From an uncultured SAR86 cluster bacterium (lineage in GTDB: Bacteria; Pseudomonadota; Gammaproteobacteria; Magnimaribacterales; D2472): DNA of 41,281 bases. The position numbers were made by a program, and so were the translations under genes. The notes beneath the pieces are model-generated. The model searched no databases. It was not told the origin of the DNA and was given only the letters and a program-made list of their open reading frames with translations. Shown in pieces: positions 1 to 41,281 of the stretch. Positions within the stretch are counted from its first letter, which is position 1; each line of letters opens with the position of its first letter. The stretch spans positions 1-41,281 of the forward strand of contig CABXNE010000008.1 in assembly GCA_902513515.1 (NCBI GenBank), read 5' to 3'.

Positions 1-266
1 ATATTTCTTAGAGAATTTTTATCAGCACTGAGGATTTCTGTTCCATCTAATATGATTGAAGATTGGTCGCTAAATGATGCCTTGGGCTCTGGAAGTAATC
101 GCATGATAGACATTGCTGTAACTGATTTACCTGATCCAGATTCCCCAACTAGTCCAACGATCTGATTCTCTTCGATTACTAGATCTAAATTCTTCACAGC
201 AGAAAACTCAACGTTTCTGACTTGGAAATTAATAGATAAATTAGAAATTTTTAGCAATGGTTTCAT
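1..266 (-). CDS. Peptide/microcin-type ABC transporter ATPase (YejF/OppD-like), N-terminal part
   Basis: The gene is cut by the left edge; only the first 88 codons are visible, starting from ATG at 266. The translation begins MKPLLKISNLSINFQV and carries a Walker A motif GESGSGKS at about residues 41-48, followed by VTAMSIMRLLPEP. That stretch is typical of the ATPases of dipeptide/oligopeptide importers and especially of the double-domain protein YejF. In the family the protein hydrolyses ATP at the inner face of the cytoplasmic membrane to drive peptide uptake. Its ATG shares one base with the stop of the upstream esterase (TAATG), so the two are probably translationally coupled. Whether this is a single-domain or a two-domain (YejF) ATPase cannot be decided, because the rest lies outside the window. 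Confidence 0.85.
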   Translation of the reverse strand, partial: MKPLLKISNLSINFQVRNVEFSAVKNLDLVIEENQIVGLVGESGSGKSVTAMSIMRLLPEPKASFSDQSSIILDGTEILSADKNSLRN

Positions 267-1282
267 TATTTTAAAAAGTTTTTATATGTCTTCAACAAGT
301 CTTGAGTTGCCTCTTTAGCTGCTTTTAAGGCAGTCATACTAACAAAACCATGGATCAGATGGGGATAATGAATTTGCTGGACTTCATTGCCAGAATTATC
401 AAGCAGTTTGGCATATGCTTCCCCCTCATCACTTAAAGGATCAAAACCTGCAGTAATTATTAATGTTTTGGGAAGTTTAACATTGGGGTCGATGGTTAAA
501 TTGAACGTTGGATCAGTAAGATTTTTACTTGAATCCATTAACTGCTTCCAAAACCAAATCATGGCTTTTTGACTTAAAAAGAAGCCATCTGCAAAATCAT
601 TTTGAGATTTTGAGTTACAAGAAGGATCCGTCATTGGATATATAAGGCATTGTGAAAGGGGTAATTCTAAATTATTAATAGCTCTAAATGTTGAAAGTGA
701 TGAAGCAAGATGGCCCCCAGCACTATCACCACAAACACTTATTTCTCCAATGGTAAGATTCAATTTTTCTGCAAGCCTCTCCAGAGCAAGGTTCGCATCT
801 TGCAAAGACGAAGGAAATTTATTTTCGGGCGCCAACCTATAATCAAGCGAAAAAATTTTTGCTCCCATTTCTGCAGCAAAGAATTGCAAGGCAGCATCAT
901 GACTTTCTATACCGCCTAATACATACCCCCCTCCATGAAAATATAAAATCGGTGAACTAATTGATAATTTCTCAGCACAATACTCCCTGATTTTAAGACT
1001 TCCAAATTTAGTGGATAATGAATGATCTGTTAATTTAACAGGCATGTAAGGTTTTGAGCTTAATGGCAATCCTTCTATTAGCATTTCTCTTAATTCTTCA
1101 GCAGAATCATAGGTACTAGGATCATCAAAGGCATTAATCTGTAATGATTGAAGCCCTAAAAAGGCCTGCGTTTGATAATCAAGAATTTGATTGTTAATAG
1201 CAATACTTTTTTGAAAAGTAAGACAACGCAAAAGCCAAACCGGGAGTAAGAAAAAAATTTTTAAAAATAATTTTATTGCCAT
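266..1282 (-). CDS. Alpha/beta hydrolase, hormone-sensitive-lipase (HSL) type esterase
   Basis: The product has 338 residues and belongs to the alpha/beta hydrolase fold-3 (HSL, bacterial family IV) carboxylesterases, which cleave short-chain carboxylic esters. Visible hallmarks are the oxyanion-hole HGGG at 116-119, the nucleophile Ser187 in GDSAGG, the acid Asp281 in FDPLSDEG and His311 in HLIHGF, so the triad is complete. The N-terminus (about residues 3-20) is hydrophobic with a Lys near its start and may be a membrane anchor or a lid, as in some HSL enzymes. It is the first gene of a unit with the ABC ATPase. The start lies 21 bp from the divergent DsbD-like gene. The natural substrate cannot be inferred. 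Confidence 0.88.
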   Translation of the reverse strand: MAIKLFLKIFFLLPVWLLRCLTFQKSIAINNQILDYQTQAFLGLQSLQINAFDDPSTYDSAEELREMLIEGLPLSSKPYMPVKLTDHSLSTKFGSLKIREYCAEKLSISSPILYFHGGGYVLGGIESHDAALQFFAAEMGAKIFSLDYRLAPENKFPSSLQDANLALERLAEKLNLTIGEISVCGDSAGGHLASSLSTFRAINNLELPLSQCLIYPMTDPSCNSKSQNDFADGFFLSQKAMIWFWKQLMDSSKNLTDPTFNLTIDPNVKLPKTLIITAGFDPLSDEGEAYAKLLDNSGNEVQQIHYPHLIHGFVSMTALKAAKEATQDLLKTYKNFLK

Positions 1283-1303
1283 GGTTTATTTTATAATGCG
1301 CGA
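1283..1303. promoter_or_regulatory. Putative shared, symmetric -10 region for two divergent genes
   Basis: Only 21 bp separate the two start codons. On the plus strand TATAAT at 1292-1297 is followed by six bases and then the ATG at 1304. On the minus strand TATAAA (1295 down to 1290) is followed by seven bases and then the ATG at 1282. The two hexamers overlap in the AT core. With normal -10 to start-site spacing, both transcripts would begin at or next to the A of ATG, meaning leaderless mRNAs. No good -35 box is apparent. This is inference from spacing. Confidence 0.5.
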
Positions 1304-1717
1304 ATGAATTCTAGGCTCTTATTATACGCATTTGTTTTTCTCCCTGGCTTAATATTTACCAAAGCTCCATTTATAGATGGAGAGATTTTGAATGTTGATG
1401 AGGCATTCATTCTTAATGCATCAATTATAGAAAGCAAAATACTTATATCTTGGAACATTAAACCCGGATATTACATATATAAAAAATCAATTTTAATTCA
1501 AAAAGGTGACGAGATTCTGAAACATAATTACATTTTAAAGAGTGAGTCAAAAATATCTGATGAATTTTTTGGAGAGTCTGTTATTTTTAAAGATGATTTA
1601 GAGGTTGATGCTGAACTGTTAGATGTTAATCTAGGCAAGCTGCAAAGCATTAAAGTGATATACCAAGGTTGTGCGGAGGGAAAATACTGTTATCCAAAAG
1701 TAATTAAAAGTCTTTAA
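1304..1717 (+). CDS. Stand-alone DsbD N-terminal (alpha) domain protein
   Basis: The 137-residue protein has a probable signal peptide (MNSRLLLYAFVFLPGLIF) and then only the periplasmic immunoglobulin-like N-domain of DsbD. Supporting motifs are ISWNIKPGYYIYKKSI at about 48-63 and YQGCAEGKYCYP at 120-131, with Cys123 and Cys129 spaced as in the active-site pair of the E. coli DsbD N-domain. In full-length DsbD this domain passes electrons to periplasmic targets such as DsbC and receives them from the C-terminal thioredoxin domain via the membrane domain. Both later domains are missing: the gene stops six codons after the CYP motif, and no continuation follows. Its place just before aroQ-accB-accC is the usual place of dsbD, so it looks like a reduced dsbD rather than an unrelated gene. 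It would need electrons from another membrane reductase such as CcdA or ScsB. Confidence 0.8.
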   Translation: MNSRLLLYAFVFLPGLIFTKAPFIDGEILNVDEAFILNASIIESKILISWNIKPGYYIYKKSILIQKGDEILKHNYILKSESKISDEFFGESVIFKDDLEVDAELLDVNLGKLQSIKVIYQGCAEGKYCYPKVIKSL

Positions 1718-1759
1718 AATCTTTTAAATTCTGAGAAAAAACATATAAAATCTTTTAAA
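1715..1759. repeat. 14-bp AT-rich direct repeat in front of aroQ
   Basis: TAAAATCTTTTAAA occurs at 1715-1728 and again at 1746-1759, with a 31-bp period. The second copy ends one base before the aroQ start codon's last A and contains part of a TATAAA (1744-1749). There is no recognisable ribosome binding site. The element could be part of an aroQ promoter or only AT-rich sequence bias. Confidence 0.45.
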
Positions 1760-2200
1760 ATGAAAATATTAGTAATACATGGCCCAAATTTAAATCTACT
1801 TGGCGTAAGAGAACCTGAAGTTTATGGCTCTGTAACCATGGAAGAAATTAATCAGGGTTTGGAAGCTAGAGCGAGTTCTCATGATATTCATATTGAAACT
1901 TTTCAAAGTAATGCTGAACATGAAATTGTTACTAAACTTCAAGACTCAATGAATAAAGTAGATTTCATAATTATAAATCCTGGGGCTTTAACCCATACCA
2001 GCATTGCAATTAGAGATTCTCTGCTGGGGATTGGAGTCCCATTTTATGAAGTTCATATATCAAATATATTTGCGAGAGAAGAATTTAGACAGAAATCCTA
2101 TTTTTCTGATATTGCAAGTGGTGTTATATGTGGACTTGGCACTCAAGGATATGAGCTAGCCCTCAGTCACATTATTGATAACTATTACGATGAGAAATAA
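1760..2200 (+). CDS. aroQ: 3-dehydroquinate dehydratase, type II
   Basis: This enzyme catalyses the third step of the shikimate pathway, dehydration of 3-dehydroquinate to 3-dehydroshikimate, as a cytoplasmic dodecamer. The 146-residue length is normal. Visible motifs are HGPNLNLLG at 7-15, catalytic Arg17 and Tyr22 (REPEVYG), Asn73 in [10 protein letters not shown], catalytic His99 in EVHISN and Arg110 in FRQKSYFS. The gene follows the DsbD-like gene by 42 bp and its stop shares one base with the accB start (TAATG). The aroQ-accB-accC order is common in gammaproteobacteria. Confidence 0.97.
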
Positions 2201-2631
2201 TGGACATTAGAAAAATTAAAAAATTGATTGAAATGCTGCAAGACTCAGATTTATCTGAAATTGAAGTTCAGGAAGGCGAGGAGTCGGTTAGAATTGCACG
2301 AGAGAATTCTCAACCCTTGAAAGTAAAGCCAGCTCCAGTAGTCGAGACTTCAGTAAACGCGCCCTCAGAAAAAGCTGAGGTATCCGCTAATGAATCAGGC
2401 TCTATTATTAAGTCGCCAATTGTTGGGACGTTTTATAGAAAACCTGCGCCAGACAAACCTCCCTTTATTGAAATTGGCGGTCATGTCAATGTGGGAGATG
2501 TTGTGTGTATTGTCGAGGCAATGAAGATGATGAATGAAATTAAATCGGAATTTACCGGTAAGATCTCCGCTATACACATTGAAGATGGAGAACCTGTTGA
2601 ATTTGATCAATCACTAATCGTCATAGACTAA
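2200..2631 (+). CDS. accB: Biotin carboxyl carrier protein of acetyl-CoA carboxylase
   Basis: AccB carries the biotin that is carboxylated by AccC and then used by AccAD to make malonyl-CoA, the committed step of fatty acid synthesis. The protein has 143 residues. An N-terminal helix region (1-35) resembles the AccC-binding part, a Pro/Ala/Glu-rich linker spans about 38-66, and a biotinyl domain follows from about 70. The biotinylation site is Lys109 in [10 protein letters not shown]. The gene overlaps aroQ and accC by one base each, which suggests coupled translation and fixed stoichiometry. Confidence 0.97.
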
Positions 2632-3974
2632 TGTCCAAAAAAATTCTTATTGCCAATCGAGGGGAGATTGCTCTGCGAGCTCTACGGGCTTGTAAGGAGC
2701 TAGACCTTAAAACGGTTGCAATATACTCAACCGGAGATAAAGAGCTTAAACACCTAAGATTTGCAGACGAAACTGTTTGTGTTGGGCCAGCAAGTCCACT
2801 TGAAAGCTATCTAAACATCCCCTCAATTCTCTCAGCTGCAGAATTAACAGGAGCAGATGCAATATATCCTGGGTATGGTTTTCTTGCAGAAGATGCAGAT
2901 TTTGCCGAAAGATGTGAAGCTAGTGGGTTTATATTTATTGGCCCTTCTTCCAATGTTATCCGGCAAATGGGAGATAAGATTACTGCAAAAGGTCTAGCTG
3001 AAGAATCAAATATTCCCATCGTGCCAGGCTTCAAAGGAGAAATCCCTGAAGCTGATGAGGAAATCAAAAAAATAGCTGCAGGGGTTGGCTATCCTATGAT
3101 GATTAAATCCTCCGCAGGAGGTGGTGGCAAAGGTATGAGGGTTGTACAAGAAGAGTCAGAATTGATTTCATCATTAGATCTTACTAAACAAGAAGCAAAG
3201 AACGCTTTTGGGAATGACACTGTGTATTTTGAAAAATTTATTCAAAACCCTCGTCACATAGAAGTTCAGATTGTTGCTGATGGGAAAGGCAATGCCATAC
3301 ATCTTGGCACGAGAGATTGTAGTATGCAAAGAAGACATCAAAAAATTATTGAAGAAGCCCCTGCTCTTGATATTAACCAAGAGTCTCTAGAAGAAACATT
3401 AAAAGCATGCTTAACCCTCTGCAAAAATATTCAGTACTCTGGGGTTGGCACTCTTGAGTTTCTATATGAAAATGGAAAATTTTATTTCATTGAAATGAAT
3501 ACTAGAATCCAGGTTGAGCACCCTGTTTCTGAGATGATTACTGGCTTTGATATTGTTAAAGCACAGCTAAAACTTGCTCTAGATATAGAAATAACACTTG
3601 ATCAAGAAGAAATCATATTTCGAGGCCATGCAATGGAATGCAGGATCAATGCTGAAGATCCAGAGACATTTATTCCATCGCCAGGAATAATAAATAAAAT
3701 GCATCCGCCTGGAGGGTTTGGAGTCAGGTTTGATGCTCATATCTATTCGGGGTACATGGTGCCCCCCCATTATGACTCTCTGCTTGCAAAAATTATTACA
3801 ACTGCTAATACCAGAGAATCTTGTATCAAAAGAATGTTAAGTGCCTTGGATGAGTTTTTTGTGGATGGTATAAGCACAAATCATTCTTTGCATCAAAAAC
3901 TCATGGAAGATAAAACATTTTGCGAGAATAAGCATAATATTAACTATCTTGAAGGATCTTTTTTAGAAAAATGA
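2631..3974 (+). CDS. accC: Biotin carboxylase subunit of acetyl-CoA carboxylase
   Basis: AccC uses ATP and bicarbonate to carboxylate the biotin of AccB. The 447-residue length matches the family. Domains in order are an N-terminal pre-ATP-grasp domain (about 1-112, starting KKILIANRGEIA), an ATP-grasp domain with the glycine-rich loop SSAGGGGKGMR at 160-170, and a biotin carboxylase C-terminal domain. Also visible are RDCSMQRRHQKIIEEAP at 228-244 and the catalytic stretch EMNTRIQVEHP at 288-298. The start overlaps accB (TAATG) and the stop overlaps leuS (ATGA). In many relatives prmA follows accC; here leuS does. Confidence 0.98.
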   Translation: MSKKILIANRGEIALRALRACKELDLKTVAIYSTGDKELKHLRFADETVCVGPASPLESYLNIPSILSAAELTGADAIYPGYGFLAEDADFAERCEASGFIFIGPSSNVIRQMGDKITAKGLAEESNIPIVPGFKGEIPEADEEIKKIAAGVGYPMMIKSSAGGGGKGMRVVQEESELISSLDLTKQEAKNAFGNDTVYFEKFIQNPRHIEVQIVADGKGNAIHLGTRDCSMQRRHQKIIEEAPALDINQESLEETLKACLTLCKNIQYSGVGTLEFLYENGKFYFIEMNTRIQVEHPVSEMITGFDIVKAQLKLALDIEITLDQEEIIFRGHAMECRINAEDPETFIPSPGIINKMHPPGGFGVRFDAHIYSGYMVPPHYDSLLAKIITTANTRESCIKRMLSALDEFFVDGISTNHSLHQKLMEDKTFCENKHNINYLEGSFLEK

Positions 3975-6376
3975 GTGCCAAAGAATATAATCCCGCTGAA
4001 GTAGAAAATCTAATCCAGGAATCATGGAAACAAAATAATTCATATAAAGCGTCACCCTCAGAAACAAAAGAAAAATTTTACTGCCTTTCAATGTTTCCGT
4101 ACCCTTCTGGAAAATTGCACATGGGTCATGTTCGCAATTATACGATTGGAGATGTAATTTCTAGATTTAAGAGAATGCAAGGCTTTAACGTTTTTCAGCC
4201 AATGGGGTGGGATGCATTCGGTCTTCCGGCTGAGAATGCAGCTATAAAAAACAAAGTTGATCCTCAAAGTTGGACTGAAAAAAATATTGAAAATATGAAA
4301 TCACAATTAGAGAGGTTGGGCTTTAGTTATGATTGGTCAAAAGAGCTTAAAACTTGTGATCCTGATTACTTTAAATGGGAACAAGAAATTTTTACCTTGC
4401 TCCATAAACAAGGTCTTGTATATAGAAAGAAATCCTTAGTTAATTGGGATCCTGTTGATGAAACAGTTTTAGCAAATGAACAAGTAATTGATGGAAAAGG
4501 ATGGAGATCTGGAGCAACTGTTGAACTAAAAGAAATTGATCAATGGTTTTTAAAGATTACTGATTATGCTGATGAGTTGCTTTCATCAATTGAAAATTTA
4601 GATTGGCCAGAAAATGTAAAATCTATGCAAAAAAACTGGATTGGCAAGTCATTTGGCTCAGAAATAACATTTTCCTTGCTTAACGAGGAAAAATTAACTG
4701 CCTTTACTACAAGAATTGATACTATTTATGGCGTAACTTACATAGCTATTTCTCCAAATCATCCTTTAGCTCAAAGTCTTGTAAGTAAAAGTCCAAAAAT
4801 TAATGAATTCATAAAAAAATGTAACGCAACTAAAATGGCAGAAGCTGATATGGCCAAGGCAGAAAAGTTAGGGTTCAAAACAAATTTAAAAGTTAAACAT
4901 CCTTTCTTGGATATCGATCTTGATGTGTGGATTGCAAATTACGTTCTTATGGACTATGGAACAGGTGTAATAATGGGTGTTCCAGCGCATGATGAGAGAG
5001 ACTATGAGTTTGCCAAAAAATATAATATTGAAATTAAAAAAGTTATTGAATGCGATGAATTACCATCTCCCAAGAAAGGAGCCCTTGTTAACTCTGAAAA
5101 TTTTACTGGGCAGGAATCGGATGAAGCGATTCATAATATTAATGCTCACTTGAAAAAAAGCGGCATAGGTAAAAGTATAGAAAATTTTAGATTAAGAGAC
5201 TGGGGTGTAAGCAGGCAGAGATTTTGGGGTTGTCCAATACCTGTTATCTATGAGGATGGTGAGCCTATTTTTTTAGAGAACAAAGATCTGCCAGTGAAGT
5301 TGCCTAAAATCAAAGATGGAGAATCTCCAAAACCATTAAGTCAAAATAAAACTTTCTTTAATTTAGGCCCTGGAAAGTCTCGCGAGGTAGATACTTTTGA
5401 TACTTTTGTAGATTCATCATGGTATTACGCAAGATTTACAGCAGCGGATAACAATAAAAAAGCATTAGATGAAAATTCTAAGTATTGGCTTCCTGTTGAT
5501 CTCTATATTGGAGGAGTTGAGCACGCAATATTGCATCTTCTTTATTCAAGATTCTTCCATAAGGCAATGAGAGATGTTGGTCTTGTTGAGGGTGATGAGC
5601 CTTTTAAAAAACTTCTTACACAAGGCATGGTTCTAAAAGATGGTTACAAAATGTCAAAGTCTAAAGGCAATACCGTGGATCCTCAGAAATTTATTGATCA
5701 ATATGGAGCTGACACAATTAGACTTTATATGATGTTTACCTCTCCACCTGAACAGTCTCTAGAATGGTCAGATACTGCAATTGAGGGCTCATACAAATTT
5801 CTCAAACGCATTTGGACTCTTTTATCAGAAAGAAAAAAATTTTCTGAAAAACAGCCAAATAAATTTACAAAACTGGAGCTTGAACTCCGTCAAAAAAGTC
5901 ATCAAACTCTAAAAAAAGTTACTAATGATTTCGCTGAGCGCAACTCATTTAATACTGCAATAGCTTCAGTGATGGAGTTATTAAATGCAGTGCCGGAGTC
6001 TTTTAAAAAAGATAATGCGAGTGATTCTGAAAAATTCTGTCTTGATGAAGTGATTCAGTTTACTTTAAAAATGTTGTCACCAATTACTCCTCATATAAGC
6101 CTGTATTTATGGAAACAATATTCAGAATCTGATGGAGAGGATTTTGAGAATTCTTGGCCAATGTTTAATGAAGAATTTCTTAAATTAGAAAATTTTCAAC
6201 TCATCATTCAGGTGAATGGAAAAGTCAGAGGCAAAGAGAATATTTCAGTAAATACTGAACAAGTCGAATTAGAGAAGCTTGCAAAAGAAAATGAAAATGT
6301 TAAAAAAATTCTAGCTAACCAGCCCATAAAAAAGGTAATCTATATAAAAGAAAAATTAATTAATTTCGTAATTTAA
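3971..6376 (+). CDS. leuS: Leucyl-tRNA synthetase without the leucine-specific domain
   Basis: LeuRS attaches leucine to tRNA-Leu and edits mischarged tRNA. The class I motif HMGH is at 50-53 and KMSKS at 560-564. The CP1 editing domain is present (TRIDTIYG and MGVPAHDERD), as is the C-terminal tRNA-binding domain (VNGKVRGK). The length is 801 residues, whereas the E. coli enzyme has about 860. The difference is visible just before KMSKS: QGMVLKDGYKMSKSKGN runs straight through, where E. coli has an insertion of about 50 residues (the leucine-specific domain). The gene overlaps accC by 4 bp, and the next gene begins on the base after its stop. Confidence 0.98.
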   Translation: MSAKEYNPAEVENLIQESWKQNNSYKASPSETKEKFYCLSMFPYPSGKLHMGHVRNYTIGDVISRFKRMQGFNVFQPMGWDAFGLPAENAAIKNKVDPQSWTEKNIENMKSQLERLGFSYDWSKELKTCDPDYFKWEQEIFTLLHKQGLVYRKKSLVNWDPVDETVLANEQVIDGKGWRSGATVELKEIDQWFLKITDYADELLSSIENLDWPENVKSMQKNWIGKSFGSEITFSLLNEEKLTAFTTRIDTIYGVTYIAISPNHPLAQSLVSKSPKINEFIKKCNATKMAEADMAKAEKLGFKTNLKVKHPFLDIDLDVWIANYVLMDYGTGVIMGVPAHDERDYEFAKKYNIEIKKVIECDELPSPKKGALVNSENFTGQESDEAIHNINAHLKKSGIGKSIENFRLRDWGVSRQRFWGCPIPVIYEDGEPIFLENKDLPVKLPKIKDGESPKPLSQNKTFFNLGPGKSREVDTFDTFVDSSWYYARFTAADNNKKALDENSKYWLPVDLYIGGVEHAILHLLYSRFFHKAMRDVGLVEGDEPFKKLLTQGMVLKDGYKMSKSKGNTVDPQKFIDQYGADTIRLYMMFTSPPEQSLEWSDTAIEGSYKFLKRIWTLLSERKKFSEKQPNKFTKLELELRQKSHQTLKKVTNDFAERNSFNTAIASVMELLNAVPESFKKDNASDSEKFCLDEVIQFTLKMLSPITPHISLYLWKQYSESDGEDFENSWPMFNEEFLKLENFQLIIQVNGKVRGKENISVNTEQVELEKLAKENENVKKILANQPIKKVIYIKEKLINFVI

Positions 6377-7501
6377 ATGAACTACATCACCCCTTTTGAC
6401 GATTATCCAATCCATCAAGCAATAGAGCCAATTACTATCCCCGGCCCCACTGATAGAAATTTTTATGACAGGTACTTTTTTAATGGCATGGATCCTGAAA
6501 ATGAATATATTTTTGAAATAGGGATAGGGATTTACCCAAATAGACATGTAATTGATGCTCACTTCAGCATTTCTTATAAAGGTAAACAGTATTCATTTCA
6601 TGCCAGTCAACGCCTAGATCAAAATAGAGTTCCCATCAATATTGGCCCTATGTGCTTAACAATTGATGAGCCCATGAACGAACTAACATTTTCTTTGAGA
6701 GATCCTGACAATAAGCTAAATTGTAATCTCAAATTTTCAGCTAACTCTGTTGCGCACCAGGAACCTAGATCGCTTCTTATGGAGGGCACTAGAACGATCA
6801 TGAATACCATGAGATTTACTCAACTGGGTAAATGGACAGGCGAAATATCAACTGAAGCTGGGACACTTCATCCCCAAGCAATATATGGAATCAGAGATAG
6901 GTCATGGGGTGTCAGACCAGTAGGAGAGCCAGAAGGCGGAGCTCCTGGAATGCTAAATCAAGAACCTGGAGTTTATTGGTGCTGGGCTCCGGTCCACTTT
7001 AATGGCTTCTGTACACAATTTGGAACATTTGAAGATAGAGATGGTAATACAACACAAATTTCTGGACATAAATTACCTTTATATAAAAATATGTCTAATG
7101 CTCCATCTGATATCGAAGTTGAAACTATTCACTCTCTTCATCACTCTGTTAATTGGCAAAAAGGCTCACGCTGGGCTACCGGAGCAAAAATATCAGGAAT
7201 GCTAGAAAATAAAAAAAAGTTTGACCTAGAATTAGAAACTATGGCTCCTATATTCTTTTGTAAAGGAATTGGCTATCAACACGATGAATGGAAACATGGA
7301 GTTTGGAAAGGTGAAAGTGAAACAGGCTATGAAGTTTGGGACTTGTCTAAAATTGATCCAGGAGACTATACTTTTTTCCATACTCATCAAATTGCTAAGG
7401 CAACATTAGGCTCAGAGCAAGGTATTGGAATGTTAGAGAACCTAGTGGTTGGAAGACACGACCCATCCGGCTTTGAAGATTTTTTTGATGGAGCAAAATA
7501 A
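6377..7501 (+). CDS. Uncharacterised lipocalin-like protein (AttH/CrtC/DUF7064-7065 type)
   Basis: This 374-residue protein has no signal peptide and no membrane segment. It is rich in beta-type sequence. Its best landmark is IYGIRDRSWGVRP at about 169-181; I recall similar RD(R/H)SWG motifs from the large CrtC/AttH/Svf1-like lipocalin-fold families (DUF7064/DUF7065). Members may bind or modify hydrophobic molecules, but function is mostly unknown. Other conserved-looking parts are VYWCWAPVHFNGFCTQFG and the C-terminal GIGMLENLVVGRHDPSGF. The ATG directly follows the leuS stop (TAA then ATG), and the 3' end overlaps lptE by 14 bp, so it is a full member of the operon. The family call rests on motif memory only. 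Confidence 0.6.
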   Translation: MNYITPFDDYPIHQAIEPITIPGPTDRNFYDRYFFNGMDPENEYIFEIGIGIYPNRHVIDAHFSISYKGKQYSFHASQRLDQNRVPINIGPMCLTIDEPMNELTFSLRDPDNKLNCNLKFSANSVAHQEPRSLLMEGTRTIMNTMRFTQLGKWTGEISTEAGTLHPQAIYGIRDRSWGVRPVGEPEGGAPGMLNQEPGVYWCWAPVHFNGFCTQFGTFEDRDGNTTQISGHKLPLYKNMSNAPSDIEVETIHSLHHSVNWQKGSRWATGAKISGMLENKKKFDLELETMAPIFFCKGIGYQHDEWKHGVWKGESETGYEVWDLSKIDPGDYTFFHTHQIAKATLGSEQGIGMLENLVVGRHDPSGFEDFFDGAK

Positions 7502-7952
7502 ACTTAATAAGTATTTCTTAATACTCATATCTCTTCTTTTAATCTCTAACTGTCAGTTTGACTTGATTGAAGATCGACATATACACCTAAACAAAATTGA
7601 GTTTGGGTTGAACGTTAAGGATTCATTTAAACAAAAATCAACAAAATATTTCTCCCAAGATCCATCCAACAATAATTACGTCCTTAAAATATCCAACCTG
7701 CAATTTAAAAAGAAAAATTTTTATGGTGGCTCTGCTGCAAGAGCGAAACAGATAGAAATTATCGGTGAGCTAGAATACAAGTTTATGAATATGACCTCTA
7801 GCATTGACGGCAGACTTCAAATCTCAGACTGGATTCCAGTCAATGAAACTAATCCACAAGCAGAAATGATGGCACAGAAAAAGATTGTTGAGGAGTTGGA
7901 ATTCTTGCTGTTAGAGGATCTTTTGCAGGAGTATTGGTTAATTGAAGGTTAA
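7488..7952 (+). CDS. lptE: LPS-assembly lipoprotein LptE
   Basis: LptE is the outer-membrane lipoprotein that plugs the LptD barrel and helps insert lipopolysaccharide. I start it at ATG 7488, giving 154 residues, because that start opens directly onto a lipoprotein signal peptide: MEQNKLNKYFLILISLLLISNC with the lipobox Cys at 22. A longer in-frame reading from 7449 would bury the signal peptide. Sequence conservation in LptE is low, so the call relies on the lipobox, the size, the YxF/SxID-type beta pattern and the position between leuS and holA, the standard gammaproteobacterial context. It overlaps the preceding gene by 14 bp and holA by 11 bp. Confidence 0.88.
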   Translation: MEQNKLNKYFLILISLLLISNCQFDLIEDRHIHLNKIEFGLNVKDSFKQKSTKYFSQDPSNNNYVLKISNLQFKKKNFYGGSAARAKQIEIIGELEYKFMNMTSSIDGRLQISDWIPVNETNPQAEMMAQKKIVEELEFLLLEDLLQEYWLIEG

Positions 7953-8940
7953 TTTTCTTAATTTTTCTGACCCCAAAGATCATAAATACTTTTTGATCAC
8001 AGGAGGAGAATTTATATTAAAACAAGATGCTGTTGAGAGTATTTTAGAAAATTTAAATAATAGTGGGTTTAATGAAAAGGTATCAATATATCAAGATGAA
8101 TTAGATAGAACTCAAGAAATAGTCTCAAGCAATATAGGAGGTTCTTTATTTCAAGAAAATCTAATTATTCATATCAAACATACTTCAGGAAAATTTCCAG
8201 AAAAAATAAAGTCTCTTCTTGAAGACGAAAATATCTTTAAATCTCAAAACATTGCATTGATTATTGAATCTAGCATTGAAAAAACGCCAACAAGTGGTGC
8301 ATGGATTAAAAATTTTGATGCTAACGGCCTCATCATTAATTGCAGCAAATTAAGGGTAATAGAAGAAAAAATGTGGCTTAAAAGACAGTTGAGCTTTTTA
8401 CCAAAAGATCTACTTCCAATCTTTGGGGGCTCAATTTTTCAGAATAATGAGGCAAATCTTTTGGGTCAAAAAAATGAAGTCGCATTGCTGAAGCTTTTAT
8501 TTTTGAGTAAAGATGGATTGGATGGATCTAAAACAGATCATATAATTTTTGGCTCTGGAATCAACGCATTTGAACTTGAAGATTTGTTACTTAATAGGGA
8601 TTTCAAAAAAGCGCTCAGGACAATCAACTTTATGCGTGAGCATGACCGGCAGAACTCTGCTCCAATTGTTTGGATAATCGCCAAAGTTATTAATTCTTGC
8701 TTTGAATCGCTAAAGGCTGCAAATAAGAAATCTGCCTTAATCAATAGTGGTGTATGGTCATCTAAAATCAATCTTTATTTAAGCTTAATAAAACAGGCGA
8801 ATGCTAAAGAATTCTTACATTTAAATGAGGAGATCTTAAAAATCGATCTCATAAATAAAGGTTTGATAAAAGCTAAAACTTGGGAGCAAATTGAAAGAGT
8901 TATCCTGAAGCTGCAAGATGCAACTGCATTGCAGAATTAA
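7942..8940 (+). CDS. holA: DNA polymerase III delta subunit
   Basis: HolA is the clamp-loader subunit that opens the beta sliding clamp. The protein has 332 residues, normal for the family, and shows the expected opening (HKYFLITGGEFILKQDAVESI), the LIIESSIEKTPTSGAWIK stretch and the helical C-terminal collar domain (FELEDLLLNRDFKKALRTIN). It starts with TTG at 7942, supported by an AGGAG at 7927-7931 ten bases upstream inside lptE. At its 3' end it overlaps the convergent dat gene by 41 bp. In many relatives nadD would follow; it is absent here. Confidence 0.93.
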   Translation: MKVNFLNFSDPKDHKYFLITGGEFILKQDAVESILENLNNSGFNEKVSIYQDELDRTQEIVSSNIGGSLFQENLIIHIKHTSGKFPEKIKSLLEDENIFKSQNIALIIESSIEKTPTSGAWIKNFDANGLIINCSKLRVIEEKMWLKRQLSFLPKDLLPIFGGSIFQNNEANLLGQKNEVALLKLLFLSKDGLDGSKTDHIIFGSGINAFELEDLLLNRDFKKALRTINFMREHDRQNSAPIVWIIAKVINSCFESLKAANKKSALINSGVWSSKINLYLSLIKQANAKEFLHLNEEILKIDLINKGLIKAKTWEQIERVILKLQDATALQN

Positions 8941-9748
8941 ATAATTCAGTAACATCCTTATAACCTTCATGATTTTCTTCAAGCTTGTACTCCGTTCCAA
9001 TTAAGTTGGTCAGAGGCAGCATTCCTTTCGTTGAGCTTGTCAACCACATACAAGGAGAATCATGAAAATCTGAAATGGCACAACTGCCCTCTTTTACGCA
9101 ATAGGGAGTATCCTTAAGTGCCTTTATTAAAATTTCTCTTGTAATTCCAGGAAGAATATTTTCTGATAAGGATGAAGTTCTGACTGACCCATCAGAATCA
9201 AAGTAAAATACATTGCTTGCCCCTGCCTCAGTCATAAAACCGCCTTTATGCATCACAACTTCTTGGCAACCCAAAGACTTGGCTTGATTCAAGACCAAAA
9301 CATTTCCAAGCAAAGAAGTGGATTTAATATTACATTTACCCCATCGTTCATCTTCGCATAACATAGCGCTTACAGCTGAAGATGGAAAACTGAAAGGCAT
9401 TGCATAACCAAACCTCTCTATCTCAAGATCATCTTGATAAAGATGTGATCGAACCATATCAACGCCCCTTGAAATCTGGTAATACACATAACCATCTTGA
9501 TTGGTTAAAGTCGATGCAAGCTCTTTCATATCATCAATGGCATTCTCAATATTAACGCTCAAACCAATAAAGTTAGCGCTTTGTATCATCCGATCAACAT
9601 GCTCGTTAAAACACAGGGGTTTCCCCGAAAAATATGGAATAACCTCATAGATACTATCTGAAAAAGTATAAGCACGAGATAAAGGTGAGACTCTTATCTG
9701 GTCTAATGTCTTTAATTCACCCTGATATATGGCAGGGATATTAGTCAT
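8900..9748 (-). CDS. dat: D-amino acid aminotransferase (PLP fold type IV)
   Basis: The 282-residue protein belongs to the class IV aminotransferases (D-alanine / branched-chain / 4-amino-4-deoxychorismate lyase family). The PLP-binding Lys142 is in CNIKSTSLLGNVL, and Glu174 in GFMTEAGASN matches the conserved glutamate that contacts the cofactor. Coming last after dacA, in the usual Dat position, it probably exchanges amino groups between D-alanine and D-glutamate for peptidoglycan. A branched-chain aminotransferase role is less likely but cannot be excluded by motifs alone. The start overlaps dacA by 8 bp; the end overlaps holA. Confidence 0.88.
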   Translation of the reverse strand: MTNIPAIYQGELKTLDQIRVSPLSRAYTFSDSIYEVIPYFSGKPLCFNEHVDRMIQSANFIGLSVNIENAIDDMKELASTLTNQDGYVYYQISRGVDMVRSHLYQDDLEIERFGYAMPFSFPSSAVSAMLCEDERWGKCNIKSTSLLGNVLVLNQAKSLGCQEVVMHKGGFMTEAGASNVFYFDSDGSVRTSSLSENILPGITREILIKALKDTPYCVKEGSCAISDFHDSPCMWLTSSTKGMLPLTNLIGTEYKLEENHEGYKDVTELFNSAMQLHLAASG

Positions 9749-10898
9749 CTTGACCTATGGAAAATAAGCTCATGATCCAGAAGACTATACGAGCCCAAAT
9801 TCTTCCAAAGAATCCTTTCGTTTCAACAGACTCAATAGCTATCAATGGAGCAGAAAGAACTACTCTATCGTTAGAGACAAATTCAATGTCGCCTATTACA
9901 TCGCCCTCAGAAATTGGAGCTTGAATATTATTCTTAAACTTATAATTTGCTTTTATATTTTTAAAATCTGCCCTGGGCAAAGTTAACAATATGTCCTCAT
10001 TGGTTCCAAGAGCAACTTCATCCATTTTGCCGCCCCAAACCCTAGCAACAGTTATCTCTGAGTCTTTTGCAATTAATTTTTGAGTTGCAAAGAATCTAAA
10101 ACCATATTCCAAAAGTCTCTGAGATGAAGTCAATCTCTCATTTTCTGAAGGGCTGCCTGCTACGACTGCGATTAATCTCATATCATTTCGCTTGGCAGAA
10201 GAAATTAAACAATAACCAGCAGATTCGGTATGCCCAGTTTTAACCCCATCAACAGAATCGTCTCTCCATAAGAGCTTGTTGCGATTAAGCTGGCGAATGC
10301 CACTAAAAGTAAATTCCTTTTCTTTATAGGTTGCATAATGATCAGGAAAATTATTAATCAATGCTTTTGTTAAATGGGCTAAATCTTTAGCTGATGAGAA
10401 ATGATTAGGATCTGTCCAACCAACAGCATTTTGAAATAAAGTATTGCTTAGCTCTAACTCAGATGCGTAAGCATTCATAAAATCAACAAATCCCTCTTCT
10501 GAGCCTGCAACATATTCAGCCATTGCTACTGTGGCATCATTTCCAGATTGAATTACTATCCCAGACAACAAGTCACGAACGGAAATTCTTTTTCCAGCTT
10601 CAATAAACATCTTTGAGCCGCCAGTTTTCCATGCTTTCTCACTAATTAAAACTTTATCATCAAGACTGATAGCGCCACTGGCTATCTGATCTGCAATAAC
10701 ATATCCGCTCATTACCTTGGTCATGCTAGCTGGAGAGATTTGATCATCAGAATTAAATTCAGCTATAACTGTATTAGTACTGGCTTCAAGTAAAATATAC
10801 CCATCTAAATTTAATTTAGGCGCTTTGGGCACCATGGACTGAGCAAACCCATCGATACAAAATGGAGCCATAAGGATCAAACAAATTATTTTTTTCAT
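9741..10898 (-). CDS. dacA: D-alanyl-D-alanine carboxypeptidase (PBP5/6 family)
   Basis: DacA removes the terminal D-Ala from peptidoglycan stem peptides in the periplasm. The 385-residue protein has a signal peptide (MKKIICLILMAPFCIDGFAQ), the SxxK motif S58-M-T-K61, SGN at 118-120 and KTG at 220-222. A PBP5-type C-terminal beta domain follows, and the last 18 residues (ARIVFWIMSLFSIGQDD) form the amphipathic membrane anchor. It lies 7 bp downstream of mltB and overlaps dat, so it is part of the elongation operon. Confidence 0.97.
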   Translation of the reverse strand: MKKIICLILMAPFCIDGFAQSMVPKAPKLNLDGYILLEASTNTVIAEFNSDDQISPASMTKVMSGYVIADQIASGAISLDDKVLISEKAWKTGGSKMFIEAGKRISVRDLLSGIVIQSGNDATVAMAEYVAGSEEGFVDFMNAYASELELSNTLFQNAVGWTDPNHFSSAKDLAHLTKALINNFPDHYATYKEKEFTFSGIRQLNRNKLLWRDDSVDGVKTGHTESAGYCLISSAKRNDMRLIAVVAGSPSENERLTSSQRLLEYGFRFFATQKLIAKDSEITVARVWGGKMDEVALGTNEDILLTLPRADFKNIKANYKFKNNIQAPISEGDVIGDIEFVSNDRVVLSAPLIAIESVETKGFFGRIWARIVFWIMSLFSIGQDD

Positions 10899-10905
10899 AA
10901 TAGAG

Positions 10906-11937
10906 TCACTTAAATTCTAAGGATAAATCATACACGGCTTTGGCATAAAAATGACTTCGATTATATTTAGTAATCGCAATAAAATTATCATCGCCTATAA
11001 AATATAAATCCTTTGGTTTGTTTAATATAATAGTTTGGCCGCTCTTAATAAGATTTTGATCTTTAATATTGTTAAGACTCATCAATTGTTTTAATTGAAG
11101 GTCATGACTAATCGCAATTGACAATAAGCTATCTCCCTCTTTAACAATGTATTTTTCTTCAATGCCCTCAGTAAAATGAAGGGGAATATATTTATTTAAA
11201 TTACTCTGATGCTTATAGGTCTTATTAACTTGATTTAGTTCAACTTTTTTAACTATATCACCCTCTCTCTTCCAACCATGCTTTTTAAGGTAATTAGCAA
11301 TACTTCCTACAGCATCCGGTACTGAATTAAATAGGTCTGCATATCCATCGCCATCATAATCTATTCCATAAGCTCGGTAGCTGGATGAAATAAACTGCCC
11401 GTACCCCATAGCTCCCGCATATGATCCTTGTACTGAATTAATATCTAAATTATTTTCTTTTGTAAGAATGAAGAACTGAATAAGTTCACTTTTAAAGAAC
11501 TTTGATCTCCTTTGAAAATCAAAGCCGAGCGTTGTCAAGCTATCAAGCACCCTATAGCTGCCTTTAATTTTTCCATACCTAGTCTCTACTCCTAGAATAG
11601 AGGTGATAATTTCTCTTGGAACGCCAAACTCATTTTCAACTCTATCAAATAAAGCAGAATTCTTTCTAATAAACTTTTTACCATTAGAAATACGCTTATC
11701 TTCTAGAAAAAGTTTTTTATATCTATCCCATGTCCATGTAAATTCGGCTGGGGTCGACATTGATTGCAGAATCTTCTCCTGTTTTTCTGCAGTTTGTAGT
11801 ATTTGAGTAACATAGCTCTTATCAAAACCATGCTCACTTACAAGGGTTTCAATAACATCCTGTGCTTCTGGATGCTCAGAGTAATTCGCAAGAATTGCAT
11901 TTGAAAATAAAAGAAAAAGTATAAAAAGATATTTCAT
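10906..11937 (-). CDS. mltB: Membrane-bound/periplasmic lytic transglycosylase B with an internal LysM domain
   Basis: MltB-type enzymes cleave the MurNAc-GlcNAc bond with formation of 1,6-anhydroMurNAc. The 343-residue protein has a plain signal peptide (MKYLFILFLLFSNAILA) without a lipobox. The transglycosylase 3 domain spans about 20-235, with catalytic Glu118 in GVETRYG and the SYAGAMGYGQFISSSYR motif at 172-188. A LysM motif then appears at 263-305 (YIVKEGDSLLSIA ... IKSGQTIIL). It is followed by NFIAITKYNRSHFYAKAV at 318-335, which matches the normal C-terminal end of MltB. So LysM sits inside the family's usual domain rather than at the end. The gene overlaps rodA by 4 bp. Confidence 0.93.
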   Translation of the reverse strand: MKYLFILFLLFSNAILANYSEHPEAQDVIETLVSEHGFDKSYVTQILQTAEKQEKILQSMSTPAEFTWTWDRYKKLFLEDKRISNGKKFIRKNSALFDRVENEFGVPREIITSILGVETRYGKIKGSYRVLDSLTTLGFDFQRRSKFFKSELIQFFILTKENNLDINSVQGSYAGAMGYGQFISSSYRAYGIDYDGDGYADLFNSVPDAVGSIANYLKKHGWKREGDIVKKVELNQVNKTYKHQSNLNKYIPLHFTEGIEEKYIVKEGDSLLSIAISHDLQLKQLMSLNNIKDQNLIKSGQTIILNKPKDLYFIGDDNFIAITKYNRSHFYAKAVYDLSLEFK

Positions 11938-13025
11938 TGAGGTAAGAATTTTTTGTGTGTGCCCATGGAAACAATTATGCCAAAAGCAAGAAATAATGAC
12001 ACTAATGACGAGCCTCCCTTACTTATGAATGGTAAAGGCATGCCTACAACTGGAAGAAGTCCCACTACCATGCATAAATTGATAATTAAATTTGCAGCAA
12101 AAGTAAGACTTAGACCCCCTATAACTAGTCTGCAAAACCGATCTCGCGCACTTAATGCTAAATAAAAACATCGCAATAATAAAAATAAATAGATACTTAA
12201 TAACAGCAGCACCCCAAGAAATCCAAACTCCTCTCCTATTACAGAAAAAATGAAATCAGTCTCTGTTTCAGGTAGAAAATTTAACTGTGTCTGTGACCCC
12301 TGACCAAAGCCCTTGCCTAATAAGCCACCTGAACCAATAGCAACTTTTGATTGGATGATATTCCAACTTGCTCCAAAAGGATCCGATTCCGGGTTAAAGA
12401 ATGTTGCAATTCTCTGGCGCTGAAAAGGCTGTAATAGGATATTCCAAATAAAAGGTGAGCTTATGATAAGCAAAATAAAAGATCCACCCATAAAGCTCCA
12501 GCTTAAACCAGAAAGAAACAACACAAACAGGCCAGAGCAAGCAATGATTAATGCGGTTCCAAGATCAGGTTGCCTGAAAACAATGAAAAAACAACAGCAG
12601 ATAATTATCAAGCTTATGATTATTTCTTTTCTTTGTATTGGAAGCTTTTTATCAAATAGAAAATTAGCCAAAAAAACTGGCACTGCTAACTTTAATAGTT
12701 CTGAAGATTGAAAAGATAAAGGGCCGATCCTAACCCATCTTTGTGCTCCATTAATTTCAGGGCCAAATAAATATGTAATACTTAAAAGCAGTAATGAAAA
12801 AATTAAAAAGAGCCCTGACATCCTTCTAAAAATATCAGGATCAGGCTGGCTAGCCAAAATCATAATAATGAACCCTACAAAAACATAAAAAAATTGCTTT
12901 GAAACAATACTTGTGTCTGCATTTGAAGCGGAAAATAAAAAAAATAAACCAAGCATAGATAACAAAAAAATACTAAAAAATATATATGGATCGAAGTATA
13001 TTTTTTGAAATAGCTTATTCATCAA
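11934..13025 (-). CDS. rodA: Peptidoglycan glycosyltransferase RodA (SEDS family)
   Basis: RodA polymerises lipid II into glycan strands in the elongasome, with PBP2 as partner. The 363-residue protein is strongly hydrophobic with about ten membrane spans. SEDS hallmarks are NGAQRWVRIGPLSFQSSELLKLA, RQPDLGTALI, the large periplasmic loop with GKGFGQGSQTQLNFLPETETDFIFSVIGEE, and the C-terminal GMPLPFISKGGSSL. It overlaps mrdA by 11 bp and mltB by 4 bp. The start is the first Met of the MMNK pair. Confidence 0.97.
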   Translation of the reverse strand: MMNKLFQKIYFDPYIFFSIFLLSMLGLFFLFSASNADTSIVSKQFFYVFVGFIIMILASQPDPDIFRRMSGLFLIFSLLLLSITYLFGPEINGAQRWVRIGPLSFQSSELLKLAVPVFLANFLFDKKLPIQRKEIIISLIIICCCFFIVFRQPDLGTALIIACSGLFVLFLSGLSWSFMGGSFILLIISSPFIWNILLQPFQRQRIATFFNPESDPFGASWNIIQSKVAIGSGGLLGKGFGQGSQTQLNFLPETETDFIFSVIGEEFGFLGVLLLLSIYLFLLLRCFYLALSARDRFCRLVIGGLSLTFAANLIINLCMVVGLLPVVGMPLPFISKGGSSLVSLFLAFGIIVSMGTHKKFLPQ

Positions 13026-14850
13026 TTAAACTCTTTAATACTTCGATTGCCACCGGTCCTGCGATAGCTCCCCCACTCTCTCCATTCTCAATTATCACAG
13101 AAACAGCATATCTAGGATTAGGCATCGGGCCAAAAACAATAATGATAGAATGATCTCTTAGCGATTCTGAGGCTCTTACCTCTTGATAAGCTTCCTTACT
13201 ATCCAAGCTCACGAGCTCTGCAGTGCCTGATTTACCAGCAACTTGAAATTCTTTAAGACCACGGATGCTTCTTGCTGTTCCATGGTCACTTTCAATAACT
13301 CCAAGCAAAGCTTCATGCATTTTGCTCCAATCTGAATCATCAAACCTATCATCTTGCCAAATTTTTATAGATTTTTTTTGATTACCAAAAGTAACAAGAG
13401 AGGGCTCAAAATATTTTCCCTTAGTAGCAAGAAGAGAAGCGTAATTTGCTAACTGCATTGGAGTCGCTACTAGATATCCTTGCCCAACTCCTAAATTAAC
13501 CGTGTCACCTTTTACCCAACCTGCATTCATCATGCTGTATTTCCACTCAGGGGTTGGAACAAATGCTTGATCTTCGCCAAAACAATCTAAACAAACTTTT
13601 TGACCAAACCCTAGACTGGATAAATGATTTGACAACTCTTGAATATCGGCTTGATATGCAAGTGAAAAAAAGTAAGTATTTGAGCTGACCAAAAAAGCTT
13701 TGTGCATATCTACCTTGCCATGACCTCCCTTGAGCCAATCTCTAAAGACTCTTCCCGTCTCAGGTAAAGTAAAAAATCCAGGATCTTTAATCTCAAAATC
13801 CCAATTCACAATATTATTTGATAGTCCGTACATTCCAATTGCAGGCTTAATAGTTGATGCCGGCGGATACCTTCCCTGTAAAGCTCTATTAAAAAAAGGC
13901 TTATCTAGATCATTAATTAAATCTTGAAATTCAGTGTCACTCATGCCATTTGAAAGTTTATTTATAGAGTAGGCAGGTGAGCTGTATAAAACATTGATAC
14001 CTCCAGATTCGAGGTCAATAGCTACAACTGCACCCTTTCTATTGCCTAGATATTTAGCAGCACTTTTGTGGGCTTCAATATCCAAATTAGTGAATAAGTC
14101 AGATCCTTTTTCGGGTTCAATAAAAGATAGTGGCTGAACAAGTTGTCCCCTTGCATTTATCTCATAAACTCTTTGGCCATGCTTGCCACTCAAGTAATCA
14201 TCATAGATCTCTTCTAATCCTATGCGGCCCTTAATAAGCCCATGCGCATAGGATAATTCTGCATCTTTCCAATGACTCTTTGGAATTTCAGGCATTGACT
14301 CATAATCATCGTCTGTTCTTGACGTATAGCCCAAAACATGTGAAAAAATTTCAGGATAATCAGTAATTCTTCTGTATCGTTTTGCTATAAATGCATTCTG
14401 AAAATTAAAACTCCTTACATTAAATCGGGCAATTTCTTCATCAGAAAGATCCTTTTTCAGGACCAGTTCCTTGTTCACAAATGCTTTCTCTTTTTGGAGT
14501 TTTTTATATCTTGATATATCGGTATGAGAAAGAAAAATTACGGGCTCAATTTCATCCAAAAAGGAATCTATGTCTGAAATAAGATTAGGACGTGTAATTA
14601 AATCAAAGGTTGGTTGATTTTTAACAAGAACTTTTCCATTTCTATCAAAAATCTCGCCCCTAAGCGACTGAACCGGCACTGCATAATTTTTATTCTTTAA
14701 CGCAGCAAGTTGATAATCTGAATAGCCAGAGATTTGTAAAGAAAAAACTTTTATTAATACGGCTATTAGCCCCAGAATGATTGAACCAAAAAGTAATGTT
14801 GCTCTTGAAGAAAAATTATTCTTTTCAATCTGTCTTTCTTCAAAAATCAT
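13015..14850 (-). CDS. mrdA: Penicillin-binding protein 2 (elongation transpeptidase)
   Basis: PBP2 cross-links new peptidoglycan along the rod cylinder together with RodA. The 611-residue protein has one N-terminal membrane span (about 16-38) and a PBP dimerisation domain beginning near QSLRGEIFDRNG at 61-72. The transpeptidase domain carries S332-T-I-K335, SSN at 389-391 and KSG at 540-542. Length and motif order are normal. Start and stop overlap its neighbours: one base with rlmH (TAATG) and 11 bp with rodA. Confidence 0.97.
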   Translation of the reverse strand: MIFEERQIEKNNFSSRATLLFGSIILGLIAVLIKVFSLQISGYSDYQLAALKNKNYAVPVQSLRGEIFDRNGKVLVKNQPTFDLITRPNLISDIDSFLDEIEPVIFLSHTDISRYKKLQKEKAFVNKELVLKKDLSDEEIARFNVRSFNFQNAFIAKRYRRITDYPEIFSHVLGYTSRTDDDYESMPEIPKSHWKDAELSYAHGLIKGRIGLEEIYDDYLSGKHGQRVYEINARGQLVQPLSFIEPEKGSDLFTNLDIEAHKSAAKYLGNRKGAVVAIDLESGGINVLYSSPAYSINKLSNGMSDTEFQDLINDLDKPFFNRALQGRYPPASTIKPAIGMYGLSNNIVNWDFEIKDPGFFTLPETGRVFRDWLKGGHGKVDMHKAFLVSSNTYFFSLAYQADIQELSNHLSSLGFGQKVCLDCFGEDQAFVPTPEWKYSMMNAGWVKGDTVNLGVGQGYLVATPMQLANYASLLATKGKYFEPSLVTFGNQKKSIKIWQDDRFDDSDWSKMHEALLGVIESDHGTARSIRGLKEFQVAGKSGTAELVSLDSKEAYQEVRASESLRDHSIIIVFGPMPNPRYAVSVIIENGESGGAIAGPVAIEVLKSLIDE

Positions 14851-15317
14851 TATTTATGATATGGATGGTTTATATGAATTGTACTGGCTCTAAAAATTTG
14901 CTCCATTAAAAATATTTTAAAAAGCCTATGGGGAAAAGTTAATTCAGAGGCAGATAAAATTAATTGTGAGGATTCAAGGAGCTTCTTTGATGATCCATGA
15001 GCACCGCCGATAATAAAGTTGATTTTTTTCCCGCAATCTATTTGATCTCGTAAAAGACTTGCAAAACCAAGACTGCTTATCTTTTGACCTTGCCTGTCCC
15101 AAAGAATGACATGCGCATCCAAATCAACATGTTTTAATATTTCTACCCCTTCAGCCTCTAATGTAGAAGTTACATCCATTGATTTAGAAGAGAAAGGTTT
15201 TACCTCTACATAAGAGACTTGAAAATGATTAGGCAATTGTTTCGAATAAAATTGTAGTGCCTGTTTCTCCCAGTCGGATGGCTTATGGGAAATACTAATA
15301 ATTTTGCATTTCATCAT
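14850..15317 (-). CDS. rlmH: 23S rRNA pseudouridine-1915 N3-methyltransferase
   Basis: RlmH is a SPOUT-class methyltransferase that methylates pseudouridine 1915 of 23S rRNA on the assembled 70S ribosome. The protein has 155 residues (154 if the second Met of MMK is used). Hallmarks are the S-adenosylmethionine-binding knot FIIGGAHG at 101-108, LTFPHRL at 126-132 and the C-terminal HPYHK at 151-155. It overlaps rsfS by 4 bp and mrdA by one base. Confidence 0.97.
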   Translation of the reverse strand: MMKCKIISISHKPSDWEKQALQFYSKQLPNHFQVSYVEVKPFSSKSMDVTSTLEAEGVEILKHVDLDAHVILWDRQGQKISSLGFASLLRDQIDCGKKINFIIGGAHGSSKKLLESSQLILSASELTFPHRLFKIFLMEQIFRASTIHINHPYHK

Positions 15318-15652
15318 GCAGAAACAAGAGTCTTTTCACCCCATAAACTTTCTAAATCATAAAATTCACGAGTTTCTTGTTGCATTATATTAACCACAAC
15401 ATCTCCACAATCAACCAATATCCATTCTGAATCATCTTGACCCTCGATCCCCAATAAATGCTGCTGATGAAGTTTTATTGATTCAATTAATTTATTTGAA
15501 ATTGCTTTTGCATTTCGTGAGGAAGAAGCCGTGGCTATAATCAACCAATCAGCAAAACCTGAAATATCGCGAATGTCTAAAACAAGAATATTTTGAGCTT
15601 TTAGATTATCTAGCGCCTCACAACAGATTGTTTTTAAATCAGGATTTTTCAT
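15314..15652 (-). CDS. rsfS: Ribosomal silencing factor RsfS
   Basis: RsfS binds ribosomal protein uL14 and blocks subunit joining when nutrients are scarce. The 112-residue length is normal. Family motifs include ALDNLKAQNILVLDIRDISG, DWLIIATASSSRNAKAI and WILVDCGDVVVNIMQQETREFYDLESLWG. It is the first gene of the seven-gene minus-strand elongation operon. Its usual upstream partner nadD is missing: the 160 bp upstream are non-coding, and the next gene points away. Confidence 0.96.
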   Translation of the reverse strand: MKNPDLKTICCEALDNLKAQNILVLDIRDISGFADWLIIATASSSRNAKAISNKLIESIKLHQQHLLGIEGQDDSEWILVDCGDVVVNIMQQETREFYDLESLWGEKTLVSA

Positions 15653-15812
15653 AGCAATGATTCACCTTACTGGTGCATTTTGAAATAGTTTGAATTAATT
15701 TTAATTTTACGTCCAAGCTTATGAATCAGAATATCTAAGTTAAAAGAATAAATCTATTAAAAATATCTAATTTATATACTCTTTCAATCAATCTTTTGAT
15801 TAAGATGTGTAT
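15653..15812. other. AT-rich divergent intergenic region
   Basis: This 160-bp gap separates rsfS (minus) and a membrane-protein gene (plus). It should hold promoters for both, but no -35/-10 pair is convincing. TATACT at about 15775-15780 is a possible plus-strand -10. A short inverted repeat AATCAA-TCTT-TTGATT lies at 15786-15801, 12 bases before the likely start codon. I see no trace of a nadD fragment in the six-frame reading. Confidence 0.4.
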
Positions 15813-16247
15813 ATGGATTTTATAAATTCTTTTGTCCATTGGTTTTCTGATCATCCTGAGATACTAGTAGGGTTAGGAATATCTTCTATTTTTATTTTGA
15901 TACTAAGTATTGTAGGCATTAGTTGGTTTATAGCACAGATACCAGATGATTATTTCCAATCATCAAAAAGAAAACCTACAAAATGGCGAGAGCAAAAACC
16001 AATACTTAGATTAGCAGTAATATTTGGAAAAAATATAATTGGGCTATTGCTTATTATTGGAGGTTTGTTGATGCTAGTTTTGCCAGGCCAAGGATTGCTA
16101 ACAATAGTAACGGGTTTGTTATTAATAAATTATCCAGGGAAATATAAGTTAGAACAAAAACTTGTTGCAATACCTTCTATTTTTCGGGCTTTAAATTGGA
16201 TCAGAATAAAAGCAAAGAAACCACCACTTAAAAGAAATACTATTTAG
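15813..16247 (+). CDS. Small inner-membrane protein, PGPGW/TIGR02611-like
   Basis: The protein has 144 residues from ATG 15813 (GTG at 15807 is an in-frame alternative adding two residues). It has a membrane span at about 17-40 and a hydrophobic hairpin at about 72-108 around a VLPGQGLLTIVTGLLLINYPGK-type stretch. The tail is basic (KAKKPPLKRNTI). A similar Pro-Gly-x-Gly between two hydrophobic segments marks the PGPGW family of predicted membrane proteins of unknown function. The flanking N- and C-termini and the central loop (KRKPTKWREQKP) would be cytoplasmic by charge. No operon partner: the next gene starts 62 bp downstream. Confidence 0.6.
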   Translation: MDFINSFVHWFSDHPEILVGLGISSIFILILSIVGISWFIAQIPDDYFQSSKRKPTKWREQKPILRLAVIFGKNIIGLLLIIGGLLMLVLPGQGLLTIVTGLLLINYPGKYKLEQKLVAIPSIFRALNWIRIKAKKPPLKRNTI

Positions 16248-16309
16248 TAATAAAGTAAAATAAACACTTAATAATTTAAAAAATAAAAAATTTATTTATA
16301 GGGGCTGTT

Positions 16310-17317
16310 ATGGGAGTTAAAAATAAAAAATGGGTCTTAAGAGAGAGGCCTCAAGGTCTAGTGAAAGACTCAGACTTTGAACTAGTGACTGAGGATCTTC
16401 CAGAAATAAAAGAGGGTGAAATTCTACTTGAGAATATATATCTTTCTTTTGATCCCACTCAAAGAGGATGGTTGAATGATGTGCCTGGATATCTTCCACC
16501 TGTACAGATAGGTGAAGTTATTCGATCAGGTGGTATAGGTCGAGTACTGGAGTCTAAGAATGATGAATACAAGGTTGATGATTTAACCTTTGGTTTTGTG
16601 GGTTGGCAAACTTATTGCGTGACTAAGCCTGAAGCCGACGGCAGATTTAGGGTCGTTCCTGATCTTCTTCCTATACCAACGATGTTGAATGTAATGGGTT
16701 CAACGGGTATTACAGCTTACTATGGATTAATAGAGCTTGGTGATCCCAAGCCAGGAGAGACAGTTTTGGTTTCAGGAGCTGCGGGCGCCACAGGCTCAGT
16801 GGTAGTTCAAATTGCTAAATTAAAAGGATGTCATGTTATAGGGATAGCTGGAGGCAAAGAAAAATGCGACTGGCTAAAAGAAGTTGGTGTTGATGATGTT
16901 ATTGATTATAAAAATTCAGATGTTCATGAAGAATTGCCAAAGGTTGCCAAAAATGGAATTGATATATATTTTGATAATGTTGGTGGCGAGATACTAGAAA
17001 CTGTTCTTTACTTGATAAATATAAATGCTCGAGTTCTTTTATGCGGCGGGATTTCATCTGGCTATGATGCAACTAGGCCACCAGATGGACCAAATAATTT
17101 ATTTTCCTTAATTATTAAGCGAGCAACAATGCAAGGATTTTTAGTTCTGGATTATTTACCTCGCTCGCAACAAGCCCTAGAAGAAATTGCAACCTGGGTT
17201 ATGGAAGGAAAACTGCAACATAGAGAAGACATTCAAGAGGGAATTGAAAATTGTCCACAAACTTTAAATAGGCTCTTTACCGGAGAAAATAAAGGTAAGC
17301 AGTTATTGAAAATTTAA
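16310..17317 (+). CDS. NADP-dependent oxidoreductase, zinc-independent MDR family (CurA/PTGR-like)
   Basis: The 335-residue protein is a medium-chain dehydrogenase/reductase of the 2-alkenal / leukotriene B4 reductase group, which reduce activated C=C bonds with NADPH. Landmarks are LSFDPTQRGWLND at 45-57 (compare LS.DPYMRG), the dinucleotide-binding SGAAGATGSVV at about 155-165, IGIAGGKEKCDWLKE and FDNVGGEILE at about 222-231. No zinc ligands are seen, as expected. AGGGG eight bases before the ATG is a good ribosome binding site. It is monocistronic and its end overlaps the convergent LON-domain gene by 4 bp. The substrate is unknown. Confidence 0.88.
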   Translation: MGVKNKKWVLRERPQGLVKDSDFELVTEDLPEIKEGEILLENIYLSFDPTQRGWLNDVPGYLPPVQIGEVIRSGGIGRVLESKNDEYKVDDLTFGFVGWQTYCVTKPEADGRFRVVPDLLPIPTMLNVMGSTGITAYYGLIELGDPKPGETVLVSGAAGATGSVVVQIAKLKGCHVIGIAGGKEKCDWLKEVGVDDVIDYKNSDVHEELPKVAKNGIDIYFDNVGGEILETVLYLININARVLLCGGISSGYDATRPPDGPNNLFSLIIKRATMQGFLVLDYLPRSQQALEEIATWVMEGKLQHREDIQEGIENCPQTLNRLFTGENKGKQLLKI

Positions 17318-17913
17318 GTAGATTTTTCTGAAATTTTATTGACCAATTTTGCAAGAATATTCATTCGCTGAGTTGCATCAAAAGCTTCAAGTAAGGCCTG
17401 TTTCTGAATGGGGGTAATTGGAATTAGTCCAGCTAATTGATAGCTCACAGATTCGGCCGATAAAAGATCAATCTCTAAAGGCAAAGATTTAACTTGTGGG
17501 TGCTCTTTAAGCTGACTAAGAACATTTATTAACTCAGGAAATTGAGCCAGAACAGCTTGATCATCAACAACGGGCTCAGCAATTGGAGAAATAGAGGCAA
17601 AGTGAAGTCCTGATTTAAGTTGCTCAACAGATTTTATAGATACTTTTTGTGATCCTCTAACAGTAATCCCTAGCAATCCATTAGGTAGTTGATTGAAGTC
17701 AATAATTTCAACAAAAGTTCCCTGGGACATGAAGCTATCGCCCGATTGATTGTTTTTACTCAAAGTAATAACAAAGCCAGTATCAGTGCTCATGCAATTT
17801 TTTACCATTGAAAGGTATCTAGGCTCGAAGATTTGAAGTGTTTGTATGGTTCCAGGCAAAACCACTAACCCCAAAGGGAACACTGGAAGTTTATTTGCTT
17901 TTGATGAAGTCAA
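17314..17913 (-). CDS. LON N-terminal (substrate-binding) domain protein
   Basis: The 199-residue protein is the LON substrate-binding domain on its own, without the AAA+ and protease parts. The typical start LPVFPLGLVVLPGTIQTLQIFEPRYLSMV is at 9-37, and GLLGITVRGSQKVSI follows at about 79-93. Such stand-alone proteins are common in proteobacteria and their role is unknown. The start is TTG at 17913, supported by GGAG (plus-strand 17921-17924) seven bases upstream. The 5' end overlaps the end of mpl by 23 bp, so it is cotranscribed with it. Confidence 0.88.
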   Translation of the reverse strand: MTSSKANKLPVFPLGLVVLPGTIQTLQIFEPRYLSMVKNCMSTDTGFVITLSKNNQSGDSFMSQGTFVEIIDFNQLPNGLLGITVRGSQKVSIKSVEQLKSGLHFASISPIAEPVVDDQAVLAQFPELINVLSQLKEHPQVKSLPLEIDLLSAESVSYQLAGLIPITPIQKQALLEAFDATQRMNILAKLVNKISEKST

Positions 17914-19192
17914 TTATTGGCTCCGATATTTTTTTGCTATCTTTATTGCTCATTATTAATATAACATCAAAATTATCTATATCCTTTTTTAGATCTCCCA
18001 ATAGTAAATTGATAGAATCATATTCAAATTTTTTATTTTGTTTACTTGATAAATTTAGCCAATAGACTTTCTCTAAGTCAGAAGCACTCTCATACAATTC
18101 TGCTCCATGATATCCCTGAGACATGGTATTGGAGGCCAGTTCAATAATGCCCAGTATATTTTGAGAAGAGAAATGATTAATAGCTGCGCGAACCGTATGT
18201 GATATTGCGGTTGGATGATGCGCAAAATCATCAATAACTATCTTATCATTGCTCTTAAAAACTGTTTCAAATCTCCTTTTTACCCCTTTTGAATTTTTAA
18301 GGGCTGAGAATGATTTCTGTGGATCGATTCCATGCAGAAAAGCTGCATACATAGCCATTACTGCATTGCTTAAATTATGCTGACCATGCATCGGGAGATC
18401 GCCAAAATTAAATTGTTGATTCTCAAAATGAATAACCCCTTCCTCAATTGAAAGTTGTATGTTTTCTTCTCTTCCAAGTTTGTGTGTATTAGACCAACAA
18501 CCCATCTCAATGAGATCCAAAATATTTTTATCACCATCATGAAAAAGAATATGGCCATTTGCAGGAACTGTTCTTACAGCATGGTGAAATTGCTTCAAGA
18601 TATCTGATAAATCATTAAATATGTCAGCATGATCAAATTCAATATTATTTATGATGAAAGTATCAGGATGGTAGTGAATAAATTTTGAGCGCTTATCAAA
18701 AAAAGCTGAGTCATATTCGTCTGCTTCAATTACAAATAATTCTGAGGAGCCAAGGCGCGCAGAATTTTCAAAGGAATCGCTTACACCACCAACTAGAAAT
18801 CCTACATCAATGCCCTGAGCTTTAAAGATTTCACAGATTAAAAATGATGTTGACGTTTTTCCATGCGTTCCTGAGACAGCAATTACCGTTCGATCACGTA
18901 TCATCTCGCCCAACATTTTGGGACCAGAAGTATACTCAAGTTTTTGATTTAAAATATATTCAACACATGGATTGCCCCTGCTTAATGCATTCCCTATAAC
19001 ATATAGATCAGCTGATGGCAGAGAAGATTCCTCATAGCCTTCTATCATCTCCACACCAAGAGAATCTAGTTGGTTAGACATTGGGGGATAGAATTGTTGA
19101 TCGCTTCCAGAAACTTTGTGGCCCTTTTCTAAAAGAATTTGTGCAAGCCCGCCCATAAAGGTGCCACAAATGCCTAATATATGAATTTTCAT
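17891..19192 (-). CDS. mpl: UDP-N-acetylmuramate:L-Ala-gamma-D-Glu-meso-DAP ligase
   Basis: Mpl recycles cell-wall tripeptide by joining it to UDP-MurNAc with ATP in the cytoplasm. From ATG 19192 the protein has 433 residues and begins MKIHILGICGTFMGG, exactly like E. coli Mpl. An upstream in-frame ATG at 19225 would add eleven unconserved residues and run through a palindrome, so I reject it. Visible motifs are the ATP-binding SGTHGKTSTS, EADEYDSAFFDKRSKF, NNIEFDHADIF, and DFAHHPTAI in the C-terminal ligase domain. With dacA, mltB and PBP2 nearby, the window is rich in wall metabolism. Confidence 0.95.
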   Translation of the reverse strand: MKIHILGICGTFMGGLAQILLEKGHKVSGSDQQFYPPMSNQLDSLGVEMIEGYEESSLPSADLYVIGNALSRGNPCVEYILNQKLEYTSGPKMLGEMIRDRTVIAVSGTHGKTSTSFLICEIFKAQGIDVGFLVGGVSDSFENSARLGSSELFVIEADEYDSAFFDKRSKFIHYHPDTFIINNIEFDHADIFNDLSDILKQFHHAVRTVPANGHILFHDGDKNILDLIEMGCWSNTHKLGREENIQLSIEEGVIHFENQQFNFGDLPMHGQHNLSNAVMAMYAAFLHGIDPQKSFSALKNSKGVKRRFETVFKSNDKIVIDDFAHHPTAISHTVRAAINHFSSQNILGIIELASNTMSQGYHGAELYESASDLEKVYWLNLSSKQNKKFEYDSINLLLGDLKKDIDNFDVILIMSNKDSKKISEPIIDFIKSK

Positions 19193-19207
19193 TTTTAAAT
19201 ATTTGTC

Positions 19208-19223
19208 GGTAACATTTGTTACC
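19208..19223. promoter_or_regulatory. Perfect 16-bp palindrome between mpl and pfp (candidate operator)
   Basis: GGTAACATTTGTTACC has 7-base arms (GGTAACA / TGTTACC) around TT, a perfect dyad. It lies in the 60-bp gap between the divergent mpl (start 19192) and phosphofructokinase (start 19253) genes, 15 bases upstream of mpl. Symmetry, size and position suit a dimeric repressor or activator that controls one or both genes. A 16-base stem is also possible in the mpl leader RNA. No known regulator is assigned. Confidence 0.45.
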
Positions 19224-19252
19224 ATAGACCATATTAATTAATTTATAAACTA

Positions 19253-20494
19253 ATGAAAAAAAATGCTTTTTACGCTCAATCTGGTGGCGTGACATCTGTT
19301 ATCAATGCCTCTGCGAGCGCAGTAATACTTGAAGCAAAAAAATTTTCTCAGATTGGGAAAGTTTATGCGGGCAAAAATGGAATCTTGGGGGCATTAAGAG
19401 AGGAGTTAATAGATACCTCCAAGGAATCAAAAAAATTTATAGAGAGCTTGCAATACCGACCTGGTGGAGTGTTTGGCTCATGTCGATATAAGCTTAAAGA
19501 GATAGATGAAAACTTAAGCGAATACGAAAGATTGATCGAAGTTTTTAAAGCTCATAATATTGGTTACTTTTTTTATAATGGTGGAAATGATTCTGCAGAC
19601 ACTGCTTTAAAAATATCTCAGATAAGCAATAAGCTTAACTATCCTCTGCAATGCATAGCAATACCTAAAACTGTAGATAATGATCTTGCTGTTACAGACT
19701 GCTGCCCAGGATTTGGATCGGTAGCCAAATATGTAGTTACCTCTACTATTGAAGCTGCGCTTGATGTTGAATCAATGCATGAGAGTTCTACAAAAGTTTT
19801 TATTCTTGAGGTCATGGGTAGGCATGCTGGCTGGATAGCGGGCTCAAGCTGCTTAGCAAAAAATAGTCATCCGGGGGCGCCTCATATAATCTTGCTCCCT
19901 GAAGTAAGCTTTCATCAAACTAAGTTCTTAGCCAAAGTAAAACAGATAGTTAAAAAAAATGGTTTTTGTGTCATTGTTGCATCAGAAGGAGTCAAGGATT
20001 CTAAAGGAAAATTTTTAGCTGAATCAGACTCAAAGGATGCATTTGGTCATAGTCAACTTGGGGGTGTGGCACCTCGATTAGCAGATCTAATTAATAAAAA
20101 ATTGAAGTTAAAAAATCACTGGGCCGTTGCTGACTATCTCCAAAGAAGCGCAACTCATCTATCATCAGGTGTAGATAGAGCTCATGCCTATGAGGTTGGT
20201 AAAAAGGCAGTGGAATATGCTGTAGAAGGACTAAATGGAGTAATGCCAGTTATCAAACGTAAAAGTTCCACACCATATAAATGGGAGGTTATTCCTGCGC
20301 CATTAACAAAAATTGCAAATGTAGAGAAAAAACTACCAGCTGGATTTATTACTAAAGATGGGTTTGGTATGACAAAGAAAGCGCATGGTTACTTTCAACC
20401 GCTTATCGAAGGAAAGATAGAAGAGGTAAAAAATATAAATTATCAGGCTGGAAAAATGCAAATGGCATCGAAAAAATTAAAGGCCTGGAGATAA
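19253..20494 (+). CDS. pfp: Pyrophosphate-dependent 6-phosphofructokinase
   Basis: The 413-residue protein phosphorylates fructose 6-phosphate, reversibly if pyrophosphate is the donor. Family motifs are AQSGGVTSVINAS at 8-20, NGGNDSADT at 109-117, PKTVDNDL at 138-145 with the catalytic aspartates, and EVMGRHAGW at 186-194. The Lys in PKT(V)DND replaces the Gly of ATP enzymes, and the residue after GG is not followed by G (GGND rather than GGDG). Both features point to pyrophosphate rather than ATP. No ribosome binding site is seen. The gene diverges from mpl across a palindrome and overlaps the convergent DUF2244 gene by 18 bp. Confidence 0.93.
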   Translation: MKKNAFYAQSGGVTSVINASASAVILEAKKFSQIGKVYAGKNGILGALREELIDTSKESKKFIESLQYRPGGVFGSCRYKLKEIDENLSEYERLIEVFKAHNIGYFFYNGGNDSADTALKISQISNKLNYPLQCIAIPKTVDNDLAVTDCCPGFGSVAKYVVTSTIEAALDVESMHESSTKVFILEVMGRHAGWIAGSSCLAKNSHPGAPHIILLPEVSFHQTKFLAKVKQIVKKNGFCVIVASEGVKDSKGKFLAESDSKDAFGHSQLGGVAPRLADLINKKLKLKNHWAVADYLQRSATHLSSGVDRAHAYEVGKKAVEYAVEGLNGVMPVIKRKSSTPYKWEVIPAPLTKIANVEKKLPAGFITKDGFGMTKKAHGYFQPLIEGKIEEVKNINYQAGKMQMASKKLKAWR

Positions 20495-20968
20495 TGCATT
20501 AAGCTGACTAATGATTCTTTTTAATTCATTTTTAAGAATTAGCTTATCTTCTTCATTCAAAAATGATCCAAAATAAAACCTTTTTCCTTTTGATTGAAAA
20601 CAAAATTGATTTGAATTGTACTGATCAGTTTCTACTTCAAGGACAGCAAAGCTTCTAAACTCTTCCCAACTTTTTTCTTTAATTAACCTTCCTTTTTCTA
20701 ATTTAATTTTGTTATTTGAAATATAAATAATCTCTTTTTGCTGACTCCAACGGAAACTAATGTAAAAACAAGTCAAAACAATAATTACTTCTAATCCAGC
20801 AAAGGGGAGAATTAATCCAGCGCCCATAATTAGAAAGAAGAAGCCAATTGCTAAGCAGATAAAAGCTATGCTGCTTAAAAAAATTACTCGACTCCACCCT
20901 CTTAAGGAATAATTAGGATAAATCTCTATTAAAAAATTATTTTCTGTAGTTTCTTGAATCCTAATCAT
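20477..20968 (-). CDS. DUF2244 integral membrane protein
   Basis: The 163-residue protein has two closely spaced membrane spans (about 28-48 and 52-70) joined by a short turn containing GAGLILPFAGLEV, the DUF2244 signature. It then has a cytoplasmic domain with RWSQQKEIIYISNNKIKLEKGR and FYFGSFLNEEDK. The function of the family is unknown; some members sit near cytochrome oxidase genes, which is not the case here. It is monocistronic, diverges from argD across only 14 bp, and its 3' end overlaps pfp. Confidence 0.82.
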   Translation of the reverse strand: MIRIQETTENNFLIEIYPNYSLRGWSRVIFLSSIAFICLAIGFFFLIMGAGLILPFAGLEVIIVLTCFYISFRWSQQKEIIYISNNKIKLEKGRLIKEKSWEEFRSFAVLEVETDQYNSNQFCFQSKGKRFYFGSFLNEEDKLILKNELKRIISQLNALSPGL

Positions 20969-20982
20969 ATGTACAATGGTAT
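20969..20982. promoter_or_regulatory. 14-bp divergent start region of DUF2244 gene and argD
   Basis: The two start codons are 14 bp apart. A plus-strand TACAAT at 20972-20977 is followed by five bases and then the argD ATG. Transcription would therefore start at or just inside the ATG, giving a leaderless mRNA. On the minus strand TATACC (20983 down to 20978) lies nine bases before the DUF2244 start. Neither gene has room for a Shine-Dalgarno sequence between promoter and start. Confidence 0.4.
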
Positions 20983-22182
20983 ATGGTCACTAGAACAGAT
21001 TTCAACCGATACATGATGCCGACATACAAGCCGGCAGAGTTTGTTCCCTCAAAAGCAAAAGGATCTTTGATTTGGGACAAACAAAACAAAAAATATATAG
21101 ATTTTGCATCTGGTATTGCTGTTTCTAGTTTGGGACATTGCCACCCAATTCTCAATAAAGCATTGGCAGATCAATCTAAGAAAATTTGGCACTTATCAAA
21201 TCTACTAACCAATGAGCCAGCACTTAGATTAGCTAAAATTTTCTGCAAACACACTTTTGCTGAAAAAGTTTTCTTTGCTAACTCGGGTGCTGAAGCTGTA
21301 GAAGGTGCTATAAAGACAGCCCGAAAATATGCATACCTTAATATAAGTAAAAATAAGAATGAAATAGTTTCATTTTCTGATGCTTTTCATGGTCGAACAA
21401 TGATGGCCATTGCTCTCAATGGATCAGATAGATTTATTGAAGGATTTGGTCCTATGCCTGAAGGAATTAAACATCATCCATTTAATGAATCAAAGAATCT
21501 AGAGAAGGCCATCACTAAAAAAACTGCAGCCGTAATCGTCGAGCTTGTTCAAGGAGAAGCGGGGATTATCAAAGCAAAAAAAGGCTTTATTCAAAAAATT
21601 CAGAGGTTATGTAAACTAAATAATGCACTGCTTATTATTGATGAGGTTCAATCAGGAGCAGGAAGAACTGGAACCTTGTTTGCCTATGAGCAATTTGGTA
21701 TTAAGCCAGACATAATGTGCTGCGCTAAAGGTATAGGTGGCGGGATTCCTATTGGTGCAATACTCACGTCTTCAAAAATTGCTGAATGCATGCAACTTGG
21801 TTCTCACGGTTCTACCTTTGGAGGCAATCCTCTTGCTTGTGCTGTTGCGGAACAAGTGATGACCATGCTATCTAAAAAATCATTGCTAAATGGCGTAAAG
21901 AAAAAGGAAAAATTGTTTTTAAATGAACTTCAGAATATTAATAAAGAATTGAAATGCTTTAGCGCAATAAGAAGCTCTGGTCTTTGGATAGGATGTAAAT
22001 TAAATGTAACAGAAAGTTTTAATTTAGATACTGTTATGAAAGCTTGCTATGCAAAAGGCCTGATGATTCTGAAAGCAAATAATAATACTATTCGCATAGC
22101 ACCAAGTCTAATTATTGAAGATGAACTAATTTTAAAAGGCCTAAATATTTTAAGACAAGCTATTCAGGAGAAGCTTCAGTAG
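20983..22182 (+). CDS. argD: Acetylornithine (N-succinyl-DAP/succinylornithine) aminotransferase
   Basis: This PLP enzyme transfers the amino group between N-acetylornithine and 2-oxoglutarate in arginine synthesis; homologues also serve lysine (DapC) and arginine breakdown (AstC). The 399-residue protein starts like ArgD ([18 protein letters not shown] ... [18 protein letters not shown]). It shows [13 protein letters not shown] at 99-111, the cofactor aspartate in [13 protein letters not shown] at 218-230 and the Schiff-base Lys249 in [13 protein letters not shown]. No other arg or ast gene is nearby, so the pathway choice rests on similarity. The end overlaps the convergent parC by 23 bp. 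Confidence 0.9.
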
Positions 22183-24448
22183 ATTTTTGTATTTCTTCTA
22201 GCTTAATACTGCCATTATATCCAGCAGGCAAAACCCGCCCTCTTTTTGCTCTAGAAGAAACATATTCTTCTAATTCTTTTAAAGTCCATGTTTTGCCGCC
22301 AGTTTTCCCTTCATGATGGATATGCAGTTTGCTGTCTTCTGCTAAGCAGCAAACATCCATCATAAATTCAGACTTTTCTTTAAAAGCTTTTGTTGAAATG
22401 CTTATAAGTTTATTTCCCTTGCCTTTAGGTAGGACTGGTAATTCTTCTATCGGGAAAATTAACATTTTGTTACTTACCTTTCCCTTATTATCCTGAGAGG
22501 AGAAAGTTGCAGCAACAAATTTATGGTTCTCATTGATTGCAACAGGAGAAATTACACTAGCTCCTTCAGGGGTTTTCATAAATTGCTTCCCTTTTTTCTG
22601 ATTAGAGATTGAATTAGATAAGCTGCTTATAAAACCAAAGCCGGCAGAATTAGAAATTAATATCTTAGATTCCTCGGCTCCAATTGCCACGCCCTCAAAT
22701 GTCATTCCTGATTCAGAAACAACACGTCCAGTTAAGGGCTCACCCATTCCCCTAGCAGATGGCAAAGAATGAGCCGGTAATGAAAATGCTTTGCCGCCAG
22801 AATCAAAAAAGACAGCTGCTTGATTGTTTCTCCCTTTTGCAAAATGCTGTAATTTATCATCTCCCCTATAAGTAAGACTGCTTGGATCAATATCATGGCC
22901 TTTAGCCGATCTAATCCATCCTGCCTTAGATAAAATTACTGTAACCGCTTCTGATGTAACCACCTCTTCTTCAGAAAAAGCCTTAGCATCTGAAGTTGAT
23001 TCAATTGGAGAATTTCTATCGTCTCCAAAATTTTCTTTAATTTCTTTCAACTCATTCTTAATATAAGTTTTTAATCTAGCTTTTGATTTGATTATTTTTT
23101 CTAGGTCAGATCGCTCAGCTTCCAGCGCATTTTTTTCTTCTTCAAGCTTAATTTGTTCTAACTTAGCTAACTGTCTTAAGCGAATTTCTAAAATTGCATT
23201 AGTTTGTATCTCTGAAATCTTAAAAGCTTTCATTAATTCTTTCTTTGGATCATCGCTATTTCTTATAATATGAATGACTTTATCTAGGTCAAGATAAACA
23301 ATTAATAAGCCTTCTAAAATGTGAATTCTGTCATGAACCTGATCTAATCTATGCTCTAATTTTCTCATCACAGTTTGTTGCCTAAACTTAAGCCACTCTG
23401 CAATTAAATCTTTCAGAGCGAATACTCTTGGAGATCCCTTTAAGCTAATCAAATTCATATTTGATCGATAATTTTTCTGCAAATCTGTAGTTGCAAAAAG
23501 ATGATTCATTACTTCAGTTGAGTCTATGCGATTAGACTTTAAAGATATTACTAACCTGACAGGCTCTTTATGGTCTCCCTCGTCTCTTAAATCAACCACC
23601 ATAGGAAGTTTTTTCTTTTGCATTTGATCTGCAATTTGCTCAAGAATCTTTGAGCCAGAAGCTTGGTGAGGTAGAGCTCTAACAACAATATCATTGCCCT
23701 CCGTATCCCAATGAGCTCTTATCTTAAATCCACCTTTTCCAGTTTCATACATCTCATTAAGCTCTTCAGTTGAAGCAATAATAGGAGCAGGATTACCAAA
23801 ATCAGGCCCTTTGATAAACTTTAATAAGTCTTTTGTTTTCGCTTTAGGATTATCTAAAACATGTATGCATGCATCTAAGACTTCATTGATATTATGAGAT
23901 GGAATATCAGTTGCCATACCAACAGCTATACCAGTGGTTCCATTAAGAAGAATGCTAGGTATCTTTGCTGGTAAGATTATTGGTTCTAGCAAAGAACCAT
24001 CAAAATTAGGCTGCCAATCAACTGTTCCTAGTTTCAATTCAGAGAGTAGTAAATCAGCAAATCCCGTCAATTTTGATTCGGTATAACGCATTGCAGCAAA
24101 TGATTTGGGATCATCTTGGGTGCCCCAATTTCCTTGACCATCCACAAGAGGGTATCTAAATGAAAAGTTTTGGGCCATCAGTACCATTGCTTCATATGCT
24201 GCACTATCTCCATGAGGATGGAATTTACCAATTACGTCTCCTACGGTCCTGGCAGATTTTTTATATTTTGAGCCAGCATTTAAACCCAGCTCACTCATAG
24301 CGTAGAGAATTCTCCTTTGCACTGGTTTCATTCCATCACCAATGTGAGGTAATGCACGATCTAAAATGACATACATTGAGTAGTTTAGGTAGGATTCCTC
24401 TGCGTATTCCTTCAGACTAATAGAGTTAATATTTTTATTCGTTTTCAT
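22160..24448 (-). CDS. parC: DNA topoisomerase IV subunit A
   Basis: ParC is the cleavage subunit of topoisomerase IV, which decatenates daughter chromosomes. I start it at ATG 24448 (762 residues), two bases after the parE stop. A GTG at 24487 would add thirteen residues overlapping parE and fits the family less well. The active-site Tyr122 is in [10 protein letters not shown], and the quinolone-determining region reads [15 protein letters not shown], with the usual Ser/Glu-type positions recognisable. Good matches are [22 protein letters not shown] and the C-terminal pinwheel domain. ParC is preferred over GyrA because of the adjacent parE and the absence of the GyrA box. Confidence 0.96.
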
Positions 24449-24450
24449 AA

Positions 24451-26340
24451 TTAAACTGTTACTATTTTGCCTCTTTTTTCTAGCCACTCTTTTCTTGCTC
24501 CGGCATTTTTCTTGGAAAGCAATAAATCCATCATGCTATTTACATTATCAGTTGACGTAACAGTCAATTGAACCAGTCTTCTAGTTTTAGGGTCCATGAC
24601 TGTCTCACGCAATTGAGATGGGTTCATTTCACCCAAGCCTTTAAACCTTTGGATATCAATTTTTGGCTTTCCAGGCTTTGTTTTTAATTTTTTTACAATA
24701 GAATCTTTTTCATCTTCATCTAAGGCATAAAAAACTTCTTTTGCACAATCAACTCTAAATAATGGGGGCATGGCTACATAAATGTGACCTGCCAGGATCA
24801 ATGGTTTGTAATGCCTAAGAAAAAGAGCACAAAGCAGAGTAGCAATATGAAGCCCATCTGAATCAGCATCAGCTAAAATACAAATTTTTCCATACCTCAA
24901 TGATTCAATGTCCGCACTTCCAGGATTCACTCCAATTGCTGTTGAAATATCTTTAATTTCTGCTGATTTAATGATCTCAGAACTTTCCAAATCCCAAGTG
25001 TTCAGAATTTTTCCTCTTAAAGGCATTATTGCTTGAAATTTTCTCTCCCTAGATTGCTTAGCAGAGCCCCCAGCAGAATCTCCTTCAACGAAAAATAACT
25101 CAGTCTCTGCTAGGTCAGTGCTATTGCAATCAGAAAGTTTGCCTGGAAGAGCTGGACCTTGAAAAGATTTTTTTCTATCAACAACTTTGGTCTCTTTTGC
25201 TCTTGCTTGTGCCGAAGCAATAGCTAATTCTGCAAGCTTTTCGCCCTCTTCTGTATGCTGGTTAAACCAAATACTTAGAATATCTTTCGTTGTAGAATTC
25301 ACAAAAGCTTGGTGATCTTTTGAATCTAGCCTCTCCTTAGTTTGACCGGCAAATTGAGGATTCGTTAGTTTTGAAGAAATAACAAAAGTGCTATGTTGGA
25401 CGACATCCTCAGCTGTTATCTTTATGCCTTTGGGAATTAAATTCCTAAACTCACAGAATTCTTTGACAGATTCTAATAAGCCTGCCTTAAAACCATTTAA
25501 ATGTGATCCCCCCTGCGGTGTAGGAATAAGATTGACATATGATTCATTCATGAGATTTTTTACAGGCTTGGTAGACCAATTTAAAACAAAATCTAATGCA
25601 TTATCATCTTCCAATTTGCTACATGAGATTGACTCCTCTAATAATGATTCGATGCCTTCTGAGGATTCTGATAAATAAGAAATCAGTCCATTTTCATAAT
25701 TCCATGGAATCTTCTCATTTTTTTTCTCATCAAAGTATTCAATTGTTAAGCCAGGGCATAAAACTGCCTTAGCTTTAAGCAGGTGTTTAAGACTATTTTT
25801 ATCAATATTAGTTGTTTCAAAATATTGGGAGTCTGGCACAAAACTAATTTCAGTTCCTGTATTCCTAGGGCCTATATCTCCAACTTTCTTTAAATCTTTA
25901 GTTTTCTCTCCGCCTTCAAAATCCATTTCAAATCTATGACCATCGCGTTTGATTTCAACAGATAGTTTTTTAGATAAAGCATTTACAACAGAGACGCCTA
26001 CTCCGTGCAAACCACCAGAAAAATTATAATCTTCTCCTGAAAACTTTGCTCCAGCGTGAAGTTTACACATTATTAATTCAACACCTGTGACCTTATGTTC
26101 AGGATGAATGTCTACTGGCATACCTCTACCATCATCAATAACTGAAATAGTGCCGTCTTTATGAAGAGTAACTTTTATCTTTGCGCAGTGACCAGCCAAA
26201 GCTTCATCAATTGAATTATCTAGAACTTCTTGGATAAGGTGGTTTGGGCAGGAGGTATCTGTATACATGCCCGGTCTTTTTCGGACCGGATCTAAGCCTG
26301 ATAGAACTTCTATCGACTCTGAATCATAATTTTTAACCAA
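24451..26340 (-). CDS. parE: DNA topoisomerase IV subunit B
   Basis: ParE is the ATPase subunit of topoisomerase IV. The 629-residue length matches ParE, not the longer proteobacterial GyrB. In the GHKL ATPase domain Glu37 and Asn41/42 (QEVLDNS), DDGRGMP at 69-75 and [15 protein letters not shown] at 109-123 are visible. In the TOPRIM domain [11 protein letters not shown] begins at 419 and DADSDG at 491. The start is TTG at 26340, supported by AGGA on the minus strand about nine bases upstream and by alignment with the start of E. coli ParE. It directly precedes parC. Confidence 0.96.
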
Positions 26341-26483
26341 TTAATTTTTCCTGATGCTAATGAACTTTTATCTAATATTCTACTCTAACTAAATTGAAAG
26401 AAAGCTATTAATTTAAGAGATTTTAGGAGTTTTTTTAACAATAGACTAAAATAAGAAAAATAGCATTTAAGTGTAAAGTGAAC

Positions 26484-26513
26484 TTGACATACGGGCCCCA
26501 AAAGAGTTCTAAT
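26484..26513 (+). promoter_or_regulatory. Sigma-70-type promoter of tolC
   Basis: TTGACA at 26484-26489 is a perfect -35 box. TCTAAT at 26508-26513 matches five of six -10 positions, with an 18-bp spacer that includes GGGCCC. Transcription should start near 26520, giving a leader of about 22 bases before the tolC ATG at 26542. This is the clearest housekeeping promoter in the window. Confidence 0.7.
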
Positions 26514-26541
26514 GTGTGCACTGTAAACATTAATTTTTAAT

Positions 26542-27873
26542 ATGAATAAAAAAATTCTAGCCACATCTCTGCTTGCCTTGAGCATTAACTCAGCTGCAGA
26601 CAGCTTGCTAGATATTTACAATGATGCTTTAGAAAACGACCCTCAATATAAATCAGCAGAGTTTTCATATTTATCAGGCAAAGAAATTAAAGTACAGGGT
26701 CGTGCTGCCCTTCTCCCAAATATTTCAATTAATGCACAAACCAATTGGAATGAATATTATCAAAATGGCAATCTTCAAAATCAATATAATAACTTCAGCT
26801 CATCGGCTCGATTGACCCAACCATTAATTAGATTAGATTCATGGTTTAAATACAGACAATCTAAGTTTCTAACCGACGCTGCAGAAGCTGATTTTGCATA
26901 CTCACAACAAGCATTAATTGTAAGAACTGCTGAACTTTATTTTAATGTGCTGCGCGCTATAGACAACTTAAGCGCTGCTCGATCAGAAGAAAAAGCGATT
27001 AAAAAACAATTAGACCAAATCAGACAAAGATATGAGGTTGGGCTTGCTGCTGTTACTGAAGTTCAGGAGGCTCAATTAGCTTTTGATCTTAGTCTTGCAT
27101 CAAGGACTAGAGTAGAAGGAGAAGTTTACACAGCAAAAGAATCTTTGAATGCATTGGTCGGCAGAGAAATTATATCTCTTGATGGTTTGGTTAATGACCT
27201 GAATGTTTCAAATCCTGTCCCTGCTTCTAAAGAAGAATGGGCAAGAAAAGCCGTAGAGAATAATTTTAGGCTTCAAGCGGCTAACCTTAGAAAGTTTGCA
27301 TCTAAAAATAACGCTAGAAGCGTAGCCTCTAATCACTTGCCTAAGGTAGATATCGTGGGGGTTCAAAGTGAATCTGAAACAAATCAATATTCCTTCGATG
27401 GACTAAATACCGGAGGAGCTTTTAATATTACAGTGCCTGATGAAACTCAGCGAGATACATATAGCTTGCAGCTTTCCATGCCAATATTCCAGGGCGGTGC
27501 TGTGATTTCAAGGACAAAACAAGCATACGCTGAGTCAAATAAATCTTCAGAAGATGCATTATTTACTGAGAGAAGTGTTATTCAAGATGTGCGGAGCCAA
27601 TATTCAAATGTAGTGACATTGGTAGCAAATCTTCGAGCTCAGAAACAAGCTGTTGTATCAGCTTCAAGTGCACTTGAAGCTACAAAAGTAGGGTATGAGG
27701 TTGGAACTAGAAATATAGTAGATCTACTTCAAGCTGAAAAGAATCTATATAGCGCTGAGAGAAATCTATCTAACGCAAAGTATGACTACCTAATTACAAC
27801 ACTTCGCTTACATTTGGCAGCTGGAACTCTAAGCCCCGAGAATCTTATTGAAATAAATAACTTGCTCGGCTGA
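26542..27873 (+). CDS. tolC: TolC-family outer membrane channel protein
   Basis: TolC forms the trimeric outer-membrane channel and periplasmic tunnel used by type I secretion and tripartite efflux pumps. The 443-residue protein has a signal peptide (MNKKILATSLLALSINSAA) followed by the typical opening SLLDIYNDALENDPQYKSAEF. It carries the two repeated outer-membrane efflux domains, with RQRYEVGLAAVTEVQEAQLAF in the first and KVGYEVGTRNIVDLLQAEKNLYSAERNLSNAKYDYL in the second. No pump or adaptor gene is adjacent. It has its own promoter and the downstream genes are of a different kind. Confidence 0.95.
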   Translation: MNKKILATSLLALSINSAADSLLDIYNDALENDPQYKSAEFSYLSGKEIKVQGRAALLPNISINAQTNWNEYYQNGNLQNQYNNFSSSARLTQPLIRLDSWFKYRQSKFLTDAAEADFAYSQQALIVRTAELYFNVLRAIDNLSAARSEEKAIKKQLDQIRQRYEVGLAAVTEVQEAQLAFDLSLASRTRVEGEVYTAKESLNALVGREIISLDGLVNDLNVSNPVPASKEEWARKAVENNFRLQAANLRKFASKNNARSVASNHLPKVDIVGVQSESETNQYSFDGLNTGGAFNITVPDETQRDTYSLQLSMPIFQGGAVISRTKQAYAESNKSSEDALFTERSVIQDVRSQYSNVVTLVANLRAQKQAVVSASSALEATKVGYEVGTRNIVDLLQAEKNLYSAERNLSNAKYDYLITTLRLHLAAGTLSPENLIEINNLLG

Positions 27874-27922
27874 ACAAACCCCTTTAAAGCCTATAGGTAA
27901 AGCATCTAAGGCGCTTCAAAAA

Positions 27923-28013
27923 GGTAGCATTTAAGTTATTTACCTCGATTTGTAGCAAATTTTCTGCCAAATATGACGTCCTAAAATTTAGCAATTTCAG
28001 GGTAGCATCTACC
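27923..28013. repeat. GGTAGCAT repeats and small hairpin downstream of tolC
   Basis: GGTAGCATTT lies at 27923-27932 and GGTAGCATCT at 28001-28010; the related TGTAGCA lies at 27951-27957. The second copy forms a hairpin GGTAG-CAT-CTACC (28001-28013) followed by TTTT, which might be a weak terminator. A nearly identical GGTAGTATTT is found at 30388-30397, on the far side of four accessory genes. The rest of the 162-bp gap after tolC shows no gene. Confidence 0.45.
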
Positions 28014-28035
28014 TTTTGATATATTATTAAGAAAT

Positions 28036-28581
28036 ATGAAGAAAATAATAATACTAACTTTTGCTTTTGGATTGATCAATTTTTTTGCACCTAATGTGTA
28101 TGCAAAAAAATATGATGTTATTACTTTTCAAGAAGTTCAAGATATCAGAAAAGGAACGGCAAATTCATATATCACAAAGAACGGTGAGACCTTCACAGTT
28201 GGAGGGAAATTAAAGATAGGCCATGCAAAAAGAGATGATGTTTATACTTATATTATCGATAAAATGATGGGTGGCGCTGTTACTGGTCCGCTAAGATATG
28301 GTGGAACTGAGCTAGAAGTAGAAATAACCAAAATATCTTGGAAAAATGAAGTTGTAAGAGTTACCACAACAAAAGCAAAGTTAGATAATCAATTTCCAAA
28401 AATAATCATAGACCTTGAAGCAGCTCTGCAAGTTGGAGAGGTTGTCTCAAAAATCATGTCCAGAGAATCGGCTATAGCTAAGCTTAAAGAAGCAAAAGAT
28501 TTGCTTGAGCTAGAAATAATAAATCAATCTGAATATGACGCTTTAAGAAAGAAACTCACTTTGTTCATTATAAATAAATGA
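28036..28581 (+). CDS. Secreted protein with C-terminal SHOCT-like motif
   Basis: The 181-residue protein has a signal peptide (MKKIIILTFAFGLINFFAPNVYA) and is probably periplasmic. The central part (about 24-145) contains YDVITFQEVQDIRKGTANSYI and a Gly-rich MMGGAVTGPLRYGGTELEV and is not recognised. The last 35 residues, AIAKLKEAKDLLELEIINQSEYDALRKKL, fit the SHOCT pattern (short C-terminal helix pair, with the usual leucine spacing and an acidic E-Y-D turn). SHOCT motifs are thought to aid oligomerisation or nucleic-acid/peptide contact, and no enzymatic role is known. It is the first gene of the accessory cassette. No ribosome binding site is seen. Confidence 0.65.
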   Translation: MKKIIILTFAFGLINFFAPNVYAKKYDVITFQEVQDIRKGTANSYITKNGETFTVGGKLKIGHAKRDDVYTYIIDKMMGGAVTGPLRYGGTELEVEITKISWKNEVVRVTTTKAKLDNQFPKIIIDLEAALQVGEVVSKIMSRESAIAKLKEAKDLLELEIINQSEYDALRKKLTLFIINK

Positions 28582-28640
28582 ATACATCAGGATCAATATA
28601 TACATTCATTAAAGCAGCTGTGGAATGAGGCATTAAATTT

Positions 28641-29318
28641 ATGGATATATTTAAAATTATTCAATCTTCTGTAGATATATCTATATCCTCATATTCTTGG
28701 TTCTTTGAAAATATTTTAACTATATTAAAATCATCAATTCCAACATTATTTTTAAGCTTTTTACTGCTGGCAGCACCTGGTTACGCTGCTTGGATAATTC
28801 CTATTTTTATTTGGCTTATTTTCTCTGCAGCGTTTCATTTAAATAGATTAATAGTGCTTGAAGAAAGTATTTCTTTAATTAAATTAATTCAACCAAGCAA
28901 AAAAGTATTTATTTTCATAATATATTTTTTTATATATTTTCTTTTAATGGGTTTTACTGAGCGAGCCTTCGTACTTTTAACAGTCGCTTCGATTTTAGAT
29001 TTAAGTATTGGGCTAATAAATCTTATTTTCATGATAATGGGTTTCCTGCTAGCAGCATATTTATTTTCTAGTCTTTCTATACTTCTTCCAGCAGTTGCAG
29101 TTGACAGAGATTTAAAATCGACATGGATGCTATCAAAGCAAATGGATACATCCATTCAAATTTTGATCTCAACTATTTTAGTTATTTTGCCATTAATGTT
29201 GATTGGGTTCTTGGTCGGAAGCATGGAGGAGGACTTATTATCTTTTTTCTTCTTAATATTTTTCTTGGTAATTAATATCCATCTAGGTTTGTGGTTACAC
29301 CGATTAGAGATGAAGTAA
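28641..29318 (+). CDS. Polytopic membrane protein of unknown function
   Basis: The 225-residue protein is very hydrophobic, with about six membrane spans (near 25-45, 48-70, 92-112, 118-150, 175-195 and 200-218). It has short charged turns such as VDRDLKSTWMLSKQMDTS. The layout resembles YciC-like or glycerophosphodiester-type membrane domains, but I do not recognise the family. It begins 59 bp after the SHOCT gene and ends 4 bp before the YbjQ-like gene, so the genes from here on are probably cotranscribed. Confidence 0.6.
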   Translation: MDIFKIIQSSVDISISSYSWFFENILTILKSSIPTLFLSFLLLAAPGYAAWIIPIFIWLIFSAAFHLNRLIVLEESISLIKLIQPSKKVFIFIIYFFIYFLLMGFTERAFVLLTVASILDLSIGLINLIFMIMGFLLAAYLFSSLSILLPAVAVDRDLKSTWMLSKQMDTSIQILISTILVILPLMLIGFLVGSMEEDLLSFFFLIFFLVINIHLGLWLHRLEMK

Positions 29319-29322
29319 GTAA

Positions 29323-29811
29323 ATGAGATGTAGTTATTGTGGTGAGCCTTTGTCTTCATCAGAACCAGGAGAAATATGGAATGGTTTTCACCAAGCCTGT
29401 TTTGATGAAAATGGCAAAATTGAAAGAAGAGATTTAACTGAGACAGAACTTAAAACGCAAAAGCGTAATGAAGAAATAGAAAAAATCCCTCTGACTACAA
29501 CACTGGAATTTCCTGAATATGAGATTGAAAAAACTCTAGAAATTATTACCGCTGAATGTGTTTTTGGGATGAATATTTTTAGAGATATGTTTGCTGGAAT
29601 TAGAGACTTAGTTGGAGGCAGAAGTGATACCACTCAAAAAGTTTTACGAGATTCAAGGAAAACTTGTTTATATGAATTGAGAGTTGAAGCTTACGAACTA
29701 GGTGCAGATGGCGTTATTGGCATAGACCTAGACTATCAAGAGTTCAGTGGGCAGGGTAAGAGTATGTTGTTCCTAGTAGCTTCGGGCACGGCGGTTAAGT
29801 TTAAGAAATGA
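29323..29811 (+). CDS. YbjQ/UPF0145 (DUF74) protein with N-terminal zinc-binding motif
   Basis: The 162-residue protein has two parts. Residues 1-30 contain CSYC at 3-6 and HQAC at 23-26, a CxxC-HxxC set that would bind zinc. Residues about 65-160 are a YbjQ-type domain: [25 protein letters not shown], then [24 protein letters not shown] and the C-terminal [10 protein letters not shown]. YbjQ proteins form pentamers and are annotated as heavy-metal binding, but the true role is unclear. The combination of a zinc motif with YbjQ may suit a recruitment role. The stop overlaps the next gene by 4 bp. Confidence 0.75.
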
Positions 29812-30362
29812 AAAAAATTCTCCTCACATTGATGGTCTTTGGAATTGTTGGTTGTTCGAAAGAGATTCCATCTGACCAACTGGTTGAAAGGAATGGCATT
29901 ACCTACGAAGTTAATTCACAAACCCCGTTTAGTGGAAGAGTAGTTTCGTACCATGAGAACGGTCAATTACAGAGTAAAAGAAACTACAAAGACGGATGCT
30001 TAGAGGGACTTCAAGAGTCTTACTACGAGAACGGTCAATTAGAGGAAAAAGGAATCTACAAAGACATAATGGATATTCCCATGTTCTGTTCTAATCAATT
30101 AGACTACGGTTTCTATGACGGACCTTATGAGTCTTACTACAAGAACGGTCAATTAAAGAAGAAAGAAAACTACAAAGACGGAATAATAGAAGACGGACCT
30201 GTTGAGGAGTATTATAGTAACGGTCAATTAAGCTGGGGAAGAAACTACAAAGACGGAACATATGACGGACTTTCTGAGTCTTACCATGCGAACGGTCAAT
30301 TAAACCGTAGAGATTGTTATAAAAATGGTAAAAAAGTAGACATGTCCTACTGTGAGAAATAG
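29808..30362 (+). CDS. YwqK/MORN-like repeat lipoprotein
   Basis: The 184-residue protein has a lipoprotein signal peptide ([16 protein letters not shown]) with Cys16 as the lipid anchor. At least five repeats of the type [22 protein letters not shown] cover about 40-175. Such tandem repeats occur in the YwqK family (annotated as toxin-antitoxin 'antitoxin component') and resemble eukaryotic MORN repeats; they form beta-hairpin ribbons on cell surfaces. No toxin gene is adjacent, so an antitoxin role is not supported here. It ends the accessory cassette, overlaps the YbjQ gene by 4 bp, and is followed by 158 bp of non-coding DNA. Confidence 0.78.
29958..30302 (+). repeat. Five copies of AACGGTCAATTA within the repeat lipoprotein gene
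   Basis: Exact 12-mers start at 29958, 30030, 30144, 30219 and 30291, spaced 72, 114, 75 and 72 bp. All are in the same reading frame and encode the NGQL of each protein repeat. The third unit is longer because of an insertion ([17 protein letters not shown]). Identity at the DNA level, including synonymous positions, points to recent repeat duplication or gene conversion. Confidence 0.85.
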
Positions 30363-30520
30363 ATGAAAAACATCCCCCAAAAAAGGTGGTAGTATTTTGG
30401 TAGTAAGTGGGTAAATATGGCTATACGAATCTTAAAAAGAAATACTCTATGATTACTGCTGTTTCAACGTTTAACCCTACTAGCAATTCTTTGCTAGGCA
30501 ACAATCAATTCGGATAGAAC
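30363..30520. other. Non-coding region between the accessory cassette and mutM
   Basis: The 158-bp gap holds three GGTA-type direct repeats with an exact 11-bp period (30388, 30399, 30410). A very short open frame follows from 30417 (MAIRILKRNTL then TGA). A perfect 7-bp hairpin CTAGCAA-TTCT-TTGCTAG lies at 30480-30497, upstream of mutM. No gene is supported. The mutM promoter is presumably in this region but is not clear. Confidence 0.5.
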
Positions 30521-31333
30521 ATGCCCGAATTGCCAGAGGTTGAAACCTCAGTTCAAGCAATTCAAGAATTCACAGATCAACGCTTAGAATCAATAGAAAT
30601 ATACAATCCAAATCTTCGATGGAAGGTTGATGCTTTAGCTTTTAAACACCTTCATGGATTGAGGGTTCAAAAAATTACCAGGAGAGCAAAATATATTCTA
30701 CTGAATATTGATCAATCAAAAATACTGATTCATCTAGGGATGACAGGAACGCTCAGAATTACAGATAAAAGATCTAATTTCTATAAAAAGCATGATCATG
30801 TTGAGTTTATATTTCAAGATGGGAAGTTAATTTTCAATGACCCCAGAAGGTTTGGATCTGTTCATCTCATTAAAGATTCTAAGAAACATTTTTTATTAGA
30901 AAACTTGGGGCCAGAACCTCTATCCAATGAATTTAATGGAGAGTACTTATTCCATAAAATTAAGAAATCTATATCGCCAATAAAAAATACTCTTATGAAT
31001 CAAAAAAATGTTGTTGGTATAGGTAATATCTATGCAAATGAAATTCTGTTTGATGCAAGAATTCGTCCTACAAGAAAAAGTAAAACACTTACAAAAAAAG
31101 AAAATATACAAATTTCAGCTTCTGCAAAAAAAATTCTAAAGCAGGCCATCGAAGCTGGAGGCACAACGCTCCAAGATTTTTATCAACCTGATGGAAATAA
31201 AGGCTACTTTAAAACAGATTTAGCCGTTTATGATCGTGCAAACGAAAAGTGTATATCTTGCAAGAAAGAAATCATAAAAAGGATTATGCAATCACAAAGA
31301 GCAACATTTTTTTGTAAGAAATGCCAAATCTAA
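30521..31333 (+). CDS. mutM: Formamidopyrimidine-DNA glycosylase (Fpg)
   Basis: MutM removes 8-oxoguanine and formamidopyrimidines and cuts the DNA by beta/delta elimination. The 270-residue protein begins MPELPEVET, with the catalytic Pro2 and Glu3 intact, and has Lys57 in RRAKYIL. The helix-two-turn-helix shows NVVGIGNIYANEILF and the zinc finger reads CISC ... QRATFFCKKC at the C-terminus. It overlaps the convergent coaD by 4 bp. mutM-coaD proximity is common in gammaproteobacteria. Confidence 0.97.
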   Translation: MPELPEVETSVQAIQEFTDQRLESIEIYNPNLRWKVDALAFKHLHGLRVQKITRRAKYILLNIDQSKILIHLGMTGTLRITDKRSNFYKKHDHVEFIFQDGKLIFNDPRRFGSVHLIKDSKKHFLLENLGPEPLSNEFNGEYLFHKIKKSISPIKNTLMNQKNVVGIGNIYANEILFDARIRPTRKSKTLTKKENIQISASAKKILKQAIEAGGTTLQDFYQPDGNKGYFKTDLAVYDRANEKCISCKKEIIKRIMQSQRATFFCKKCQI

Positions 31334-31812
31334 TCAGCAATCTTTTTCATTAATGCGGTTTTGACATTTGGAGGAACAAACCTTGAAACATCTCCACCAA
31401 GGGTTGCTATTTCCTTTACTAGGCTGGATGAAACATAAATTAAGGTGTCCTTAGGAGTAAAAAAGATGCTCTCAATATCTGGAGCAAGACTTCGGTTCAT
31501 AGTTGCTAATTGAAATTCATATTCGAAATCAGCCACAGCTCTTAGGCCTCTAATAATAGCAATCGCATCATTATCCCTGGCTAAATCTACTGTTAGCTTC
31601 TTTGAATAACCCAGAACTTCGATCTTAGAATTATCTTTAAAGATATCTGAGATTAACTCTATTCTCTCATCAACAGCAAAGAGAGGATTCTTAGTTTGAC
31701 TTTCGGCGACACCTAGAATGACTCTATCAAACAATGTAGCTGCTCTTTCTACAATATCAATGTGTCCAAATGTGATTGGGTCAAAAGAACCTGGGTAAAT
31801 TGCGGTTTTCAT
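31330..31812 (-). CDS. coaD: Phosphopantetheine adenylyltransferase
   Basis: CoaD makes dephospho-CoA from phosphopantetheine and ATP, the penultimate step of CoA synthesis. The 160-residue length is normal. The nucleotidyltransferase motif is PGSFDPITFGHIDI (TFGH at 14-17), followed by the SQTKNPLF phosphate-binding loop, RGLRAVADFEYEFQLATMNR and the YVSSSLVKEIA motif. It is monocistronic, converges with mutM, and diverges from a small basic protein gene 56 bp away. Confidence 0.97.
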   Translation of the reverse strand: MKTAIYPGSFDPITFGHIDIVERAATLFDRVILGVAESQTKNPLFAVDERIELISDIFKDNSKIEVLGYSKKLTVDLARDNDAIAIIRGLRAVADFEYEFQLATMNRSLAPDIESIFFTPKDTLIYVSSSLVKEIATLGGDVSRFVPPNVKTALMKKIAD

Positions 31813-31851
31813 TATCGAATGATACTAAATATTCTTAATTCATCAAAATCA

Positions 31852-31857
31852 TATAAT
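31852..31857 (+). promoter_or_regulatory. Putative -10 box of the small basic protein gene
   Basis: A perfect TATAAT lies 11 bases before the ATG at 31869, with a short AGG between them. A -35 match 16-18 bases upstream is weak. It supports independent expression of the small gene. Confidence 0.4.
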
Positions 31858-31868
31858 GATTAGGTAAA

Positions 31869-32060
31869 ATGAATTATATGAAGAAAAATAATATTACATA
31901 CATTCATAAATCAAAGTCTGATAAGAAAGACATGCCATCTGCGGTAGATGATGCGGCTGATGTAATGTCAAAATATTCCCATAAAAAGAAAAAGACCCAT
32001 CCTAAAGAAAAAAAATCTTCTTTCCCACCCATAGATTATGAGAAGCCACCTCACTATTAA
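31869..32060 (+). CDS. Small basic protein of unknown function (63 residues)
   Basis: The product is hydrophilic and lysine-rich, with MPSAVDDAADVMSKYSHKKKK in the middle and PPIDYEKPPHY at the end, and has neither signal peptide nor membrane segment. Support for a real gene comes from the TATAAT and AGG upstream, the free position between genes, and the strong terminator just downstream. An alternative start at 31878 removes three residues. Composition alone suggests nucleic-acid or ribosome contact, but the family is not recognised. Confidence 0.55.
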   Translation: MNYMKKNNITYIHKSKSDKKDMPSAVDDAADVMSKYSHKKKKTHPKEKKSSFPPIDYEKPPHY

Positions 32061-32091
32061 AATTATTCCTTTAAGGCTTAATTTTTCATAA

Positions 32092-32122
32092 AAAAAAGGG
32101 GGCTTTAAAAGCCCCCTTTTTT
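32092..32122. terminator. Bidirectional intrinsic terminator between the small gene and katG
   Basis: A GC stem GGGGGC (32098-32103) pairs with GCCCCC (32111-32116) around a TTTAAAA loop. It is flanked by a run of A before and of T after. It therefore works on both strands: for the small gene (plus) and for katG (minus, ends at 32135). It is the strongest hairpin in the window. Confidence 0.92.
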
Positions 32123-32134
32123 AAAAGAATTTAT

Positions 32135-34288
<2,154 letters not shown>

Positions 34289-34326
34289 TTAAAATCCCAC
34301 TAAAAAGCTGTGGTATATAAAAATCT

Positions 34327-34343
34327 TACATATTTTATATGTA
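34327..34343. promoter_or_regulatory. 17-bp AT dyad upstream of katG
   Basis: TACATATTTTATATGTA has perfect 7-base arms around TTT. It lies 60 to 76 bp upstream of the katG start, between katG and the 3' end of the SnoaL-like gene. A palindrome here could bind a peroxide- or iron-responsive regulator, or simply be AT-rich sequence. It lacks GC pairs for a terminator. Confidence 0.35.
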
Positions 34344-34361
34344 TTGGTAAATATCTAAACG

Positions 34362-34832
34362 TTATTGAGGCGTTTCAATAGTATCTGTTTTTTGCCATTG
34401 CAAATTAAAATTTCTATTTACAAATTTAACAATGCCGTCTCTTCTTTCAAGGGTATCTTCGTAAATAATCCCCATATCTAATTTCTTCATTTCTCCATTT
34501 TCTTCAAATATGTGGCTTGCTATGCAATATGTATTTCCTTTATAAATATCTCCTTCCCAAGATCCATCTATGTTTCCAATAAAATGCATAGTCTTACTAT
34601 ATGTCGCAACTAAATAATCCATTGCGCCCATAAAACCCTCAATACCTTTTAAGTCGTAGCCACCTGTCATAGAAAAATCAGTCCACATAATTGAATCCAA
34701 CTCTTCAAAATTTCTTGAATCTACAATTTCAGCATATTGGTAAATAACTTTTTTGGCTTCATTATTTATTTCCATAGTATTTGCTCCTAAAAAAATTGGG
34801 ATAAAAATAATTAAAAAAAATACTTTCTTCAT
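34362..34832 (-). CDS. Secreted SnoaL/NTF2-like protein
   Basis: The 156-residue protein has a signal peptide (MKKVFFLIIFIPIFLGA). It then shows an NTF2-like (SnoaL) cone fold pattern: INNEAKKVIYQYAEIVDSRNFEELDSIMWTDF, where a helix with the D..NFEEL..I motif precedes the first strand, then MDYLVATYSKTMHFIGNIDGSWEGD and RDGIVKFVNRNFNLQWQK. The fold is used by isomerases, dehydratases and binding proteins, so the reaction is unknown. The export signal is unusual for enzyme members. It ends 94 bp before katG and begins 30 bp after the LLM gene, possibly in one transcript. Confidence 0.65.
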   Translation of the reverse strand: MKKVFFLIIFIPIFLGANTMEINNEAKKVIYQYAEIVDSRNFEELDSIMWTDFSMTGGYDLKGIEGFMGAMDYLVATYSKTMHFIGNIDGSWEGDIYKGNTYCIASHIFEENGEMKKLDMGIIYEDTLERRDGIVKFVNRNFNLQWQKTDTIETPQ

Positions 34833-34862
34833 AAAACCCTCGCTTTCTGCTGATCCATTTAA

Positions 34863-35753
34863 TTACAAGTTACTTAAATCACTTATAGCATTTAAAACTG
34901 GGGCAATGTCATCTTTCGAACGAACAAAATTAATTGGAAATATCTCAATTTCAGTCAGCCCAGCAGCAATAGACTTTTCTGCTTGCTTTAGGGTTAGCTC
35001 TAGATTGGGCGCTCCAGAATCATCAATCTGTGTAGGTAATTGCCCTCTAATCCTTGGCATTTCTGTTCTATTATTTTCATTGAAGGCAGAACTTAATAAT
35101 TCTTTTCCGCTTGCAATAAAGTCCGCATCAGTTTTTATTGGAATCCATCCATGACCAATCTTTGATATTTTTTGTGCATTTATTTCGGTCATTTTTAAAC
35201 CAAATAATAATGGTAAGTCTGATCCCTGAACTGGCTGCGGTTGACACCAGATATCATTAAATTTAAAAGTATTGCCTTCAAAAGAAGCAGGGCTTTTTTC
35301 CCATAATAATTGGCAGATTTCTAACGTCTCCCAGAAAATTTCAGATCTTTTTTCAAATGGAACACCTGCGGTATGATACTCCTCTGCTTGCCATCCCATA
35401 CCAACCCCTAATTCCAACCTGCCCTTTGAAATAGTGTCTATTGTTGCGGCTGTTTTTGCTAATAAGGCTGGATTTCTTAAGGGAGCAATTAAAACTGCGG
35501 TGCCTAAGTGTAATTTGGTAGTGTGTGAAGCAATCATTGTTAAGACAGTTAAAGGCTCATACCATGGGGCTTCAGAAGGCAAAGGAAAAGTTCCAAAGGG
35601 ATATTTATTAAGATTCTTTCCCATTACAACATGATCAGTAAGACTGACGCCATGAAACCCGATTTCCTCTGCAGATTGAGAAATATCAATATATGAATTT
35701 ATATCGCCATCAAAAAAATTATGAAGTCCAAACAAACCAGCTATTAATTTCAT
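34863..35753 (-). CDS. LLM-class flavin-dependent oxidoreductase (luciferase/F420-like)
   Basis: The 296-residue protein is a TIM-barrel of the bacterial luciferase superfamily. It uses FMN or F420 to oxidise or reduce small substrates. Landmarks are AEEIGFHGVSLTDHVV at about 28-43, KLHLGTAVLIAPLRNPALLAKTAATIDTISKGRLELGVGMGWQAEEY in the middle, and the later GHGWIPIKTDADF. The RLELGVGMGW motif is typical of the TIGR03619-type subgroup. F420 synthesis is rarely found in gammaproteobacteria, so FMN with a reductase partner is likely, but the cofactor cannot be told from sequence alone. The start MKLIAGLFGLHNF is the family's beginning. Confidence 0.82.
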   Translation of the reverse strand: MKLIAGLFGLHNFFDGDINSYIDISQSAEEIGFHGVSLTDHVVMGKNLNKYPFGTFPLPSEAPWYEPLTVLTMIASHTTKLHLGTAVLIAPLRNPALLAKTAATIDTISKGRLELGVGMGWQAEEYHTAGVPFEKRSEIFWETLEICQLLWEKSPASFEGNTFKFNDIWCQPQPVQGSDLPLLFGLKMTEINAQKISKIGHGWIPIKTDADFIASGKELLSSAFNENNRTEMPRIRGQLPTQIDDSGAPNLELTLKQAEKSIAAGLTEIEIFPINFVRSKDDIAPVLNAISDLSNL

Positions 35754-35835
35754 TAATGCACCCCCACATTAAATATATCTTATTTATTGTACGAAGAATT
35801 TTACTCTAATGCACTTTCAAAGGAATTTTTAAAAT

Positions 35836-36549
35836 TTAGATCACCAGCATCAATGCTAAAAATGATAAAAGTAATTTTAAAAAGATATTAAAACTCTCGT
35901 ATGTAATTGTAGATATTAATCTTTTGCCTAAAGTTGCGCCTGCAAATCCAGCTATAGCCAAAATAAAGATAAAGAGAAGGTAATCTTGAATGGAAAAACT
36001 AAAAAAATAAGTAAATAAAAGTATCTTAATGGCATGCTGGAAAATCATAACTGCTCCATGATTTGCTACTAGCACTTCTGGTGATAATTTCTTTGTTCTC
36101 ATGTATGCAGTTACCAATGGTCCATTTGCGCCAACAAAAATACCTGCGAAGCCAGATATAAATCCACAAAACCAATCATTTCGCATGACCGAAAGAATAA
36201 AATTATCTAATGGAGCCCATGTAAAGAAAATTATTGTTCCAGCTATTAACCATAAAAGTATTTGCTCTGACAAAGAACCAAATAAAAAAATTCCTGCCAC
36301 AGCACCAAAAATAGTAGCAATTAAAATATTCTTTATGAGAATCCATTGAAAGAACTCCTTATATACAAATACTCTTGATAAATTATTAGCCAATTGAATC
36401 GATCCATGAAGCGGAATAAGGGTTCCTGGTGAAAAAGATTGAGCTAAAGCAACAAGCATAATTATGCCTCCACCAACACTAAAAATAGAAGTAAGCAAGG
36501 ATGTCAAAAAAGAAAGTATTGCAAAGAAAGTAATAAACTCTACTGACAT
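35836..36549 (-). CDS. TauE/SafE-family permease (sulfite/anion exporter)
   Basis: The 237-residue protein has about seven to eight membrane spans and the TauE/SafE (DUF81) arrangement of two repeats. Repeat 1 contains SVGGGIIMLVALAQSFSPG, repeat 2 contains SGFAGIFVGANGPLVTAYM. The family exports sulfite, sulfoacetate or related anions or imports others; a specific substrate cannot be given. It diverges from the GH3 gene with 42 bp between starts. The start MSVEFITFF is the only Met before the first span. Confidence 0.85.
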   Translation of the reverse strand: MSVEFITFFAILSFLTSLLTSIFSVGGGIIMLVALAQSFSPGTLIPLHGSIQLANNLSRVFVYKEFFQWILIKNILIATIFGAVAGIFLFGSLSEQILLWLIAGTIIFFTWAPLDNFILSVMRNDWFCGFISGFAGIFVGANGPLVTAYMRTKKLSPEVLVANHGAVMIFQHAIKILLFTYFFSFSIQDYLLFIFILAIAGFAGATLGKRLISTITYESFNIFLKLLLSFLALMLVI

Positions 36550-36591
36550 ATAAGAGTGTGTTTTTAGTTATAAAGGAATTAAGATTAACTC

Positions 36592-39039
36592 ATGAAAGAA
36601 ATAGATCAAATCATCAATCATTTAACCTTAGATGAAAAAGTTTCTCTTCTCAGTGGTTTTAATTCCTGGTACACAAATAAAATTGAGCAAAAAAATATTC
36701 CAAGCATCAAAATGTCCGATGGTCCAAATGGAGTGCGGGGAGATTCTAATTCAGGAAAATCTTCTGCTTGTTTCCCTTGCGCTATCTCAATAGGATCTAC
36801 ATGGGATCTCGATCTGATTAAGAAAATTGGAGTTGCTTTGGGAGAAGAAGCTCAAGCAAAAGATGTTGATGTTCTATTAGGCCCAACCATAAATATTCAC
36901 AGACATCCTTTGGGAGGGAGGCATTTTGAAAGTTTCTCTGAGGATCCATTTTTAACTGGAAAAATTGCAACCAATTATGTTCAGGGCGTTCAATCTCAAG
37001 ATGTTGCAGCCTGTTTAAAGCATTTTGTTGGGAATGATACTGAGTATGAGAGACATTCAATAAGCTCTAATATTGATGAGAAAACTCTGAGAGAAATATA
37101 TTTACTTCCATTTGAGATGGGCGTCAAGCAAGGAAATGCAAAAGTTGTAATGAGTGCATATAACAAATTAAATAATATCTATTGTAGTTCTCATCAAGAA
37201 TTATTAATTCAAATCTTAAAGAAAGAATGGGGTTTTGATGGATATGTTGTTAGTGACTGGGGGGCTGCCCTTGAAACCGAAGAAAATGCAAATGGTGGGT
37301 TAGATCTTGAAATGCCAGGGCCTGGAAATGTCTGGGGGAAAGCTCTAATTAGTGCTGTTAAAGCTAAAAAAGTTTCTGAAGATTTGATTAATGATAAAGT
37401 TAAAAGAATCTTATCAGTTGCAGAATTTTCTAAACGTTTCGATGAACCAAATATTAAAAATGAAGAAGCTCTTGATCGGCCGGCACATAGAAAGCTATTA
37501 AGAAAAGCTGCAGCAGATGGAATGGTTCTTTTAAAAAATGAAGGCTTACTGCCTCTTAAAAAAGATATTAAGAAACTGGCAATTATTGGTCCTAATGCTA
37601 AAGAGGCACAAATTATTGGTGGTGGCAGTGCGAGCCTGAGACCTCACTATCAAATTCACCCTCTTGAAGCACTCCAACAAAGACTTGGATCTGAAACAGA
37701 AATTTTGTACTCCAAGGGTTGTCATACGCATAAATATCTCCCAAGGATCAATGAAAAGCTAATGGCTGATACAGATGGTTTCTTGGTTGAATACTTTGAT
37801 GGAAATAATTTTAATGAGGGCTTAATTTTAGAAGAGCGCTTGATAGGGAGTAAATTTTGGGTTTTTGAAGGCTTTGCAAAGGATGTAATCTCAAAAGAAG
37901 AAAGGCCAAATATTTCTGTAAAGTTTTCTTGTGAATATACTCCAGATATTTCTGGTCAACATGAATTTGAAATTTTTGGCATTGGTCAATGCCGTTTACT
38001 AATTAATGACAAGGAGCTAATTGATAATTGGAATAATACAGATCCAGGTGAAGCCTTCTTTACTTTTGGCTCTGCTTCTAGAAGAAGCATCGCAGATTTT
38101 CAGAAAGGGAAAACTTATAGAATTGAAATGCAGTATCATTTTGAAGGAAGTTTCCCTGCTGTCTATATAGGTTGCCGGCCTCCTGATGAGGTAGATTTAT
38201 TTGCAGAGGCCATAGAAGCTGCATCAAATGCAGAAGAAGTTGTTTTGATAGTAGGGACCAATTCAGATTGGGAAACGGAAGGAAACGACAGAGCTAATTT
38301 TGATTTGCCTGCTAATCAAAATAAATTAATTGAAGCAATTTTAGAAGCCAACCAAAATACAGCCTTGGTTATAAATACAGGGTCGCCAGTTAACATGCCT
38401 TGGGCAAACAAGGCAAATGCCATAATACAAACATGGTTTGCTGGGCAAGAATTTGGAAATGCTTTGTTTGATATTTTATCAGGCGAAGTTAATCCATCTG
38501 GGAAATTGCCAACATCATTCCCAAAAAACATTGAGGATACTCCAGCTTATAAATCATATCCTGGAATGGATTTGCAAATGAACTACGATGAAAAACTCTT
38601 AGTTGGTTATAGGTGGTATGAAAAGAATTCTACAAAGCCTTTATTTTGCTTTGGTCATGGTCTGTCATTTACGAAATTTAAATATGAGAATATCGATGTA
38701 ACGATAGAGAGCAATATGGAAGTATCATGCAAATTTACCATTCAAAACACTGGAAATATGACGGGGTTAGAAACGGCTCAATGCTATGTAGGCTTTTCAG
38801 ATCCTCTGCCTGATGAGCCTTTAAAGACTTTGCAAGGTTTTGTTAAAACAAATGTAGAGTTAAATGAAGTTAAAAATTTAGAAATAAGACTAACCCCCAG
38901 AAATTTCTCTCATTGGTCAGTAGATACTAAAACCTGGCAAATTAGAGGAGGTTCTTATCAAATTTTTATTGGCTCTTCCTCAGAAAATATTCATCTGAAA
39001 GCCATCATCAATCTTGAGCAAGTGCTAGAAGTTCTTTAG
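36592..39039 (+). CDS. GH3 beta-glycosidase with an inserted PA14 domain
   Basis: The 815-residue enzyme is a glycoside hydrolase family 3 (beta-glucosidase-like) with the order GH3 N-domain (about 35-270), GH3 C-domain interrupted by a PA14 domain (about 400-535), then the rest of the C-domain and a fibronectin-III-like end (about 690-800). The nucleophile is Asp222 in YVVSDWGA. Substrate-binding residues KHFVGNDTEYERH are at 143-155. PA14-like text includes FLVEYFDGNNF and LLINDKELIDNW. No signal peptide is present, so it acts in the cytoplasm on imported sugars. The gene overlaps the Gfo/Idh-AKR fusion at its 3' end by 32 bp. Confidence 0.95.
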   Translation: MKEIDQIINHLTLDEKVSLLSGFNSWYTNKIEQKNIPSIKMSDGPNGVRGDSNSGKSSACFPCAISIGSTWDLDLIKKIGVALGEEAQAKDVDVLLGPTINIHRHPLGGRHFESFSEDPFLTGKIATNYVQGVQSQDVAACLKHFVGNDTEYERHSISSNIDEKTLREIYLLPFEMGVKQGNAKVVMSAYNKLNNIYCSSHQELLIQILKKEWGFDGYVVSDWGAALETEENANGGLDLEMPGPGNVWGKALISAVKAKKVSEDLINDKVKRILSVAEFSKRFDEPNIKNEEALDRPAHRKLLRKAAADGMVLLKNEGLLPLKKDIKKLAIIGPNAKEAQIIGGGSASLRPHYQIHPLEALQQRLGSETEILYSKGCHTHKYLPRINEKLMADTDGFLVEYFDGNNFNEGLILEERLIGSKFWVFEGFAKDVISKEERPNISVKFSCEYTPDISGQHEFEIFGIGQCRLLINDKELIDNWNNTDPGEAFFTFGSASRRSIADFQKGKTYRIEMQYHFEGSFPAVYIGCRPPDEVDLFAEAIEAASNAEEVVLIVGTNSDWETEGNDRANFDLPANQNKLIEAILEANQNTALVINTGSPVNMPWANKANAIIQTWFAGQEFGNALFDILSGEVNPSGKLPTSFPKNIEDTPAYKSYPGMDLQMNYDEKLLVGYRWYEKNSTKPLFCFGHGLSFTKFKYENIDVTIESNMEVSCKFTIQNTGNMTGLETAQCYVGFSDPLPDEPLKTLQGFVKTNVELNEVKNLEIRLTPRNFSHWSVDTKTWQIRGGSYQIFIGSSSENIHLKAIINLEQVLEVL

Positions 39040-41011
39040 CAGATAGTTCGATTTTTGATGCTTGAATGGAACTGTTGGTTTCAAAGATAGTTCTTGGTCC
39101 AATCAGTGGAAAAATTAGATGAGATTTGTGCAGTACGTATGCAAGGGCAATTTGGATGGGTTGCACATTCCTTTGTTCGGCTATTTCAAAGCATTTCTGC
39201 CTTCTATTTAAATTTATTTCATAGTGCCAAACTCTCATCTCTTCATCCAAGGTAGGATTTGAAAAATGCTCATTGGACATTATCTCTTTTTTCTTAATAA
39301 AGAATCCTCTTGCTTGAGAAGACCAAGGAAATAACATTATGCTCTCTTCAATTAGGTATTTTAAATAAGCATCATTAACTCCGACACATCCTGGCCATAC
39401 CGGTTCAACCATTTCAGCTAAACTAAAATTATTGCTAAGTACATTGAATGGTTCTTTTTTATTTTGAATTGCATAAGTTCTTGCTTGTGAAAATCTCTCT
39501 AGTTCCCAATTTGATGCACCTATTAAATCAATTAAACCCTCATCTTTAATTTCATCTATTGCATCTACAAATTCATCTACTGGAACATCTAAGTTATCTC
39601 TGTGCAAACAGAAGATGTCAAATTTTGAAACCTGAAGGCGCTCAAGAGATTCCAGTATTTGAGGACGGATGTACTTGGGCTCACATTCGGGTGTATGAGC
39701 TCCCTTGCCGAGAACTATAACCTCTTTTTCTAACTGCCTAGAGTTTATCCAATCGCCAAGATACTTATCGCCCTTTCCATGGTTATATATATAAGCAGTA
39801 TCAAAAATTCTGCCGCCAGAACCAAAGAAATGGTCAAACATCGTAAACGCATGAAGATCAGAAGTTTGGTTATCACACCCTAAAGCTAATCTTGAACCAA
39901 GCTTTTTTACGCCTGGTACTTGAACGTTTTCAAGTTGTGGTTTTTGTAATAAGTAAGCTTGGGATTTAAATATTGGAGAGTAGTTAATAGAGCTTTTTGG
40001 ACATTCTATTTTTATTTCTTGCCTCCACCTATCAAGCCAAAACATATTACTTTGGGTCTCAGCATGTGAAATAAATTCAGATTCTATTTTATTTTCTAAG
40101 ATGCACTTTGCTGCATGCTCGATCTCTCTTGTAAATAAGCCAGATTCATCAATGCATTTAATTTCTCTTTGGTTATTGCCTGCATGCGATAAATATATAG
40201 ATGATTTTCCTTCTTGGAATTGTCCACAATGCCATGGCTCAGGAACATTGATGGAATATTCGCCGCTTGATATCAGAAGATTATTAGAAAGCTCTTCATT
40301 AATTGCGCAACTTATTTTTGCCTCGATGGTCTCAGAAAATATTAGATGGGCATGTGACTGGAGATCAACACCGGTTGTATCTAACTGGCCTTTTGCAGAA
40401 AGATTTTTTGGGTCTAGAAAAAATAAGCCCTGTAAATGACCGGCTATCAGTTTGGCCATTGTGAGCGGATAACACCCAATATCTAATATTGCCCCTCCTC
40501 CCAAGTTAGGGTTTCTTAGTCTATGGTCAGCCGATACATCTGCCTTAAACCCAAAAGAGGCTTCAATCAAAACTTTTTCTTTAGCGTCTAAAATAAAATT
40601 TAAGTTATCTAGAATATTTTTTGTCTGAGGATGGGTTCTATACATAAATGCTTCCATTAAAAATACATTTGATAAATTGGCTAAATCCAAAAGAATCATG
40701 CTCTCGTAGGCATTCATGGTGAATGGTTTTTCACAAAGGACATGCTTGCCACTTTTGATTGCTTCTAACGTATAAAAAAAATGTTCGCTATGAGGAGTTG
40801 CAATATATACAGCATCTATTTCCGCTGAGGATATAAAATCAATCAAGTTATGATGAGCATCTATGTGAAACTTTTCGGCAAAACTGTTTGTTTTATTTGG
40901 ATTTCTTCCAAATACACTAATTAATCTAGAATTTTCTGCGGTCTTTATAGATTGAGCAAATGCTGTGGCTATGGACCCTGGACCAATTACCCCCCAGTTA
41001 ATTTCATCCAT
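39008..41011 (-). CDS. Fusion of Gfo/Idh/MocA oxidoreductase and aldo/keto reductase
   Basis: From ATG 41011 (AGGAAG seven bases upstream) the protein has 667 residues; an earlier ATG at 41038 lacks such a site and starts before the first conserved strand. The N-half (about 1-325) is a Gfo/Idh/MocA enzyme: NAD(P)-binding WGVIGPGSIATAF, IATPHSEHFFYT, then LCEKPFTMNAYES and FLMEAFMYRTHPQ. It most resembles the dihydrodiol dehydrogenase-like group. The C-half (about 355-667) is an aldo/keto reductase: FDTAYIYNHGKG (Asp and Tyr), VLGKGAHTP (Lys), FCLHRDN (His), so the catalytic tetrad is complete. Both should be active. It overlaps the transporter by 8 bp, suggesting a sugar-oxidation role for the product of GH3. 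Confidence 0.88.
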   Translation of the reverse strand: MDEINWGVIGPGSIATAFAQSIKTAENSRLISVFGRNPNKTNSFAEKFHIDAHHNLIDFISSAEIDAVYIATPHSEHFFYTLEAIKSGKHVLCEKPFTMNAYESMILLDLANLSNVFLMEAFMYRTHPQTKNILDNLNFILDAKEKVLIEASFGFKADVSADHRLRNPNLGGGAILDIGCYPLTMAKLIAGHLQGLFFLDPKNLSAKGQLDTTGVDLQSHAHLIFSETIEAKISCAINEELSNNLLISSGEYSINVPEPWHCGQFQEGKSSIYLSHAGNNQREIKCIDESGLFTREIEHAAKCILENKIESEFISHAETQSNMFWLDRWRQEIKIECPKSSINYSPIFKSQAYLLQKPQLENVQVPGVKKLGSRLALGCDNQTSDLHAFTMFDHFFGSGGRIFDTAYIYNHGKGDKYLGDWINSRQLEKEVIVLGKGAHTPECEPKYIRPQILESLERLQVSKFDIFCLHRDNLDVPVDEFVDAIDEIKDEGLIDLIGASNWELERFSQARTYAIQNKKEPFNVLSNNFSLAEMVEPVWPGCVGVNDAYLKYLIEESIMLFPWSSQARGFFIKKKEIMSNEHFSNPTLDEEMRVWHYEINLNRRQKCFEIAEQRNVQPIQIALAYVLHKSHLIFPLIGPRTIFETNSSIQASKIELSAKELLALAQD

Positions 41012-41281
41012 TGGTTGGCTTCCTTTCCTCAATTTCATTGATTAATTTTTGATGAAAGCTTTTGTCGATAGGGTAAAAAGAAACCAATACAAAACTAATA
41101 AAGATACCTACTAAAGGTATCCAAGTCATAATAAATTTTAACTCTGATAAGGTTTGCTCAGACTGAACCTCGTTAGGTTCAAAACCAATTTGAGTTAGTA
41201 CCATGCCAAGCAAAACTGCTGCAAATGCTATCGCGCCTTTTTGAGCAAAAGTCATAAATCCATATAAAGAAGATTCTGTTC
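41004..41281 (-). CDS. MFS (GPH/MelB-type) sugar transporter, C-terminal fragment
   Basis: The frame is open through the right edge, so this is the C-terminal end of a longer gene. The visible 91 residues read SSLYGFMTFAQKGAIAFAAVL and end EIEERKPTNG. They contain two membrane spans, about 18-32 and 52-72, and a soluble tail. The F-x-x-K-G/A-x-A pattern resembles the last helices of glycoside-pentoside-hexuronide symporters. It overlaps the fusion gene by 8 bp, which supports a sugar-import and oxidation operon. Family certainty is limited by the fragment. Confidence 0.7.
   Translation of the reverse strand, partial: TESSLYGFMTFAQKGAIAFAAVLLGMVLTQIGFEPNEVQSEQTLSELKFIMTWIPLVGIFISFVLVSFYPIDKSFHQKLINEIEERKPTNG

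Follow-up and report, generated by a model that had tools for sequence, protein, structure and literature searches.

Coupled oxidation and reduction of sugars is known from the aldose–aldose and glucose–fructose oxidoreductases, Gfo-type enzymes named for the oxidation of one sugar coupled to the reduction of another, which perform both steps at a single active site that binds one cofactor. In the two-step epimerization of deoxynivalenol (DON), by contrast, the work is divided in the DepA/DepB manner, in which one enzyme oxidizes and an AKR (aldo/keto reductase), DepB, reduces 3-keto-DON to give the epimer, as described in the available part of the report (PMC9427786). The levoglucosan pathway LgdA–LgdB1–LgdB2–LgdC, according to its abstract, likewise places oxidation first and reduction last within one sugar conversion (PMC7676230). 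In the present study, we analysed a 41,281-nucleotide stretch of a SAR86 genome (the window), in which a Gfo/Idh/MocA half and an AKR half are encoded in one chain. No description of this fusion was found in the literature searched (titles and abstract starts, with most subscription journals outside the scope), and public records label the fusion proteins just 'aldo/keto reductase' or 'Gfo/Idh/MocA family oxidoreductase'.

Gene and domain organization

The sequence-only reading had proposed a 667-residue fusion of the two enzyme families without stating its strand. This proved to be a real frame, read on the minus strand (Table 1), and the plus-strand translation of the same interval contains many stops. 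The open frame extends further 5′ to an ATG at 41038. Pfam analysis assigned GFO_IDH_MocA (PF01408) to residues 4–120 (8.7e-23), GFO_IDH_MocA_C3 to residues 148–238 (4.8e-6, with a score of 27 bits that equals its cut-off of 27) and Aldo_ket_red (PF00248) to residues 381–663 (8.3e-45). No curated NCBIfam equivalog matched above its cut-off; 15 families were found at E ≤ 0.001, the top one scoring 65.8 bits versus 355. Upon inspection of the protein sequence, a Rossmann fold was seen with no export signal preceding it. The predicted structure (pLDDT 92.8, pTM 0.92) suggests a fixed two-domain body. Several of the fold alignments continue to model residues 578–585 or 641–643, which may hint at a loop of the AKR half lying near the Gfo half.

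Table 1. Positions of the fusion gene, its parts and its neighbours in the window
Feature	Position	Strand	Basis or remark
GH3 gene, 815 residues, PA14 and Fn3-like domains	36592..39039	+	Convergent with fusion
Gfo/Idh/MocA–AKR fusion gene, 667 residues plus stop codon	39008..41011	-	ATG 41011, stop 39008
AKR half, residues 371–664	39020..39901	-	Pfam; DepB-type fold match
H470 of AKR tetrad	39602..39604	-	Sequence; 78/78 rows
K436 of AKR tetrad	39704..39706	-	Sequence; 78/78 rows
Y409 of AKR tetrad	39785..39787	-	Sequence; 78/78 rows
D404 of AKR tetrad	39800..39802	-	Sequence; 78/78 rows
Linker, residues 339–370	39902..39997	-	Model and alignment
Gfo/Idh/MocA half, residues 4–338	39998..41002	-	Pfam and fold match
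D177 to Y181, acid and tyrosine assigned to the Gfo active site from family resemblance	40469..40483	-	78/78 rows
E94-K95-P96 motif, Gfo half	40724..40732	-	Sequence; 78/78 rows
GPH-type sugar symporter gene, 3′ end, truncated by contig end	41004..41281	-	Overlaps fusion start by 8 bases

Catalytic residues and cofactor signs

The EKP motif and the Asp-Tyr-Lys-His tetrad had been read as intact, and the alignment bore this out: E94-K95-P96, D177 and Y181 of the Gfo half, as well as D404, Y409, K436 and H470 of the AKR half, showed no variation in any of the 78 aligned rows. We take the catalytic roles of the latter four from the usual AKR spacing together with the alignments made here. Decay of one half finds no sequence support, as dN/dS was low (about 0.1) in the Gfo half and the AKR half alike and both catalytic sets were invariant.

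R36 of the Gfo half was also present in 78 of the 78 rows and, by the family pattern, presumably suggests NADP(H). For the AKR half, the cofactor signs appear mixed. R640 (74/78 rows) aligns with DepB Arg-290 and fits NADPH, whereas E644 (77/78 rows) occupies the place of DepB Gln-294 and speaks against it, the DepB numbering being derived from alignment. Negative residues at this position weakened NADPH binding in DepB, according to the available part of that report (PMC9427786).

Distribution of the fusion family

A search for the same fusion in other genomes, as the sequence-only reading had proposed, revealed a fusion frame without internal stops in 37 of the 60 related genomes (own genome counted). 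An assembly error or a frameshift is ruled out by these frames and by an uninterrupted copy, 97% identical, in another genome. Intact homologues were found in nine named phyla, which rules out an oddity confined to SAR86. The remark that the two are normally separate enzymes implies a local oddity and has to be changed on this point, the fused form being a widespread family.

When 299 genomes were sampled from the phylum, a match to the AKR half (E ≤ 1e-20) was obtained in 11, comprising the window's own genome, nine fusion-length frames and one 342-residue frame (genome G105). The sampled fusions formed one group in the Gfo-half tree and in the AKR-half tree, in which the standalone rows were a small sample (10 Gfo and 12 AKR) with long-branch warnings. 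Among the matches listed, for which the queries were the fusion or its AKR half, no case was seen of the two subfamilies being encoded by separate genes side by side. The spacing from W329 to K370 across the linker was 38–44 residues in 77 of 78 rows. The near-fixed linker, the invariant sites and the grouping of the fusions as one in each tree suggest that the joining of the two halves may have been kept by selection.

Sinorhizobium meliloti 2011 carries the fusion on pSymA (1287465–1289438), about 9 kb from the position of SMa2295 (1278398–1278609) as given in the available part of one paper. A literature search by locus tags, which were guessed, found nothing on this S. meliloti gene; the pSymA copy offers a tractable test case for the family. 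A homologue is also present in R. etli CFN 42, and the rhizobial operon is linked to AraC or ROK.

Gene neighbourhood in SAR86

The GH3 glycosidase and the sugar symporter that had been named as neighbours do adjoin the fusion (Table 1). GH3 and fusion converge, their 3′ ends overlapping by 32 bases, and no signal peptide of GH3 was seen on inspection by eye. Among the SAR86 loci, GH3 was next to the fusion in 33 of 34 and the symporter immediately upstream of it in 28 of 34. At the genome level, GH3 was present in all 37 fusion genomes, apparently unlinked to the fusion in five of them, and occurred with no fusion match in three of the 60 (one true loss by gene order, one at a contig end and one partial GH3); the Fisher p values of this analysis ignore the relatedness of the genomes. 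GH3 was split into two pieces in genomes G002 and G023.

In SAR86 family f2, an island near the fusion and GH3 contains an FAD enzyme near alkyl-DHAP synthase, a PhnZ-like HD protein and a Rieske oxygenase, together with TonB receptors and further GPH symporters. No coherent pathway emerged from the genes of this island.

Gene neighbourhoods in rhizobia and other clades

A CUT1 sugar ABC transporter was found beside the fusion in 26 of 27 rhizobial loci, with GH42 in three and GH2 in three (six loci together). A further pattern, seen in 18 rhizobial operons, was a transporter plus the fusion with no glycosidase among the genes that could be named. The nearest solved relatives of the rhizobial binding proteins were a β-1,6-galactobiose binder and a β-D-galactopyranose binder. 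Taken together, the genomic context in SAR86 and rhizobia points to glycoside use, and the constant presence of GH3 in the fusion genomes and the rhizobial operons with CUT1 transporters strengthen the link to it that had been made from the window; several other clades do not fit.

The operons with no named glycosidase would also suit a redox-assisted cleavage, in which the Gfo half oxidizes next to the glycosidic bond, elimination and hydration follow and the AKR half reduces, a levoglucosan-like course except that a single chain would carry out both redox steps. Enzymes of the Gfo type open such pathways, for example that of levoglucosan according to its abstract (PMC7676230). However, ordinary hydrolytic glycosidases accompany the fusion in SAR86 and in 6/27 rhizobial loci, and no elimination or hydration partner was apparent among the neighbours. 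We consider this course quite unlikely.

In other clades, non-sugar neighbours were seen: HtrA-like and queuosine genes, LpxA with PhyH, and a sulfatase. Because the neighbours in several of these clades are not sugar genes, a single universal role is doubtful. Such differences in neighbourhood between clades, including an LpxA gene (above its curated cut-off) only 35 bases upstream of the fusion in locus L077, are what a loose partnership would predict, in which being fused would serve to express or assemble the halves together, each half has its own substrate and the substrates vary by clade. The same three features that suggest selection for the joining (linker, sites and trees) argue against this explanation, which we regard as very unlikely.

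In the Elusimicrobial locus L105, the fusion, a GH3 and an FGGY kinase are consecutive; the GH3 is nearest to xylosidase/arabinosidase models and the kinase to xylulokinase, both below cut-offs. The row agrees with the glycoside-derived sugar proposed below as the substrate. It is also the reason for retaining an isomerization via a polyol, in which the AKR half would convert aldose into alditol and the Gfo half alditol into ketose for phosphorylation by the FGGY kinase, as a stand-in for an aldose isomerase. Xylose isomerase was indeed detected in 0/60 SAR86-order genomes versus 6/14 control genomes. On the other hand, FGGY proteins above the cut-off occurred in 54 of 60 genomes whether the fusion was present or absent, in the window's own genome the second FGGY kinase fell below the xylulokinase cut-off and neighbours a glycerol-3-phosphate dehydrogenase, and no kinase was found among the nameable genes of the rhizobial operons. 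The case for such a route with xylulokinase in SAR86 is weak, and the polyol explanation as a whole is distinctly unlikely.

Proposed function

We propose, with a probability of about 0.4, that the fusion is a two-site, redox-coupled oxidoreductase of sugar catabolism acting on a glycoside-derived sugar. One half probably oxidizes a sugar and the other probably reduces one. The sequence-only reading had suggested channelling of a sugar oxidation followed by a reduction, or recycling of the cofactor between the two sites, and either may hold. A β-glycoside or sugar would be imported by a dedicated transporter, which is the GPH symporter in SAR86 and a CUT1 ABC transporter in the case of rhizobia. 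If a glycosidase (GH3, GH42 or GH2) is available, the glycoside would be split in the cytoplasm. A hydroxyl of the sugar would then be oxidized, most likely by the Gfo half (Lys95, Asp177 and Tyr181), and a carbonyl reduced, most likely by the AKR half (Asp404, Tyr409, Lys436 and His470). Paired in this way, the two steps would be redox-neutral and would turn the imported sugar into one accepted by central metabolism. We infer the cytoplasmic location, the direction of each half, the shared cofactor pool, the common sugar and, in rhizobia, its galactose-like identity.

A further reading, which we hold to be unlikely, is a redox-neutral two-site sugar epimerase or isomerase. One site would make a keto-sugar (or polyol) from a galactose-type sugar freed from a β-glycoside, the other would convert it into an epimer or isomer for central metabolism, and the cofactor would move back and forth between the two halves. 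If true, this would represent a sugar route without sugar nucleotides or phosphorylated intermediates, in many phyla and in organisms as different as ocean SAR86 and legume symbionts. If the two sites are coupled at all, the fusion would represent an unrecognized step in how SAR86 and rhizobia use glycosides, and a naturally occurring case of oxidoreductases of two unrelated folds paired on one chain.

Comparison with known systems

The closest solved relative of the Gfo half is dimeric dihydrodiol dehydrogenase/NADP-dependent D-xylose dehydrogenase (PDB 2o48), which was its top profile match (208 bits) and top fold match (Z 42.2, rmsd 1.8 over 315 residues, model residues 3–340). The two have a lysine and a tyrosine at matching places, but 2o48 lacks an AKR half and is only 23–24% identical to the Gfo half. 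Aldose–aldose oxidoreductase (5a02–5a06, Z 37.8) and glucose–fructose oxidoreductase (1ofg, Z 36.5) also matched this half. That its nearest solved relatives have sugars or sugar-like diols as substrates agrees with the proposed function.

These matches would also suit a dismutation with cofactor recycling. In such a reaction, the Gfo half would turn a sugar into its lactone as an aldose 1-dehydrogenase, and the AKR half would reduce an aldose or an aldehyde. Their substrates would be separate molecules, either both sugars or a sugar and an aldehyde aglycone, and all that each half would do for the other is recycle the cofactor. The enzyme of 2o48 is also a D-xylose dehydrogenase, according to the part of the report available (PMC2228372), and the closest standalone Gfo relative among the matches listed (30% over residues 5–338) adjoins xylose transport and xylulokinase genes. 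Against this, no gluconolactonase-type protein (PF08450) scored above the cut-off in the window's genus (26 genomes), although lactones can open unaided, and an operon of transporter and dismutase alone would bring little obvious gain. We regard dismutation as rather unlikely.

A possible parallel is the DepA/DepB type, in which a keto intermediate passes from an oxidizing enzyme to a reducing one. DepB (7utf, 8hwn) scored highest (114 bits) in the profile comparison with the AKR half, and DepB-type AKRs align to model residues 358–667 with Z 33; DepB differs in being a separate protein with another substrate and in having Gln-294 where the fusion has Glu644. The levoglucosan pathway is similar in its order of steps but consists of four separate proteins, and its abstract mentions no AKR (PMC7676230). 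A standalone AKR of Listeria (record L126) is 35% identical to the AKR half and has the motifs HRDN, SNW, NFSLA and WSSQAxGFF in common with it, but has no Gfo half, and its neighbours are annotated as PTS, glucosamine-6-phosphate deaminase and sugar phosphate isomerase/epimerase. Unlike the aldose–aldose and glucose–fructose oxidoreductases, the fusion has two sites on two unrelated folds and no export signal.

The fusion is an intact and widespread gene

The frame that encodes the fusion protein, with its N-terminal Gfo/Idh/MocA half and C-terminal aldo/keto reductase (AKR) half, was open solely on the minus strand. The sequence-only reading had placed the fusion, its catalytic residues and its GH3 and symporter neighbours correctly, the strand being left unstated. 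The gene order of the peroxidase, monooxygenase and transporter genes listed last below was conserved across several genomes of the window's genus.

Features of the fusion gene, its product and its surroundings (residue numbers are those of the window's copy)
Feature	Location	Strand	Remarks
Fusion gene	39008-41011	minus	667 residues encoded
GFO_IDH_MocA domain	residues 4-120		Pfam
Gfo C-terminal domain	residues 148-238		Pfam
Aldo_ket_red domain	residues 381-663		Pfam
EKP motif of Gfo half	residues 94-96
Remainder of Gfo catalytic set	D177, Y181		with EKP
AKR tetrad	D404, Y409, K436, H470
Symporter gene	truncated at contig end 41281		upstream; overlaps fusion start by 8 bases
GH3 gene	36592-39039		convergent with fusion gene; 32-base overlap
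KatG-like peroxidase, luciferase-like monooxygenase, TauE-type transporter	32135-36549	minus	past GH3

The fusion was found in 37 of 60 related genomes of the SAR86 order (own genome counted), spanning at least 656 residues in 36 and residues 50-667 in G002; the search-wide tally of 50/60 takes in standalone relatives. Internal stops were absent from every fusion row among these 60 genomes, and a 97%-identical copy was present in G019. Thus an assembly error, named earlier as what would undo the fusion, was rejected as its source. A fragment (residues 1-194) lay at a contig start in G016.

A search of genome contigs gave 353 stretches encoding a relative, and among the best 80 of these the non-SAR86 sources were other Pseudomonadota, Actinomycetota, Chloroflexota, Planctomycetota, Verrucomicrobiota, Armatimonadota, Abditibacteriota, Elusimicrobiota and Omnitrophota. 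Plasmid records, mostly from Rhizobium and Sinorhizobium, gave 222 matches at E <= 1e-25 (195 covering at least 80% of the query) and 206 at the stricter E of 1e-30 (193 with that coverage). One alphaproteobacterial family, taken as Rhizobiaceae because its member G312 has a fusion operon sharing 94-98% identity with the one on R. etli p42b, carried 21 copies in 20 of 199 genomes. Fusion sequences are already in public records, named after one half or the other, each half belonging to a known superfamily; a search by term of the openly accessible literature found no description of the fusion's function.

Both halves are conserved

Conservation was analysed in a 78-row alignment of the window's protein, 50 further fusion proteins and 27 rhizobial loci (20 of the 21 family copies, that of G102 being excluded, plus seven plasmid records hand-picked from the 222). 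All nine catalytic residues (E94, K95, P96, D177, Y181, D404, Y409, K436 and H470) were invariant in 78/78 rows, as were R36, R125, R164, H470-R471-D472-N473, S500, N501 and W563; R640 was present in 74 and E644 in 77 rows, and the W329-K370 spacing was 38-44 residues in 77. A separate 90-row fusion alignment, from which four of 110 loci were missing owing to the gene-picking step, was concordant. When the window's copy was compared with seven close SAR86 copies, dN/dS was 0.08-0.13 for the Gfo half, 0.07-0.19 for the AKR half and 0.13-0.28 for the linker (five computable pairs); these values are rough, as dS was close to 1 or higher in six of the seven comparisons. Judged from sequence, both halves of the fusion are kept.

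In half-trees that both carried a long-branch warning, the 58 fusion rows grouped together, apart from the 12 standalone AKR rows in one tree (support 96) and from the 10 standalone Gfo rows in the other (support 82); the SAR86, rhizobial and other subclades were found again in both. With this small standalone sample, the fusion probably had a single origin. In a Listeria record, an unfused AKR from this subfamily (L126:8001-8954) had PTS, NagB-like and sugar phosphate isomerase genes as its neighbours, and the closest standalone Gfo relative met (L129:5983-6984; 30% over residues 5-338) adjoined xylose transport and xylulokinase genes on a Vibrio plasmid.

An AlphaFold2 model of the whole chain, with the fusion alignment as input, had a pLDDT of 92.8 and a pTM of 0.92 (residues 575-584 uncertain), suggesting that the halves are held in a fixed arrangement. 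No solved chain spanning both halves was among the sequence matches listed, none of the 50 Foldseek matches listed was long enough to do so, and no NCBIfam model matched the fusion at or above its own cut-off. In fold comparison the best match of the Gfo half was dimeric dihydrodiol dehydrogenase (Z 42.2), ahead of KijD10 3-ketoreductase (39.3) and aldose-aldose oxidoreductase (37.8). For the AKR half it was DepB (33.3 and 33.1), an AKR that acts as a separate protein in the two-step epimerisation of deoxynivalenol, ahead of Tas (33.0).

Neighbours of the fusion in SAR86

Among 34 SAR86 loci from the best 80 of 353 stretches, GH3 lay within two genes of the fusion in 33, the exception (L043) being a contig end. 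The symporter was directly upstream in 28; as frames were called, its overlap with the fusion was 1-17 bases in 26 of these and 35 and 104 bases in the other two. It was missing there from L058 (contig end) and from L059-L063, five loci with other genes in its place. Across the 60 genomes, 37 had fusion and GH3, three GH3 alone, 20 neither and none the fusion alone (Fisher p 4e-13, kinship ignored); counting the G016 fragment as a fusion gave 37, 3, 19 and 1 (p 1e-11, kinship again ignored). The pair occurred in 21/26 genomes of the window's genus, 2/10 of the rest of its family, and 6/8, 8/8 and 0/8 of families f2, f3 and f4.

The two genes were adjacent in 26 of the 37 genomes, 1.5-13 kb apart in five and on separate contigs in six. 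One of these six, G028, had each gene close to a contig end; the remaining five (G036, G040, G049, G055 and G058) carried both genes although these seem to be unlinked. The GH3 match was split in two pieces in G002 and G023, which may reflect sequencing error or decay. Of the GH3-only genomes, G035 had a partial GH3 and in G054 the contig ended at the place of the fusion in relatives. In G014 (L159) the gene normally beyond the fusion/symporter pair directly followed GH3, so fusion and symporter seem to have been truly lost together.

Family f2 (L148-L152, L154 and L158) had a conserved island around GH3, with a PhnZ-like HD protein immediately before it, an FAD enzyme nearest to alkyl-DHAP synthase, an SDR, a rhomboid, a DUF3604 protein, additional GPH symporters and, in some loci, TonB receptors and a Rieske oxygenase. 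Xylose isomerase (TIGR02630) had no match in any of the 60 genomes, and in the window's genome a second FGGY kinase adjoined glycerol-3-phosphate dehydrogenase.

Neighbours in rhizobia and other clades

CUT1 ABC transporter parts adjoined the fusion in 26 of the 27 rhizobial loci (R. etli-type binding protein in 18, S. meliloti type with a ROK regulator in four, a third type in three, and L201); the exception, L200, had a PotC-like ABC permease. GH42 adjoined the fusion in three loci (L127, L188 and L201) and GH2 was near it in three (L193, L196 and L202), the two GH2 proteins scanned matching beta-galactosidase GalA best, far under cut-off. The nearest solved relative of the R. etli-type binding protein was 6h0h (102 bits), which is Bal6GBP, a protein reported to bind beta-1,6-galactobiose selectively and to be encoded alongside a GH42 (PMC8106489). 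The S. meliloti type was nearest to AcbH (187 and 179 bits), which is reported to bind beta-D-galactopyranose (PMC8233162). As far as a relative can indicate a ligand, these findings point to galactose or galactosides in rhizobia. The SAR86 sugar may differ, since its GH3 was nearest to beta-glucosidases (552 bits).

Outside SAR86, 53 loci had 118 operon-mates, of which 30 were scanned. Fusion, GH3 and FGGY kinase were consecutive in L105 (Elusimicrobia), with xylosidase/arabinosidase and xylulokinase as the best models, both below cut-off; GH42 lay two frames from the fusion in L104 (Verrucomicrobia). Neighbours outside the glycoside picture were HtrA-like, queuosine and PTS-enzyme-I-like genes (L071), a transketolase (L086), a sulfatase and an amidohydrolase (L095), cyclase and PcRGLX-like genes (L096 and L108), two additional Gfo proteins and an SDR (L100), and LpxA with PhyH (L064, L077 and L081). 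In some other gammaproteobacteria (these last three, L097 and L107), PhyH-type and LpxA genes were immediately upstream of the fusion on the same strand; LpxA of L077 and L064 was above its curated cut-off, in L081 PhyH was identified, and L097 and L107 were placed from gene order and clustering alone. For this clade, the arrangement raises the possibility of a lipid or sugar-nucleotide role. Across the clades as a whole, one universal substrate is unlikely.

Proposed function and comparison with DepB

Gfo enzymes catalyse NAD(P)-dependent oxidation of sugar hydroxyls or reduction of keto-sugars, and AKRs reduce carbonyls, mostly with NADPH. Because the operon core consists of a transporter and one two-site enzyme, it suggests a putative conversion that is complete in itself and redox-neutral. 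On this ground we favour a putative reading in which one half would oxidize and the other reduce a glycoside-derived sugar; acting via one intermediate, the two would bring about an epimerisation or isomerisation. The main rival is a putative dismutation with cofactor recycling between the halves.

For the Gfo half, Arg36, past the second Rossmann strand, presumably indicates NADP(H). In the AKR half the signs of cofactor choice appear mixed. Arg640 is aligned with Arg-290 of DepB (numbers inferred from the alignment) and is like it, a residue reported to matter for NADPH specificity, which speaks for NADPH; Glu644, however, differs from the aligned Gln-294, a position where negative residues reportedly compromised NADPH binding in DepB, which speaks against it (PMC9427786).
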